Source of the DNA: Streptomyces niveus
GTDB taxonomy: Bacteria > Actinomycetota > Actinomycetes > Streptomycetales > Streptomycetaceae
Assembly (NCBI RefSeq): GCF_002009175.1
Contig: NZ_CP018047.1
Location: 3,906,001 to 3,970,000, forward strand
Direction: 5' to 3'
Length of the DNA: 64,000 nt
The position numbers were made by a program, and so were the translations under genes. The notes under the pieces are model-generated. The model saw only the letters and a program-made list of their open reading frames with translations. It was not told the origin of the DNA and made no database searches. Of the stretch, positions 1 to 64,000 are shown one piece after another. Numbering within the stretch: the stretch's first letter is position 1; every line of letters starts with the position of its first letter.

Positions 1-60
1 ACAAAAGCAACCAAATCATTCGCTCAGGTGAACTCGCGGCCGAACTCCCCCACGACAGCG

Positions 61-94
61 CGAAGCCCCGGCCGTCTCGGCGGCCGGGGCTTCG
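61..94 (-). terminator. Hairpin terminator after DLW-39 gene
   Basis: A perfect 14-bp inverted repeat (arms 61-74 and 81-94, six-base loop) lies 18 bp beyond the stop of the small minus-strand gene. There is no T-run, which is usual for high-GC actinobacterial terminators. Bases 1-60 are AT-richer, and I can support no gene in them. Confidence 0.7.
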
Positions 95-112
95 CGTACC
101 GACTACTGGGTC

Positions 113-247
113 TCAGACACCCGAACCTGCGGGCACGGAGTCGGTCGCCTCCGTCCACAGATCCTGCTCGGCGCGATCCGCCTGGATCTGGCGGTACACG
201 AGGAGCCCGCCGATGGCGGCCAGTGCGACCAGGAGAAGCTTCTTCAC
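113..247 (-). CDS. DLW-39 family small protein
   Basis: A 44-residue peptide starting at GTG (245-247), beginning MKKLLLVALAAIGGLLVYRQ and ending in a short acidic tail that contains the diagnostic Asp-Leu-Trp (DLW). The first 18 residues form one hydrophobic helix behind two lysines, so it is probably a single-pass membrane peptide. Peptides of this family are annotated in Streptomyces genomes between tRNA-Ile and the origin-side genes, which matches the position here. Function is unknown. It lies downstream of and co-directional with tRNA-Ile, but the strong hairpin at 385-422 separates them, so it probably has its own promoter. The family call rests on the motif and location recalled from related genomes. 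Confidence 0.8.
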   Translation of the reverse strand: MKKLLLVALAAIGGLLVYRQIQADRAEQDLWTEATDSVPAGSGV

Positions 248-384
248 CGCGCGACCTCGTCTTTCCTTGTCCTAGGGGCCTTCTGGCGCCCGACTATACA
301 CACCGACCGATACCGATCAGTGACCTACATGCGCCCCCGATTCAGGGGCCACGAGGACCAGTCAACACCCGCGCGACACAAAGC

Positions 385-422
385 GATCCGCCCGGACAGA
401 AGGCTCTCTGTCCGGGCGGATC
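385..422 (-). terminator. Terminator after tRNA-Ile
   Basis: A perfect 16-bp inverted repeat (arms 385-400 and 407-422, six-base loop) starts 8 bp past the 3' end of the tRNA on the minus strand. It is very likely the tRNA terminator. Confidence 0.85.
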
Positions 423-429
423 GGCGCTG

Positions 430-503
430 TGGGGCTAACAGGATTTGAACCTGTGGCCTCATCCTTATCAGGGATGCGCTCTAACCAACTGAGCTATAGC
501 CCC
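430..503 (-). tRNA. tRNA-Ile (GAT anticodon)
   Basis: Read on the minus strand this 74-nt stretch folds as a complete cloverleaf. The acceptor stem GGGGCTA (503-497) pairs with TAGCCCC (437-431), and the discriminator is A at 430. The D-arm is AGCTCAGTTGGTTAGAGC and the anticodon loop CTGATAA carries GAT (Ile). The T-arm contains GGTTCAAATCC. The 3' CCA is not encoded, so it must be added by the CCA-adding enzyme, a candidate for which lies at 31145-32611. Confidence 0.97.
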
Positions 504-619
504 GCGCTGCCCCTGAAGATTAGCGCACTCCAGGGCCAGTCCCAAAATCGATACCGGGGCCATGCTCTTCCCCGCCCGTCCGCCGTCCGGCCCCTTGTCG
601 AGCCTGGTGGAAGGGCGTC

Positions 620-1369
620 CTACTCGTCCTCGGCGAGCGTCAACTCGACGCCACCCACGAAGCCCGCGGACAGGTTGTAGATGAATGATCCGAGCGTGGC
701 CAGCGCGGTGGCGAGCACCACGTCGATCACGGCGATCACCGACGTGAAGATGAGCACGCGCGGCAGCGAGAGGAACGACTGGAGATCGAAGCCGTTGCTC
801 TCGTTCGAGCCCGTCGCCTCGCTGATCGTCCCGCCCACCGTCGAGAAGACGCCCATCGCGTCCATGACCATCCACAGCACAGCCGCCGCGATGACCGTGC
901 ACACGCCGAGCGCGATGGAGAGCAGGAAGCTGACCTTCATCACCGACCACGGGTCGGCCTTCGCCACCCGCAGCCGCGCCTTACGCGTGCGCGGAGTCGT
1001 ACGCGCGCCCGTGCGCGGCAGGCGTACGCCCGCCGCCGTGGACTGCCGGGCGCCGCCCTGCGTGTGTGTCTGTCCCGGCTGTCCCGGCGCCACGCCCTGC
1101 CCCTGTCCCTGTCCTTGGCCAACCTGGACATGCGGCTGCGGCTGCGCCTGCTGCTGTCCGCCCTGTGTCCCCCCGCCCTGCGGCGTCGGATACGCCTGCG
1201 GCGGGTGGTACGGCTGCGCCGCCTGCTGCGGCTGCTCGGATCCGTACGTCTCGTAAGGGGGCTGCTGCCCCCGGGTGCCGGTCACCGTAACCCCCTGGGA
1301 GTCCGTGGCAGGGCCACGAGCACCGTTCCCTCCGGAATCGGCCGATCCGGCGCCCGTGGCTCCACTCAC
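620..1369 (-). CDS. DUF3566 domain membrane protein
   Basis: A 249-residue protein. The first ~125 residues are low-complexity (Gly, Gln and Pro rich, with QPQPH and GQGQGQG runs), so probably disordered and cytoplasmic. The C-terminal ~110 residues hold two strong membrane segments, one around SFLLSIALGVCTVIAAAVLW and one around VLIFTSVIAVIDVVLATALA; this is the DUF3566 arrangement seen next to gyrA across actinobacteria. It starts at GTG 1369 behind GAGGAGTAGAAGC, only 4 bp after the gyrA stop, so it is co-transcribed with gyrA. Function is unknown; the conserved linkage to gyrase is the only clue. Confidence 0.9.
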   Translation of the reverse strand: MSGATGAGSADSGGNGARGPATDSQGVTVTGTRGQQPPYETYGSEQPQQAAQPYHPPQAYPTPQGGGTQGGQQQAQPQPHVQVGQGQGQGQGVAPGQPGQTHTQGGARQSTAAGVRLPRTGARTTPRTRKARLRVAKADPWSVMKVSFLLSIALGVCTVIAAAVLWMVMDAMGVFSTVGGTISEATGSNESNGFDLQSFLSLPRVLIFTSVIAVIDVVLATALATLGSFIYNLSAGFVGGVELTLAEDE

Positions 1370-1373
1370 GCTT

Positions 1374-4001
<2,628 letters not shown>

Positions 4002-4054
4002 TGCTGGTCAAAGTTCCTTTCGGCCATTTCGATGGCGGTCAGCGGGAGGCCGAC

Positions 4055-6675
<2,621 letters not shown>

Positions 6676-7302
6676 TCAGCCGTACGTGTCCCCCGGACCC
6701 TTGCTGCCGGGCGCCCGCAGCGCACCGAAGCGCCGTGGCGGACCTGCCGGGCCCCGCACCTTGATCACCTTCACCGTGCCGTGCCCCAGGTCCTCGTTCA
6801 GCCGGGCCACCAGGCGCGGGGCCAGCAGCCTCAGCTGCGTCGCCCAGGCCGTCGAGTCGCAGATCACCGTCAGGATCCGCTCGTCCTCCTCGTACCGCTC
6901 GGGCACGCAGTGCTTGGCCAGGTCGTCGCCGACGATCTGCGGCCAGCGGCCCATCACACCGCCCACGGCGGCGGGCGTCTCCCAGCCGCGCTCGGTGATC
7001 AGCCGGTTGATCGCGGCGCCCAGCGACAGCGGATCGCGGCCGTCGGCCCCCGAACCCGAGCGCAGACCGCCGCCCCGGCGGGCCTGCTTCTTCTGCTGGG
7101 CCGCCGCGCCACGGGCCCGCGCCTGTTCCTTCGCCGCCCGCAGCGCGACCCGGGCCAGATCGACACCCGACGACTCGGCGGGCGCCGGCGCGGCCGGGTC
7201 GGGCGACGCCGACAGCGCCGCGCTCCCGGCGGCCGCGTCGGTCGGCGCGGCGGGCGCGCCGCCGGTCCTCGCTGGCCGCTCCGGCCTCTCGGGGCCCCTC
7301 AT
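6676..7302 (-). CDS. dciA: DciA family replication protein (DUF721)
   Basis: A 208-residue protein. The C-terminal ~115 residues (from [14 protein letters not shown]) carry the DUF721/DciA core with the aromatic motif [16 protein letters not shown] and the strand [16 protein letters not shown]. DciA is the helicase-loading partner of DnaB in bacteria lacking DnaC (established for mycobacteria); a DnaB gene is present at 47573. The N-terminal ~90 residues are Ala/Pro/Arg rich and probably disordered. Its ATG overlaps the recF stop (ATGA), so it is translationally coupled behind recF. Confidence 0.9.
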
Positions 7303-8435
7303 GTCCGCTCCACCGTGCCGTCGGCCACCGTGTACCGCACCCCGGCCAGAACGCCCGGCACGTCGTCGTCCACCGCGGCCGTGACCAGCACCTGCTCGCC
7401 CGGCGCGACCAGCTCCGCCAGCCGCTCCCGGCGCCGCGCGTCCAGTTCCGCGAAGACGTCGTCGAGGACCAGCACCGGCTCGTTGCCCTCGGCGCGCAGC
7501 AGGTCGTACGAGGCGAGCCGCAGGGCCAGCGCGTACGACCAGGACTCGCCGTGGCTCGCGTACCCCTTGGCCGGCAACTGGCCGAGCTTCAGCAGCAGTT
7601 CGTCCCGGTGCGGACCCACCAGCGTGACCCCCCGCTCGATCTCCTGCTTACGTGTCCCCGCCAGCGCCTCCATCAGCCGCGCGTACAGCTCCTCGCGGGA
7701 ACGGGGCACCTCGCCGCCCTCGGAACCGGCGGAGGAGGAACGGTACTCCAGCGCCACCGGGCCACCGCCGGGCGCCAGTTGCTCGTACGCCTTGTCCGTC
7801 AGCGGCTGCAGCATCTCGATCAGATCCATCCGCTGGGCCAGCAACTCCGCTCCCACCTGGGCCAGATGCTGGTCCCACACGTCGAGCGTGGACAGATCCA
7901 TCCCGCGACCGCCGTGCCGCCGCGCCATCGCCGCCGACTTCAGCAGGGTGTTGCGCTGCTTGAGCACCCGGTCGTAGTCCGAGCGGACGCCCGCCATGCG
8001 CGGGGAGCGCGCCGTGATCAGCTCGTCGAGGAAGCGCCGACGCTCACCGGGGTCGCCCTTCACCAGCGCCAGGTCCTCCGGCGCGAACAGCACCGTCCGC
8101 ACTATCCCCAGCACATCACGTGGTCTGACCTGCGAAGACCTGTTGATCCTGGCCCTGTTCGCGCGGCCCGGATTGAGTTCGAGCTCGATCAGCTGCGAGC
8201 GCTCGCCCTGGGTGACGGCGGCCCGGATCACCGCGCGCTCGGCGCCCATCCGCACCAGCGGGGTGTCCGAGGAGACCCGGTGGCTGCCGAGCGAGGCGAG
8301 ATAGCCGACGGCCTCGACCAGATTGGTCTTCCCCTGCCCGTTCGCCCCCACGAACGCGGTGACGCCCGGATCGAGCGGTACCTCGATCCGGGCGTACGAG
8401 CGGAAGTCGGCCAGCGACAGATGCGTGACGTGCAT
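7299..8435 (-). CDS. recF: DNA replication and repair protein RecF
   Basis: A 378-residue SMC/ABC-type ATPase that helps load RecA at gaps and stalled forks. Walker A is GANGQGKT (residues 30-37) and the D-box/Walker B region is [12 protein letters not shown] near the C-terminus. The N-terminus [18 protein letters not shown] is a classical RecF start. Length is normal for the family. The ATG at 8435 begins the protein and the 3' end overlaps dciA by 4 bp, giving a recF-dciA unit 50 bp downstream of gnd. Confidence 0.97.
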
Positions 8436-8485
8436 GGACCGCGCCGACCTTCCCGCTCTGGCGCCGCCGCGTGTGCGAGCGGCTG

Positions 8486-9421
8486 CTACTTGTTCTTGGG
8501 ACCGGCCGGCTTGACGGGCTTACCGGGCTTGCCCGGCGTGCTCTCGTCCGCCTGCTCGACCGCGTGGCCACCGAACTGGTTGCGCAGCGCGGCGACCATC
8601 TTCATCTGCGGCGAGTCGTCCTGCCGGGACGCGAACCGGGCGAACAGCGACGCCGTGATCGCGGGCAGCGGCACCGCGTGGTCGATGGCCGCCTCGACCG
8701 TCCACCGGCCCTCGCCGGAGTCGTCGGCGTAGCCACGGAGGGCGTCCAGGTGCTCGTCGCCGTCCAGCGCGTTGACCGCCAGGTCCAGCAGCCAGGAACG
8801 GATGACCGTGCCGTCCTGCCAGGAGCGGAAGACCTCGCGGACGTCGGTGACCGAGTCGACCTTCTCCAGCAGCTCCCAGCCCTCGGCGTAGGCCTGCATC
8901 ATGGCGTACTCGATGCCGTTGTGGACCATCTTGGCGAAGTGGCCGGCGCCGACCTTGCCCGCGTGGACCGAGCCGCGGTCGCCCTCGGGCTTGAGGGCGT
9001 CGAAGATCGGCTGGACCTTCGCCACGTGCTCGGCGTCGCCGCCGTACATCAGCGCGTAGCCGTTCTTGAGGCCCCAGACACCGCCGGAGACACCGCAGTC
9101 GACGAAGCCGATGCCCTTGATGCCGAGCTCCACGGCGTGCTTCTCGTCGTCCGTCCAGCGCGAGTTGCCGCCGTCGACGACCACGTCGCCGGGGGACAGC
9201 AGCCCCGCCAGCTCGTCGATCGTGGACTGCGTCGCCGCACCGGAGGGGACCATCACCCAGACGACGCGGGGGCCCTTGAGCTTGCTCACCAGCTCTTCGA
9301 GGCTGTGGACGTCCGCGACGTCCGCGTTCCGGTCGTATCCGATGACGGTGTGGCCTGCGCGGCGGATGCGCTCGCGCATGTTGCCGCCCATCTTGCCGAG
9401 GCCGACGAGACCGAGCTCCAT
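8486..9421 (-). CDS. gnd: 6-phosphogluconate dehydrogenase (decarboxylating), NAD-type
   Basis: A 311-residue protein, the short (about 300 aa) form of 6-phosphogluconate dehydrogenase typical of actinobacterial origins rather than the long ~470-residue form. It oxidises 6-phosphogluconate to ribulose-5-phosphate in the pentose phosphate pathway. The Rossmann start [21 protein letters not shown] (substrate loop) and [15 protein letters not shown] (catalytic Lys/Asn region) are all present. I start at ATG 9421, which has AAGGAA at a good distance; the TTG one codon earlier is too close to that site. The tail is a lysine/proline repeat ([10 protein letters not shown]). It sits between dnaN and recF, the usual Streptomyces arrangement. 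Confidence 0.93.
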
Positions 9422-9580
9422 CAATGGTTCCTTAAGCGTTGAGCCGACAATCGTTCAGGCGCGGGGCGGGCGGCGACAGTGCCGCGGCCCCGGCCCGAGC
9501 CTACGCCGGGCCTGGTGGGACGGCTCGATGACACCGCCCCGGCCGTGGCCGACGCACCGACGGCCCGGCTTGGCGCATGG

Positions 9581-10711
9581 TCAGCCCGACAGCCGCACCG
9601 GCATGATCAGGTACTTGTACGCGTCGTCGGCCTCGGCGTCGAGCGCCGGCTTTCCACTGAGGAGCGCCGGCTTGGTGGACGTCGTGAAGGAGAGCTGCGC
9701 GACCGGCGAGTCGATGGCGCTGAGGCCGTCGAGCAGGAACGTCGGGTTGAAGGCGATGGAGATGTCGTCGCCGTCGAGCTTCGCGTCGACCCTTTCCACA
9801 GCCTGTGCGTCGTCGCTGGAACCGGCTTCGAGGATGAGCACGCCCTGCTCGAAGCTGAGCCGCACGGGGGTGTTGCGCTCGGCGACCAGCGCCACGCGCT
9901 TGACGGCCTCGACGAACGGCGCCGTCTCGATCACCGCGACCGAGTTGAACTCCGTCGGAAACAGCGTCCGGTACTTCGGGAGGTCGCCTTCGAGCAGCCG
10001 CGTGGTCGTCCGCCGGCCCGCGCCCTCGAATCCGATCAGCCCCTCGCCCGCACCGGAGCCCGAGAGCGCCAGCGTGACCGTGTCGCCGCTGGTGAGCGCC
10101 TTGGCGGTGTCCAGGAGCGTCTTGGCGGGCACCAGGGCGACCGCGGAGATGTCCGAGACCTCCGGCTTCCACAGGAAGTCGCGGACCGCGAAGCGGTAGC
10201 GGTCGGTCGAGGCGAGGGTGACCGTGTCGCCCTCGATCTCGATCCGTACGCCGGTGAGCACCGGGAGCGTGTCGTCGCGGCCGGCGGCGATGGCCACCTG
10301 GGCGGCGGCGGAGGCGAAGACCTCACCGGGCACGGTGCCGGTGGCGGTCGGCATCTGCGGCAGTGCCGGGTACTCGTCCACAGGCAGTGTGTGCAGGGTG
10401 AAGCGGGAGGAGCCGCAGACCACCGTCGCCCGTACACCGTCTGTGGAAATCTCCACCGGACGGTTGGGGAGGGCGCGGCAGATGTCGGCGAGGAGCCGGC
10501 CGGAGACGAGGACGGTGCCGTCCTCCTCGACCTCGGCGTCCACCGAGACGCGGGCCGAGACCTCGTAGTCGAAGCTGGAGAAGCTGAGCGCGCCTTCCTC
10601 GGCCTTCAGCAGAAGGCCCGCAAGAACGGGGGCCGGCGGACGGGCCGGGAGGCTGCGGGCCACCCAGGCCACCGCCTCCGCCAGTACATCGCGCTCCACC
10701 CGGATCTTCAC
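9581..10711 (-). CDS. dnaN: DNA polymerase III beta sliding clamp
   Basis: A 376-residue ring-forming processivity clamp. Three consecutive clamp folds can be followed, with PPAPVLAGLL (domain I), DDTLPVLTGVRIE (domain II) and NTPVRLSF (domain III), and the C-terminus KYLIMPVRLSG that forms the hydrophobic partner pocket. I chose GTG 10711 because MKIRVERDVLAEAV is the conserved actinobacterial N-terminus and AGGAGG lies 9 bp before it. An ATG in frame at 10768, also with a GGAG, would add 19 Gln-rich residues and is less likely. It is transcribed away from oriC. Confidence 0.97.
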   Translation of the reverse strand: MKIRVERDVLAEAVAWVARSLPARPPAPVLAGLLLKAEEGALSFSSFDYEVSARVSVDAEVEEDGTVLVSGRLLADICRALPNRPVEISTDGVRATVVCGSSRFTLHTLPVDEYPALPQMPTATGTVPGEVFASAAAQVAIAAGRDDTLPVLTGVRIEIEGDTVTLASTDRYRFAVRDFLWKPEVSDISAVALVPAKTLLDTAKALTSGDTVTLALSGSGAGEGLIGFEGAGRRTTTRLLEGDLPKYRTLFPTEFNSVAVIETAPFVEAVKRVALVAERNTPVRLSFEQGVLILEAGSSDDAQAVERVDAKLDGDDISIAFNPTFLLDGLSAIDSPVAQLSFTTSTKPALLSGKPALDAEADDAYKYLIMPVRLSG

Positions 10712-10852
10712 CGGAACCGCCTCCTGCTGTTGCTGACTCGCCCTGCCGGCCTTCTTCGTCGTCGGCATGAGCTCACTCCGCCATGGGCAGGGTGAGGTTG
10801 CCGGGGACCAGTCTGACGTACGGCACCGACACTCGGTGCTGCTCGGGGTCAA

Positions 10853-11536
10853 GTCGCGACAACCGGCCGGGTGCGGTCCGGCGCCGAGTTGTGCACAGCA
10901 CCCACTTCCAAGCGGATTCCCAGGTAACTCCAGGTGTTAGTAGTAGTAGGGCCTGTGGATTCCGTGGATAACGTCGTTTTCGCAGGTCAGGCCCACTTTT
11001 TTGTCCACCGGCCCTGTGGGCGCCGTCGGTGGACAACCCCGTCGCTCTGTGGACGGCCGAAAGTTCTGCACAGCCGGTGCACAGGACACCCCGACTTCTC
11101 CCCAGGGTCGTCCCCAGCTTTTCCGGCGTTCCCCACAGGGTCCCGGACAACCTCGGTGTGACGCCTTTCACTCGACACGGTGAACAGACGTGTTCTGTTG
11201 CCGAACAGTGGACAGCGGTGTGGAGAAGCGGGTCGAAGCTGTGGGCAACGGGCCGCTGCCTGTGGGCCGCCGGTGGACAACCGGAGACCGGTCCTGTGGA
11301 CGAAAAAACTGTCCACAGGCTGTGGAGAAAAGTTGGCCACAAATCCCCAGGGGTCTGACCTGCCATGATCCAACTCCGGTCGGCCCGCCTGTGGACGCAG
11401 TCTGGACAACTTATCGATCCCCAGGGTGTGGACGGGAGATGGGGCCGTTTTCTGTGGAGAAGCGGCCCGCGACGACCCGTATTCGAACAGCGGTTGAGCG
11501 CGTGTCGCGTGCCGATCACCCGCCGGACATGACGAA
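10853..11536. other. oriC: Chromosomal replication origin oriC
   Basis: The non-coding dnaN-dnaA interval is packed with matches to the Streptomyces DnaA box TTGTCCACA. One-mismatch boxes on the plus strand start at 10889, 11001, 11309 and 11333. On the minus strand they occupy 11028-11036, 11240-11248, 11272-11280, 11295-11303, 11321-11329, 11401-11409 and 11453-11461. Two-mismatch boxes are at 10963-10971, 11048-11056, 11207-11215, 11390-11398 and 11427-11435. They form a left group (10889-11056) and a denser right group (11207-11461). Bidirectional replication of the linear chromosome starts here. Confidence 0.95.
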
Positions 11537-11567
11537 GGGCGCTCCGGGACGGTGTCCCGAAGCGCCC
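11537..11567 (-). terminator. dnaA terminator
   Basis: A 14-bp stem with one G-U pair (arms 11537-11550 and 11554-11567, three-base loop), 33 bp beyond the dnaA stop. It should keep dnaA transcription out of oriC. Confidence 0.85.
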
Positions 11568-11600
11568 GGAAGGCCGGCCGCGAGGCGATCGGCGGTCGCG

Positions 11601-13475
11601 TCAGCCGTTCTTGATGCGGTTGGTGAGTTCGGTGACCTGGTTGTAGATGGAGCGCCGCTCGGCCATCAGTGCGCGGATCTTCCGGTCCGCGTGCATCACG
11701 GTCGTGTGGTCCCGGTTGCCGAACTGCGCGCCGATCTTGGGCAGCGACAGGTCGGTCAGCTCTCGGCAGAGGTACATCGCGATCTGGCGCGCGGTCACCA
11801 GCACCCGGCTGCGCGACGATCCGCAGAGGTCCTCGACGGTCAGCCCGAAGTAGTCGGCCGTCGCCGCCATGATGGCGCCCGCGGTGATCTCGGGGGCCGA
11901 GTCCTCGCCGCCCGGGATGAGGTCCTTGAGCACGATCTCGGTCAGCCCGAGGTCCACCGGCTGCCGGTTGAGCGAGGCGAACGCCGTCACCCGGATCAGC
12001 GCGCCCTCCAGCTCGCGGATGTTGCGCGAGATCCGCGACGCGATGAACTCCAGCACCTCGGGCGGCGCGTTCAGCTGCTCCTGCACGGCCTTCTTACGGA
12101 GGATCGCGATACGCGTCTCCAGCTCCGGCGGCTGCACGTCGGTGGTGAGGCCCCACTCGAAGCGGTTGCGCAGCCGGTCCTCCAGGGTGATCAGCTGCTT
12201 GGGCGGCCGGTCGGAGGACAGCACGATCTGCTTGTTGGCGTTGTGGAGCGTGTTGAAGGTGTGGAAGAACTCCTCCTGCGTCGACTCCTTGCTCGCCAGG
12301 AACTGGATGTCGTCGACGAGCAGGATATCGACGTCCCGGTAGCGCTTGCGGAAGGTGTCGCCCTTGCCGTCGCGGATGGAGTTGATGAACTCGTTGGTGA
12401 ACTCCTCCGAACTGACGTACCGCACCCGCGTGCCGGGATAGAGGCTGCGCGCGTAGTGGCCGATGGCGTGCAGCAGGTGCGTCTTGCCGAGTCCGGACTC
12501 GCCGTAGATGAAGAGCGGGTTGTACGCCTTGGCCGGTGCCTCCGCGACGGCGACGGCCGCCGCGTGCGCGAACCGGTTGGACGCCCCGATGACGAAGGTG
12601 TCGAAGAGGTACTTGGGGTTGAGGCGCGCGTGATGCTCACCGGGTCCCGGCGGCGGCGACGCCTGCGCGCCGAGCGGCCCGGTCGCCCCGCCCCGGCCGA
12701 CGTGCCGAGACTGCTGCGGGTCCAGGTCGTGACGCTCGGGGCGCTGCTGCCGCTGCTGATCGTAGGGCTGGCTCTCCTGCGGCTGCTGCGGCCGGTAGTC
12801 GTGCTGCGGCTGCTGCGGCCGCGCGGTCGCGTACGGGTCACGGTCGTGGAAGCCGCCGAGCCGCTGCTGCTGCCAGGACAGGTCCTCCTGCGTCCGGGGC
12901 CAGGCCCCGGGGTCGGGGCGCTGCTGCTGGTAGCCGGGGTACGCGGGCCTGGCGGTCGGCATGCCGTCGTCGTCGGAGCGGCGGCCGTAGGGGTGGTAAC
13001 CGCCGTCCTGGCGCATGTCGTCGTGCCGCGGATCGCGGGAGTCGTCCGGCCGAGGGTCGTCGTGCCTCGGATCACGGGAGTCGCGGGAGTCGTCCGGCCG
13101 AGGGTCGTCGTGCCTCGGATCACGGGAGTCGCGGGGGTCGCGCCCGTCGTCGTGCTGCGAGTTCTGGTAGCGGTTCTGCTGCGGCAGCGGTGCGGGCTCG
13201 CCCGCCGAGTCGTCGACGGTGATGGCGATACGGATCGGGCGGCCGCACTCGTGGCTCAGGGTCTCGCTGATGAGCGGGGCGAGGCGGCCTTCGAGGACCC
13301 GCTTGCCCCACTCGTTGGGCACGGCCAGCAGTGCGGTGTCGGCGACCAGGGCGAGCGGCTGGCAGCGCTCGATCCACTGTTTGTCCTTGGGCTCGACTCC
13401 CTGCTGGCCCTCCCTGAGGAGCTGCTCCAGCACTCGTGGCCACACTGCGGCAAGATCGGCAGGTACGTCAGCCAC
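11601..13475 (-). CDS. dnaA: Chromosomal replication initiator DnaA
   Basis: A 624-residue initiator, long because of the linker, as in other Streptomyces. Domain I (1-85) mediates self and helicase contacts. Domain II (about 90-283) is Asp/Arg/Gln/Pro rich and contains two identical 16-residue repeats (115-130 and 131-146). Domain III is the AAA+ core, with Walker A GESGLGKT (325-332) and Walker B LLVDDIQF (from 385). Domain IV ends with the DnaA signature [12 protein letters not shown] that reads the TTGTCCACA box. The start is GTG 13475. Two DnaA boxes next to its probable promoter (13596-13617) indicate autorepression, as known in S. lividans. Confidence 0.98.
13035..13130 (-). repeat. 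48-bp perfect tandem duplication in dnaA linker
   Basis: Bases 13035-13082 are repeated exactly at 13083-13130. Each copy encodes one 16-residue unit ([16 protein letters not shown]) of DnaA domain II; a partial third unit follows in the protein. Confidence 0.95.
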
Positions 13476-13835
13476 AGGGCACGCTCTCTCGCTGGTCCCA
13501 CGAATGTGTGGTTCTCGGGACGGGGTGGGAAGACCGGCGGAAAAGAATCCGGAGTTCGGTCACGGTAGTCAGGCCGACCCACGCGGTTCAAGTTGTTGTC
13601 CACAGGCTGTGCATAATGGAACGTGGCAGCTGGCTGGTTTGACCGTATGGCGTAGCCGCGCGTACCGTGACCAGGTCGAGTTGTCGATGGCTGCTGCCGC
13701 CTGCCTCCGATGGGCAAGGATCACGATCCGTGGTCGTGAAGCGGTGCACTCGGGCGTAATCGCGAGCTACTCGTGGGCGCACGGTGACAGCCAGGCGATT
13801 TGCCGCCTTCCCACCATCATTTCTGGAGCCCCCGA
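13476..13835. promoter_or_regulatory. Divergent dnaA-rpmH promoter region
   Basis: 360 bp without a gene between divergent dnaA and rpmH. On the minus strand, TTGAAC (13586-13591) and TACCGT (13562-13567) spaced by 18 bp look like the dnaA -35 and -10. Immediately upstream lie a perfect DnaA box TTGTCCACA (13596-13604, plus) and a one-mismatch box TTATGCACA (13609-13617, minus), in opposite orientation. A CATAAT (13612-13617) facing rpmH may be part of its promoter. The remaining ~200 bp would be an rpmH leader. Confidence 0.65.
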
Positions 13836-13973
13836 GTGAGCAAGCGCACCTTCCAGCCGAACAACCGTCGTCGTGCCAAGACCCACGGCTTCCGGCTCCG
13901 CATGCGCACCCGTGCCGGCCGCGCGATTCTCGCGAACCGCCGTGGCAAGGGTCGCGCCAACCTGTCCGCCTGA
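13836..13973 (+). CDS. rpmH: 50S ribosomal protein L34
   Basis: A 45-residue, extremely basic protein, [20 protein letters not shown] at the start and [11 protein letters not shown] at the end, normal for L34 (a large-subunit protein that binds 23S rRNA). It begins at GTG 13836 behind GGAG, diverges from dnaA and is followed after 18 bp by rnpA, the universal rpmH-rnpA pairing. Confidence 0.98.
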
Positions 13974-13991
13974 TCGTCTACAGGTTATGAC

Positions 13992-14363
13992 GTGCTGCCT
14001 ACCGAGAATCGGCTGAGGCGGCGCGAGGATTTCGCGACCGCGGTACGCCGGGGACGCCGGGCCGGACGCCCGCTTCTTGTCGTACATCTACGCAGCGGTT
14101 CTACGGGCCCGCACGCGCCGGGGGAGAGTGCTCCCCCGACGCGGGCGGGTTTCGTCGTAAGCAAAGCCGTCGGCGGAGCCGTCGTACGGACGCGGGTGAA
14201 GCGGAAGCTCCGCCATCTCATACGCGATCGGCTGCCCCGGCTGGCCCCCGGTAGCCTGGTTGTCGTACGAGCGCTGCCCGGTGCGGGCGACGCCGACCAT
14301 GCACAGCTGGCCCGAGACCTGGATGCCGCCCTTGAGCGGTTGCTGGGAGGGGGCGCGCGATGA
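13992..14363 (+). CDS. rnpA: Ribonuclease P protein component
   Basis: A 123-residue basic protein that helps the RNase P RNA remove the 5' leader from pre-tRNAs. The N-terminus [20 protein letters not shown] and the RNR-like motif [16 protein letters not shown] are typical. It starts at GTG 13992. Its stop overlaps the yidD start (ATGA), so the two are translationally coupled. Confidence 0.97.
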
Positions 14364-14725
14364 AGTACCCGCTGCTGGCTCTGATCAAGCTGTACCAGTG
14401 GACGATCAGCCCGTTGCTCGGGCCCGTCTGCCGGTACTACCCGTCGTGTTCCCACTACGGCTACACGGCCATCGACCGGCACGGTGCGATCAAGGGCACC
14501 GGTCTGACGGCCTGGCGCATTCTGCGGTGCAATCCGTGGTCGCCAGGCGGTGTGGACCATGTCCCGCCGCGCAAGCGCCCGCGGTGGCATGAACTGCTGC
14601 GCAACGCGCTGCGCGGCACCAAGGGCGGGCAATCCGCCGCCGGCGTGCCTTCCGGGGATTCGGCCTCGGCCCCCGAAACCCCGAGTCCGGCCGCAGAGAC
14701 CTCGTCCAATGCTCAAGGAGCTTGA
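14360..14725 (+). CDS. yidD: Membrane protein insertion efficiency factor YidD
   Basis: A 121-residue protein with the full YidD core: [31 protein letters not shown], then [24 protein letters not shown]. Cysteines in CRYYPSC and RCNPW are conserved in the family. YidD is a membrane-associated helper of YidC-dependent insertion. The last ~40 residues (Ser/Ala/Pro/Gly rich) extend beyond the usual core. It overlaps rnpA by 4 bp and is 3 bp before yidC. Confidence 0.95.
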
Positions 14726-14728
14726 TTA

Positions 14729-15997
14729 GTGGACACGATTGCCAGTTTCTTCAGTTTCATCACCACGCCCGTCTCCTGGGTCATCGTCCAGTTCCACAGT
14801 GTCTACGGGGCGATCTTCGGTCCCGACACGGGCTGGGCCTGGGGACTGTCCATCGTGTCCCTCGTGGTCCTGATCCGGATCTGTCTGATCCCGCTGTTCG
14901 TCAAGCAGATCAAGTCGACCCGGAACATGCAGGTCCTTCAGCCCAAGATGAAGGCCATCCAGGAGCGCTACAAGAACGACAAGCAGCGCCAGTCCGAAGA
15001 GATGATGAAGCTGTACAAGGAGACGGGTACCAACCCGCTCTCCTCCTGCCTTCCCATCCTGGCGCAGTCACCGTTCTTCTTCGCCCTGTACCACGTGCTC
15101 TCCAGCATCGCCTCGGGCAAGACGATCGGCGTCATCAACCAGTCGCTGCTCGACAGCGCGCGCCAGGCACACATCTTCGGTGCTCCGCTGGCGGCCAAGT
15201 TCACGGACAGCGCCGACAAGGTCGGGTCCCTGGACGCGACGCTGACTTCCGTGCGCGTCGTCACCGCGGTCATGATCGTCCTGATGTCGGCGTCGCAGTT
15301 CTACACGCAGCGCCAGCTGATGACGAAGAACGTCGACCTGACGGTCAAGACGCCGTACATGCAGCAGCAGAAGATGCTGATGTACATCTTCCCCGTGATC
15401 TTCATGGTGATGGGTATCAACTTCCCCGTCGGTGTCCTCGTCTACTGGCTGACCACCAACGTGTGGACCATGGGCCAGCAGATGTACGTGATCAACCAGA
15501 ACCCGACGCCGGGCAGCAAGGCCCAGGACCAGTACCTCCAGCGGCTGCTCAAGGGCATCACCACGCACAGCGAGGTCCGCTCGAAGCGCAGGCGCAACAT
15601 CGTCTCGGCGATCGTGGCCAAGGGCCCCGACCGCAACGACAATGAGCGTAAGTTCATCAACAGCCTGTCGAAGAGCGGTCTTGTCGCGCAGGCCGACGGC
15701 ACCGTGATCAAGGGTGAGGCGCTGCCCGAGGGCGAGTCGCACGCGGCGAAGCGACAGCAGCCCAAGCGCCAGCCCAAGTCGAAGCGGCAGGCCGGCGGTC
15801 AGCCGACGGCGCCGAAGACCTCGGGAGCGAAGCCTTCCGACGCCACCGACGAGGCGCCCAAGACGTCGTTGCAGAAGAAGGACGAGCCACAGGACGGCCA
15901 GCCCAAGCCGGCGCGCAAGACCGGCAACGGGGCCGCACGGGCGAAGTCCGGGCCGCGCAAGGGCCAGCAGCGGCCCAAGCATCCGACCAAGAAGTAA
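14729..15997 (+). CDS. yidC: Membrane protein insertase YidC
   Basis: A 422-residue YidC/Oxa1/Alb3 insertase, starting at GTG 14729. Membrane segments are visible around [18 protein letters not shown] (the catalytic groove helix with its Arg), [36 protein letters not shown] and [20 protein letters not shown]. The tail (about residues 310-422) is Lys/Gln/Pro rich and basic, suited to ribosome binding. It lacks the large periplasmic domain of proteobacterial YidC, as expected in Gram-positives. It belongs to the rpmH-rnpA-yidD-yidC-jag run. Confidence 0.97.
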
Positions 15998-16059
15998 GCG
16001 CAGCGCCCCGAAGCCCGTAGCCAGCCTGTAGTAGGCCCGTAGTAAGAAGGAGTCCATCC

Positions 16060-16572
16060 GTGTCGGAAGGCACCATCTCCGCCGCCGCCGAGGGCAGTGA
16101 CACCCTCACCCGTCTTGAGCAGGAAGGGGAGATCGCGGCCGACTACCTCGAAGGTCTGCTCGACATCGCCGACCTGGACGGCGACATCGACATGGACGTC
16201 GAGGCCGACCGGGCCGCGGTCTCGATCATCAGCGATGTGAGCGGCCGTGATCTGCAGAAGCTCGTCGGACGGGACGGCGAGGTACTCGAAGCCCTTCAGG
16301 AGCTGACGCGGCTCGCGGTGCACCGTGAGACCGGCGACCGCAGCCGGCTCATGCTGGACATCGGCGGCTTCCGTGCGAAGAAGCGTACGGAGCTCGCCGA
16401 GCTGGGCGCCAAGACGGCCGACGAGGTGAAGAGCACCGGTGAGCCGGTGAAGCTGAACCCCATGACGCCCTTCGAGCGCAAGGTCGTGCACGACGCCGTC
16501 GCGGCGGCCGGACTGCGCAGCGAGTCCGAGGGCGAGGAGCCGCAGCGCTTCGTCGTCGTGCTCCCTGCCTGA
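16060..16572 (+). CDS. jag: Jag/KhpB-like R3H RNA-binding protein
   Basis: A 170-residue protein: acidic N-terminus, a KH-like domain (VSIISDVSGRDLQKLVGRDGEVLEAL), then an R3H domain (MTPFERKVVHDAVAAAGLRSESEGEEP). It is the SpoIIIJ-associated protein (Jag/KhpB) that follows yidC in Gram-positives and binds RNA. The start is GTG 16060 after AAGAAGGAG. The ~45-residue acidic N-terminus replaces the usual Jag-N domain. A strong terminator follows at 16588. Confidence 0.93.
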   Translation: MSEGTISAAAEGSDTLTRLEQEGEIAADYLEGLLDIADLDGDIDMDVEADRAAVSIISDVSGRDLQKLVGRDGEVLEALQELTRLAVHRETGDRSRLMLDIGGFRAKKRTELAELGAKTADEVKSTGEPVKLNPMTPFERKVVHDAVAAAGLRSESEGEEPQRFVVVLPA

Positions 16573-16587
16573 GCGTTCTCTCGGTTC

Positions 16588-16617
16588 TCGGCCCCGTCTG
16601 TCCACAGGCGGGGCCGA
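16588..16617 (+). terminator. Terminator after jag
   Basis: A 13-bp GC stem with one G-U pair (arms 16588-16600 and 16605-16617, four-base loop), 15 bp past the jag stop. It closes the rpmH-jag operon. The loop happens to contain CTGTCCACA, which I treat as coincidence. Confidence 0.85.
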
Positions 16618-16682
16618 ACTTTGTCAGCGAGACAGTGACCATGAGCCACGGTCCGGTGGTTCAGAACGGAAGGACGGTTCCC

Positions 16683-17399
16683 GTGACGGAAGCAGAAGAG
16701 CTTCCCCCCGCGCCGGAAGAGGCGAGGACGGTGTTCGGCGACGCCTTCCCGGCGGCCGTCCGGTACGCGGAGCTTCTCGCTGACGCGGGGGTCACCCGCG
16801 GCCTCATCGGGCCGCGCGAGGTGCCGCGGCTCTGGGAGCGGCACCTGATGAACTGCGCGGTGCTCTCCGAGGTCGTGCCCGAGGGCGTGAGCGTCTGTGA
16901 CGTCGGCTCGGGGGCGGGGCTGCCGGGGATTCCGCTGGCGCTGGTACGGCCGGATCTGCGGATCACCCTGCTGGAGCCGCTGCTGCGGCGGACGAACTTC
17001 CTCCAGGAAGTGGTCGAGCTGCTGGGCCTGGACCATGTGACGGTGGTACGCGGTCGCGCCGAGGAAGTCCTCGGTACGCTCCAGCCCGTCCATGTGGTGA
17101 CGGCCCGCGCCGTGGCCCCGCTGGACCGGCTGGCCGGCTGGGGCGTACCGCTGCTGCGCCCGTACGGAGAGATGCTGGCGCTCAAGGGGGACACGGCCGA
17201 GGAGGAGCTGAAGGGCGCCCGGGCGGCCCTGAGTAAGCTCGGTGTGATCGATTCCTCGGTGCTGCGGGTCGGTGAGGGCCTGGTGGATCCGCCCGCCACG
17301 GTGGTGCGGGCGGAGGTCGGGGAGAGCCCCGGCGGAGTGCGGTTCGCCGCCAAGCGCGCCAAGGCCGCCCGGGCGGACCGGGTACGCCGCCGCCGGTGA
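16683..17399 (+). CDS. rsmG: 16S rRNA (guanine-527-N7) methyltransferase RsmG
   Basis: A 238-residue SAM-dependent methyltransferase (GidB). It modifies G527 of 16S rRNA; loss gives low-level streptomycin resistance in Streptomyces (known). Motif I is CDVGSGAGLPGIPLAL and the second motif is ITLLEPLLRRTNFL; the family element RLWERHLMNCAVLSEVV is also present. I start at GTG 16683 (MTEAEELPPAPEEA) because GGAAGGA lies 8 bp before it; an in-frame start at 16635 has no such site. It precedes parA by 318 bp that include a parS site. Confidence 0.95.
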   Translation: MTEAEELPPAPEEARTVFGDAFPAAVRYAELLADAGVTRGLIGPREVPRLWERHLMNCAVLSEVVPEGVSVCDVGSGAGLPGIPLALVRPDLRITLLEPLLRRTNFLQEVVELLGLDHVTVVRGRAEEVLGTLQPVHVVTARAVAPLDRLAGWGVPLLRPYGEMLALKGDTAEEELKGARAALSKLGVIDSSVLRVGEGLVDPPATVVRAEVGESPGGVRFAAKRAKAARADRVRRRR

Positions 17400-17506
17400 G
17401 ATCTGGGGCATCGCCGGTGAGGTCGGCCGGTGATGCTCCATCGAAGCAGCCATGACCATCCACTGCGGAGTGTCGTGACGATCCAGCCCTGCGGCGAGTG
17501 CATCGT

Positions 17507-17520
17507 GTTTCACGTGAAAC
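17507..17520. other. parS: parS site 1
   Basis: Perfect GTTTCACGTGAAAC, the ParB-binding centromere site, in the rsmG-parA interval. Confidence 0.97.
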
Positions 17521-17702
17521 GTCGCTCACTGCTGCAGGGCATTATCGGCCGAGGTCGCGCCGCTCCCGCACCGCGGGGCAAGAAACCCCTCGTAAGGGGT
17601 ACCGGGTTGGCCACAGATATGGATTCATCCACAGAACCACGGGCCTCGCTGGTTCATGACCCCGAAAGCATGGCAGGCTCTTCCCATTGCGAGCCTGAAG
17701 TC

Positions 17703-17710
17703 GAGGAGAG
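17703..17710 (+). promoter_or_regulatory. Ribosome binding site that decides the parA start
   Basis: GAGGAGAG, 7 bp before TTG 17718. No other candidate start (ATG 17430, ATG 17670) has a comparable site. Confidence 0.6.
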
Positions 17711-17717
17711 TGAATCC

Positions 17718-18746
17718 TTGCGGTCCGACGCCAACATCGCGGGACCGATGACCGATCCGGTCCCCGGCCCCCGTTCCGAGTCGTCGGGCGGCGATGTTTC
17801 ACGTGAAACATCGCCGCCCCCGATGGACGACACCCCCATCGGCCGTGCAGCCCAGCTGGCCGTGGAGGCACTGGGTCGCGCCGGTGAGGGCCTGCCACGC
17901 CCCGAGCAGACGCGGGTCATGGTTGTCGCCAACCAGAAGGGCGGCGTCGGCAAGACCACGACCACGGTCAACCTCGCCGCCTCGCTCGCGCTCCACGGTG
18001 CGCGGGTCCTGGTGGTCGACCTCGATCCACAGGGCAACGCCTCCACGGCGCTCGGGATCGACCACCACGCCGAAGTCCCCTCCATCTACGACGTCCTGGT
18101 GGAGAGCAAGCCGCTCTCCGAGGTGGTCCAGCCTGTCGTGGACGTCGAAGGTCTCTTCTGTGCGCCCGCCACGATCGACCTCGCCGGTGCGGAGATCGAG
18201 CTGGTGTCGCTGGTCGCACGTGAGAGCCGCCTTCAGCGTGCGATCGAGGCGTACGAGCAGCCGCTGGACTACATCCTGATCGACTGTCCGCCGTCGCTCG
18301 GCCTGCTGACCGTCAACGCGCTGGTCGCCGGCGCCGAGGTGCTGATCCCCATCCAGTGCGAGTACTACGCGCTCGAAGGGCTGGGGCAGTTGATCCGGAA
18401 CGTGGACCTGGTACGGGCGCATCTGAACCCGACCCTGCATGTGTCCACGATTCTGCTCACCATGTACGACGGCCGGACCCGGCTCGCCTCTCAGGTGGCG
18501 GACGAGGTCCGCAGCCACTTCGGTGAGGAGGTGCTGCGGACGAGCATCCCCCGGTCGGTGCGTATCTCGGAGGCGCCGAGCTACGGGCAGACGGTACTGA
18601 CCTATGATCCGGGTTCCAGCGGCTCCTTGTCGTACCTCGAAGCCGCTCGTGAAATCGCCCTGCGTGGGGTCGGCATGAGCTATGACGTCAAACATGCCCA
18701 CGCGATCGGCAACAGTCAGCAGAGCATTTCGGAGGGGACGCAGTGA
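17718..18746 (+). CDS. parA: Chromosome partitioning ATPase ParA
   Basis: A ~342-residue Walker-type ATPase that, with ParB-parS, moves and anchors origins in aerial hyphae. The deviant Walker A NQKGGVGKTTTT lies at about residues 72-83; LVVDLDPQGNAS (Walker A') and DYILIDCPPSLGLLT (Walker B) follow. I chose TTG 17718 for its GAGGAGAG site; ATG 17670 or upstream starts would lengthen only the poorly conserved, disordered N-terminus. parS site 2 lies inside this N-terminus and encodes DVSRET. Its stop overlaps the parB GTG start by 4 bp. Confidence 0.93.
   Translation: MRSDANIAGPMTDPVPGPRSESSGGDVSRETSPPPMDDTPIGRAAQLAVEALGRAGEGLPRPEQTRVMVVANQKGGVGKTTTTVNLAASLALHGARVLVVDLDPQGNASTALGIDHHAEVPSIYDVLVESKPLSEVVQPVVDVEGLFCAPATIDLAGAEIELVSLVARESRLQRAIEAYEQPLDYILIDCPPSLGLLTVNALVAGAEVLIPIQCEYYALEGLGQLIRNVDLVRAHLNPTLHVSTILLTMYDGRTRLASQVADEVRSHFGEEVLRTSIPRSVRISEAPSYGQTVLTYDPGSSGSLSYLEAAREIALRGVGMSYDVKHAHAIGNSQQSISEGTQ
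17796..17809. other. parS: parS site 2, inside parA
   Basis: Perfect GTTTCACGTGAAAC in the parA reading frame (DVSRET). It is the core of a perfect 34-bp palindrome, 17786-17819. Confidence 0.97.
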
Positions 18747-19885
18747 GCGACCGACGCAGAGGTTTGGGACGCGGGCTCAATGCGCTGATCCCCCCTGCTC
18801 CACAGGAGAAGCAGGCGTCGTCCTCCGGGGACGCTCCCTCCTCGGGTCCCGCATCGGTGATGACGGCGGAGCGGGGTATCGCCGCCGCCAAGGTGGCGAC
18901 GCTGCCGCAGTCGGCCGCGCCGACGGCCGCGGAGATTCCCGCCCAGGACACTCCGGCCCCGGCCGAGGTGGCCCCGCCCGAGGGCGTGTACTTCGCCGAA
19001 GTACCGATGGACTACATCACGCCGAACCCCAGGCAGCCCCGAGAGGTGTTCGACGAGGACGCTCTCGCCGAACTGGTCACCTCCATCAAGGAGGTGGGGC
19101 TTCTCCAGCCCATCGTCGTACGGCAGTTGGGGCCGGAGCGCTTCGAGCTCATCATGGGCGAGCGGCGCTGGAGGGCCTGCCGGGAAGCCGGTCTGGAGGC
19201 CATCCCGGCGATCGTCCGGGCCACCGAGGACGAGAAGCTGCTCCTGGACGCGCTCCTGGAGAACCTGCACCGCGCACAGCTGAATCCGCTGGAAGAGGCC
19301 ATGGCCTACGACCAGTTGCTCAAGGACTTCCACTGCACGCACGATCAGCTGGCCGACCGGATCGGGCGCTCGCGCCCGCAGGTCTCCAACACACTGCGGC
19401 TGCTGCGGCTCTCCCTTCCCGTGCAGCGCAGGGTCGCGGCCGGAGTGCTGTCGGCCGGGCATGCCAGGGCGCTGCTCTCCGTGGACGACTCCGACGAGCA
19501 GGACCGGCTCGCCCATCGCATCGTTGCCGAGGGGCTGTCCGTACGGGCCGTCGAGGAGATCGTGACCCTCATGGGCTCACGGCCGAAGAGCGCGGCCCGG
19601 CAGAAGGGCCCGCGAGCCGGCGCCCTGCCCTCGCCGGCGCTGAACGATCTGGCCTCCCGGCTGTCGGACCGCTTCGAGACCCGGGTGAAGGTCGACCTCG
19701 GTCAGAAGAAGGGGAAGATCACCGTCGAGTTCGCCTCGCTGGTCGATCTGGAGCGCATCCTCGGCACGCTCGCTCCGGGTGAGGGGCGGGTGCTGGAGCG
19801 GGGACTCGACGACGTGGACGATGACGACGCCGAGGGCGTGGACGGCCCGGACCGGTCGAACGGACTGGAGCCGGACGAGCGCTGA
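18743..19885 (+). CDS. parB: Chromosome partitioning protein ParB
   Basis: A 380-residue CTP-dependent clamp that loads at parS. The N-terminus RRGLGRGLNALIP is the ParA-interacting motif. The CTPase domain has NPRQPR and GERRWRACREAG. The HTH is HDQLADRIGRSRPQVSNTLRLLRL, and the C-terminal dimer domain ends in an acidic tail (VDDDDAEG). The linker at 25-80 is Ala/Pro rich. It starts at GTG 18743, overlapping parA, and is closed by the hairpin at 19905. Confidence 0.97.
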   Translation: MSDRRRGLGRGLNALIPPAPQEKQASSSGDAPSSGPASVMTAERGIAAAKVATLPQSAAPTAAEIPAQDTPAPAEVAPPEGVYFAEVPMDYITPNPRQPREVFDEDALAELVTSIKEVGLLQPIVVRQLGPERFELIMGERRWRACREAGLEAIPAIVRATEDEKLLLDALLENLHRAQLNPLEEAMAYDQLLKDFHCTHDQLADRIGRSRPQVSNTLRLLRLSLPVQRRVAAGVLSAGHARALLSVDDSDEQDRLAHRIVAEGLSVRAVEEIVTLMGSRPKSAARQKGPRAGALPSPALNDLASRLSDRFETRVKVDLGQKKGKITVEFASLVDLERILGTLAPGEGRVLERGLDDVDDDDAEGVDGPDRSNGLEPDER

Positions 19886-19904
19886 GGTTCCGCGTACCGC
19901 CATC

Positions 19905-19949
19905 AGGGCGGGCCTTGTCCGGTGCGTACCGGAACACGGCCCGCCCTTT
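19905..19949 (+). terminator. parAB terminator
   Basis: A perfect 10-bp outer stem (19905-19914 with 19938-19947) encloses a second stem (CCGGT/ACCGG), followed by TTT. It lies 20 bp after parB. Confidence 0.85.
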
Positions 19950-20043
19950 GCCGTCCCCCGGTGTGCGGGGCACCTCTGGGTGGATACGATGCGTTCTGGT
20001 ATGGCGCATCCACCTTGATCCACCTCAGAGGAAGGGCGGGGCC

Positions 20044-20301
20044 ATGCAATTGGTGAGCCGCAGCCGACTGGTGTCTGCTGGACTCGGTCTGGGGGTCGTC
20101 GGCGGCTTCGTCGGCAGCCTGCTTCGGGAGCGCAGCGCTCTGTCCGCGGCTCGTGGCGCGGCAGGCGCAGGAAGTGAGGAACTGCCTCGATGGGGCGTCG
20201 GCTCGTACCGCTCACGCTGGACAACCTTCCCGACCTCCCCGAGCGATGCAGGGAGTGCGTCTTCTGGGAGCTTGATCCGGTCAGGGGAGAAGCGGCGGTA
20301 A
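20044..20301 (+). CDS. Possible small membrane peptide overlapping GNAT gene
   Basis: An 85-codon frame from ATG 20044 behind a good GAGGAAGGG site. It begins MQLVSRSRLVSAGLGLGVVGG and continues as one hydrophobic helix, then becomes low-complexity and runs 112 bp into the GNAT gene in another frame. The first ~45 residues look protein-like, the overlapping part does not. It could be a real small anchor peptide or a leader that couples translation to the GNAT gene. Uncertain. Confidence 0.3.
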   Translation: MQLVSRSRLVSAGLGLGVVGGFVGSLLRERSALSAARGAAGAGSEELPRWGVGSYRSRWTTFPTSPSDAGSASSGSLIRSGEKRR

Positions 20302-20807
20302 GAGCCGGCCGGGCCCGGCAGGAGAAGGAGGCCTGGATCTCGGCCGTCCTCCTGGAGTGGGGGTCGTGCGGGCGGGTGGTCTATGTGGACGACGTCCCCG
20401 TCGGCTTCGTTCTGTACGCGCCTCCGGCGTACGTGCCCCGCGCCACGGCGTTTCCGACGAGTCCGGTCTCCCCCGACGCCGTACAGCTGATGACCGGCTG
20501 GATCATGCCGGGGTATCGGGGGCAGGGACTTGGCCGGGTGATGGTGCAGACCGTCGCGAAGGATCTGCTGCGACGCGAGTTCAAGGCGATCGAGGCGTTC
20601 GGGGACGCGCGCTGGAAGGAGTCGGCGTGTGTGCTGCCGGCGGACCATCTGCTGGCGGTGGGCTTCAAGACCGTACGGACGCATCCCACGTACCCACGGC
20701 TCAGGCTTGATCTGCGGACGACGCTCTCCTGGAAGGAGGACGTCGAGCACGCGCTGGACAGACTGCTGGGAGCGGTCCAGAAGGATCCGGCGCTCAGGCC
20801 TTTATGA
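20190..20807 (+). CDS. GNAT family N-acetyltransferase
   Basis: A 205-residue acetyltransferase-like protein of unknown substrate, starting at ATG 20190 after GTGAGGAAC. The acetyl-CoA motif A is LMTGWIMPGYRGQGLGRVMVQTVAKDLL, preceded by the beta-strand VPVGFVLYAPPAYVPRA. The N-terminus LVPLTLDNLPDLPERCRECVFWELDPV carries a C-x2-C pair. It lies directly after parAB, a conserved Streptomyces position, and is separated from trxA on the other strand by the terminator-parS element at 20829-20876. Confidence 0.85.
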   Translation: MGRRLVPLTLDNLPDLPERCRECVFWELDPVRGEAAVRAGRARQEKEAWISAVLLEWGSCGRVVYVDDVPVGFVLYAPPAYVPRATAFPTSPVSPDAVQLMTGWIMPGYRGQGLGRVMVQTVAKDLLRREFKAIEAFGDARWKESACVLPADHLLAVGFKTVRTHPTYPRLRLDLRTTLSWKEDVEHALDRLLGAVQKDPALRPL

Positions 20808-20828
20808 TCTCTTGGATCTGACAGAAAA

Positions 20829-20863
20829 CGGGCCCGTCCCCCTGAGAGAGGGGGACGGGCCCG
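20829..20863. terminator. Bidirectional terminator between GNAT and trxA
   Basis: A perfect 15-bp stem (20829-20843 and 20849-20863, five-base loop) flanked by AAAA on the left and TTT on the right, so it can end the plus-strand GNAT and the minus-strand trxA transcripts. Confidence 0.92.
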
Positions 20864-20876
20864 TTTCACGTGAAAC
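20863..20876. other. parS: parS site 3, abutting terminator
   Basis: Perfect GTTTCACGTGAAAC. Its first G is also the last base of the terminator stem, and its TTT supplies the terminator tail. Confidence 0.97.
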
Positions 20877-20907
20877 ATCGCGCCGCGGTATGCGCCGCGT
20901 GGGGGTA

Positions 20908-21258
20908 CTACTTGCTCACCGAGCTGCCTTCGCCGATGAAGCCCTCCAGGTCGCGCACGATGGCGGCCTTGGGCTTGGCGCCGACGATGGTCTTGGCGAC
21001 CTCGCCGTTCTGGTAGACGTTCAGCGTCGGAATGGACATGACGCCGTACTTGGCAGCGGTGGCGGGGTTCTCGTCGATGTTGAGCTTGACGACCTCGATC
21101 TTGTCCCCGTGCTCGGCCGCGATGGCTTCGAGCGAAGGAGCGATCTGGCGGCACGGTCCGCACCAGGCGGCCCAGAAGTCCACCAGTACGGGCTTGTCGC
21201 TCTTGAGGACGTCCTCCTCGAACGAGTCGTCGGTCACATGCTTCAGGTCGCCGGCCAC
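20908..21258 (-). CDS. trxA: Thioredoxin
   Basis: A 116-residue thioredoxin with active site WCGPC (Cys33, Cys36) in VDFWAAWCGPCRQIAP and the cis-proline loop MSIPTLNVYQNGE. It is the disulfide reductant kept reduced by TrxB using NADPH. The start is GTG 21258 because AAGGAGG lies 5 bp before it; a longer upstream frame is not conserved. It follows trxB by 43 bp and shares its SigR-driven transcript. Confidence 0.97.
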   Translation of the reverse strand: MAGDLKHVTDDSFEEDVLKSDKPVLVDFWAAWCGPCRQIAPSLEAIAAEHGDKIEVVKLNIDENPATAAKYGVMSIPTLNVYQNGEVAKTIVGAKPKAAIVRDLEGFIGEGSSVSK

Positions 21259-21301
21259 GGCGGCCTCCTTAACTTCGTGGGGTGTGGATCGGTAGGGACG
21301 G

Positions 21302-22276
21302 TCAGACGGAAGCGGTCTTCTCCGGCTCGGCGGCCTTCTCGCCGTCGGCGAGCGCGGAGAGGAAGCGCTCGGCGTCGAGGGCCGCGGAACAGCCGGTGCC
21401 CGCAGCGGTGATCGCCTGACGGTAGGTGTGGTCGACGACGTCGCCGGCGGCGAAGACACCCGTGAGGTTGGTGTGCGTCGAGGGGGCGTCGACCGTGAGG
21501 TAGCCCTCGCCGTCGAGGTCGAGCTGGCCCTTGAAGAGCTCGGTGCGCGGGTCGTGGCCCACGGCGATGAACAGCCCGGTCACCGGCAGCTCCGACGTCT
21601 CACCGCTCTTGGTGTTGCGCAGGGTCAGACCGGAGAGCTTCTGCTCGCCGTGGATCTCCTCGACCGCGCTGTCCCAGGCGAACCGGATCTTCGGGTCGGC
21701 GAAGGCCCGGTCCTGCATGGCCTTGGAGGCCCGCAGGGTGTCACGGCGGTGGACGATCGTGACCGACTTGGCGAACCTGGAGAGGAAGGTCGCCTCCTCC
21801 ATCGCGGTGTCGCCGCCGCCGACCACGGCGATGTCCTGGTCCTTGAAGAAGAACCCGTCACACGTGGCACACCAGGAGACGCCGCGTCCGGAGAGGGCGT
21901 CCTCGCGGGGCAGCCCCAGCTTGCGGTGCTGAGAGCCGGTGGTGACGATCACGGCCTTGGCCCGGTGGACGGTGCCCGCCGTGTCGGTGACCGTCTTGAT
22001 CTCCCCCGTGAGGTCGACGGAGATGATGTCGTCAGGAACGAGCTCGGCGCCGAACCGTTCGGCCTGCGCCCGCATGTTGTCCATCAGGTCGGGACCCATG
22101 ATGCCGTCGCGGAAGCCGGGGAAGTTCTCCACATCGGTGGTGTTCATCAGCGCGCCACCCGCCGTGACAGCACCCTCGAACACGAGGGGATGCAGCGACG
22201 CACGTGCGGTGTACAGCGCGGCCGTGTAGCCGGCCGGCCCAGAGCCGATGATGATCACATTACGGACGTCGCTCAC
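21302..22276 (-). CDS. trxB: Thioredoxin reductase
   Basis: A 324-residue flavoprotein using NADPH to reduce thioredoxin. The FAD site GSGPAG lies at 11-16, the redox pair CATC at 136-139, the NADPH site is [11 protein letters not shown], and the C-terminal FAD motif is [21 protein letters not shown]. It starts at GTG 22276. It is first in the trxBA operon, downstream of the sigM pair, with a SigR promoter 71-96 bp before its start. Confidence 0.97.
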
Positions 22277-22346
22277 GGGTTTCTTCCTCGTCTCTGCAGA
22301 CTGCCTGCTACTGCCAACGGGGGCGGTTCAGACTCTCACCCCACCC

Positions 22347-22372
22347 AACGGATCCTACGGGCCTCGCATTCC
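22347..22372 (-). promoter_or_regulatory. SigR-type promoter of trxBA
   Basis: On the minus strand GGAAT (22372-22368) and GTT (22349-22347) are separated by exactly 18 bp, the known SigR consensus (GGAAT-N18/19-GTT). In S. coelicolor trxBA is a classic SigR target induced by thiol stress. Confidence 0.88.
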
Positions 22373-22402
22373 CGCGAGGTCCCGGCGACGCGGGGCGGTG
22401 TG

Positions 22403-23395
22403 TCAGTGACGGGGATAGGTCTTCGTCAGCAGAAGCTCACCCTTGACGGGCGGGGTGGCGTCGACGCAGGAGGCATCGATGACGTAGGCCCGCACGACGT
22501 TGCCGTCGACGGGATCCGACAGCACGACGAGGAAGGCTTCGGCGCCGTTGTACGTGCCCCGCTCGGCGGCGAGCGGCGTGTCCGTACGGCCCGTGCCCTG
22601 CTGGACACAGGGCGGCAGCTGGGCCAGGGCCTTCGGTGAGGCCGGGGTCGTCCCCTCCTTGGTGGAGTTCTTGCCTTCGCTCCCGCCCTCCGCCATATGG
22701 GGCACACCGGTGGCGGGAGCGGAGGCGAGAAGGGAGCGGACCTTGTCCTGGATCCCGGTGCCGGAGAAAACGTCTCCGCCGCCGTCGGCCTGGCTCGCTC
22801 CCGCGTCCGCCTTGTAGTCGGTGCTGTCGATGGACGACGCCGTCTGGAACAGCAGGACGCTCACGCCGATCGCGGCCGTGCCGAACACGGCACCGAGGAT
22901 CGCGCCGTGACGGCGGCGCAGTCGGCGGGTGCGACCGGGGCCGGTGGCTGCCCGTGGACGTCCGGCGGGTCGGTCCGCCCGTGGAGCGTCGGCGGCGGTC
23001 GCACCTGGCGCTGTGACGCCGGGCGTGACGGCCGCGGGGATGGGCCGGGGCTCCCGCTCGGGCTCTTGCGAGTCGATGCCGGCGGCGCTGCCGCTGGAAG
23101 CTTCTGCGGCGCGCGATGTTTCACGTGAAACATCGGCGGTCGCGTTCAGCAGCGCCTCGGCGGCCAGGGCGGCGTCGACCCGCGCGGCCACATCGGCGGG
23201 CATCCGCGGCGGGCCGGGCAGTGAACCCAGCAGTCCGCGGATCTCCTCCAACGATTCGTGCACATCGGCGCACAGCGCGCAGCTGTCCAGGTGTTCGCGT
23301 ACCTCGGCGCTCCGCGCGGGGGAGAGCAGGCCCTCTGTGAGGTCGGAGATCTCCGAGACGTCGGGGTGCTCGGTCGTGCCGGTCGTGGTTGTCAC
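22403..23395 (-). CDS. Probable anti-sigma factor for SigM (zf-HC2)
   Basis: A 330-residue protein. The N-terminal zinc-finger-type anti-sigma domain has HLDSCALC (His35, Cys39, Cys42), the HxxxCxxC pattern. A disordered Ala/Pro linker (95-155), a basic stretch (TRRLRRRH), one membrane helix at about 164-184, and an extracytoplasmic C-terminal domain with two cysteines follow. Its GTG start overlaps the sigM stop (GTGA), so it should hold SigM inactive at the membrane. parS site 4 lies in the linker and encodes DVSRET. The sensed signal is unknown. Confidence 0.88.
   Translation of the reverse strand: MTTTTGTTEHPDVSEISDLTEGLLSPARSAEVREHLDSCALCADVHESLEEIRGLLGSLPGPPRMPADVAARVDAALAAEALLNATADVSRETSRAAEASSGSAAGIDSQEPEREPRPIPAAVTPGVTAPGATAADAPRADRPAGRPRAATGPGRTRRLRRRHGAILGAVFGTAAIGVSVLLFQTASSIDSTDYKADAGASQADGGGDVFSGTGIQDKVRSLLASAPATGVPHMAEGGSEGKNSTKEGTTPASPKALAQLPPCVQQGTGRTDTPLAAERGTYNGAEAFLVVLSDPVDGNVVRAYVIDASCVDATPPVKGELLLTKTYPRH
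23118..23131. other. parS: parS site 4, inside anti-sigma gene
   Basis: Perfect GTTTCACGTGAAAC in the coding frame of the anti-sigma factor, again read as DVSRET. Confidence 0.97.
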
Positions 23396-24159
23396 GCTCG
23401 CCCACCTCCTCCCTTCACGGCGGCAGGACCTTGTGGTCCCGCGTCTGGTCCGGTCTCTGGCTCTGTGTCCGGTCCTCTGTGCTCCGGTCCCGGCTCCGAT
23501 TGGACGGATGTACCCGCCGTCCGGTTCCTCTGTGGTCCGAGGCGGGCTCTCGCGCCCGTGCCGTCGGTCCCTGCCGTCCCGCCGGTGTACTCCCGAAGAT
23601 GGGTGAGCATCGGCAGCAATCTCGCCCGGCCGCGTGCGCAGCGGCTCTTTATGGTCCCGACGGGTACGTCGAGGACCTGAGCGGCCTCCGCCACGGGGTA
23701 GCCCTGCATGTCGACCAGGACCAGGGCGGCCCGCTGGTCGGCGGGCAGCTTGGCGAGGGCGACGAGGAGCTGGCGGTGGAGGTCCTGGCGCTCGGCGGGG
23801 GCCTCGGCGGACTCCTGCGGTTCGAGTAGCTGCTCCAGGCGCTCCGTGTCGTCCACGGGTGACGTCTTGCGGGAGGCGGCTTTCCTCGCCCGGTCGAGGC
23901 AGGCGTTGACGGTGATGCGGTGCAGCCAGGTCGTGACGGCGGACTGGCCGCGGAAGGTGTGGGCCGCGCGGAAGGCGGAGACGAGCGCGTCCTGTACGGC
24001 GTCGGCCGCTTCCTCGCGGTCTCCCAGGGTGCGCAGTGCCACGGCCCAGAGGCGGTCGCGGTGGCGCCGTACGAGCTCACCGAAGGCGTCGGGATCCCCC
24101 GCGACGTGGCGTGCCAGGAGATCCTGGTCGTTCACGCCGCCGAGTGTGGCGTCTTCCAA
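23392..24159 (-). CDS. sigM: ECF RNA polymerase sigma factor SigM
   Basis: A ~255-residue ECF sigma factor. Region 2 is AFGELVRRHRDRLWAVALRT with DREEAADAVQDALVSAFRAA, then QSAVTTWLHRITVNACLDRAR. Region 4 is LPADQRAALVLVDMQGYPVAEAAQVLDVPVGTIKSRCARGRARL. A disordered tail (~60 residues, Pro/Glu/Gly rich) follows. I start at TTG 24159, which has GGGAGG upstream; GTG 24132 in frame has none but would still give a complete domain. The symbol follows the Streptomyces gene at this locus; promoter targets cannot be read here. Confidence 0.9.
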   Translation of the reverse strand: MEDATLGGVNDQDLLARHVAGDPDAFGELVRRHRDRLWAVALRTLGDREEAADAVQDALVSAFRAAHTFRGQSAVTTWLHRITVNACLDRARKAASRKTSPVDDTERLEQLLEPQESAEAPAERQDLHRQLLVALAKLPADQRAALVLVDMQGYPVAEAAQVLDVPVGTIKSRCARGRARLLPMLTHLREYTGGTAGTDGTGARARLGPQRNRTAGTSVQSEPGPEHRGPDTEPETGPDAGPQGPAAVKGGGGRA

Positions 24160-24188
24160 CGGTGAGCCCCCTCCCCTGGTCCGCGGGA

Positions 24189-25970
24189 TCAGCCTATGAC
24201 CTTGATCTCCGAAATTCCGCCCCGGAACTGGTCGGCGGATCCGTCCGGGGCCAGTTCCGTGATGTGGATCAGTACGTACCGCGTTCTCACGGGCTTGTCC
24301 AGGGCGGCCTTGAGATTGCTGCCGGTCTGCCCCAGTTCGGTGATGCGCTGGGAGAAGTCCGTGAGGTCGGCGGGCGACGAGGCGTCCTCGCCCGCGGCGA
24401 GGACCTCGGCCTTCTGGCCGCCCCTGTACATCGCGACATCGACGCCGTACACGTCCTGCACGCTGCCGAGATCGACGACTATCCCGCTGCCCTGCCGGCG
24501 GTTGGGCAGATTGCCGAAGTTCGCGTAGCCGGAGTACTTCGGGGTGATCCAGGCCGTGCCGGTGTCGCCGTCCGTGGCCAGATGGACGTCCTCCGCCTTC
24601 ACACCGTCGCCGTTGGGCGCGAACACCCCGGTCTCGGCGATCTTCAGATTCTTCGGGGTCCGCGGTGCGGGCTTCTCCTGGTCGCCGTCCACCGACTGCG
24701 ACTGTGTCGTCTCGTTGGAACTCTTCCGGTTGAGCATGTGGTCGGCGACCTGCCAGCTGGCGAGTCCCAGCGCGGCGATGAGAAGCGCGGAGACCGTCCA
24801 CTTCAGCGCCTTGCCGGTACGGCTCTGGAGGGGCGGCGGCGGGATGGGTACGGGCCGCGCGGCGGGCTGCCCGACGGGAGTGGCGGGGCGCGCGTACGAG
24901 CCCTGCTGATAGGTGGTGCGCTGGTACTCGGGCGGCGCGGCGAACGTGGGCTCGGGCGGACGGACGCGCGGCATCCCGGCGACGGCCTTGGCCAGCTCGT
25001 CCGGGGTGGTGCAGGGCGGGTCCTGGCGCGAGGCGGTGGCGCCCTCGTTGACCAGCGCGCGCATGGCGAGCTCGGACAGACCGCGGTGGACCCCCGCCCG
25101 TACCTGGTCGGGGGCGATCAGACCGACACCCTTGGGGAGCCCCGCGAGGCCGTGCGCGTCCGTCTCGTACGGCCAGCGCTGGGTCAGCGCCGCGTACAGG
25201 AGCGCGCCGATCGCCTCGGTGTCCGTGCGCTGGGGGCGTTCCGCGCTGATGCCGCGCAGGGCGGCGTTCACCGCGAGGCCGCGGATCCGGTACTGGCCGG
25301 TGGAGCTGCGCAGTACGGCCCCGGGGGTCAGCTTCAGATGGGCCAGTCCCTCGCGGTGCGCCGCGGCCATCGCCTGGGAGACCTGGCTGACGAGCTGGTA
25401 GGCGTCGTGGGCCTCCATGGGGCCGGCGGCGAGGATCGCGGTGAGTTCCGTCGCGTCGGGCAGCCATTCGTGGACGACGTAGACGAGGTCGTCCTCCTCG
25501 ACGGCGTCGAGGACCTGGACGAAGCGCGGGTCGCCGAGGAGGGCGGAGGAGCGGGCCGCGGCCAGCACGGAGCGGGCTCGGGGGTGGTCGGCGGGCAGGA
25601 GGTGCACGCCGACCGCGCGGCGCAGTTTCTCGTCGACCGCGCGCCAGCTGCTGAATCCGTCCAGACGGGTGACGCACTCTTCGAGCCGGTAGCGTCTGGC
25701 GAGCTTGTGGCCGCTGTGGAGTTCGGGTGCCGCCACGGCGGGTGCGGCCTTCTGCCGCTCCGTGCCCTTCGGCTTCGCCGCGTTCTCGTCCCGGGAGCCC
25801 GGCTTCCCGGACGCCGACTCCTCGGTCTCCGCCGCGGAGTCCTCTGTCTTCTGGGCTTTCGCCACCCCGTCTGCCACCCCGCCGGTGGTGGCCTTGTCCG
25901 TCTGGGCGGCCGGCGGTTCGTCACCGCTGTTGTCGGCCACCTCGACGGCGGACGTGCTCCGTTCCGCCAC
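24189..25970 (-). CDS. MurJ-associated membrane pseudokinase
   Basis: A 593-residue protein. After an 80-residue disordered start comes a kinase-like fold (about 90-335) lacking all catalytic residues: the HRDLKPEN loop reads HLKLTPGA (211-218) and the DFG position reads RGL. A Pro-rich linker, one membrane helix (389-408) and a discoidin-like outer domain follow (LATDGDTGTAWITPKYSGY ... IVVDLGSV). This matches the C-terminal half of mycobacterial MviN (MurJ), where the pseudokinase recruits the FHA protein FhaA. Here it is a separate gene just downstream of murJ. Start GTG 25970 has AGGAG 6 bp upstream. Confidence 0.88.
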   Translation of the reverse strand: MAERSTSAVEVADNSGDEPPAAQTDKATTGGVADGVAKAQKTEDSAAETEESASGKPGSRDENAAKPKGTERQKAAPAVAAPELHSGHKLARRYRLEECVTRLDGFSSWRAVDEKLRRAVGVHLLPADHPRARSVLAAARSSALLGDPRFVQVLDAVEEDDLVYVVHEWLPDATELTAILAAGPMEAHDAYQLVSQVSQAMAAAHREGLAHLKLTPGAVLRSSTGQYRIRGLAVNAALRGISAERPQRTDTEAIGALLYAALTQRWPYETDAHGLAGLPKGVGLIAPDQVRAGVHRGLSELAMRALVNEGATASRQDPPCTTPDELAKAVAGMPRVRPPEPTFAAPPEYQRTTYQQGSYARPATPVGQPAARPVPIPPPPLQSRTGKALKWTVSALLIAALGLASWQVADHMLNRKSSNETTQSQSVDGDQEKPAPRTPKNLKIAETGVFAPNGDGVKAEDVHLATDGDTGTAWITPKYSGYANFGNLPNRRQGSGIVVDLGSVQDVYGVDVAMYRGGQKAEVLAAGEDASSPADLTDFSQRITELGQTGSNLKAALDKPVRTRYVLIHITELAPDGSADQFRGGISEIKVIG

Positions 25971-26089
25971 CGTCGCTCCTGCCTCCCCATCCGTTGCGCA
26001 CTGTCCAACAGCCACGCCAATTGTGCCCACAGTCGGACGCTATGCACGACACACGGCGGTCGACGATGGTTGTGCTCGGGCCCGGGACG

Positions 26090-28330
26090 CTAGCGTCCGA
26101 GGCGGCCCCGGACCATGCCCACCAAGGCGTTCATCTCCTCGATACGCAGCTTCCGCGCGACGACGAAGAAGCAGGCCAACAGAACGATGCCGCCGACCGC
26201 CAATGCGGTGAACGAGCCCAGAACCTCACTGCCGAGCTTGTCGAGCACGAGATAGCCGACCGAGCCGGCGGCGATCGTTCCGGGGACGGACGCCAGACAG
26301 AGCCGGGCGTACGTACGCATCACGTGCGAGCCGTCCAGATCGCCGCCCAGACGCTTCTTGAGCCTGCGCCAGGCGATGCCCACACCGACGGCGTAGGCGA
26401 GGCCGTACGAGGCGGCCATGCCCACGACGGCCCAGCGCGAGGGCAGGACGAGGAAGCAGACTGCGGAGGCGGCAGCGTTCACGACGGCCACGATGACCGT
26501 GTTGTAGAAGGGGGTCCGGGTGTCCTCGTACGCGTAGAAGGCACGGAGCACCACGTACTGCACGGAGAACGGGATCAGACCGAGGCCGAAGGCCATCAGC
26601 ATGTAGCCCATGGAGCGCGCCGACTCGATGCCGGACGAGCCGAAGATCAGCGTGCACATCGGGATGCCGAGGGCGACGAAGCTGAAGGCGACGGGCACGA
26701 TCGCGACAGCCGAGTTGCGCAGGCCCTGCGAGATGTCGTCGCGTACGGCTCCGGTGTCGCCGTCGTGCGCGGAGCGGGAGAGTCTGGGCAGCAGGGCGGC
26801 CATGACCGAGACGGTGATGATGGCCTGCGGCATGCCCCAGATCAGCTGGGCGTTGGAGTAGGCGATGTAACCCGCGCCCTGGGTGCCCGAGTCGACGCCC
26901 GCCGCCGTGGAGAGCTGCGAGACGACCAGTACGCCCGCCTGGTTGGCGAGGACGAACAGCACGGTCCACTTGGCGAGCTTGGCGGCCTTGCCGAGGCCGT
27001 GGCCCCGCCAGTCGAAACGCAGCCGGATCCGGAAGCCGGTCTCCCGGAGGTAGGGGATCATCGCGAGGGCCTGGACGGTGAGGCCGAGCACCACGCCGAC
27101 GCCGAGCAGACGCTCCGCCTCGGGCGGGATGGACGCGACCGTCATCCCGGAGTCCTCGGCCGTGCCGTACACCCAGATGAACATGACGAGGGTGGCGATG
27201 ATGATGATGTTGTTGAGGACCGGGGTCCACATCATCGCGCCGAACCTGCCGCGGGCGTTGAGGATCTGCCCCATCACCACGTGCACGCCCATGAAGAAGA
27301 TGGTGATCAGGCAGTAGCGCACGAAGACGACGGCGACGTCGTTGGCCGCCGGGTTGTCCGCGATGCTCACCGACATGAGGCGCACCAGCACCGGGGCGGC
27401 GAACACCGAGAGCGCGGTCAGCGAGCCGAGGATGACGATGACCAGGGTCAGCAGGCGGTTCGCGTACGCCTCGCCGCCGTCCTCGTCGTCCTTCATCGCG
27501 CGGATGAGCTGCGGGACGAAGACGGAGTTGAGGCCGCCGCCGATGGTCAGGATGTAGATCATCGTCGGCAGGGTGATGGCGAGCTGGAAGGTGTCGCCGA
27601 GGGTGGCGGCGCCGAGCGCGGCCACGATCAGCGCGGAGCGTACGAAGCCGGTGAGCCGGGAGACGAGCGTGCCCGCCGCCATCACCGCGCTGGACTTCAG
27701 CAGACCTGAGGCCCGCCCGCCGGACTTCTTCGCGGGCGCCGGAGCCGGAGCCGCCTCGGGTACGGCGGCCGCGGGCCGGCCCATCCCCTCCTGGTCGCGG
27801 AAGAGATGCGCGAACGCGTCGGGTTCCGGTTCGTCGGTGCGTGCCCGGGTGACGAGCTCGTCGACGCCGGTGAACTGCGTGGTCCTCGGGTCGTCGCCGT
27901 ACGGAGCAGCGCGTGACGGGCCGTCGGGCTCGGGCGCCGCGGCCTGGGCCCAGACGCGCGGATCGGGGGCGTACTGCTGCGCGGGCGGCTGCTGGTAGAG
28001 CGGCATCGTCTCCGGGGACGGTCCGGGAGGCGGCGGAGGCGCGGCGCGGTCGTACATCGCCCCGGTCGCCGGGTCCTGCGCACGGTGGGCGTCCTGGACG
28101 TACGGATCCTGCGGGTAGGCGCCCCGGGGGTGCTGGTCCTGGCCGTACGGGGGCCGGGCGTACTGGTCGTCGGCGCGCGGCGCCCGGCCGTACGGGCCCT
28201 GGGCGTATGGATCCCGTGTGGGGTCGGGCACGGAGGCATGGGGGTCGGCGGCGGGTGGCTGGGGCGGAACATGCCCTGCCGGATCGCCGCCAGCACCCTG
28301 CCCGCGGTCACCGTCGTACGGCGCGTTCAT
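26090..28330 (-). CDS. murJ: Lipid II flippase MurJ (MviN)
   Basis: A 746-residue MOP-superfamily flippase that moves lipid II across the membrane. The first ~215 residues are a Pro/Tyr/Gln/Asp-rich cytoplasmic extension with PYGQDQ-like repeats. The core begins at SSAVMAAGTLVSRLTGFVRSALIVAALG (the family hallmark) and contains about fourteen membrane helices, including GGGLNSVFVPQLIRAM and GMPQAIITVSVMAALLPRLS. The substrate-cavity arginines (SRLTGFVR) are present. It lies between a DUF6049 gene (45 bp upstream) and the pseudokinase gene (119 bp downstream), in one leftward unit. Confidence 0.96.
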   Translation of the reverse strand: MNAPYDGDRGQGAGGDPAGHVPPQPPAADPHASVPDPTRDPYAQGPYGRAPRADDQYARPPYGQDQHPRGAYPQDPYVQDAHRAQDPATGAMYDRAAPPPPPGPSPETMPLYQQPPAQQYAPDPRVWAQAAAPEPDGPSRAAPYGDDPRTTQFTGVDELVTRARTDEPEPDAFAHLFRDQEGMGRPAAAVPEAAPAPAPAKKSGGRASGLLKSSAVMAAGTLVSRLTGFVRSALIVAALGAATLGDTFQLAITLPTMIYILTIGGGLNSVFVPQLIRAMKDDEDGGEAYANRLLTLVIVILGSLTALSVFAAPVLVRLMSVSIADNPAANDVAVVFVRYCLITIFFMGVHVVMGQILNARGRFGAMMWTPVLNNIIIIATLVMFIWVYGTAEDSGMTVASIPPEAERLLGVGVVLGLTVQALAMIPYLRETGFRIRLRFDWRGHGLGKAAKLAKWTVLFVLANQAGVLVVSQLSTAAGVDSGTQGAGYIAYSNAQLIWGMPQAIITVSVMAALLPRLSRSAHDGDTGAVRDDISQGLRNSAVAIVPVAFSFVALGIPMCTLIFGSSGIESARSMGYMLMAFGLGLIPFSVQYVVLRAFYAYEDTRTPFYNTVIVAVVNAAASAVCFLVLPSRWAVVGMAASYGLAYAVGVGIAWRRLKKRLGGDLDGSHVMRTYARLCLASVPGTIAAGSVGYLVLDKLGSEVLGSFTALAVGGIVLLACFFVVARKLRIEEMNALVGMVRGRLGR

Positions 28331-28375
28331 CGTTACCCCACCTCATCGTCCCCGGCCGGCCGGCCACGACATCGC

Positions 28376-30946
28376 TCAACGGTCCACTTTCTCACCCTTG
28401 CCCGACGGGTCCCCGCTTTCCGGACGGGTGTCCGGGGCAGGGTCACTCGGCTGCCCAGGTCCGGCGCCGTCGAGATCGCCTCGATTCTCCGGCGCGGCGG
28501 ACGGCTTCGCGGAAGGCTCGGTGGACGGTACCGCGGGATCCGCGGAGGGGGCCGTGCCGGCGGGATCCGGCGCGGGGGACTCGCCGCCGTCGGTGCCGCT
28601 GTCAGGGCCGCCGCCGGGGGAGTCACCGTCGTCGGCGCCGTCGCCCCCGGCGTCGCCGCCCGCCTCCGCACCGGCGTCAGCGGCGGCCTTGTCCTCGGCC
28701 GCCTTCGCCGCCACCGCCCGCTTGCGCTGGCTGTACATCTTGACCCCGGCCAGGACGAGCATCAGCACACCGCCCGCGATGACGAGCATCACGGTGGGAG
28801 TCAGCTCGGAGACCCTGACCTGGAACGTCATGGGGCTGCCGTACGGCCGGTTGTCGGTCGTGTAGAGCTGCGCCGTGAGCTCCACCGGACCGTTGGCGTT
28901 GGCCGCGCCGGTGAACTTCACCACCTGGGTGTGTCCGCCGTCGATCTTGATCGGCTGCTCGGCGACCGCGCTGCCGTCGTCCAGCTTCAGCCGGGTCGCG
29001 TTCGTGGACTGGAGACGCAGGACGAGGTTGTCGACGCCTTGCAGGAGCTGGTTCTGGACCGTCACCGGGATGGTCGCGCTGCGTCCGGACAGGGTCAGCT
29101 CGGACTTCTGGATGAGCTGGACCTCGCTGGCGAGGCTCGTCAGATACCGGTTCACCGAACCGCGGTACTGCTCGGCGCCCTTGGCGTTGCCCCGCCAGGA
29201 CGTGGAGACCGCCCTGTTGACGGCGTTGGCGAAGGGCGTCGCCACCCGGTCGGGGAGGGTGAGGATGGCCTTGAACTTCCCCAGCCGCTCCCCCATCCCC
29301 TTGAGGTCCTCGAACGCGGACGTGGGGAGTTCCTGGGCACGGAGCTTGTCCGGATACCGCGACGGGCCGGGCACCTTGGTGTTGGCGTTGGTGTCCGGTT
29401 TCGCGGCGGCGGCGGCGACCAGGTCGGACGGCTGGGTCCAGCGCTGTCCGTCCAGGCCCTGGAGGGCACGGGCCATGGACTGCGCCTGGCTTGCCGACGG
29501 GGTGCGCTGCGGGGCGACGACGATGTCGCGCTGCTTCGACGGGTCCTGGAGGTTCACGGCCAGCGACTGGGCGAGGAACTTCTGGACCGCGAGCGTGGAG
29601 CTGCCCGCCTTGGTCACATCGCCCTCGAAGGCCTTGGACAGCCGGGTGTCGCTGACCACGGCCGTCGTGCCGCCCCCGATGGGCCGCGCCGCGCTCGCCG
29701 TGTACGGCAGGTTGTCCTGGATGCTGTCGCTGCGCGAGATCACCTTGTCGGCGCCGGCGGAGGTCGCCACGTCGACGATCGACGGGTCGACCGCGCCCTC
29801 CGCGGGCCATGCGAAGTCGGTGGCGGGCGGCACATGAAGGATGGTCTCCACGGTCTTCCCGGCCACCTCGCTGGAGCTCTGGAGATGGCCGAGGGTGCCG
29901 GAGACGTTCTCGCCGCCGTGGGCCAGCGACGCGAGGTCGGGGTCGCCGAAGGGCAGCGCGACGATGTTGCCGTTGTCCTGGACGGCCTTCTCCAGGGCGT
30001 TGAGCCAGCTCCTGGCCACGAGCTGGTTCTTGCCCGCGACCGTGGACTTGCCGTCCCTGACGCGGTACGGGTCGGTCATCGCCTCGACGGTGGCGAGGAG
30101 GTCCGGGTCGACGACCCAGGTGACGGGGAGCTGGCTGCCGAGCGAGACGAGCTGCTCCAGCCGGCCGCCGGGGGCCAGCTCCTGGGCCAGGTCGTCGTTC
30201 TCGAAGACCGGGGTCTGCTGGTCGTCCGAGCCGGTCTCGGCGGAGACGTGCGACGTGGAGATCAGCGGCCAGAGATAGGTGAACCTGGTCTTCTTGTCCA
30301 CCGAGTCCGGCTGCCACGGCAGGAACGTCCGGCGGACGCCGAGTGTGTGGTCGTACGGTTCGGCCGCCGTCCGGCCGGTGAGCGTCACACCGAGCTGGTA
30401 GACGCCGTCCGCGCCGAGGCCCAGCTTGCTCACCGGCACCGACAGGGCGAAGTCGTAGCTGATGCCCGAGGCGAGCTTCCCGAACTCGACCTTGTACTTG
30501 CCGCCCACGGGCAGCGGGTCGTACGTGGTGTCGTTGGAGCGCTCGACGGCGTCGTCGATGGCGGTGCGGCCGGTGAGCTGCGGGCCCACCCGCAGATCGA
30601 CCCGGGCGTCGGTGACCGGCTTCTTGCTCTTGTTGGTCACCGTGCCGGAGATCGTGAGGGTGTCACCCTTGGTGGGCGCGCTCGGCGCCAGGGTGTCGAG
30701 CGCGACGGAGACGGTCTTCGGGCCCGACGGTTCCGCGGCGGCACTCGCCGGGGAACCTGTGGCGGCCCCCGTGGTGGCCGCGGAGAGTGGCGAGGCGGTC
30801 GAGCCTGCCGCGGACGCCTGCGGCGCCGCGAGACCCCCCAGCAGCCCGGCCAGGAGCGGCACCCCTGCGGCCACGGCGGCGCTGCGCCCCAGCCATCGGC
30901 GGGCAGGAGAATGCTTCATCCCCTGGATGTCTGCCGCCTCGGCCAC
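28376..30946 (-). CDS. DUF6049 family secreted/membrane protein
   Basis: An 856-residue protein. A signal peptide (SAAVAAGVPLLAGLLGGLAAPQASA) leads into a large outer region with Ig-like strands (TLTISGTVTNKSKKPVTDARVDLRV) and later VPVTVQNQLLQGVDNLVLRLQS. One membrane helix (PTVMLVIAGGVLMLVLAGVKMY) and a ~110-residue acidic, Pro/Ser/Gly-rich cytoplasmic tail follow. This is the actinobacterial DUF6049 protein always found beside murJ; function unknown, location suggests cell-wall assembly. The GTG 30946 start is weak; ATG 30919 would start MKHSPARRW directly at the signal peptide. Confidence 0.87.
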   Translation of the reverse strand: MAEAADIQGMKHSPARRWLGRSAAVAAGVPLLAGLLGGLAAPQASAAGSTASPLSAATTGAATGSPASAAAEPSGPKTVSVALDTLAPSAPTKGDTLTISGTVTNKSKKPVTDARVDLRVGPQLTGRTAIDDAVERSNDTTYDPLPVGGKYKVEFGKLASGISYDFALSVPVSKLGLGADGVYQLGVTLTGRTAAEPYDHTLGVRRTFLPWQPDSVDKKTRFTYLWPLISTSHVSAETGSDDQQTPVFENDDLAQELAPGGRLEQLVSLGSQLPVTWVVDPDLLATVEAMTDPYRVRDGKSTVAGKNQLVARSWLNALEKAVQDNGNIVALPFGDPDLASLAHGGENVSGTLGHLQSSSEVAGKTVETILHVPPATDFAWPAEGAVDPSIVDVATSAGADKVISRSDSIQDNLPYTASAARPIGGGTTAVVSDTRLSKAFEGDVTKAGSSTLAVQKFLAQSLAVNLQDPSKQRDIVVAPQRTPSASQAQSMARALQGLDGQRWTQPSDLVAAAAAKPDTNANTKVPGPSRYPDKLRAQELPTSAFEDLKGMGERLGKFKAILTLPDRVATPFANAVNRAVSTSWRGNAKGAEQYRGSVNRYLTSLASEVQLIQKSELTLSGRSATIPVTVQNQLLQGVDNLVLRLQSTNATRLKLDDGSAVAEQPIKIDGGHTQVVKFTGAANANGPVELTAQLYTTDNRPYGSPMTFQVRVSELTPTVMLVIAGGVLMLVLAGVKMYSQRKRAVAAKAAEDKAAADAGAEAGGDAGGDGADDGDSPGGGPDSGTDGGESPAPDPAGTAPSADPAVPSTEPSAKPSAAPENRGDLDGAGPGQPSDPAPDTRPESGDPSGKGEKVDR

Positions 30947-31144
30947 GCGCCCGCCCGTCCCTTGTCGTCAATGGTCGTTGTCGATGTCGTCGTCGATTGT
31001 GCGTCCACGCATGGTAACGATGTGCGCTGTGACGAAGTGCCGGGGACCGCCCTTCATGATCGGAAGAATCTCATGGGGCGGTGGAAACCGGTGCCGCGGA
31101 AACTCGGACGCCGGGGCCGGCCGGGGCACGTACCCTTTTCTGTT

Positions 31145-32611
31145 GTGCCGAACGCCAACGAAGAGACTCCCCTTGCACTGAGCCAGGTGCAGCGCCGCGC
31201 GGTCAGCGAACTGCTGCGGGTGTCCCCTGTCGCCGACGACCTCGCGCGCCGATTCCAGGAGGCGGGCTTCACCCTCGCCCTGGTCGGAGGCTCCGTGAGG
31301 GACGCCCTCCTCGGTCGCCTCGGCAACGACCTCGACTTCACGACCGACGCCAGGCCCGACGACGTACTGAAGATCGTCCGGCCCTGGGCGGACTCGGTGT
31401 GGGAGGTCGGGATCGCCTTCGGCACGATCGGCGTCCAGAAGGAGGGCCGGGTCGGCGACGACCGGCAGGACTTCCAGATCGAGGTCACGACCTACCGCTC
31501 CGAAGCCTACGACCGCACGTCGCGCAAGCCCGAGGTGTCTTACGGCGACTCCATCGAGGACGATCTCGTCCGCCGGGACTTCACCGTCAACGCGATGGCT
31601 GTCGCGCTGCCGCAGAAGGAGTTCATCGACCCGCACGGTGGTCTCCAGGACCTCGCGGCCGGTGTGCTGCGCACGCCCGGGACCCCCGAGGCGTCCTTCT
31701 CCGACGATCCGCTGCGCATGCTCAGGGCCGCGCGCTTCGCCGCGCAGCTGGACTTCGAGGTCGCACCCGATGTCGTCGCGGCCATGAAGGCCATGGCCGA
31801 GCGCATCGAGATCGTCTCGGCCGAGCGTGTACGGGAGGAGCTGAACAAGCTGATCCTCTCCGTCCACCCGCGCAAGGGCCTGGCGCTGCTCGTGGACACC
31901 GCACTCGCGGAGCGTGTTCTGCCCGAGCTGCCCGCGCTGCGGCTGGAGAGCGACGAGCACCACCGGCACAAGGACGTGTACGAGCACTCGCTGACCGTCC
32001 TGGAGCAGGCCATCGATCTGGAGGAGAACGGGCCGGACCTGGTGCTGCGGCTGGCCGCGCTGCTCCATGACATCGGCAAGCCCCGGACGCGGCGCTTCGA
32101 GAAGGACGGCGGGGTCTCCTTCCATCACCACGAGGTGGTGGGGGCGAAGCTGACCAAGAAGCGGATGACCGAGCTGAAGTACTCCAACGAGCTGGTGAAG
32201 GACGTCTCGCGACTGGTGGAGCTGCATCTGCGCTTCCACGGCTACGGGACGGGCGAGTGGACCGACTCGGCGGTGCGGCGGTACGTACGCGACGCCGGCC
32301 CACTGCTGGACCGGCTCCACAAGCTGACACGCTCGGACTGCACCACCCGCAACAAGCGCAAGGCGACCGCGCTCTCGCGGGCCTACGACGGTCTTGAGGA
32401 GCGAATCGCGCAGTTGCAGGAGCAGGAGGAGCTGGACTCCATCCGGCCCGACCTGGACGGCAACCAGATCATGGAGACGTTGGGTGTCGGCCCGGGGCCG
32501 GTGATCGGGGCCGCGTACAAGTTCCTGCTGGAGCTGCGGCTGGAGAACGGGCCGATGGGGCGTGACGAAGCGGTGAGCGCACTGAAGGAATGGTGGGCTT
32601 CGCAGAGCTGA
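31145..32611 (+). CDS. cca: CCA tRNA nucleotidyltransferase
   Basis: A 488-residue class II nucleotidyltransferase that adds or repairs the tRNA 3' CCA (the tRNA-Ile here lacks encoded CCA). It shows LVGGSVRDALLGR (48-58), the catalytic pair DLDFTTDA, the RRDFTVNAMA motif, head/neck DDPLRMLRAARFAAQL, and a C-terminal HD domain with LLHDIGKPRTR. Poly(A)-polymerase-like annotations (pcnA) refer to the same family. The GTG start has no ribosome-binding site, but TACCCT lies 8 bp before it, so the mRNA is probably leaderless. It diverges from the DUF6049 gene. Confidence 0.94.
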   Translation: MPNANEETPLALSQVQRRAVSELLRVSPVADDLARRFQEAGFTLALVGGSVRDALLGRLGNDLDFTTDARPDDVLKIVRPWADSVWEVGIAFGTIGVQKEGRVGDDRQDFQIEVTTYRSEAYDRTSRKPEVSYGDSIEDDLVRRDFTVNAMAVALPQKEFIDPHGGLQDLAAGVLRTPGTPEASFSDDPLRMLRAARFAAQLDFEVAPDVVAAMKAMAERIEIVSAERVREELNKLILSVHPRKGLALLVDTALAERVLPELPALRLESDEHHRHKDVYEHSLTVLEQAIDLEENGPDLVLRLAALLHDIGKPRTRRFEKDGGVSFHHHEVVGAKLTKKRMTELKYSNELVKDVSRLVELHLRFHGYGTGEWTDSAVRRYVRDAGPLLDRLHKLTRSDCTTRNKRKATALSRAYDGLEERIAQLQEQEELDSIRPDLDGNQIMETLGVGPGPVIGAAYKFLLELRLENGPMGRDEAVSALKEWWASQS

Positions 32612-32641
32612 GTCCGGCGCGGACCGAGTCCGGTGGTCGAT

Positions 32642-32655
32642 GTTTCACGTGAAAC
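32642..32655. other. parS: parS site 5
   Basis: Perfect GTTTCACGTGAAAC, core of a perfect 28-bp palindrome (32635-32662), first of a tandem pair 48 bp apart. Confidence 0.97.
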
Positions 32656-32689
32656 ATCGACCGGAGGATAGCGACGCAGGGGGGGCGAT

Positions 32690-32703
32690 GTTTCACGTGA
32701 AAC
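32690..32703. other. parS: parS site 6
   Basis: Perfect GTTTCACGTGAAAC, core of a perfect 32-bp palindrome (32681-32712) between the convergent cca and MFS genes; it could also serve as a bidirectional terminator. Confidence 0.97.
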
Positions 32704-32731
32704 ATCGCCCCCTTCGCGCGTCCGCTCCGCC

Positions 32732-34003
32732 CTACTCGTACTTCGTCGCGTGCTTCTTCCAGCGGAACAGCCCCACCGCGGTGCACGCGTACAGCGCCGC
32801 GACGCCGAGTACGAGCGGCGCCGAGCGGCCGTCCGGCGGCAGTATCAGCGCCGCGACCCCTGCCGCGCCCACGAAGGCGACGTTGAACAGCACGTCATAG
32901 AGGGAGAAGACCCGCCCTCGGTACGCGTCGTCCACCGATGTCTGCACCACCGTGTCCGTCGAGATCTTCGCACCCTGGGTCGTCAGACCGAGCACGAACG
33001 CGGCGGCGAGCATCGGGGTGGGAGAGAACGGCAGTGCCAGCGCCGGTTCCAGTACGGCCGCCGAGGCGGCGCACGCCATCATCCAGCCGAATGAGCCGAG
33101 ACGTCCGACCGCCGCCGGTGTGACCACGGCGGCGGCGAAGAATCCCGCCCCCGAGACGAGGAGCGCCACCCCCAGCAGCGCGATCCCGTCCTCCTCGGTG
33201 TCGGACCAGGCGTAGCGGCAGAGCATCAGGACCATGACGGTCAGCGCCCCGTAGCAGAAGCGCATCAGCGTCATGGCGAGCAGCGCGACCGCCGCGTCAC
33301 GACGCTCCGCCAAATGGCGCAGGCCTTCGCCGAGTCCACGTGCGGTGGAGGCGAGAGCGGCCCCGATTCGGGGCTGCACCTGTCCCGGATCCGGGCCGAG
33401 GAGATCGCGTGTCATCGTGACCGACGCCAGCGCCGATGTCAGATACAGCGCGGCGCCCAGCAGCACCACGGCGGCGTCGGAGCTGGAGACGACCAGCCGT
33501 ACGAGGAAGGCGAGGCCGCCACCCGCTGTCGCGGCGAGCGTGCCGGCGGTCGGGGAGAGGGAGTTGGCGACGACCAGGTGTCCGTCCTCGACGACGCGGG
33601 GCAGCGCGGCCGACAGCCCGGCGAGCACGAACCGGTTGACGGCCGTCACGGCGAGCGCGGAGACGTAGAAGAGCCAGTCCGGCACGGAGCTGAGGATCAG
33701 CACGGCGGTGCAGGTCGCGAGAGCGGCCCGCAGCAGATTGCCGTAGAGGATGACCTGGCGCCGCCGCCACCGGTCGAGCAGCACCCCGGCGAACGGACCG
33801 ATGAGTGAGTACGGCAGCAGCAGCACCGCCATGGCCGACGCGATGGCGCCGGGGGAGGTCTGTTTCTCGGGGGAGAACACGACGTGTGCGGCCAGCGCGA
33901 CCTGGAAGACCCCGTCCGCCGCTTGCGACAGCAGACGCACGGTCAGCAGACGGCGGAAGTTGGGCAGACGCAGGAGCACGCGCAGATCGCGTACGACAGA
34001 CAT
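32732..34003 (-). CDS. MFS transporter
   Basis: A ~423-residue major facilitator protein with about twelve membrane helices. FAGVLLDRWRRRQVILYGNLLRA is the loop 2-3 signature. The substrate is unknown; it resembles drug or metabolite exporters. I start at ATG 34003 (MSVVRDLRVLLRLPNFRRLL) because the longer frame would begin inside the terminator hairpin at 34060-34104. No good ribosome-binding site precedes either. It is downstream of ino1 on the same strand but isolated by that hairpin. Confidence 0.88.
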   Translation of the reverse strand: MSVVRDLRVLLRLPNFRRLLTVRLLSQAADGVFQVALAAHVVFSPEKQTSPGAIASAMAVLLLPYSLIGPFAGVLLDRWRRRQVILYGNLLRAALATCTAVLILSSVPDWLFYVSALAVTAVNRFVLAGLSAALPRVVEDGHLVVANSLSPTAGTLAATAGGGLAFLVRLVVSSSDAAVVLLGAALYLTSALASVTMTRDLLGPDPGQVQPRIGAALASTARGLGEGLRHLAERRDAAVALLAMTLMRFCYGALTVMVLMLCRYAWSDTEEDGIALLGVALLVSGAGFFAAAVVTPAAVGRLGSFGWMMACAASAAVLEPALALPFSPTPMLAAAFVLGLTTQGAKISTDTVVQTSVDDAYRGRVFSLYDVLFNVAFVGAAGVAALILPPDGRSAPLVLGVAALYACTAVGLFRWKKHATKYE

Positions 34004-34030
34004 GTGGATCAGCGTCACACACGGCGCGCG

Positions 34031-34077
34031 CGTCACATGCGAAGGGTCCCCGGACGTCACATGCGAAGGGTCCCCGG
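34031..34077. repeat. 23-bp direct repeat of terminator arm
   Basis: Bases 34031-34053 recur exactly at 34055-34077. The right copy contributes to the left arm of the 34060-34104 hairpin; the left copy is a spare complementary arm. Confidence 0.93.
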
Positions 34078-34104
34078 GCAGTCTGCCCGGGGACCCTTCG
34101 CATG
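34060..34104 (-). terminator. Strong terminator after ino1
   Basis: A perfect 21-bp stem (34060-34080 and 34084-34104, three-base loop), 63 bp beyond the ino1 stop and 57 bp before the MFS start. Confidence 0.92.
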
Positions 34105-34167
34105 GTGCGTATTACAGGGGAGATCGGCGTTCCACCGATCCGAGCCCCCGGGAGATCCGCCGAGGGA

Positions 34168-35250
34168 TCAGCGCTCGACCTCGCCGCGGATGAACTTCTC
34201 CACGTTCTCGCGGGCCTCGTCGTCGAAGTACTGCACCGGCGGGGACTTCATGAAGTACGAGGAGGCGGAGAGGATCGGGCCGCCGATGCCGCGGTCCTTG
34301 GCGATCTTCGCGGCGCGCACGGCGTCGATGATGACACCCGCGGAGTTCGGGGAGTCCCAGACCTCCAGCTTGTACTCCAGGTTCAGCGGAACGTCACCGA
34401 AGGCGCGGCCCTCGAGGCGGACGTACGCCCACTTGCGGTCGTCCAGCCACGCCACGTAGTCCGAGGGGCCGATGTGGACGTTGTCGGCGCCCATGTCACG
34501 GTCGCGGATCTGCGAGGTGACCGCCTGCGTCTTGGAGATCTTCTTCGACTCCAGGCGATCGCGCTCCAGCATGTTCTTGAAGTCCATGTTGCCGCCGACG
34601 TTCAGCTGCATCGTGCGGTCCAGGACGACACCGCGGTCCTCGAACAGCTTCGCCATCACACGGTGCGTGATGGTGGCGCCGACCTGCGACTTGATGTCGT
34701 CGCCGACGATCGGGACACCGGCCTCGACGAACTTGTCCGCCCACTCCTTCGTGCCGGCGATGAAGACCGGGAGCGCGTTGACGAAGGCGACCTTGGCGTC
34801 GAGGGCGCACTGCGCGTAGAACTTCGCGGCGGCCTCGGAACCGACGGGCAGGTAGCAGACCAGGACGTCGACCTGCCTGTCCTTGAGGGTCTGGACGATG
34901 TCGGCCGGCGTTTCGTCCGACTCCTCGATCGTCTCGCGGTAGTACTTGCCGAGCCCGTCGTAGGTGTGGCCGCGCTGGACGGTCACGCCCGAGTTCGGGA
35001 CGTCACAGATCTTGATGGTGTTGTTCTCGCTGGCACCGATGGCGTCCGCGAGGTCGAGACCGACCTTCTTCGCGTCGACATCGAAGGCGGCGACGAACTC
35101 CACGTCCCCCACGTGGTACTCGCCGAACTGCACGTGCATCAGACCGGGCACCTGGCCGGCCGGATCGGCGTCCTTGTAGAACTCGACGCCCTGCACCAGC
35201 GAGGCGGCACAGTTGCCCACGCCGACAATGGCTACGCGAACGGAACCCAT
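34168..35250 (-). CDS. ino1: Inositol-3-phosphate synthase
   Basis: A 360-residue NAD-dependent enzyme converting glucose-6-phosphate to inositol-1L-phosphate, which feeds phosphatidylinositol and mycothiol synthesis in actinomycetes. The Rossmann motif is [20 protein letters not shown]. Family motifs [15 protein letters not shown] and [13 protein letters not shown], followed by the catalytic lysine cluster [11 protein letters not shown], are complete. It lies 61 bp downstream of the padR gene on the same strand and may be under PadR control. Confidence 0.95.
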
Positions 35251-35311
35251 CCTGGTTGCTCCCTGTGTGTGATCTCAATGTTGCTATGAAGCCCCGCGTT
35301 GATGCGGAACC

Positions 35312-36079
35312 TCATGTGGTGGTGTCCTCGGACGGATCCGGCTGGCCGGGGGCCTTCGGAGGCGAACCTCCGGAAGTCCTCCGGAGCCGGGGCAGGCCGC
35401 CCTCGTCTCCCGTTGTGCTGTTGGTCGTACCGCTCGTACCGCTGTTCGTGCCGGTCGTACTGTTCGGCGCGCCGTCCCGCTGTACGGCGGGGCTCTGCTG
35501 GCCGGACTCCCGCTGATCCCGTCCCGCCCGCTCGCTCTCGATGAGCTCGTTGAGCCAGCGCACTTCGCGCTCCACGGACTCCATGCCGTGCCGCTGAAGT
35601 TCGAGCGTGTAGTCGTCGAGGCGTTCCCGGGTACGGGCCAGGGAAGCGCTCATCTTCTCCAGGCGCTCCTCCAGCCGGCTGCGACGGCCCTCCAGCACGC
35701 GCATCCGTACCTCGCGCTCCGTCTGTCCGAAGAAGGCGAAGCGAGCGGCGAAGTGCTCGTCCTCCCAGGCGTCCGGGCCCGTCTGTGACAGCAGGTCCTC
35801 GAAGTGCTCCTTGCCGTCAGCCGTCAGCCGGTAGACGATTTTGGCCCTGCGGCCCGCGAGTGACGCGGCGAGTGCCTCCTCGGGCGCGCTGCCCGGCTCC
35901 TCGATCAACCAACCGTTGGCGACGAGCGTCTTGAGGCACGGATACAGCGTTCCGTAACTGAAGGCCCGGAAGATCCCCAGCGAGGTGTTGAGCCGTTTCC
36001 GCAGCTCGTAGCCGTGCATCGGAGACTCGCGCAGCAGACCCAGGACAGCGAATTCGAGGATGCCCGAGCGTCTGCTCAC
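35312..36079 (-). CDS. PadR family transcriptional regulator
   Basis: A 255-residue regulator. The N-terminal winged helix (SGILEFAVLGLLRESPMHGYELRKRL ... GTLYPCLKTLVANGWL) is typical PadR; a helical dimer arm (about 110-185) follows. A Ser/Thr/Gly-rich tail of ~65 residues (NSTTGTNSGTSGTTNSTTG) is unusual. It starts at GTG 36079 behind a perfect AGGAGG. A 15-bp inverted repeat at 36113-36145, just upstream, is very probably its own operator. It precedes ino1, so it may regulate inositol supply. Confidence 0.92.
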   Translation of the reverse strand: MSRRSGILEFAVLGLLRESPMHGYELRKRLNTSLGIFRAFSYGTLYPCLKTLVANGWLIEEPGSAPEEALAASLAGRRAKIVYRLTADGKEHFEDLLSQTGPDAWEDEHFAARFAFFGQTEREVRMRVLEGRRSRLEERLEKMSASLARTRERLDDYTLELQRHGMESVEREVRWLNELIESERAGRDQRESGQQSPAVQRDGAPNSTTGTNSGTSGTTNSTTGDEGGLPRLRRTSGGSPPKAPGQPDPSEDTTT

Positions 36080-36112
36080 TTTCGCCTCCTCCGCCGTCCC
36101 GGCTGATTATGC

Positions 36113-36145
36113 CGTCCCGATGTATCGACTCGATACATCGGGACG
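36113..36145. promoter_or_regulatory. PadR operator palindrome
   Basis: A perfect 15-bp inverted repeat (36113-36127 and 36131-36145, spacer ACT). Inside it, ATGTAT and ATACAT face each other, matching the known PadR pattern ATGT-N-ACAT. It is 34 bp upstream of padR. Confidence 0.85.
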
Positions 36146-36438
36146 ATAGAACACCGATGCTGATGGGACAAGAGGGGCCATGGTGAACGGCGTCACATCA
36201 CGGATTCACAGCGAGTAACTTGCCTGATTTGGGGTGAAGTTCAGATCTCGGCGGGTTTGACCCTGCGTAGTCTGTGCGGCATGCAGACCACCGGGAACCG
36301 CGTGACGTGTGAGAGCGTCGTCGTTCTGGATGCATGCCGGATGAGCCCGACGCCGGGCACATCCGTATTCATTTCGGGGGGACCGGAACTCAACTGCCGC
36401 TTCCAGGCGTTCGCGCCTGCCCGAGGAGTAGTCGTTCG
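36146..36438. promoter_or_regulatory. Divergent padR-PBP upstream region
   Basis: The rest of the 359-bp gap between padR and the PBP gene. It must contain the PBP promoter; I see no clear -35/-10 pair and no small gene. Confidence 0.4.
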
Positions 36439-39138
36439 ATGAGCGAGCACCGTCGCAAACAGGCCCAGCCACAGGGTGGCCAGGGTGGCGGACGAGCCGC
36501 GGCCAGGCGCGCCGCGCAGCGGCCGGCAGGCCGCCGCGCGGATCCCTCCCGTGGAGTCCCCACGGCGTCCCACTCCGGCTCGCATGAACCGGAGCCTTCC
36601 TACGGAGGCCGAGCCGAAGCCCGCAAGGCGGCCCAGCGGGGCCGTCGCCGTGCCGCCGAAGGGGGCGGAGCCGGCGCGGGGGGCCACGTCGGAGGCCGCC
36701 GCGGTGGCGGTGGTGGTCCCGACGGTCCCGGCCGGCCGCGTGGCGGGAGGCCGGGCAGGAAGCGGCTGATCGACTACCCGAGGCACGAAAAGTACGGCTG
36801 GCGTCGCTGGGTGCCGTCCTGGAAGCTCGTGACCGGCCTGTGTATCGCCTTCCTCGGCAGCCTGATGACCGCGGCCACGATCGCGTACGCCATGGTCGGC
36901 CTCCCCAATCCGAGTGAGGCGTCCAAGGCCCAGAACAACGTCTACTTCTGGGACGACGGAACGCCGATGGTCTCCACCGGCGGTGAGGTCAACCGTCAGA
37001 TCGTCAAGATCGAAAAGATCCCCATGGCGATGCAGAACGCCGTGATCTCGGCGGAGAACAAGACGTTCAGGGAAGACTCGGGCGTCGACCCCATGGGCAT
37101 CGGCCGGGCCGTGTTCAACATGGCCACGGGCGGTCAGACGCAGGGTGGCTCGACCATCACCCAGCAGTACGTCAAGAACGCCATGCTCAGCCAGGACCAG
37201 ACCTACACGCGCAAGGTCAAGGAGCTGTTCATCTCCATCCGCGTCGACGCGGAACTGGACAAGCCCGACATCATGGCCGGGTATCTCAACACCTCCTACT
37301 ACGGACGTGGCGCCTACGGCATCCAGGCGGCGGCCCGTACGTACTACGGCATCGACGCCAGGGAGCTCAACGCGAGCCAGTCCGCCTTCCTGGCGACGCT
37401 CCTGAAGGGTGCGACGTACTACGACCCGAACGGCGCCCCGTCGATCGACACGAACGCCAGCGCCGAGGCCAACACCATGCGGGCGAAGGAGCGCTGGGCC
37501 TGGATTCTCGACGAGATGGTGAAGGACGGCCATCTCGAGGCGGCGGAGCGGGCGAAGTACGACAAGTTCCCGATGCCGGACCCGCCGAAGAAGAACGCAC
37601 AGCTCGGCGGCCAGGTCGGCTACCTCGTGGACCTCGCCAAGGCCTACTTCATCAACAACAACAAAAAGGGCTACACGGCCGACGACCTGGCCGAGGGCGG
37701 CTTCGAGATCAAGACGACCTTCAACAAGAAGAAGGTCAACGCGCTCAACAAGGCCGTCACCGACATCTACAAGGCGAACATCGACCCCAAGAAGCGCCCG
37801 GATACGGACACCCACGTCCAGTTCGGCGGCGCCTCGGTCGAGCCCGAGACCGGCAAGATCGTCGCCATCTACGGTGGGCAGGACGCCACCAAGCACTTCA
37901 CCAACAACGCCGACCAGACCGGTGCCCAGGTCGGATCGACCTTCAAGCCGTACGTCCTGGCGGCGGCGATGCGTGACGGTGTGCGGGACCCCGACCTCGG
38001 GCCGGAACAGGGCGCCGAGTCGCGCACGAAGGTCTCGCCGGACAAGAGCAAGTACAACGGCAAGAACAAACTGAAGATCAAGGACTACAACGGCGACATC
38101 TGGACCAACGAGAAGGGCGAGGAGTGGCACCAGCGCAACGACGGTGACAAGGACCACGAGGACATCAACCTGCGCGAGGCCATGAAGGTCTCGGCCAACT
38201 CCCCCTTCGTCCAGCTCGGTATGGACGTGGGCATTCCGCAGGTCCGACAGGCCGCCGTCGACGCCGGACTGCTGGAGGACAGCCTCCCGGGTGGCAGCAA
38301 CCCGTCGTTCTCCATCGGAATCGCCGACCCCAGCGCCATCCGCATGGCGGGCTCGTACGCCACCTTCGCCGACAGCGGCACCCAGCGTGATCCCTACTCC
38401 GTCCAGGAGGTCACGAAGGAAGGCACCGTCGTCTTCGAGTACGACAAGAAGCCGCAGAACACGTTCGACGCCGACATCGCGAACAACGTGACGGACGTCC
38501 TGAAGTCCGTGGTCATGGAGGAGGGCGGCACGGGCACCCCGGCGCAGCTGCCGGACGGCCGGGAGGTCGCCGGCAAGACCGGCACCACCGACGGCAACAA
38601 GTCGGCCTGGTTCGTGGGCTACACGCCGCAGCTCTCGACCGCCATCGACATGTACCGGCTGGACGACAACGCCGAGAACAAGAACCGCAAGTTCTTGGAG
38701 ATGTTCGGCACCGGCGATCAGGACAAGATCCACGGTGCGTCGTTCCCGGCCGACATCTGGCGGGAGTACATGACAGTCGCGATGAAGAACACGGAAGCGC
38801 TGAAGTTCCCCGAGCCCTCGCCGATCGGCGAGGCGGTCTACGGCGGCGGCGAGCCGAGCCCGGAGCCGACGCCGACGGAGCAGCCGTCCGAGACGCCGTC
38901 CGAAGAGCCGTCCGAGACCCCGTCCGAAGAGCCGTCCGAGACCCCGGAGCCGACCGAGTCCTGTGATCGGTGGAACGGCTGTGAGGACGGAGGCACCGGT
39001 GATCCGGGTGGTCCCGGAGGTGAGGATCCCGGCGGAGTCATCGGGGATCCCGGCTCTTCGACCAGTCCACCACCGGAGACCGGAGATCCCGAGGGCGGCG
39101 ACGGCGGCGGAGGCTTGTTCGGCGGCCAGGGGGGCTGA
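36439..39138 (+). CDS. Class A penicillin-binding protein
   Basis: An 899-residue bifunctional peptidoglycan synthase. A basic, disordered cytoplasmic part (1-125) precedes a membrane anchor (about 128-152). The glycosyltransferase domain has AENKTF (Glu206), GGSTITQQ and RKVKELFISIRVD. The transpeptidase domain has STFK (Ser500), SAN (585-587) and KTGT (713-716). The outer C-terminus holds PSETPSEEPSETPSEE repeats and a Gly/Pro tail. I start at ATG 36439 after GAGGAG; earlier in-frame starts are unlikely. A terminator follows. It diverges from padR and sits upstream of a membrane glycosyltransferase gene. Confidence 0.96.
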   Translation: MSEHRRKQAQPQGGQGGGRAAARRAAQRPAGRRADPSRGVPTASHSGSHEPEPSYGGRAEARKAAQRGRRRAAEGGGAGAGGHVGGRRGGGGGPDGPGRPRGGRPGRKRLIDYPRHEKYGWRRWVPSWKLVTGLCIAFLGSLMTAATIAYAMVGLPNPSEASKAQNNVYFWDDGTPMVSTGGEVNRQIVKIEKIPMAMQNAVISAENKTFREDSGVDPMGIGRAVFNMATGGQTQGGSTITQQYVKNAMLSQDQTYTRKVKELFISIRVDAELDKPDIMAGYLNTSYYGRGAYGIQAAARTYYGIDARELNASQSAFLATLLKGATYYDPNGAPSIDTNASAEANTMRAKERWAWILDEMVKDGHLEAAERAKYDKFPMPDPPKKNAQLGGQVGYLVDLAKAYFINNNKKGYTADDLAEGGFEIKTTFNKKKVNALNKAVTDIYKANIDPKKRPDTDTHVQFGGASVEPETGKIVAIYGGQDATKHFTNNADQTGAQVGSTFKPYVLAAAMRDGVRDPDLGPEQGAESRTKVSPDKSKYNGKNKLKIKDYNGDIWTNEKGEEWHQRNDGDKDHEDINLREAMKVSANSPFVQLGMDVGIPQVRQAAVDAGLLEDSLPGGSNPSFSIGIADPSAIRMAGSYATFADSGTQRDPYSVQEVTKEGTVVFEYDKKPQNTFDADIANNVTDVLKSVVMEEGGTGTPAQLPDGREVAGKTGTTDGNKSAWFVGYTPQLSTAIDMYRLDDNAENKNRKFLEMFGTGDQDKIHGASFPADIWREYMTVAMKNTEALKFPEPSPIGEAVYGGGEPSPEPTPTEQPSETPSEEPSETPSEEPSETPEPTESCDRWNGCEDGGTGDPGGPGGEDPGGVIGDPGSSTSPPPETGDPEGGDGGGGLFGGQGG

Positions 39139-39197
39139 CGCAGCCCCGGGGGCCGGGACGCGGGTCCTGAAGCCTCGGGAAGGTCCGGAAGCGACGC

Positions 39198-39259
39198 GCG
39201 AAGGCCGTCGCACCAGGGCCGTACACAGACCGTGTACGGCCCGGTGCGGCGGCCTTCGC
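39198..39259 (+). terminator. Long hairpin after PBP gene
   Basis: A ~28-bp stem with one bulged A and one G-U (arms 39198-39226 and 39232-39259) 60 bp after the PBP stop. It separates it from the glycosyltransferase gene. Confidence 0.82.
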
Positions 39260-39292
39260 CGTGCCGCGGCGGCGTACGGCAGGATGGGCGGC

Positions 39293-40789
39293 ATGCCGAG
39301 CACAGAAGACATCGCGGTGCCCAAGGACCGGCCGGTCGTACCGCCCACCAGGCGGGACAGGATCGCCGCGGCGGGCAGCGAGCTGATCGGCGGTCCCATC
39401 GGCCGCTGGGCCTGGTACGGCACCAGCCGGCTCACGCCGGTACGGGTGGTCGCGCTGGTGGCGATCGGGATGTTCGCGCTCGGCATGGTGCAGAAGATGC
39501 CCTGCTACGAATGGGCCTGGTTCCGGGGCGCCAGCTCCCAGTACACGCACGCCTGTTACTCCGACATCCCGCATCTCTTCCTCGGGCGCGGCTTCGCCGA
39601 CGGTCTCGTGCCGTATTTCGACCAGCTGAACGGCGACATGCAGTACCTGGAGTACCCCGTACTGACGGGTCTGTTCATGGAGGTCGCCTCCTGGTTCACC
39701 CCCGGCGACGGCTCCATCCAGCACCGCGAGCAGATGTACTGGATGGTCAACGCGGGGATGCTGATGATCTGCGCGGTGATCATCGCCGTCTGTGTCGCCC
39801 GCACCCACCGGCACCGCCCCTGGGACGCCCTGCTGCTCGCCCTCGCGCCCGCCCTCGCCCTCACGGCCACCATCAACTGGGACCTGCTGGCCGTCGCGCT
39901 CCTGGCGGCCGGGATGCTGATGTGGTCGCGTGGCCGTCCGCTGGCCTTCGGCATCCTGATCGGCCTCGCGACGGCGGCCAAGCTCTATCCCGTACTGCTG
40001 CTGGGGCCGCTGCTGCTGCTGTGCTGGCGCGCGGGGCGGCTGCGGGAGTTCGGGGTGGCGCTGGGCGGTACGGCCTTCTCGTGGCTGCTGGTGAATCTGC
40101 CGGTGATGCTGTTCGCGCCCGAGGGGTGGAAGAAGTTCTACACGTTCAGCCAGGAGCGGCAGGTCGACTTCGGATCGTTCTGGCTGATCATCACGCAGCG
40201 CACGGGGCGGTCGCTGGAGGTCGACACCGTCAACACCTGGTCGATGGTGCTGATGGTGCTGGCGTGTGCGGGCATCGCGGCGCTCGCCCTGGCGGCGCCG
40301 CGACGGCCTCGGTTCGCCCAGCTCGCGTTCCTGGTCGTCGCCGCCTTCATCCTGACCAACAAGGTCTACTCGCCGCAGTACGTGCTGTGGCTGATCCCGC
40401 TCGCCGCGCTGGCCCGGCCGCGGTGGCGCGACTTCCTGATCTGGCAGGCGTGCGAGGTCATGTACTTCCTGGGCATCTGGATGTATCTCGCGTACACGAC
40501 CAGCGGGGACGCCCACAAGGGACTGCCGACCGAGGGCTACCAGCTGGCCATCGCGCTGCACCTGCTGGGGACGCTGTACCTGTGCGCCGTCGTCGTACGG
40601 GACGTTCTGCTGCCGGAGCGCGACGGTGTACGGCGCGACGGATCGGACGATCCGTCGGGCGGGGTGCTGGACGGGGCGCGGGACGTGTTCGTGCTCGGCC
40701 GGGCCGCCCGGCCGCGGGCGTACACGGCGCACACGGTGGAGGCGTCCCAGCGCGTCTCGTGGGGGATGCGGCCGCCCGGCGCCGTCTGA
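39293..40789 (+). CDS. GT87-type membrane mannosyltransferase (DUF2029)
   Basis: A 498-residue polytopic protein, about ten membrane helices, resembling the actinobacterial polyprenol-phosphate-mannose-dependent mannosyltransferases (GT87, DUF2029). Recognisable parts are PYFDQLNGDMQYLEYPVLTGLF (the loop with the catalytic acidic pair), INWDLLAVALLAAGM and LGLATAAKLYPVLLLGPLLLL. The extracytoplasmic cysteines CYEWAWF and HACYSDIP may form a disulfide. Start ATG 39293; ATG 39284 in frame is an alternative. The acceptor is unknown. Confidence 0.85.
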   Translation: MPSTEDIAVPKDRPVVPPTRRDRIAAAGSELIGGPIGRWAWYGTSRLTPVRVVALVAIGMFALGMVQKMPCYEWAWFRGASSQYTHACYSDIPHLFLGRGFADGLVPYFDQLNGDMQYLEYPVLTGLFMEVASWFTPGDGSIQHREQMYWMVNAGMLMICAVIIAVCVARTHRHRPWDALLLALAPALALTATINWDLLAVALLAAGMLMWSRGRPLAFGILIGLATAAKLYPVLLLGPLLLLCWRAGRLREFGVALGGTAFSWLLVNLPVMLFAPEGWKKFYTFSQERQVDFGSFWLIITQRTGRSLEVDTVNTWSMVLMVLACAGIAALALAAPRRPRFAQLAFLVVAAFILTNKVYSPQYVLWLIPLAALARPRWRDFLIWQACEVMYFLGIWMYLAYTTSGDAHKGLPTEGYQLAIALHLLGTLYLCAVVVRDVLLPERDGVRRDGSDDPSGGVLDGARDVFVLGRAARPRAYTAHTVEASQRVSWGMRPPGAV

Positions 40790-40814
40790 GCCGCCGGCGG
40801 GCGGGGTTGAAAGC

Positions 40815-40857
40815 CGATGGCCGGCCGGCGCCCGGGAGGGCGGCCGACCGGCCATCG
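40815..40857. terminator. Bidirectional terminator between converging genes
   Basis: An imperfect ~17-bp GC stem (GATGGCCGG with CCGGCCATC at its base) between the glycosyltransferase gene and the alanine-racemase-like gene. Confidence 0.75.
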
Positions 40858-40921
40858 CGTTTCGTGTCCTGCTCTTCTGCCTCTTGCCTCTTGCTTCTTG
40901 TCGCTTGTCCGGCAGGCGGTT

Positions 40922-41953
40922 CTAGCGGTCCACGAGCCGGTCGAACTGTGTCGTCGTGTGCCGCAGATGCGCCACGAGCTCGTCGCCCACCTTGGGCTCC
41001 TGCGCGTCGGCCGGCACGAACAGGATCGACACCTGCATGTGCGGCGGCTCGGCGAACCAGCGCTGCTTGCCCGACCACACGAACGGCGAGAGGTTGCGGT
41101 TGACCGTCGCCAGGCCCGCCCGCGCCACGCCCTTGGCGCGCGGCATCACGCCGTGCAGCGCCTTGGGTGCCTCGAGTCCGACACCGTGCGACGTGCCGCC
41201 CGCGACGACCACCAGCCAGCCCTCGGAGGCGGTCTTCTGCTGGCGGTAGCCGAACCGGTCGCCCTTGACGACGCGCGTCACGTCCAGCACCGCGCCCCGG
41301 TACTGGGTCGCCTCGTGGTCGCCCAGCCAGAGCCGCGTACCGATGCGGGCGCGGAACCGCGTCTGTGGGAACTGCCGCTGAAGACGGGCCAGTTCCTCGG
41401 CGCGCAGATGGCTGACGAACATGGTGTGCAGCGGGAGCCGGGCCGCTCGCAGCCGGTCCATCCAGCCGATGACCTCCTCGACCGCGTCGGACCCGTCCGT
41501 GCGGTCGAGAGGCAGGTGGAGGGCGAAGCCTTCGAGGCGTACGTCCTCGATGGCGGCGTGGAGCTGGCCGAGCTCCTCCTCGCGGACACCGTGGCGCTTC
41601 ATGGAGCTCATGCACTCGATGACGACGCGGGCGCCCACCAGCGCGAAGACGCCGTCGACCGAGGAGACGGAGCGGATGACGCGGTCGGGCAGCGGTACGG
41701 GCTCCTCACCGCGGCGGAACGGGGTCAGGACCAGCAGATCGCCGCTGAACCAGTCCTTGATGCGGGCGGCTTCGTAGATGGTGCCGACGGCGAGGATGTC
41801 GGACTCGAAGCGGGAGGTCTCCTCGGAGAGCCGTTCGTGACCGAAGCCGTAGCCATTGCCCTTGCAGACCGGGACGAGGCCCGGGAACTGGTCAATGACC
41901 GACTTCTGGTGCGCCCGCCAGCGCGCGGTGTCGACGTAGAGGGAGAGCGCCAT
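40922..41953 (-). CDS. Alanine racemase-like PLP protein (fold type III)
   Basis: A 343-residue protein with the N-terminal barrel of alanine racemases. The PLP lysine motif is VPVCKGNGYGFG (standard: VVKANAYGHG). The barrel strands ALHLPLDRTD and MFVSHLRAEEL follow, and GTRLWLGDHEATQYRGAVLDV occupies the place of the C-terminal domain. I do not find the usual MDQ/catalytic-tyrosine signature, so racemisation of alanine is not assured. It sits 99 bp downstream of femX, suggesting a role in cell-wall precursor metabolism. Start ATG 41953. Confidence 0.72.
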   Translation of the reverse strand: MALSLYVDTARWRAHQKSVIDQFPGLVPVCKGNGYGFGHERLSEETSRFESDILAVGTIYEAARIKDWFSGDLLVLTPFRRGEEPVPLPDRVIRSVSSVDGVFALVGARVVIECMSSMKRHGVREEELGQLHAAIEDVRLEGFALHLPLDRTDGSDAVEEVIGWMDRLRAARLPLHTMFVSHLRAEELARLQRQFPQTRFRARIGTRLWLGDHEATQYRGAVLDVTRVVKGDRFGYRQQKTASEGWLVVVAGGTSHGVGLEAPKALHGVMPRAKGVARAGLATVNRNLSPFVWSGKQRWFAEPPHMQVSILFVPADAQEPKVGDELVAHLRHTTTQFDRLVDR

Positions 41954-42052
41954 GCCGGTCCGGAACCTTTCTCGTGGCTGCGGTGTATGAAGGTTATGAA
42001 CGTGCTTGAGGGTCTTGAGTCCACCGGGTCGGGATACGCGTCGGGATACGGG

Positions 42053-43171
42053 TCAACGGCGAGACATGTACATGTCGAGAGCCTTGTGGAGCAACTTGTT
42101 GAGCGGGAAGTCCCACTCGCCCACGTACTCGACGGCCTCGCCACCGGTGCCCACCTTGAACTGGATGAGACCGAACAGGTGATCCGTCTCGTCGAGCGAG
42201 TCCGAGATCCCGCGCAGGTCGTAGACGGTCGCGCCCATCGCATAGGCGTCACGGAGCATCCGCCACTGCATCGCGTTCGACGGCCGGACCTCCCGCTTGT
42301 GGTTGGCCGACGCCCCGTACGAGTACCAGACGTGACCACCCACGATGAGCATCGTCGCGGCCGCGACGTTCTCCCCCTCGTGCCGGGCGAAGTACAGCCG
42401 CATGCGGTTGGGGTCCTCGGAGTTGAGGACGGTCCACATCCGCTGGAAGTACGAGAGCGGCCGGGGCCGGAAGTGGTCGCGCTCGGCCGTGATCTCGTAC
42501 AGCCGCTGCCACTCGGCCAGGTCGTCGTAGCCGGCCTGGACGACCTCGACACCCGCCTTCTCCGCCTTCTTGATGTTGCGCCGCCACAGCTGGTTGAAGC
42601 CCTTGAGGACGTCGTCCAGCGACCGGTTCGCCAGCGGCACCTGGAAGACATAGCGGGGCTGTACGTCTCCGAAGCCCGCCCCGCCGTCCTCGCCCTGCTG
42701 CCAGCCCATCTTGCGCAGCCGGTCGGCCACTTCGAAGGCGCGCGGCTCGATATGGGTGGCCTCGACGTCGCGGAGCCGCTTGACGTCCTGGTCCTGGATG
42801 CCCGACTTGATGGCCGCCGCGTCCCAGCGGCGGATCACCACCGGCGGCCCCATCTTCACGGAGAACGCGCCCGCGTTCCTCAGGTGCGCGAGCATCGGCT
42901 GGAGCCAGTCGGCCAGGTTCGGGGCGTACCAGTTGATGACCGGGCCCTCGGGCAGATACGCGAGATACCGCTTGATCTTGGGCAGTTGGCGGTAGAGCAC
43001 CAGGCCGGCGCCGACCAGCTGGCCGTCCCTGTCGAACCAGCCCAGGCTCTCCGAGCGCCACTCCGTCTTCACGTCCGCCCACGCGGGGACCTGGCAGTGG
43101 CTGGCCGCGGGCAGGCTCTGGATGTACGCCAGATGCTGCTCGCGACTGATGGTGCTCAGCGTCAGGGTCAT
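42053..43171 (-). CDS. femX: FemX: lipid II glycyl-bridge aminoacyltransferase
   Basis: A 372-residue Fem/GNAT-fold protein that uses Gly-tRNA to add the first glycine to LL-Dap of lipid II in Streptomyces; the S. coelicolor femX gene is reported essential. Family motifs: PQVPAWADVKTEWRSE-like start (CQVPAWADVK), PEGPVINWYAPNL, LWRRNIKKAEKAGVEV and MQWRMLRDAYAMGATVYDLRGI. Start ATG 43171 because GAGGAG lies 9 bp before it. It is followed by the alanine-racemase-like gene. Confidence 0.93.
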   Translation of the reverse strand: MTLTLSTISREQHLAYIQSLPAASHCQVPAWADVKTEWRSESLGWFDRDGQLVGAGLVLYRQLPKIKRYLAYLPEGPVINWYAPNLADWLQPMLAHLRNAGAFSVKMGPPVVIRRWDAAAIKSGIQDQDVKRLRDVEATHIEPRAFEVADRLRKMGWQQGEDGGAGFGDVQPRYVFQVPLANRSLDDVLKGFNQLWRRNIKKAEKAGVEVVQAGYDDLAEWQRLYEITAERDHFRPRPLSYFQRMWTVLNSEDPNRMRLYFARHEGENVAAATMLIVGGHVWYSYGASANHKREVRPSNAMQWRMLRDAYAMGATVYDLRGISDSLDETDHLFGLIQFKVGTGGEAVEYVGEWDFPLNKLLHKALDMYMSRR

Positions 43172-43250
43172 GCGGGGCGCTCCTCGCAGATGTGTCCCCA
43201 TGGAGTAGGGGGGCTCCGGCTCTCGCGCCGAAGCCTACTTGCCGAAGGAG

Positions 43251-43272
43251 CGCCCCGGCTGGCCACGGGGCG
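43251..43272 (-). terminator. Terminator after small membrane protein gene
   Basis: Arms CGCCCCG (43251-43257) and CGGGGCG (43266-43272), 9 bp past the stop of the gene at 43282. Confidence 0.65.
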
Positions 43273-43281
43273 GAGCCGGCC

Positions 43282-43614
43282 TTAGCCCAGTACTCCGCCG
43301 AACAGTCCGCCGTGCGCCATCCCGAGGTAGAAGCCGACGGCCGAGGAGCCCAGGCCCATGATCAACGCGAACCGCTCGTGGGTCGTCACCGAGATGAACT
43401 GGCCGTACAGACCCGTGAGGATGCCGATGAGCCCCGCCCAGGAGCTGAGGAGGTGCAGATTGTCGAACATCCCGGAGATGAAGGCGGTGACACCCACCAC
43501 CGCGGTCACCCAGAGAAGGATGTCCGGGAGGGGATGGGGCCGGTGATCGGAGGCGAAGAGAGAGCCGGTCGTCTTCCGCCGCCCTGCGCTCGGTTGCATT
43601 GCCTGCTGTGCCAT
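43282..43614 (-). CDS. Small conserved membrane protein
   Basis: A 110-residue protein with three predicted membrane helices ([56 protein letters not shown]) and a short polar N-terminus. I start at ATG 43614 for its AGGAGG 7 bp upstream; the longer frame is not protein-like. The same kind of gene stands between femX and rpsF in other Streptomyces; function unknown. Confidence 0.85.
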
Positions 43615-43886
43615 GGGGCACCTCCTGGCGCCTTGCCGGAGGGCGGCGCACCGTAGCGTCGCCCACACCCGATGTGTCCAGGGTGCGTCCCTCCCCGGCC
43701 GGATTTCAACCGGAAGCCGGTCAAGAGGTAGTCTGTACGGTCTGCACCGGTGTCTGCCCAGGCCAGAACGCGATCCTCGCTCGTCGAGCGGGATTGTCAG
43801 TGGCGGCCGATACCGTTGCTCACGCATCACGACCCTCCTGCCACGGAACGACCGTGGCCGCTGAGTCCAAAGGAGGTGGGTTCCAC

Positions 43887-44177
43887 ATGCGTCACTACGA
43901 GGTGATGGTCATCCTCGACCCCGATCTCGAGGAGCGAGCAGTCTCCCCGCTGATCGAGAACTTCCTCTCCGTCGTCCGTGAGGGCGACGGAAAGGTGGAG
44001 AAGGTCGACACCTGGGGCCGTCGTCGTCTCTCTTACGAGATCAAGAAGAAGCCCGAGGGCATCTACTCGGTCATCGATCTGCAGGCTGAGCCCGCGATCG
44101 TCAAGGAGCTCGACCGACAGATGAACCTGAACGAGTCGGTCCTCCGGACCAAGGTCCTCCGTCCCGAGACCCACTGA
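43887..44177 (+). CDS. rpsF: 30S ribosomal protein S6
   Basis: A 96-residue protein, [20 protein letters not shown] at the start and [11 protein letters not shown] at the end, normal for S6 (binds the central domain of 16S rRNA with S18). ATG 43887 follows AAGGAGGTGG. It leads the rpsF-ssb-rpsR-rplI operon. Confidence 0.98.
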
Positions 44178-44251
44178 GCCTCTAGCTCAGCGGTAATCGG
44201 GTCCGAGTAGCAGCCAGCAGCAGAAGCAATCCCCGCCGAGAGGTTCACCCA

Positions 44252-44860
44252 ATGGCAGGCGAGACCGTCATCACGGTCGTCGGCAATCTCGTCGACGACC
44301 CCGAGCTGCGCTTCACCCCGTCCGGTGCGGCGGTCGCGAAGTTCCGTGTCGCGTCGACTCCCCGCATCTTCGACAAGCAGACCAACGAGTGGAAGGACGG
44401 CGATGGCCTGTTCCTCACCTGCTCGGTCTGGCGTCAGGCGGCGGAGAATGTCGCAGAGTCGCTCCAGCGGGGCATGCGCGTCGTCGTGCAGGGCCGGCTG
44501 AAGCAGCGGTCGTACGAGGACCGTGAAGGCGTCAAGCGCACGGTCTACGAGCTGGACGTCGAGGAAGTCGGCCCCAGCCTGAAGACCGCCACGGCCAAGG
44601 TCACCAAGACCACAGGTCGTGGTGGCCAGGGCGGTTACGGCGGCGGTGGCGGCGGTCAGCAGCAGGGCGGCGGCAACTGGGGCGGCGGCCCCGGTGGTGG
44701 TCAGCAGCAGGGCGGCGGCGGAGCATCCGCCGACGACCCCTGGGCGACCAGTGCGCCGGCCGGCGGTGGCCAGCAGCAGGGTGGCGGAGGCAACGGAGGC
44801 GGTTGGGGCGGAAGCTCCGGCGGTTCCGGCGGCGGCTACTCGGACGAGCCGCCCTTCTAG
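44252..44860 (+). CDS. ssb: Single-stranded DNA-binding protein
   Basis: A 202-residue SSB. The OB fold covers 1-110 ([39 protein letters not shown]). The linker is Gly/Gln repeats (GGQQQGGGN) and the acidic tip is DEPPF, which recruits partner proteins. Its position between rpsF and rpsR marks it as the essential replicative SSB. Confidence 0.98.
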
Positions 44861-44902
44861 GGCAGCTCGCTCCCACTTTCTTGATCACACAGGAGAAACA
44901 CC

Positions 44903-45139
44903 ATGGCGAAGCCGCCTGTGCGCAAGCCTAAGAAGAAGGTCTGCGCATTCTGCAAGGACAAGACCCAGTACGTGGACTACAAGGACACGAACATGCTGCG
45001 GAAGTTCATTTCCGACCGCGGCAAGATCCGTGCCCGCCGCGTCACCGGCAACTGCACGCAGCACCAGCGTGACGTCGCCACGGCAGTCAAGAACAGCCGT
45101 GAGATGGCGCTGCTGCCCTACACGTCCACCGCGCGATAA
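44903..45139 (+). CDS. rpsR: 30S ribosomal protein S18
   Basis: A 78-residue S18 with [20 protein letters not shown] and [21 protein letters not shown]. The CAFC pair plus later Cys and His suggest the zinc-binding (C+) form; Streptomyces usually carry a zinc-independent paralogue elsewhere. Starts at ATG 44903 behind AGGAGA. Confidence 0.97.
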
Positions 45140-45157
45140 GGGGAGGGTGACTTAATC

Positions 45158-45604
45158 ATGAAGATCATCCTCACTCACGAGGTCTCCGGCCTCGGTACCG
45201 CCGGCGATGTCGTCGACGTCAAGGACGGATACGCCCGCAACTACCTGGTCCCGCGTGGTTTCGCGATCCGCTGGACCAAGGGCGGCGAGAAGGACGTCGA
45301 GCAGATTCGTCGTGCTCGCAAGATCCACGAGATCGCCACCATCGAGCAGGCCAACGAGATCAAGGCCCGCCTCGAAGGTGTGAAGGTGCGTCTGGCTGTT
45401 CGCTCCGGCGACGCCGGCCGTCTCTTCGGCTCCGTCACCCCGGCCGACCTCGCTTCGGCGATCAAGTCCGCCGGTGGTCCGGAGGTCGACAAGCGTCGTA
45501 TCGAGCTCGGTTCGCCGATCAAGACCCTGGGCTCGCATCAGGTGTCCGTGCGTCTGCACCCCGAGGTCGCCGCGAAGTTCGGCGTCGAGGTCGTGCCCGC
45601 CTAG
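45158..45604 (+). CDS. rplI: 50S ribosomal protein L9
   Basis: A 148-residue L9: N-terminal rRNA-binding domain [19 protein letters not shown] with [14 protein letters not shown], a connecting helix, and a C-terminal domain ending [18 protein letters not shown]. Last gene of the rpsF operon, 18 bp after rpsR. Confidence 0.98.
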
Positions 45605-45659
45605 GGTTCCGACCGCACTGGCTGACCGGGTCCGCCCGGTAGCCGTTTCGTCCGCAGTT

Positions 45660-45685
45660 GCCGGACGGGCTCAGGCCCGTCCGGC
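45660..45685 (+). terminator. Terminator after rplI
   Basis: A perfect 11-bp stem (45660-45670 and 45675-45685, four-base loop), followed by TGTGTTTTCC. Confidence 0.85.
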
Positions 45686-45703
45686 GATTGTGTTTTCCGC
45701 GCT

Positions 45704-45717
45704 GTTTCACGTGAAAC
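45704..45717. other. parS: parS site 7
   Basis: Perfect GTTTCACGTGAAAC between the rplI terminator and the converging MATE gene. Confidence 0.97.
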
Positions 45718-45738
45718 GCGGGGCGCCGGAGTCGCCGG

Positions 45739-47148
45739 TCAGCGCGTGGCGCCCGTGACCAGCCAGTGGCCGGACCGGGTGCGCAGCCACAGCGTCAGCA
45801 TGCGGACCGCCATCATCAGCGTCATGGCCCACCACAGGGCGGTGAGTCCGCCCCCGAACACCGGCACCAGCAGGGCGACCGGTGCGAAGACGATCAGGGT
45901 CACCACCATCGCCTTCGCGAGATAGGGACCGTCGCCCGCGCCCATCAGCACACCGTCCAGTACGAAGACGATGCCCGCGACCGGCTGGGTGACCGCCACC
46001 ACCAGGAGGGCGGGCAGCAGGGTGTCCTGGACCAGCTGATCGCCCGTGAACAGGGGGATGAACAGCGGGCGCGCCAGCACGATCAGCACCCCGAGTCCCA
46101 CGCCGGAGACCACACCCCACTGCACCATGCGACGGCAGACGTCCTTGGCACCCTGGGGATCGTTCGCCCCCAGATAACGGCCGATGATCGCCTGCCCGGC
46201 GATGGCGATGGCGTCGAGTGCGAAGGCCATCAGGCTCCACAGCGACAGGATGATCTGGTGCGCGGCGACATCGGCGTCGCCGAGACGGGCCGCGACGGCG
46301 GTGGCGATCATCAGGACCGCGCGCAGGGAGAGCGTACGGACCAGAAGGGGGACGCCCGCGTGGGCGCTGGCCCGGATGCCGGCGGAGTCGGGCCGGAGCG
46401 AGGCGCCGTGGCGGCGCGCGCCCCGTACGACGACCACCAGATAGGCCGCGGCCATACCGAACTGCGCTATGACGGTTCCCCAGGCGGAACCGGCGATGCC
46501 GAGGCCGGCGCCGTAGACGAGCACCACGTTGAGGACCGCGTTGGCGCCGAAGCCGCCGATGGCGACGTACAGCGGGGTCCGGGTGTCCTGGAGGCCGCGC
46601 AGGACGCCGGTCGCCGCCAGAACGACCAGCATGGCCGGGATTCCGAGACTGGAGATACGCAGATAGGTGATCGCGTACGGGGCGGCGGTGTCCGATGCGC
46701 CGAAGATGTCGACGAACCAGGGCGCCAGGGGGAGCGTGACGGCGATGACGGCCGCGCCCAGCAGCAGGGCGAGCCAGATCCCGTCCATGCCCTGCCGGAT
46801 GGCCGCCTGAAGATCACCCGCGCCGACGCGACGCGCGACGGCCGCCGTGGTGGCGTAGGCGAGGAAGACGAAGACGCTCACGGCTGTGCCCAGCAGAGCC
46901 GCCGCGATCGCCAGTCCGGCGAGATGCGGAGTACCGAGATGGCCGACGATCGCGCTGTCGACCATCAGGAAGAGCGGCTCGGCGACGAGGGCGCCGAAAG
47001 CGGGCACGGCGAGGGCGATGATCTCGCGGTCGTGTCGCCGTCGGGCCGCCTTTGACCCCTTGTTCGGTCCCCCGTCGAGCCGGTCGCCGGGGTCACCGCC
47101 CCGACCGCTGTCGGGGCCGGAACCGGATGCCGTGGGGACCTGTGTCAT
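45739..47148 (-). CDS. MATE family efflux transporter (DinF-like)
   Basis: A 469-residue multidrug and toxin extrusion protein with about twelve membrane helices. ALAVPAFGALVAEPLFLMVDSAIVGHLGTPHLAGLA is the characteristic N-lobe start, and DADVAAHQIILSLWSLMAFALDAIAIAGQAIIGRYLG the C-lobe hallmark of DinF-type members. The first ~35 residues are polar. Probably a drug or metabolite/H+ or Na+ antiporter; substrate unknown. ATG 47148 lacks a strong ribosome-binding site. It diverges from dnaB. Confidence 0.92.
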   Translation of the reverse strand: MTQVPTASGSGPDSGRGGDPGDRLDGGPNKGSKAARRRHDREIIALAVPAFGALVAEPLFLMVDSAIVGHLGTPHLAGLAIAAALLGTAVSVFVFLAYATTAAVARRVGAGDLQAAIRQGMDGIWLALLLGAAVIAVTLPLAPWFVDIFGASDTAAPYAITYLRISSLGIPAMLVVLAATGVLRGLQDTRTPLYVAIGGFGANAVLNVVLVYGAGLGIAGSAWGTVIAQFGMAAAYLVVVVRGARRHGASLRPDSAGIRASAHAGVPLLVRTLSLRAVLMIATAVAARLGDADVAAHQIILSLWSLMAFALDAIAIAGQAIIGRYLGANDPQGAKDVCRRMVQWGVVSGVGLGVLIVLARPLFIPLFTGDQLVQDTLLPALLVVAVTQPVAGIVFVLDGVLMGAGDGPYLAKAMVVTLIVFAPVALLVPVFGGGLTALWWAMTLMMAVRMLTLWLRTRSGHWLVTGATR

Positions 47149-47572
47149 GCGCTCAATCTAATCTTCCACAGGTAAGAGATGCAATGCGGCTCCGCTCCTT
47201 ACCGACTGGTGAGATTCGGGCACTGCTGTGCGCCGTTTGCTCGGATCTTGGACCAGCTTGAAAAGTTTTTCTCCCCCACAGCCGGTGGACGGAGAAAGGC
47301 CAGGTCAGAGCCGATGTGGCGGAAGGGTCGCGAGGTTGTCCACAGTGCTGTCCCCCGGTCCGTGCACAGGTTCGCCGGAGTTCTCCACAGCATATGGTCC
47401 TTCGTCCACATGGCCTGTGGATAACCAGATTGGCGGACGGTCCCCGCGGGCCTACCGTGGACCGACGTCCGACGCGCCGGAACCGGAGTCAGGCCACTCG
47501 ATTTGTCAGTGTCGTGCCGTAGAAAAGAGTGGCACGGCGAGGTCCGCTTGGCGGACGGGAGGAGGTGGCCGG
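47149..47572. promoter_or_regulatory. dnaB upstream region with DnaA boxes
   Basis: 424 bp without a gene between divergent MATE and dnaB genes. Four DnaA boxes lie within 89 bp: TTGTCCACA at 47336-47344 (perfect), TTCTCCACA at 47381-47389, TCGTCCACA at 47402-47410, and TTATCCACA on the minus strand at 47416-47424. It should also hold both promoters. Confidence 0.75.
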
Positions 47573-49051
47573 ATGAGCATCCCCGAGCCATTGGACGACC
47601 CCTGGACCGAGGCCGGTCCGGGTGATCGTCTGCCGGTCTCCCGCCAGCGCCGAGGTGAGGGAAGGGGCCGCGACGAGCAGCACGAGCGCGGCAGGGACAA
47701 CGCCGCGTGGGACGGCGGATCACCCGGTTTCGAGCGCGTGCCTCCCCAGGACCTGGACGCCGAACAGTCCGTGCTCGGCGGCATGTTGCTCTCCAAGGAC
47801 GCCATCGCCGACGTCGTGGAGATCATCAAGGGCCACGACTTCTACCGCCCCGCGCACGAGACGGTCTTCCAGGCGATTCTCGACCTGTACGCGAAGGGCG
47901 AGCCGGCCGACCCCATCACGGTGGCCGCCGAGCTGACCAAGCGCGGTGAGATCACCCGGGTCGGCGGAGCGTCGTATCTGCACACACTGGTCCAGTCGGT
48001 GCCGACGGCGGCGAACGCGTCGTACTACGCGGAGATCGTGCACGAGCGCGCGGTGCTGCGCCGTCTCGTCGAGGCGGGCACCAAGATCACGCAGATGGGA
48101 TACGCGGCGGACGGCGACGTCGACGAGATCGTCAACTCCGCCCAGGCCGAGATCTACGCGGTCACCGAGCAGCGCACCAGCGAGGACTATCTGCCCCTCG
48201 GCGACATCATGGAGGGCGCGCTCGACGAGATCGAGGCGATCGGTTCACGCAGCGGTGAGATGACGGGTGTGCCGACGGGGTTCACGGACTTCGACTCGCT
48301 CACCAACGGGCTGCACCCCGGCCAGATGATCGTCATCGCGGCCCGTCCCGCCATGGGTAAGTCGACGCTCGCGCTGGACTTCGCGCGCGCGGCCTCCATC
48401 AAGAACAACCTGCCGAGCGTCATCTTCTCGCTGGAGATGGGGCGCAACGAGATCGCGATGCGCCTGCTCTCGGCGGAGGCGCGGGTGGCGCTGCACCATA
48501 TGCGTTCCGGCACGATGACGGACGAGGACTGGACGCGGCTGGCCCGCCGGATGCCGGACGTCTCGCAGGCGCCGCTGTACATCGACGACTCACCGAACCT
48601 GTCGATGATGGAGATCCGCGCGAAGTGCCGCCGGCTCAAGCAGCGCAACGGACTGAAACTGGTGGTCATCGACTACCTCCAGCTGATGCAGTCCGGCGGT
48701 TCGAAGCGCGCGGAGAGCCGCCAGCAGGAGGTCTCGGACATGTCGCGAAACCTCAAGCTGCTGGCGAAGGAGCTGGAGCTGCCGGTGATCGCGCTCTCCC
48801 AGCTGAACCGTGGCCCCGAGCAGCGTACGGACAAGAAGCCGATGGTCTCCGACCTGCGTGAATCGGGTTCCATCGAGCAGGACGCGGACATGGTGGTGCT
48901 GCTCCACCGAGAGGACGCGTACGAGAAGGAGTCACCGCGCGCGGGCGAGGCGGACCTGATCGTGGCCAAGCACCGTAACGGCCCGACGGCGACGATCACG
49001 GTGGCGTTCCAGGGCCACTACTCGCGCTTCGTGGACATGGCGCAGACCTGA
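47573..49051 (+). CDS. dnaB: Replicative DNA helicase DnaB
   Basis: A 492-residue hexameric helicase. After a polar ~45-residue start comes the N-terminal domain (PPQDLDAEQSVLGGMLLSKDAI), a linker helix, and the RecA-like domain. Walker A is ARPAMGKST (257-265), Walker B LKLVVIDYLQLM, and ESGSIEQDADMVVLLHR follows. No intein interrupts it. ATG 47573 has GGAGGAGG upstream. DciA (6676) is the probable loader. Confidence 0.97.
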   Translation: MSIPEPLDDPWTEAGPGDRLPVSRQRRGEGRGRDEQHERGRDNAAWDGGSPGFERVPPQDLDAEQSVLGGMLLSKDAIADVVEIIKGHDFYRPAHETVFQAILDLYAKGEPADPITVAAELTKRGEITRVGGASYLHTLVQSVPTAANASYYAEIVHERAVLRRLVEAGTKITQMGYAADGDVDEIVNSAQAEIYAVTEQRTSEDYLPLGDIMEGALDEIEAIGSRSGEMTGVPTGFTDFDSLTNGLHPGQMIVIAARPAMGKSTLALDFARAASIKNNLPSVIFSLEMGRNEIAMRLLSAEARVALHHMRSGTMTDEDWTRLARRMPDVSQAPLYIDDSPNLSMMEIRAKCRRLKQRNGLKLVVIDYLQLMQSGGSKRAESRQQEVSDMSRNLKLLAKELELPVIALSQLNRGPEQRTDKKPMVSDLRESGSIEQDADMVVLLHREDAYEKESPRAGEADLIVAKHRNGPTATITVAFQGHYSRFVDMAQT

Positions 49052-49114
49052 GCGACACGGCTGGTGCGGTCGGGAGTGCGGTCACGCCCGGCCGCGCTGC
49101 CGCTCAGCAGCCCC

Positions 49115-50269
49115 TCAACCCCGCAGCTTCGCGTTGAGCCGTGCGGCCTCGCGCGTGAGGTGGTCGCGTTCCGGCAGGCTGGTCGCAGATCGGGCGGCCT
49201 CGCCGTAGAGCCGGGCCGCGGTCACCGGGTCACCGTCCCGCTCGTGCAGATACGCCGCGACGGCCGTGTACCGGGGCAGGGCGGGGTCGAGTTCCGCCAG
49301 GGCGGCCAGGCCGGCGCGCGCGCCGTCGGCCTCGCCGACCGCGACGGCCCGGTTGAGGCGGGCCACCGGGTTGTCTGTGAGCCGCACCAGTTCGTCGTAC
49401 CACTCCACGATCTGCACCCAGTCGGTCTCCTCGGCCGACCGGGCGTCGGCGTGGAGCGCGGCGACGGCGGCCTGGGCCTGGAACTCGCCCAGCCGGTCGC
49501 GGGCGAGGGCCGCCTGGAGCACATCGACGCCCTCGGCGATCAGACGTGTGTCCCACAGGCCGCGGTCCTGCTCGGCGAGAGGCACGAGCCTGCCGTCGGG
49601 GCCGGTCCGGGCCGGGCGCCGGGCGTGGTGGAGCAGCATGAGCGCGAGCAGGCCCGCGACCTCCTCGTGGTGGGTCCTGGCCGCGAGCTGCCGAGTGAGC
49701 CGGATCGCCTCGCCGGCGAGGTCGACATCGCCGGAGTAGCCCTCGTTGAAGACCAGGTAGAGCACCCGCAGCACCGTTGCGACATCACCGGGCCGGTCGA
49801 ACCGGACGCCGGAGACGGTGCGCTTGGCCCTGCTGATGCGCTGGGCCATGGTCGCCTCCGGCACGAGGTAGGCCCGCGCGATCTGCCGCGTGGTCAGGCC
49901 GCCGACCGCGCGCAGCGTGAGCGCGACGGCCGAGGCCGGTGTCAGGGACGGGTGCGCGCACCGGAAGTACAGCTGGAGCGTGTCGTCCACCGCCTCGCCC
50001 GCGCCCGGCGCGGGCTCACTCTCTACGCGCACCTCGCGGTGCCGTCGTGAGGTCTCGGCGCGGGCGGCGTCGAGGAACTTGCGCCAGGCCACGGTGACCA
50101 GCCAGCCCCTGGGATCGCGCGGCTGGTCGTCCGGCCATACGCGCAGGGCTTCGACCAGGGCGTCCTGCACGGCGTCCTCGGCCGACGCGAAGTCCGCTCC
50201 GCGACGGACGAGGACGCCGATCACCGCGGGGGTGAGGGTGCGCAGCAGCGCCTCGTCCACGTGTGTCAC
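49115..50269 (-). CDS. ECF42-type RNA polymerase sigma factor
   Basis: A 384-residue sigma factor: sigma region 2 (DFASAEDAVQDALVEALRVW, PRGWLVTVAWRKFLDAAR), region 4 (LTPASAVALTLRAVGGLTTRQIARAYLVPEATMAQRISRAKR), and a long C-terminal helical TPR-like half (DUF6596) ending with LPERDHLTREAARLNAKL. This architecture, coupled to a DGPF protein, defines the ECF42 group, where no anti-sigma factor is needed and the C-terminus modulates activity. GTG 50269 overlaps the DGPF gene stop by 4 bp. Confidence 0.9.
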   Translation of the reverse strand: MTHVDEALLRTLTPAVIGVLVRRGADFASAEDAVQDALVEALRVWPDDQPRDPRGWLVTVAWRKFLDAARAETSRRHREVRVESEPAPGAGEAVDDTLQLYFRCAHPSLTPASAVALTLRAVGGLTTRQIARAYLVPEATMAQRISRAKRTVSGVRFDRPGDVATVLRVLYLVFNEGYSGDVDLAGEAIRLTRQLAARTHHEEVAGLLALMLLHHARRPARTGPDGRLVPLAEQDRGLWDTRLIAEGVDVLQAALARDRLGEFQAQAAVAALHADARSAEETDWVQIVEWYDELVRLTDNPVARLNRAVAVGEADGARAGLAALAELDPALPRYTAVAAYLHERDGDPVTAARLYGEAARSATSLPERDHLTREAARLNAKLRG

Positions 50270-50673
50270 TCCGTGACGGTCGGGGACGCGCCGAGGAACG
50301 GGCGCAGTTCGAGCCACTCGTGGATCGGCTTCCCGCCCGCGCCGGGAGCCGCGGACAGCTCCGCCGCCAGTTCGAGCGCCCGCTCGTAGGTCTCGACGTC
50401 GATCACCATCCAGCCCGCGATCAGGTCCTTGGTCTCCGCGAACGGGCCGTCGGTGACCGGCGGCCGCCCCTCGCCGTCGTAGCGGACGAACGTGCCCTTC
50501 TCGGAGAGCGCCTGGCTGTCGACGAACTCGCCGGTGCCTTCGAGCCGGGTGGCGAAGTCACGCATGTACTGCACGTGAGCCACGACCTCCTCCGGCTCCC
50601 ACTGGTTCATCGGGACGTCGTTGACCGCGGTCGGAGCGCCCCGGTAGTGCTTGAGCAGCAGGTACTTGGCCAT
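50266..50673 (-). CDS. YCII-related DGPF-domain protein
   Basis: A 135-residue protein with MAKYLLLKHYRGAPTAVND, the motif VTDGPFAETKDLIAGWMVIDV and a helix with AELAAEL. Such DGPF proteins (YCII fold) are encoded with ECF42 sigma factors and are often their targets. Start ATG 50673 behind AAGGAGA. Function is unknown; the pair forms a two-gene operon, this gene first. Confidence 0.92.
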   Translation of the reverse strand: MAKYLLLKHYRGAPTAVNDVPMNQWEPEEVVAHVQYMRDFATRLEGTGEFVDSQALSEKGTFVRYDGEGRPPVTDGPFAETKDLIAGWMVIDVETYERALELAAELSAAPGAGGKPIHEWLELRPFLGASPTVTE

Positions 50674-50815
50674 GATGGTTCTCCTTGGTGCTGTACGGCC
50701 CACTGTGGCCGCGTTCACCCCTGGGACGGAGCCGCGTCCGGGTTCTCGACATCTTGCCGCGAAAGTTTTTCCGGCGGGACTTCGAATCCCCGAGGGCCCG
50801 CCGGAAAGACACCCC

Positions 50816-51490
50816 CTAGTCGCTGCCGCCGCCCCCGCCACCACCGCTTCCGCAGCTGAAGCCGCCGGGTTCCGGGGACGAGTGCGAGCCGGACGCCGAG
50901 TCGGGGTCCCGGCCGTCCTCCGAGCCGTGGGCGTACTCGTGGTCGTGGTCCGGATCGGCGGCCCTGCCCATACGTATCAGCGACCGTCCCAGGCCGGCGG
51001 GGACCGCCGTACCCGCGACGACGCGGCGCAGCCGTCGGTCCCCATGGGCGGCCGGGCCGTCGAAGACGTAGGCGGGGAGTGTGCCTTCATTCCTGGCCGC
51101 CTCCAGCTGGGTCCTGCCCGCCTGGGTGAGCCGGTGACGTGCGCGGGTGAGGAGGCCGAGGGCGACCAGGCCCTGCCTGATCTCCGCGACTTCCGGTCCG
51201 CCGCGTACGGCTTTCGCGACGACCGCCAGGCTCCGTCCGCGTGGGCAGCTCGCGAGGACCGCCCGTTCGACCGGGTGCCGGGCGGGGTGCCCGGCCGGGT
51301 GTTCGGCAATCCCGTCGGCGTCGTCGACCGCCCGCACGCGCGGGCCGACCACCGTGACGGCCCCCCGGTCGCGCAGCGCGAAGAGCGCGGTCTCCAGTAC
51401 GCGTTGGGGTCCACCGGCCAGATAGGCCACTTCATACGCTTCGAGTCGTCGCTCGGCCGCCGAGACATGCCGCCGGATCGTGGTTCGCAC
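50816..51490 (-). CDS. TIGR04222-like protein with Gly tail
   Basis: A 224-residue protein. The N-terminus RRLEAYEVAYLAGGPQRVLETALFALRDRGAVTV is the TIGR04222-type segment. A winged-helix-like middle region (VAEIRQGLVALGLLTRARHRLTQAGRTQLEA) follows. The C-terminus is disordered and ends CGSGGGGGGGSD, a Gly-rich tail common in these proteins. No clear membrane helix is visible here, unlike longer members. GTG 51490 start, weak ribosome-binding site. Function unknown. Confidence 0.65.
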   Translation of the reverse strand: MRTTIRRHVSAAERRLEAYEVAYLAGGPQRVLETALFALRDRGAVTVVGPRVRAVDDADGIAEHPAGHPARHPVERAVLASCPRGRSLAVVAKAVRGGPEVAEIRQGLVALGLLTRARHRLTQAGRTQLEAARNEGTLPAYVFDGPAAHGDRRLRRVVAGTAVPAGLGRSLIRMGRAADPDHDHEYAHGSEDGRDPDSASGSHSSPEPGGFSCGSGGGGGGGSD

Positions 51491-51655
51491 AGGAGCCCCC
51501 GTCCCTGATGTCGCCTTTCGTCAGTATGGGGTCGATGCCCGGAACGGGCCCTGGTGCGGCGGCAGTTCAGAGCAAGACTTGAGGTACTGCCCCGGATCGG
51601 GGCGGCCCTGGTCAGGACGGGTACGACGCGGGATCGGGACCTGTACGTCTCCCGC

Positions 51656-52948
51656 TCAGGACCGGTACATCAGCCGGCGTAGCAGCGCCTCGGCCGGCCC
51701 GCGGCGCCCGGCGCCTTCGAGGGCGTACGCCCCCGCCACCGTGACCAGCCAGACTCCGAACGCCACGAGCGCCATCGTGGCGCTCGTCAGATGCTCCCCG
51801 AGCCCGAGGCCCCACGCCGCCAGCAACGGGGCGAAGATCAGGGAGTGCGTGAGGTAGCAGGACAGCGAGCGTTTGCCGACCGCGGACACGGCGTCGACGG
51901 CGCGCGCTCCCCGGCGGGCCGGCCTACGGGTCCACCAGTGCGCGAACAGGGCGACGGCGGCGACGTATCCGAGCCCCGCGGCGCCACCGGTGATCTCCCT
52001 GAGCGCGGTGAGGACCCCCGACTCGCTCTGCGCGTCACCGGGGACGTCGATCGCGCCGACGTGCGCCAGCGCGGCGGGCAGCCCGCCGAGCCAGCCGACC
52101 GGGATGCCGATGAGAGCGGTGCGGCGCAGCAGCCGCAGGTGCTGTCCGGGCTCTTCCAGAATCCGGCGCCGTGCCGCCCAGAAGCCGAGCAGGAAGACGA
52201 TGTAGGCGCCGCCGATCAGCGACGCGGGTGCGGCGACGAAGGTGACGAACGCTCCGGTGACCACGCGGGTGCCGGCCGCGGCGAGCCAGCTCTCCTCGCC
52301 CGCCGCGTACGCCTCGGCGCCCGGTTCCGCGCCGGCGTCGCCCACGGCGCCCAGATCGCCCTGGAGCAGCACCGTCACGATCGGCTGCGCGGCGCTGATC
52401 GCCATCAGCGTCGCCCCGATCCATATCCACCACTTGAGCGCGCGGTCGCCGCGCCTGAGGAAGAGCCAGCCGAGGGCGAGGCTCAACAGGCCGTAGTAGC
52501 CGACGATGTCGCCCGCCATCAGCAGACCGGCGTGGAGCAGGCCGATGACGATCAGCAGCAGACCGCGCCTGCGCAGGATCCTGATGACATCGCGCTCGGC
52601 TGTGCCCGCGGCCTTCTGACGCAGGAACAGCTGCGTCATCCCGTAGCCGAAGAGGAAGGCGAAGAGCGGATAGATCCGCAGGTCCAGGGTGGTGATCATG
52701 GTGAACTGGACGGCGCGGTCGAGTGGGCCCCCGTTCACGGGCTGCCATCCGGAGGGGCCGTACCGCGACGCCCACAGATGGAACGCGGTGTTCGACAGCA
52801 CGATGAACAGCAGCATGAGCCCGCGGGCGAGATCGGGCGCGAGAGCTCGTTCCGAAGGCCGTACGGCCCCGCGAGGAGCCGCCGCCGGGGGCGCGGCCGT
52901 CGTCGGCGGGGAGTCCGGCCCGGAGTCGTTCGTCGTCTCGGCTGTCAT
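51656..52948 (-). CDS. DUF418 domain membrane protein
   Basis: A 430-residue polytopic protein with about ten membrane helices. LAPDLARGLMLLFIVLSNTAFHLW, FAFLFGYGMTQLFLRQKAAG and RRRGLLLIVIGLLHAGLLMAGDIVGYYGLLSL are DUF418 features. The C-terminal DUF418 half has RSLSCYLTHSLIFAPLLAAWGLG. The N-terminal 35 residues are Pro/Ala rich. No clear ribosome-binding site, but TAGCGT precedes ATG 52948, so it may be leaderless. Function unknown; acyltransferase-like membrane folds have been suggested for the family. Confidence 0.88.
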   Translation of the reverse strand: MTAETTNDSGPDSPPTTAAPPAAAPRGAVRPSERALAPDLARGLMLLFIVLSNTAFHLWASRYGPSGWQPVNGGPLDRAVQFTMITTLDLRIYPLFAFLFGYGMTQLFLRQKAAGTAERDVIRILRRRGLLLIVIGLLHAGLLMAGDIVGYYGLLSLALGWLFLRRGDRALKWWIWIGATLMAISAAQPIVTVLLQGDLGAVGDAGAEPGAEAYAAGEESWLAAAGTRVVTGAFVTFVAAPASLIGGAYIVFLLGFWAARRRILEEPGQHLRLLRRTALIGIPVGWLGGLPAALAHVGAIDVPGDAQSESGVLTALREITGGAAGLGYVAAVALFAHWWTRRPARRGARAVDAVSAVGKRSLSCYLTHSLIFAPLLAAWGLGLGEHLTSATMALVAFGVWLVTVAGAYALEGAGRRGPAEALLRRLMYRS

Positions 52949-53141
52949 TCCTCAACGCTAGGAACGGGGTCCGGGGACGGTAACCCGCCTTCTGTACAGG
53001 CGTTTCCGTCCTAGGTATGGCTCGTCGGCACCGCTCGGCCGACCAAAGTACGGATACGACGTCCGGCCGTCGATACGCTCGTCGGACTCCCCGGCTCCCC
53101 GGCTCCCCGACCTTCCGACTCCGTTGAATTGGACTGATCCC

Positions 53142-54008
53142 ATGCCTTCCGGCGACGACGCCCGCCCTACGTTCGTACTCGTCCACGGCTCGTGCAGCAA
53201 CTCCTTCATGTGGGCCCCGATCCAGCGAGAGCTGACGCTGCTCGGGCACCGCAGCTTCGCGGTCGATCTGCCGGGGCACGGGTTCGACGCGCAGTACCCG
53301 GTCGCCTACCAGGCACCGCAGGATCTCGACGCGTGGGCGGCCGAGCCGTCGACGCTGGCCGGTGTCACTCTGCGGGACAACGTCGACATGGTGGTCGACA
53401 TCGTTCGGCGGGTGGCCGAGCACGGGCCGGTGGTGCTCGTGGGCGCCAGCCTCGGCGGGCTGACGACCACTGCCGTCGGCAATGAGATTCCCGGTCTGAT
53501 CGACCGGCTCGTGTACATCTCCGCGTGGTCGTGCGTGCGGCGTGGCAATCCGATGGAGTACATGGCGGAGCCGGAGTTCGCCGACAGCCTGCTCCTCGGT
53601 CTCGGCGGGTTCAACGTGGGGAACCCGGCCGTGATCGGAGTCGGCCGGGCCAACTACCGGACCGCCGATCCGGACCTGCTCGCCGCCCTCAAGGCGGCGA
53701 CGATGGCGGAGGCCACCGACGCGGAGTTCATGGCCTTCATCAACATTCTCCAGCCCGACGAGTCGCTGGCGGTGATCGGAGGCGAGGGGCGCGGTCAGGC
53801 CGACACGTGGGGCACGATCGCCCGCTCCTACATCCGCCTCGCCGACGACCGGTCGATACCGGTCGCCATGCAGGACCGGCTGATCGCCGAGGCCGACGAG
53901 CTGACGCCGGAGAACCCGTACGACGTGCACACCCTGGACAGCAGTCACACGGGGTTCCTGCTCCAGGCCCCGAAGGTGGCCGGGATCCTCGACGGCCTGG
54001 CGCTCTGA
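53142..54008 (+). CDS. Alpha/beta hydrolase
   Basis: A 288-residue hydrolase. The oxyanion region is FVLVHGSCSNSFMW, the nucleophile elbow GASLGG (Ser103), and the catalytic His probably DSSHTGFLLQ near the C-terminus, with an Asp/Glu between. It resembles AB-hydrolase_6 esterases, substrate unknown. I start at ATG 53142 (MPSGDDARPT) rather than TTG 53124. It runs toward the next gene on the same strand after a 114-bp gap. Confidence 0.87.
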   Translation: MPSGDDARPTFVLVHGSCSNSFMWAPIQRELTLLGHRSFAVDLPGHGFDAQYPVAYQAPQDLDAWAAEPSTLAGVTLRDNVDMVVDIVRRVAEHGPVVLVGASLGGLTTTAVGNEIPGLIDRLVYISAWSCVRRGNPMEYMAEPEFADSLLLGLGGFNVGNPAVIGVGRANYRTADPDLLAALKAATMAEATDAEFMAFINILQPDESLAVIGGEGRGQADTWGTIARSYIRLADDRSIPVAMQDRLIAEADELTPENPYDVHTLDSSHTGFLLQAPKVAGILDGLAL

Positions 54009-54122
54009 GAAGGGGCTCCGCCCCCGGAACCACGGTCGGTCAAACACTCGGCCAAACACTCGGCGAAACACGGTCGCCGAAATGCGGTCGACGGGACAAG
54101 GCCCTACCGATAGATGTGGACC

Positions 54123-55499
54123 ATGACCTCACCTTTCGAAGAACTCCTTCCCAGTACGCGACGGGCCCTGCTGCACCGCGTCGCCACCGCGCAGTCCGAA
54201 GGGCGCGCCCCCTCGTTCGTCGGCGCGGTCGCGCGCGACGGGCACACGGTCTGGTCGGGCGGGCGCAGCTGTGTGGACGGTCATGAGCCGGACGCGGACA
54301 CCCAGTACCGGATCGGCTCGATCACCAAGTGCTTCACCGCCGTTCTGGTGCTGCGGCTGCGCGACGAGGGCCTGCTCGATCTGGCCGACCCGCTGGAGAA
54401 GCACCTGCCCGGTACCGGGGTCGGTGAGGTCACCATCGCCCAACTCCTCGGCCACGGGGCAGGTCTGGCGGCCGAGGCGCCGGCCCCCTGGTGGGAGCGC
54501 ACACCCGGCACGACGCGCCCCGAACTGGCCGACGTGCTCGGCGAGGACCCCGTGCTGCACCCCGCCGGCCGGCTGTACCACTACTCCAACCCCGGCTACA
54601 CCCTGCTCGGTTCGCTGATCGAGACGCTGCGCGGCGCGTCCTGGGAGGAGGTGCTGCGGCGGGAGATTCTGGAGCCGCTGTCGATGCACCGTACGACCAC
54701 ACAGCCCGTCGCCCCGGCGGCCGGCGGCTGGGCCGTGCATCCGTGGGCGGACGCGATCCTGCCCGAACCGGCCGAGGATCTCGGCCTGATGGCCCCGGCG
54801 GGCCAGCTCTGGTCGACGGCGGACGACCTGTGCCGCTTCGGGGCGTTCCTCGCCGGGGGCGACGACCGGGTCCTGAGCGCCGCGTCCGTACAGGAAGCGC
54901 GGACTCCCGCCACGCCTCCCGAGAGCGGTCAGTGGGGCGGCGGTTACGGGCTCGGCGTGCAGCTCGTCCACGGGGGAGGCCGGACATACGCCGGGCATAC
55001 GGGCTCGCTGCCCGGCTTCGTCGCCGCGCTCTGGGTGAGTGTCGAGGACGGACTGGTCGCCGTCGCACTCGCCAACGCCACCTCGGGCCCGCTCACCGGT
55101 ACCGTCGCCGCCGAACTCATCAACATCGTGGCGGAGGCGGAGCCCCGTATCCCCGAGCCGTGGCGGCCACTGCCCGAGGTCGACCAGTCGCTGCTGGAGC
55201 TGACCGGTCCCTGGTACTGGGGGGCGACCCCGTATGTCCTGCGCCTGACGGCGGACCGCGGGCTGGACTTCGCGCCGCTGCGCGACGCGGGCCGGCGTTC
55301 GCGGTTCGCGGCCCGGCCGGACGGTACGTGGAAGGGGCTCGACGGCTACTACACGGGGGAGACGCTGAAGGCCGTCCGCCGCCCGGACGGCCGGGTGAGC
55401 CATCTCGACCTGGGGTCCTTCGTCTACACCCGCGAGCCGTACGAGCCGGGGGACGCGGTCCCGGGCGGGGTGGACGAGCAGGGCTGGCGCGGTCTGTGA
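54123..55499 (+). CDS. Serine hydrolase (beta-lactamase/DD-peptidase family)
   Basis: A 458-residue penicillin-recognising-fold hydrolase. The catalytic motif SITK (Ser66-Lys69), the Tyr-Ser-Asn triad YSN (154-156), and HTG in YAGHTGSLPG replacing KTG are all present, as in class C-like esterases/DD-peptidases. No signal peptide is visible, so it is probably cytoplasmic. ATG 54123 lies 9 bp after an in-frame ATG 54114, and a TAGATG-like -10 is adjacent, so the transcript may be nearly leaderless. The C-terminal ~110 residues form an extra beta domain. Confidence 0.88.
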   Translation: MTSPFEELLPSTRRALLHRVATAQSEGRAPSFVGAVARDGHTVWSGGRSCVDGHEPDADTQYRIGSITKCFTAVLVLRLRDEGLLDLADPLEKHLPGTGVGEVTIAQLLGHGAGLAAEAPAPWWERTPGTTRPELADVLGEDPVLHPAGRLYHYSNPGYTLLGSLIETLRGASWEEVLRREILEPLSMHRTTTQPVAPAAGGWAVHPWADAILPEPAEDLGLMAPAGQLWSTADDLCRFGAFLAGGDDRVLSAASVQEARTPATPPESGQWGGGYGLGVQLVHGGGRTYAGHTGSLPGFVAALWVSVEDGLVAVALANATSGPLTGTVAAELINIVAEAEPRIPEPWRPLPEVDQSLLELTGPWYWGATPYVLRLTADRGLDFAPLRDAGRRSRFAARPDGTWKGLDGYYTGETLKAVRRPDGRVSHLDLGSFVYTREPYEPGDAVPGGVDEQGWRGL

Positions 55500-55500
55500 T

Positions 55501-55514
55501 GTTTCACGTGAAAC
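55501..55514. other. parS: parS site 8
   Basis: Perfect GTTTCACGTGAAAC, starting 2 bp after the serine hydrolase stop. Confidence 0.97.
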
Positions 55515-55557
55515 CGGGCGTACGACCCCGGCGCCGACACATGACCCGTCACTCGCG

Positions 55558-56022
55558 TCAGCTCCCGCCCTCCAGGCTCATCTTGAATCCGACGTGGGAC
55601 GCGGTGAACCCGAGCCGCTCGTAGAAGCGCTGGGCGTCCGTACGCGTCGCGTCGGACGTCAGCTGGACCAACTGGCAGCCCTGGCGCCCGGACTCGTCGA
55701 TGGCCCACTGGATCAGCCGGGTGCCGAGACCGGAGCCGCGCTCGTCGGCGTGAACGCGTACGCCCTCGATGACCGAACGCGTGGCGCCCCGGCGGGAGAT
55801 GCCCGCGATGACCGTCAGTTGGAGCGTGCCGACGACGCGCCCGTCGCGCTCGGCGACGACCTGGTACTGATTCGGGTCGTCGGCGAGCCGTTCGAGGGCC
55901 CTGAGGTACGGGGTGAGGTCGTCCGGCGACTCGCGTGTCGCGCCCAGCGGATCGTCGGCGAGCATCGCCACGATCTCGGGGAGGTCGCCGGCGTCGGCGG
56001 GCCGTATGTGCAGATCGCTCAT
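55558..56022 (-). CDS. GNAT family N-acetyltransferase
   Basis: A 154-residue acetyltransferase: RPADAGDLPEIVAMLADDPLG, then motif A GVRVHADERGSGLGTRLIQWAIDE, and AQRFYERLGFTASHVGFKM. The start is ATG 56022 (MSDLHIRPA). It is 10 bp downstream of the marR gene and surely co-transcribed. Substrate unknown; such small GNATs near a MarR repressor and pump often modify a toxic small molecule, which I only infer. Confidence 0.9.
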   Translation of the reverse strand: MSDLHIRPADAGDLPEIVAMLADDPLGATRESPDDLTPYLRALERLADDPNQYQVVAERDGRVVGTLQLTVIAGISRRGATRSVIEGVRVHADERGSGLGTRLIQWAIDESGRQGCQLVQLTSDATRTDAQRFYERLGFTASHVGFKMSLEGGS

Positions 56023-56032
56023 GGATCGCAGA

Positions 56033-56515
56033 TTACGCCGATGGCGCCGGGACCGGCCGCGCGGGTACACGCAGCTCTTCCACGGCCCTGACCAGCGGCG
56101 CGAGCTCCGGATTCGTCGCCGCCGCGTCCAGGGCCTCCCGCAGTGCGGTGTCGTTGGTCGGCCGCGCCCCGGCGAGGAGTTGGAGGCCCGCCTCGCTCAC
56201 GTCGGTGTAGATCCCGCGCCGGTCCGTCGGGCAGAGATAGCGCGTGAGCAGGCCGCGATCCTCGAGACGGGTGACCAGTCGCGTGGTCGCGCTCTGGCTG
56301 AGGACCACCGCGTCGGCGACCTGCTTCATCTGGAGGTGGCCGCCCTCGCCGTCGTGCTGGCGGCTGAGGACGTCTAGCAGCGAGTACTCGCGGACGCTGA
56401 GCTCGTGCCCGCTCTGCAGGGCCCGCTCGATATGCGTCTCGATCCTGCTGTGCAGCAGGGAGAGGGCCACCCAGCCCTGGGCGAGGGCGGTGAGTGCGGG
56501 GTCCGTGGCGGTCAT
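56033..56515 (-). CDS. MarR family transcriptional regulator
   Basis: A 160-residue winged-helix repressor. The helix bundle includes LSLLHSRIETHIERAL; the HTH is LQMKQVADAVVLSQSATTRLVTRLEDRGLLTR, and the wing has CPTDRRGIYTDVSEAGLQLL. ATG 56515 has GGAGGAAG upstream, which decides the start. It diverges from the MFS pump gene; the 222-bp gap contains spaced TGCAA repeats, a likely operator. Confidence 0.94.
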   Translation of the reverse strand: MTATDPALTALAQGWVALSLLHSRIETHIERALQSGHELSVREYSLLDVLSRQHDGEGGHLQMKQVADAVVLSQSATTRLVTRLEDRGLLTRYLCPTDRRGIYTDVSEAGLQLLAGARPTNDTALREALDAAATNPELAPLVRAVEELRVPARPVPAPSA

Positions 56516-56584
56516 GGCGTCTTCCTCCGTCGTCTCCGTCGTCTCCATCGACCGGAGCTTCCAGGACTCAGGATAGGGCACGTC

Positions 56585-56622
56585 TGCAATATAGCGCGCT
56601 TGCAATTAAACGGCGCCTGCAA
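56585..56622. promoter_or_regulatory. Candidate MarR operator with TGCAA repeats
   Basis: TGCAA occurs at 56585-56589, 56601-56605 and 56618-56622 in the AT-richest part of the marR-MFS gap, spaced 16 and 17 bp. The spacing suggests a protein-binding array. Confidence 0.5.
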
Positions 56623-56737
56623 GTATTGTCCACGCTCGTAAAGCGCACGCACAAGCAGCAGGTGCGGCAAGCGGTGCACGCAAACGCGGTGCACCCGCCG
56701 GCGCCGTACGGACACACATCTGGGAAAGGCCACATCC

Positions 56738-57973
56738 ATGCCACTCGCGATCCTCGCCCTGGCCATCGGGGCGTTCGGAATCGGGACCACCGAATTCGTG
56801 ATCATGGGGCTGCTCCCCGAGGTCGCCACCGAGTACGGCGTCACCATTCCCACCGCGGGCCATCTGGTCAGCGGCTACGCCCTCGGAGTCGTACTGGGCG
56901 CGCCGATCATGACGATCCTGGGCACCCGCGTCAGCCGCAAGCGCATGCTGATGCTGCTGATGGGCCTGTTCATCGCGGGCAACGTCATGTCCGCCCTCGC
57001 CCCCACCTTCGGCCTCATGCTCACCGGCCGGGTCGTCGCCTCACTCGCCCACGGCGCGTTCTTCGGCATCGGTTCGGTCGTCGCCGCCGGGCTCGTCGCC
57101 CCGCACAGGAGGGCCGGCGCCATCGCGATGATGTTCACCGGTCTCACCCTCGCCAATGTCGTGGGCGTTCCCCTGGGTACGTACGTCGGCCAGAGCGCCG
57201 GCTGGCGCGCGACCTTCCTCCTCGTCGCGGGCCTGGGAGTCGTCGGTCTCGCCGGTGTCGCCAAGCTTGTACCGGAGCAGCCGCGACCGCGAGGCGTACG
57301 GATCCGCCACGAGGTGGCCGCCTTCCGTAACGTCCAGGTCCTGCTCGCCATGGGGATGACGGTCCTGGGCTTCGGCGGCGTCTTCGCCGCGATCACCTAC
57401 ATCACCCCGATGATGACGCGGACCGCCGGCTTCGCCGACTCCTCCGTCACCTGGCTGCTGGTGCTCCTCGGCCTCGGCATGGTGGGCGGCAACCTCATCG
57501 GCGGCAGGTATGCCGACCGCCACCTCATGCCCATGCTGTACGTGTCGCTGGGCACCCTGTCCGTGGTCCTGGCGCTGTTCACCCTCACCGCGCACAACAA
57601 GATCGCCGCGGCCGTCACCCTCCTCCTGATCGGTGGGCTGGGCTTCGCGACCGTGCCGCCGCTCCAGAAGCGCGTACTCGACCAGGCGTCCGGCGCCCCG
57701 ACGCTCGCCTCCGCCGTCAACATCGGCGCGTTCAACCTCGGCAACGCCCTCGCCGCCTGGCTGGGCGGCCTGGTCATCGGCGCCGGGCTCGGGTACACGG
57801 CGCCCAACTGGGTCGGTGCCGTGCTTGCCGCGTCCGCGCTGCTCCTCGCCGTCGTCTCGCACACCCTGGAACGCCGCGATGCCCGCGACGGCGGCCTCGC
57901 CACAACGGCCGGCACCACGGCCACGGCCACGGCCCCGGCCACGGAGACCGCGACGGACACGGTCCCCGCCTGA
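56738..57973 (+). CDS. MFS efflux transporter (AraJ/Bcr-like)
   Basis: A 411-residue twelve-helix permease. The opening LAILALAIGAFGIGTTEFVIMGLLPEVA and GHLVSGYALGVVLGAPIMTILGTRVSRKRML (loop 2-3) are typical of the YdhP/AraJ/PbuE drug-metabolite exporters. The C-terminal 35 residues are Thr/Ala repeats (TATATAPATETATDT). It is divergent from marR and probably repressed by it. ATG 56738. Confidence 0.93.
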   Translation: MPLAILALAIGAFGIGTTEFVIMGLLPEVATEYGVTIPTAGHLVSGYALGVVLGAPIMTILGTRVSRKRMLMLLMGLFIAGNVMSALAPTFGLMLTGRVVASLAHGAFFGIGSVVAAGLVAPHRRAGAIAMMFTGLTLANVVGVPLGTYVGQSAGWRATFLLVAGLGVVGLAGVAKLVPEQPRPRGVRIRHEVAAFRNVQVLLAMGMTVLGFGGVFAAITYITPMMTRTAGFADSSVTWLLVLLGLGMVGGNLIGGRYADRHLMPMLYVSLGTLSVVLALFTLTAHNKIAAAVTLLLIGGLGFATVPPLQKRVLDQASGAPTLASAVNIGAFNLGNALAAWLGGLVIGAGLGYTAPNWVGAVLAASALLLAVVSHTLERRDARDGGLATTAGTTATATAPATETATDTVPA

Positions 57974-58525
57974 GCCGTCAGGCGGCCGGGCTGAGGCGCT
58001 TCTCCGCAACCTCGCGACCGGCACGCCTGCCGGCCGAGGCAGCCCGGACCCGCCGCCCCGGCGGGTCAGCCCCCACGGCTTCAGCACCGAGACGACGGTC
58101 ATGAAGAGATACGCGGCGGTTGCCACCGACGGCGCGGCGACCAGGCTGATGTCGGGCACACCCCCGCTCTCCGCGGCCTGTCCGATCCCCGGCCGCAGCG
58201 CGAAGACCGTTGCCGCGCCCGTGACCAGCGTGATCCAGAACTTGATCCAGACCCAGTGGTGCCGGGCCAGTCCCCAGGGCGTCCCCAGAGAGAGCACCAG
58301 CCCGCTGACCAGCGTGATCACGACGACGGGCGCGAGCAGCCAGTCGGCGAAGACCTTCATCGCACGGTAGGACGCCTCGGTGAGAGAGGGGTCCCCGGTC
58401 GTGTAGGCGGTGATGCCAAGCGTGAGCAGACCGAGTGTCAGGCCCAACCAGCTCACGGAGACGGCGACATGGACGACGAGGAGTGCCCGGCGGACGGGGC
58501 GCTTGAGTGGTTTCACGTGAAACAC
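57974..58525 (-). CDS. DUF2269-like membrane protein, 3' end disturbed
   Basis: From GTG 58525 the protein reads MFHVKPLKRPVRRALLVVHV, then four membrane helices (VSWLGLTLGLLTLGITAY, WLLAPVVVITLVSGLVLSLG, WIKFWITLVTGAATVFAL, PSVATAAYLFMTVVSVLKPW), a DUF2269-type small membrane protein. Beyond residue ~155 (KPWGLTRRG) it becomes low-complexity, and the frame has no stop until 57041, nearly a kilobase into the opposite-strand MFS gene. I therefore end the feature at the MFS stop; a TGA in another frame at 57978-57980 may be the ancestral stop lost by an indel. parS site 9 overlaps its start; GTG 58516 is an alternative. Confidence 0.65.
58510..58523. other. parS: parS site 9
   Basis: Perfect GTTTCACGTGAAAC overlapping the first codons of the DUF2269-like gene. 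Confidence 0.97.
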
Positions 58526-58592
58526 GGTGCCGCGATTCGCGACGGAGGGCGTCTGACGGCGGGAGTAACCGCCCGTACTAACCTCGGCGTAC

Positions 58593-59264
58593 ATGGAGAG
58601 CCCCGGAACGAACGTCCGCGACCGCCCGCGCACCCTGCATCTGTTCGATCTCGACGGCACGCTGATCCGGGGATCGGCCGCCGCCGTCGAGATCTCCCGG
58701 CAGCTCGGTGTGAGTGCCGAGATCGCGGAGCTGGAGCGCGAGTTCCTGACCGCGGGGCTGGCTCCTGACGAGTTCGCCGTCCGGGCCAGGGAGCTGTGGG
58801 CCGAGCTGACCGCCGCGCAGGTCGAGACGGCCTTCGAGGGGGCGCCGTGGCTGGCCGGCATCCGCGAGGTCTGGGCGGACATCCGTGCGCGCGGCGACTA
58901 CTGCGCAGTGATCACGCTGTCGCCGGACTTCTTCGTCGAGCGCCTGCTGCCGTGGGGCGCGCACGCCACCCATGGCTCACGCTGGCCGGCCCTTCCGTTC
59001 ACCGGGCCGGTGGACCGGGCGGGGATTCTCGACACGGCGGCCAAGGTCCGGATCGCGAATGAGCTGTGCACGCGGTTCGGTGTCCGGCTCGAAGACTGTG
59101 TCGCCTTCGGGGACTCCATGTCCGACGCGGCGATCTTCGCGTCCGTCCCCCGCGCGGTGGCGGTGAACGCGGACCACCATCTGACCGGGCTCGCCACGCA
59201 CACCTACCGGGGCGGCGATCTGCGCGAGGCGTTCGACCTGCTCGGCCCGCGCCCCCGTACGTAA
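58593..59264 (+). CDS. HAD family phosphatase (SerB-like)
   Basis: A 223-residue HAD hydrolase. Motif I is FDLDGTL (nucleophile Asp19, acid Asp21), motif II ITLSPDF, motif III Lys in TAAKVRIANEL, and motif IV FGDSMSDAAIF. The IB-type cap resembles SerB phosphoserine phosphatases and phosphocholine-type enzymes; the substrate is not certain. ATG 58593; it diverges from the DUF2269-like gene by 67 bp. Confidence 0.9.
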   Translation: MESPGTNVRDRPRTLHLFDLDGTLIRGSAAAVEISRQLGVSAEIAELEREFLTAGLAPDEFAVRARELWAELTAAQVETAFEGAPWLAGIREVWADIRARGDYCAVITLSPDFFVERLLPWGAHATHGSRWPALPFTGPVDRAGILDTAAKVRIANELCTRFGVRLEDCVAFGDSMSDAAIFASVPRAVAVNADHHLTGLATHTYRGGDLREAFDLLGPRPRT

Positions 59265-59290
59265 AGCCCGTAAGCGAGTAGGCCAGCGCG

Positions 59291-59770
59291 TCAGCCCAGG
59301 TCAGGCGCGTGCATCGCCCGTACGCCCTCGATGTTGCCGTCCAGATAGTGCCGCAGCGACAGCGGTACGAGATGGACGGCGGCGATCCCGACCCGGCTGA
59401 ACGGCACCCGTACGATCTCGTACTCCCCGCACGGCTCCTCGATCTCCGGCCCGTGCCTCAGCGACGGGTCCAGGGATTCGAGTCGGCAGACGAAGAAGTG
59501 CTGCACCTTCACGCCGGCGATGCCGCCGTCCGCGATGTGCTCGACGGTGTCGACGAAACAGGGCACGACGTCGGTGATCTTGGCGCCCAGTTCCTCGTCC
59601 ACCTCGCGGTGCAGCGCGGCGACGACGGTGGCGTCGTCGGGCTCCACCCCGCCGCCGGGGGTCAACCAGTACGGGTCCACACCCGGTTTGGTGCGCTTGA
59701 TCAGGACGAGATGGTCGCCGTCGAGCAGGATGGCGCGTGCGGTGCGCTTGACCACGGGCCGTTCGGTCAT
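59291..59770 (-). CDS. NUDIX hydrolase
   Basis: A 159-residue pyrophosphohydrolase. The Nudix box is GGGVEPDDATVVAALHREVD followed by EELGA; the catalytic REVDEELG is intact but the upstream Glu is Asp-Asp with one extra residue, a mild deviation. Substrate unknown. ATG 59770; located 53 bp downstream of the lysR gene, same strand. Confidence 0.88.
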   Translation of the reverse strand: MTERPVVKRTARAILLDGDHLVLIKRTKPGVDPYWLTPGGGVEPDDATVVAALHREVDEELGAKITDVVPCFVDTVEHIADGGIAGVKVQHFFVCRLESLDPSLRHGPEIEEPCGEYEIVRVPFSRVGIAAVHLVPLSLRHYLDGNIEGVRAMHAPDLG

Positions 59771-59822
59771 GGGAAGAGCGTGGCCCGATATGGCCGTGCC
59801 GAAACTCCCCGGGGCCGTGCGG

Positions 59823-60716
59823 TCACCAGTCGACCGAAGCGCGCAGCAGCCATTCGTGCGCCCGCGCGATGTGCGGAAGGGCCAGTGTGCCGGTCCGTAC
59901 GACGAGAAAGTACGTGCGCAGCGGGGGCACCGGCGGGTCGTAGAGAGCGACGATCTCCCCGCGTTCCAGTGCTGCCTCGCACAGATAGCGGGGCAGTACG
60001 GCCAGTCCGGCGCCGGCCGCCGCGCTCTCCAGGACGGCGCGCAGGTCGGGTGCGATGACGGCGCCCGCGGCGGCCGGCCGTGAGTCGAAGACCGACGCCC
60101 AGTAGCGGGAGACGAGCGGCAGCGATTCGTGGACCTCCACCACGGGAAGCTGCTCCAGGACGACATGTCCTTCGCGCAGCACGTCGTGGCCCAGCCGCGC
60201 CGCCCAGCGCGGTGAGGCGACCAGGACGTGTTCCTCGTCGCAGAGCGGGGTCGAGGTGAGCAGTCCGCCGCGTGGCCGGGCGGTGACGATGGCGAGATCG
60301 TGGTGTCCGGCTGCGAGGCCGTCCAGTAGTTCCTCGGCGTCGGCGAAGAAGGAGGCGCGCAGCGCGAGCCCCTGGCTGATCAGTGAGGTGAGCGCGGGCA
60401 GGGCACGTACGGAGGTGAACTCCGGCGGTCCGGCGAGATGGAGCGTCCGTACGCCGGACTCCTCGTCGAGACCGGTCTCGGTGATCTCCACCAGGGCGTC
60501 GAGATGGGGCGCGGCGCGGTGAGCGAGTTCGTCGCCCATGGTGGTGGGGGTGACGCCACGGGCCTGGCGCAGGAACAGCGGGCGCCCCAACTGGCGTTCC
60601 AGGGTGCGTATCTGCCCGGTGACCGCGGGCTGGGAGAGCCCGAGCAGGGCGGCGGCGCGGGTGAACGACCCGGCTCGGTGCACAGTGACGAAGGTACGCA
60701 GCAGGGCCAGGTCCAT
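59823..60716 (-). CDS. LysR family transcriptional regulator
   Basis: A 297-residue regulator with the N-terminal winged HTH MDLALLRTFVTVHRAGSFTRAAALLGLSQPAVTGQIRTLERQLGRPLF and a periplasmic-binding-like effector domain (ASFFADAEELLDGLAAGHHDLAIVTARP). ATG 60716 after GAGGAGGG decides the start; the longer frame is not protein-like. Target unknown; the LysR gene may act on the PLP lyase upstream or on the NUDIX gene. Confidence 0.94.
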   Translation of the reverse strand: MDLALLRTFVTVHRAGSFTRAAALLGLSQPAVTGQIRTLERQLGRPLFLRQARGVTPTTMGDELAHRAAPHLDALVEITETGLDEESGVRTLHLAGPPEFTSVRALPALTSLISQGLALRASFFADAEELLDGLAAGHHDLAIVTARPRGGLLTSTPLCDEEHVLVASPRWAARLGHDVLREGHVVLEQLPVVEVHESLPLVSRYWASVFDSRPAAAGAVIAPDLRAVLESAAAGAGLAVLPRYLCEAALERGEIVALYDPPVPPLRTYFLVVRTGTLALPHIARAHEWLLRASVDW

Positions 60717-60943
60717 GGCAGCCCTCCTCAACTTCCGGCTCCGTCCGAACCCGTCCCGGGCCCGTCGCCGGAACGTCCAACTATAAATAAGTCGATAGGC
60801 GGCTGTCGCTACTGTGATTGGACACTGACGCAGAGTCAACTAGCCTTGTTGGCGTGGTTCTTCGCGTGGGAACCCGTGGACGGCCCGAGCCACGAGGGGG
60901 GAGGCTCGGACCGTCCGTTCCGCCTGAGGTCTCGCCGGCCGGG

Positions 60944-62089
60944 TCAGCCCGCGGCCTCCGTCAGTGCGCGCAGTACGTCGGCGACGAGGTCGTCGGGGTC
61001 TTCGGCGCCCACGGAGAACCGGACGAAGCCCTCCGGCACGGCGTCGCCGCCCCACCGCCCCCGCCGTTCCGCGGTCGAGCGCAGACCGCCGAAGCTCGTC
61101 GCGTCGTCCACCAGCCGCAGCCCGTCCAGGAAACGCTCGGCGTGGTCGCGGTCCGGCAGGACGAACGACACCACGCACCCGTACCGCCGCATCTGCGCCG
61201 AGGCGACGGCGTGCGAGGGGTCGTCGGGCAGCCCCGGATAGCGCAGTCCGCTCACATCGGCGCGTCCGGCCAGCGCCCGCGCCAGCAGCAGCGCGGTCGC
61301 GCACTGGCGGTCGAGACGGAGCTGGAGCGTGGACAGCGAGCGGTGGGCGAGCCAGGCTTCCATCGGTCCGGGAATGGCCCCGGCGATCTTGCGCCAGCGC
61401 CGCACGCCCGCCGCCAGCTCCGGATCTTCGCAGGTCACATGGCCCAGGAGGATATCGCCGTGGCCCGTCATGCCCTTGGTGTCGCTGGCCACGGAGAAGT
61501 CCGCGCCGAACTCCAGGGGACGCTGGCCGAGCGGTGTGGCGAGGGTGTTGTCGACGGCGACGAGGGTGCCCTGGTCGTGCGCGGCCCGCACCAGCCGGCG
61601 GATGTCGCAGACGTCGAGCCCGGGGTTGGACGGGGTCTCGATCCACAGCAGCCGGGCTCCGGCCAGCACACCGAGCTGCGCGTCGTCGGCGGTGGGCGCG
61701 GTCCGTACCTCGATGCCGTACGCCGTGAGCTGCTCCCGCAGCAGCGGCAGTGCCTGATAGCCGTCGTCGGGCAGGACGACCGCGTCACCGGTGCGCAGCT
61801 GGGAGAAGAGCACCGCCGAGATCGCGGCCATCCCGGAGGCGAACGCGACGGTCTCGACGGTCCGGCCGGGTGCCTCCAGCTCGCCGATGGCACGTTCCAG
61901 ATGGGTCCAGGTCGGATTGGTGTCGCGGCCGTAGGTGTACGGGCCCGTCGGCTCGCCCGGCAGATGGAAGTGGGCGGCGAACACGGGGCCCGGCATGGTC
62001 GGTTCGTACTTCACCGGGTCGGGCAGCCCGGCCCGGACGGCGCGTGTGCCGTCCCCGAGGCCGCTTCCCGTCGGCTCCACAGGGTTCAT
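60944..62089 (-). CDS. Cystathionine gamma-synthase/lyase family PLP enzyme
   Basis: A 381-residue fold-type I Cys/Met metabolism enzyme. It shows YTYGRDTNPTWTHLERAIGELE, SGMAAISAVL, WIETPSNPGLDV and VDNTLATPLGQRPLEFGAD. The PLP lysine lies in SDTKGMTGHGD (family: SATKYxxGHSD). It could be cystathionine gamma-lyase (transsulfuration to cysteine) or a relative; the altered Lys motif leaves the reaction open. I start at ATG 62089 rather than TTG 62098. Confidence 0.87.
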   Translation of the reverse strand: MNPVEPTGSGLGDGTRAVRAGLPDPVKYEPTMPGPVFAAHFHLPGEPTGPYTYGRDTNPTWTHLERAIGELEAPGRTVETVAFASGMAAISAVLFSQLRTGDAVVLPDDGYQALPLLREQLTAYGIEVRTAPTADDAQLGVLAGARLLWIETPSNPGLDVCDIRRLVRAAHDQGTLVAVDNTLATPLGQRPLEFGADFSVASDTKGMTGHGDILLGHVTCEDPELAAGVRRWRKIAGAIPGPMEAWLAHRSLSTLQLRLDRQCATALLLARALAGRADVSGLRYPGLPDDPSHAVASAQMRRYGCVVSFVLPDRDHAERFLDGLRLVDDATSFGGLRSTAERRGRWGGDAVPEGFVRFSVGAEDPDDLVADVLRALTEAAG

Positions 62090-62104
62090 GGGGTCCAAGA
62101 GGAA

Positions 62105-62485
62105 TCAGTCCTTGTCGTCGGGGAGCACGACGTTCAGCGCCCACGACACGATCGAGATGATGAGCCCGCCGAGCACCGCCGTCCAGAAACCCTCGACATG
62201 GAAGCTCAGGTCGAGCTTGTCGGCGAACCAGGAGGTCAGCAGCAGCATCAGCGCGTTCACGACCAGGGTGAACAGACCCAGCGTGACGATGAACAGCGGC
62301 AGTGTCAGCAGCTGGACCAGAGGCTTGACGACGAAGTTCACCACTCCGAAGATCAGCGCCACGACCACCAGCGCCAGAGCCTTCTTGCCGGTGCTGTCGC
62401 CGGTCAGGGTTATGTCATTGATGAGCCAGATCGCCACGGCCAGCGCTCCGGCGTTGGCGATCGTCTTGACTACGAAGTTCTTCAT
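62105..62485 (-). CDS. Phage holin family 4-TMS membrane protein
   Basis: A 126-residue protein of the mycobacterial 4-TMS holin-like family (DUF/PF04020). Four helices can be followed: VKTIANAGALAVAIWLIND, ALALVVVALIFGVVNFVVKPLVQLL, LPLFIVTLGLFTLVVNALMLLLTSW and WTAVLGGLIISIVSWALNVVL. It is usually chromosomal, not phage-borne. ATG 62485 lies only 14 bp from the divergent cupin start at 62500. It precedes the PLP enzyme by 15 bp, so they are likely co-transcribed. Confidence 0.9.
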   Translation of the reverse strand: MKNFVVKTIANAGALAVAIWLINDITLTGDSTGKKALALVVVALIFGVVNFVVKPLVQLLTLPLFIVTLGLFTLVVNALMLLLTSWFADKLDLSFHVEGFWTAVLGGLIISIVSWALNVVLPDDKD

Positions 62486-62499
62486 GGTGAGATCGTGGC

Positions 62500-62817
62500 A
62501 TGAAGGCATTCCGACTTGACGAGCTGGAGGCGGAACGTGCCGCCAACGACGGGGCGTATCTGCAGTTTGTACGGGAACGGAACATGTCCGTCGGCCTGTA
62601 CGCGCTGGACGCCGGCACCATCGACCCGCAGCAGCCGCACCGCCAGGACGAGGTCTACTTCGTCGTGAGCGGGCGCGCCTCGATCACCGTGGGTATGGAG
62701 ACGACGCAGGTCGGGCGCGGCAGCGTCGTCTACGTACCGGCCGGTGAGCCGCACAAGTTCCACCACATCACCGAGGACCTGCGGGTGATGGTCGTCTTCT
62801 CCCCTCCGGAGGGCTGA
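62500..62817 (+). CDS. Cupin domain protein
   Basis: A 105-residue single cupin. Motif 1 is PHRQDEVYFVVSGRASITVG (metal ligands His and Glu), motif 2 is VYVPAGEPHKFHHI. Possible metal-dependent small-molecule enzyme or binding protein; function unknown. ATG 62500; no ribosome-binding site stands at a normal distance, suggesting a leaderless or overlapping transcript with the holin-like gene. Confidence 0.88.
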   Translation: MKAFRLDELEAERAANDGAYLQFVRERNMSVGLYALDAGTIDPQQPHRQDEVYFVVSGRASITVGMETTQVGRGSVVYVPAGEPHKFHHITEDLRVMVVFSPPEG

Positions 62818-62988
62818 GGCCGGACCCTCACGATCGCGTCAGGGTCGGATCAGGGGAGTTCCAGGGCCGCGGGGCCTCCGCTCCGCCCCGCGCCGCTCTA
62901 GCATCGGAAGCAGCGGGAACGCTCATCACGTATTCACGCTTCTGCGTGCTTCAGGTACTGACGGTACTCACGGAACGAGGTAGGGACG

Positions 62989-63204
62989 ATGGCGGTACGG
63001 GAGATTGTCGCGGGAATGCCCTGGTGGGTGAAGTGGATCGCGTTGCCCGTGGTCGCGCTCGTCGTGTTCGGCGGGCTGATCGCCAGCGTGGTCGGATTTG
63101 TGATCGGACTGCTCTTCAAGGTGCTGATCCTGGTGGCCCTGGTCGGTGGGCTCGTCTACGCGGTGCGGAAGTTCACGTCGTCGTCCTCGCGAGGCGGCTG
63201 GTAG
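62989..63204 (+). CDS. DUF5326 family small membrane protein
   Basis: A 71-residue protein, MAVREIVAGMPWWVKWIALP, two close membrane helices (VALVVFGGLIASVVGFVIGLL and VLILVALVGGLVYAV), then RKFTSSSSRGGW. Matches the Streptomyces DUF5326 proteins. ATG 62989 after AGGTAGGG. Function unknown. Confidence 0.87.
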   Translation: MAVREIVAGMPWWVKWIALPVVALVVFGGLIASVVGFVIGLLFKVLILVALVGGLVYAVRKFTSSSSRGGW

Positions 63205-63527
63205 TCCGCGCCGTTCTCCATCGCCGTACCGCCGTCCTGTCGTTCCGCCGCCGTCCCGCCCCCGCCGGGGGCGGCCCCCGCCCCGGCTGTTAGCCCGCGC
63301 GGGGGAAAGGCGGAGACGAAACCACTCCCACCTCAGAGGCTGCCATTAGAGTGGCAAGCCTCTGCTACCCCCTGCGAAAACAGCGTCGCCGGTCGTTCTG
63401 GCCAACGCATTGTGCGGATTCCCGGCGCCGGGCCTCGGACTCTGTCCCGGGTCCCCGGGGGTGTGACAGGCGCGGGGGCGGCCCCCGCGAGCGGGCGCAC
63501 GCCCGTCAGTACGCCCGGGGGTGACCT
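63205..63527. promoter_or_regulatory. ssgR upstream region with two hairpins
   Basis: 323 bp without a gene. A GC hairpin (63258-63272) could end the DUF5326 gene. A 12-bp stem with a bulged A (63334-63345 with 63352-63364, six-base loop TTAGAG) and a further GC hairpin near 63471-63488 lie closer to ssgR. I see no clear promoter. Confidence 0.5.
63258..63272 (+). terminator. Possible DUF5326 terminator
   Basis: GCCCCC (63258-63263) and GGGGGC (63267-63272) pair with a three-base loop, 54 bp after the stop. Short, so tentative. Confidence 0.4.
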
Positions 63528-64000
63528 TTGGCCACAGCGAGCACGTCAGCTGCCCCGACCCTGATCGGTTCGGTGCGGCGCGCGCTGCGTCTGCTGGAGT
63601 CGGCCGGCGCCCATCCGAACGGGGCCCCGGCGAAACAGCTCGCCAGGGAGGCCGGCCTCCCCCTCCCCACCGCCTATCACCTGCTGCGCACCCTGACCCA
63701 CGAGGGATATCTGCGCCGTGAGAAGGGCGTGTTCTTCCTCGGGGAGGCGGTGGACCGCCTGGTGAGCGGCGAAGGTCCGGGGATCGGCCGGGCCCGGCGC
63801 ACGGTGGCCGAATCGATGGAGCACTGCCGAGATCTCATCGGGGCGCCCGTCTATTTCGCGATCTACCGCGAGGGCGAGATCGAGATCGTCGCGGTCGCCG
63901 ACAGCCCCGCCGCGCCCGCCGTCGCCGAATGGGCGGATTTCCGCGAGACCGGGCACGCGCACGCGATCGGCCAGTGTCTGCTGAGCCAGCTCGACGAAGC
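63528..64000 (+). CDS. ssgR: IclR family regulator, probably SsgR (partial)
   Basis: The 5' ~157 codons of a gene cut by the window edge. From TTG 63528 (after GGGGGTG) it reads MATASTSAAPTLIGSVRRAL, then the winged HTH (RLLESAGAHPNGAPAKQLAREAGLPLPTAYHLLRTLTHEGYLRREKG) and the start of the IclR effector domain (RDLIGAPVYFAIYREGEIEIVAVADSPAAP). N-terminus and location match S. coelicolor SsgR, the activator of the sporulation gene ssgA; ssgA should follow outside the window. Confidence 0.85.
   Translation, partial: MATASTSAAPTLIGSVRRALRLLESAGAHPNGAPAKQLAREAGLPLPTAYHLLRTLTHEGYLRREKGVFFLGEAVDRLVSGEGPGIGRARRTVAESMEHCRDLIGAPVYFAIYREGEIEIVAVADSPAAPAVAEWADFRETGHAHAIGQCLLSQLDE

Follow-up and report, generated by a model that had tools for sequence, protein, structure and literature searches.

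Why a short intergenic gap in front of dnaB, the gene of the replicative DNA helicase, should be crowded with DnaA boxes in Streptomyces niveus, and what these boxes do at that place, is the question addressed here. The window, that is, the whole stretch of 64,000 nucleotides that was analysed, corresponds to positions 3906001-3970000 of a 7,990,492-bp single-contig genome; in it dnaB and a divergent gene for a MATE-family transporter are separated by 424 bp. The initial annotation had placed four DnaA boxes within 89 bp of this gap (47336-47424), and all four were found exactly there; it had overlooked the boxes at 47348, 47360 and 47162, together with a predicted promoter which the array abuts. 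The features of the locus are the following:

45739..47148, minus strand: MATE-family transporter gene, divergent from dnaB (Pfam MatE, E 1.9e-46)
47162..47170, plus strand: outlying box TCTTCCACA with two mismatches; box 1 follows 174 bp downstream
47263..47308, no strand assigned: second conserved element, AAGTTTTTCT...CACAGCC.GTGGA...CAGGTCAG, from family alignments
47336..47344, plus strand: DnaA box 1, TTGTCCACA, strict; mean column identity 0.94 in 55 family loci (the same measure below)
47348..47356, plus strand: weak DnaA-box-like 9-mer, CTGTCCCCC; mean column identity 0.88
47360..47368, plus strand: weak DnaA-box-like 9-mer, CCGTGCACA; mean column identity 0.87
47381..47389, plus strand: DnaA box 2, TTCTCCACA; mean column identity 0.99
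47402..47410, plus strand: DnaA box 3, TCGTCCACA; mean column identity 0.92
47416..47424, minus strand: DnaA box 4, TTATCCACA, strict; mean column identity 1.00
47430..47458, plus strand: predicted dnaB promoter, HrdB-type, from conservation and a loose HrdB-like pattern
47573..49051, plus strand: dnaB, replicative DNA helicase (Pfam DnaB, DnaB_C)

Boxes 1-4 each carry at most one mismatch to TTRTCCACA, two of them being strict, and their start-to-start spacing is 45, 21 and 14 bp; the 21 bp from box 2 to box 3 amount to two helical turns, and box 4, whose orientation is opposite to that of box 3, is followed after 5 nt by the predicted -35. The sequence of box 1 is the high-affinity box for S. 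coelicolor in Table 1 of PMC4285127. The weak 9-mer at 47348 follows box 1 by 12 bp on the same strand, with a 3-bp gap between the two, and in 38 of the 55 family loci with exact geometry this +12 position reads either CTGTCCACC (19 loci) or CTGTCCCCC (19 loci); the 9-mer at 47360, 24 bp after box 1, appears in some relatives as TTGTGCACA, with one mismatch, and the outlying box at 47162 reads TCRTCCACA in many of them.

Over the entire window TTRTCCACA is matched 34 times at no more than one mismatch, against 7.76 matches expected from shuffles, and a simple Poisson estimate gives an expectation of four-box clusters in 89 bp of 1.6e-6 per window at the shuffle rate and of 6e-4 at the observed rate. 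A genome-wide search for strict boxes returned 53 of them, against 10 for the pattern read backwards; with box variants 295 places were counted, about the first third of them being listed. The origin, oriC, occupies 10889-11461, between dnaN and dnaA, about 36 kb from the dnaB array (which is thus at +36 kb), and in the 124 kb searched around it (L138, the window, L139 and L140) the only cluster of at least four boxes outside oriC is the one at dnaB. This cluster holds two strict boxes, against none among the 13 boxes of oriC, so that strong boxes near to but outside the origin, as in a datA-type cluster, are present here 36 kb away. The dnaA gene itself runs from 11601 to 13475 on the minus strand; just upstream of it, in the region 13596-13616, a strict TTGTCCACA (13596) and an inverted TTATGCACA (13608) were observed, which fits the expectation for an autoregulated dnaA.

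The initial annotation had made its reading depend on the presence of the boxes in related species, and there they are indeed present: at least three boxes lie upstream of dnaB in 71 of 71 genomes of the family, and at least four in 65, all 71 upstream sequences being distinct. These genomes comprise 39 named loci (L001-L039, including L035, titled Saccharothrix and put in the family on dnaB identity and on the array) and 32 further genomes of the window's family, and one species could occur in both sets; the named loci are biased to close relatives, because the best 80 of 591 were taken, and the nearest dnaB sequences among those listed belong to Streptomyces. The 45/21/14 spacing, with boxes 1-3 each at no more than two mismatches, is kept in 55 of 68 aligned family loci, and in these 55 the identity is 87-100% within the boxes, as compared with 66-83% in the stretches between them and 69% in the flank upstream. 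The 68-locus alignment was anchored on the strict box 4, which dropped four family loci lacking one, L100, L103, L104 and L107 (the genome of L107 is that of L173); the first three still have other boxes. Because box 4 had been the anchor, the count was redone on boxes 1 and 2 alone, whereby 62 of the 71 genomes could be anchored; 56 of these have their strict box 4 in the expected fixed position, and in six it is shifted.

Thirteen of the 68 aligned loci depart from the exact spacing or miss a box. In L172 boxes 3 and 4 are 10 bp farther apart, and box 3 lies 1 bp farther from box 2; L011, L021 and L031 carry an 11 bp insertion with an added box; a one-base shift in the spacing is seen in L032, L098, L105, L108 and L110; a box is missing or weaker in L037 and L095; and L099 and L171 are without the standard array. 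In L096 the spacing is kept, yet 15 nt instead of 5 separate box 4 from the -35. The insertions of about one turn (L096, L172, L011, L021, L031) preserve the helical phase.

Phasing was assessed on one locus per genus from 43 genera outside the family, a set stricter than that of 95 loci with related species. The distances between boxes on the same strand cluster at 11-13, 20-24, 32-33, 43-44 and 53-56 bp. A period of 10.7 bp (R 0.873) fits best for the 37 pairs in which both boxes have at most one mismatch, and one of 10.9 bp (R 0.803) for the 166 pairs in which the partner may have up to two, the maxima of a uniform null in 2000 trials being 0.560 and 0.307, respectively. With such phased spacing the boxes face one side of the helix, as for an ordered assembly of DnaA and not for its loose storage.

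Beyond box 4, the predicted promoter is composed of a -35 TTGGCG (47430-47435), a 17-nt spacer and a -10 TACCGT (47453-47458); transcription of dnaB would start near 47465, and the array would then extend from about -129 to -41. A -35/-10 pair follows box 4 in 66 of the 68 family loci, the two left out of the promoter scan being L099 and L171, and in 63 of these 66 the -35 lies exactly 5 nt past box 4; the -10 reads TACCGT in 45, TAGCGT in 14, TACGGT in six and TAACGT in one. The same pattern was met in 17 of 13600 mononucleotide shuffles. Since an E. coli-type scan of the region returned no promoter, the promoter call rests on conservation and on the loose HrdB-like pattern; in S. coelicolor, according to PMC6344877, dnaB (SCO3911) is a member of the listed HrdB regulon. 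As a sequence prediction, then, the boxes are placed at the dnaB promoter, and none of them overlaps the predicted -35 or -10.

Other parts of the gap and of its surroundings deserve a description of their own. The second conserved element (47263-47308) begins 73 bp upstream of box 1, is strongly conserved in the family and holds an inverted box-like pair (a dyad); in L172 one of the two halves matches the strict DnaA box. On the minus strand, at 47148-47184, a candidate MATE promoter (TTGCAT, 18 nt, TAGATT) was recognised by eye; it ends 6 nt before the ATG and would therefore give a leaderless mRNA. This promoter is overlapped, likewise as judged by eye, by the outlying box at 47162 and by an inverted repeat, GTAA...TTAC, which is conserved. 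A structured RNA was considered, but a search of Rfam at E up to 1 gave no match, the second conserved element included. As for the helicase gene, many relatives (G002, G005, G018, G019, G021, G022, G025 and others) show its matches in separate pieces inside long open frames, which suggests inteins in the dnaB of those relatives; unlike these, the dnaB of the S. niveus window is an unbroken frame.

The association of DnaA boxes with dnaB extends over the class Actinomycetes. Out of a sample of 60 genomes, spread evenly across the class, one was without a match at the cut-off and one without upstream sequence; 58 loci were read, three of which were too short, and 55 were counted, four of them from the window's own genus. 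At least one box is present in the 500 bp upstream of dnaB in 53 of these 55 loci, at least two in 41, at least three in 29 and a strict box in 27; in total 150 boxes were found, where shuffling these sequences gives an expectation of 7.05, and 43 strict boxes against 0.25, and 27 kb of dnaB coding sequence contained none. The loci in which no box was found upstream of dnaB are L125 and L167 in the class sample and L055 among the named loci. In the main upstream bin the density of boxes is 16.1 per kb for L001-L039 and 10.4 per kb for L040-L080, against at most 0.53 per kb at more than 750 bp upstream and also within or beyond dnaB. Among the named loci outside the family, boxes are found in 32 of 33 without an upstream MATE match (assessed by tblastn to E 0.01) and in eight of eight with one: the boxes track dnaB rather than the MATE neighbour. 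The signal is weaker in the other classes of the phylum, where 27 loci from 37 genomes gave at least one box in 16, with 26 boxes against 2.30 expected and five strict ones against 0.15.

Inside the class, nearness to dnaB is inseparable from nearness to oriC, because dnaB lies near oriC wherever this was examined: no more than about 95 kb separate it from dnaA in each of the 13 single-contig Actinomycetes genomes with both genes placed (G000, G009, G012, G018, G025, G042, G054, G055, G059, G067, G072, G077 and G087), circular closure being assumed where dnaA is at a contig end and the length of G054 being rounded. In the one-contig genome of L047 the distance is about 57 kb; in G032 dnaA and dnaB are on different contigs. 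The complete genome G097 (locus L187), of another class, has a distant dnaB with no boxes, a finding compatible with several readings.

Clusters of DnaA boxes near a Streptomyces origin have been discussed before. A 2006 study by Smulczyk-Krawczyszyn et al. (J Bacteriol 188:6184) reportedly described three of them in S. coelicolor, H69, H24 and D78. The dnaB array is probably the counterpart of H24, since it lies in the gap upstream of the orthologue of SCO3911, the S. coelicolor dnaB, a region which the cosmid name H24 would fit; H24 is reportedly, like the dnaB array, a cluster near oriC and outside the origin in a Streptomyces. Phasing, promoter contact and class-wide range are not known to have been part of the 2006 work on H24. 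The origin island of S. coelicolor is described in PMC8743542 as extending to dnaB (SCO3911).

Closer to function, PMC7738170 reports that five regions were recovered in a pull-down with M. tuberculosis DnaA, including oriC, rpmH-dnaA, Rv0057 and Rv0010c-Rv0011c, the homologues of the same five regions being found by ChIP-seq in M. smegmatis. The Rv0057 region is the one upstream of dnaB, as the array is here, with Rv0057 as the neighbour of dnaB where S. niveus has the MATE gene; it is among the five strongly bound regions, and a mutant DnaA with reduced binding there is reported in the same text to lower dnaB expression in mycobacteria, a link which rests on one mutant protein and may reflect an indirect effect. 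In Caulobacter crescentus, which belongs to a different phylum, dnaB is part of the DnaA regulon and shares the predicted boxes upstream (Hottes et al. 2005, as summarised in PMC8203912); the accessible text of that review mentions no dnaB of an actinobacterium as a regulon member. Near-origin clusters in Streptomyces and the binding of mycobacterial DnaA upstream of dnaB are thus already known; no prior description of the phased architecture abutting a promoter, of its class-wide range or of a conserved partner at crgA (see below) was found in the literature searched.

This partner is a second DnaA-box cluster (L138:9687-9898; G000:C1:3895687-3895898), located at -21 kb from oriC, directly downstream of crgA (L138:9395-9652; Pfam CrgA) and before a convergent rhomboid gene. 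Of 57 genomes with a crgA match the 30 with the best E-values were taken (L201-L230), 28 of them with at least 300 bp of downstream sequence; at least one box within 400 bp downstream was found in 27 of the 28, at least two in 24 and a strict one in 16. The density is 12 boxes per kb in the first 200 bp downstream and 1.2 in the next 200, against at most 0.54 per kb elsewhere within about 1.5 kb of crgA, and in 9 of the 26 loci from genera other than that of the window two boxes are spaced by 13 bp and an inverted box follows after another 10 bp. In S. niveus crgA and dnaB flank oriC on opposite sides (-21 and +36 kb), as they do in 8 of 12 other genomes (G009, G033, G042, G059, G075, G076, G077, G087), both genes being on the same side in G054, G055, G067 and G072, with circular closure assumed where needed. 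The crgA cluster is probably the counterpart of the mycobacterial Rv0010c-Rv0011c site of DnaA, which it would match given that Rv0011c is crgA. For that site no obvious correspondence in other bacterial species was seen by its authors, as stated in PMC7738170, and the crgA cluster may now supply one; no report of crgA together with DnaA boxes was found in the literature searched.

Two groups of strict boxes were also observed farther from oriC: one at about +74 kb (G000:C1:3991430-3991483; L140:1430-1483) overlaps the end of a 209-aa ORF, next to which lies a gene for a MerR-type regulator, and the other, at about +86 kb (4003478-4003776; L140:13478-13776), adjoins a prephenate dehydratase gene at its 3' end. 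They are possible counterparts of D78.

On these grounds the array is likely, in our judgement, to be a DnaA-responsive control region for dnaB, a reading here taken as a whole, activation included. The regulation of dnaB by DnaA, which the initial annotation had put forward, draws good comparative support from the fixed geometry of the boxes relative to a conserved predicted promoter, from the class-wide tie to dnaB whatever the neighbouring gene, and from the mycobacterial binding and the expression change linked to it (PMC7738170). It has to be set against the proposal, which we rate as rather improbable, that the array is mainly a reservoir of DnaA, of the datA or B. subtilis cluster type, its place beside dnaB being secondary; the boxes would then hold DnaA after the fork has passed about 36 kb from oriC, delaying re-initiation. 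According to a review, untimely initiation is repressed in S. coelicolor and in B. subtilis by clusters of DnaA boxes analogous to datA of E. coli (PMC5742627); the strict boxes that distinguish the array from oriC, the position of dnaB near dnaA in all 13 single-contig genomes and the conservation of a cluster at a place which is not a promoter, between the convergent crgA and rhomboid genes, all agree with storage. However, storage of DnaA by itself requires no helical phasing, no fixed distance of 5 nt to a promoter and no class-wide stay beside dnaB. The strongest affinity and the deletion phenotype, moreover, reportedly belonged to D78 in the 2006 study of Smulczyk-Krawczyszyn et al. From datA the S. 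niveus array differs further in abutting the predicted promoter of a replication gene, datA being dependent on IHF according to PMC5742627.

Equally concerned with dnaB, though opposite in sign, is the idea of autoregulatory repression, in which DnaA, when plentiful, would block or loop the dnaB promoter from boxes 3-4 and reduce its transcription, in the manner of the dnaA promoter. DnaA binds and regulates its own promoter in several species including S. lividans (PMC8203912), boxes are found upstream of dnaA here as well (13596 and 13608), and box 4 is just 5 nt from the predicted -35; we nevertheless regard repression as unlikely, since both predicted promoter hexamers are free of boxes and since the weakly binding mycobacterial mutant under-expresses dnaB instead of over-expressing it (PMC7738170). 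Hardly any weight is left for a role of the boxes in the divergent MATE gene instead of dnaB: the outlying box does lie within the candidate MATE core promoter, but the array abuts the predicted dnaB promoter, and the 32 of 33 named loci which keep their boxes without an upstream MATE match ruled out that the boxes follow that gene. Just as improbable is a cryptic second replication origin or its remnant; many weak and few strong phased boxes and a short A+T run (47263-47272) recall one, yet an ordinary oriC with 13 boxes sits between dnaN and dnaA, and by eye no extended A+T-rich unwinding region is apparent. MtrA was also considered as the binder and set aside, the accessible text of PMC5487470 naming dnaA, dnaN and oriC as its targets and the term dnaB being absent from the main text.

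Returning to the control of dnaB by DnaA, the course of events that we infer, from DnaA binding in S. niveus and use of the promoter to the sequence in which the boxes fill, the activation and a titration, if there is one, would be as follows. DnaA, probably in its ATP form, would bind the strict boxes 1 and 4 first, and the weaker boxes between them would then be filled cooperatively, giving an assembly of about 89 bp, in phase with the helix, which would end directly behind the RNA polymerase at the HrdB-type promoter. Activation is the most economical reading because the array is upstream of the predicted core promoter and not over it, and a position that fits an activator better than a repressor implies that rising DnaA would raise the supply of DnaB helicase, at or before initiation. 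Judging from position and conservation, the dnaB promoter is thus probably under DnaA control and activated by it. Since the dnaB boxes are closer to the consensus than those of oriC, the array should fill before the origin does; it may, in addition, hold DnaA, keeping a small pool of it.

A broader proposal, which is offered tentatively and may well need to be abandoned, is that Actinomycetes possess, apart from oriC, an ancient pair of sites for control by DnaA, at the dnaB promoter and just downstream of crgA: the former would act as an orisome-like sensor, filling before oriC and switching on the helicase, and the latter would reset or store DnaA. If this were true, helicase and initiator would be made ready together by way of the dnaB array. 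How initiation is linked to the supply of replication proteins in high-GC Gram-positive bacteria is poorly known, and the presence of similar rows of boxes upstream of dnaB in nearly all sampled relatives suggests that the initiator helps to control the supply of the helicase. A phased array fixed at the dnaB promoter across the class would represent a simple and testable link between the levels of initiator and helicase, and it joins the near-origin clusters of Streptomyces, known in silico, and the pull-down peaks of mycobacterial DnaA into what seems to be one conserved control set.
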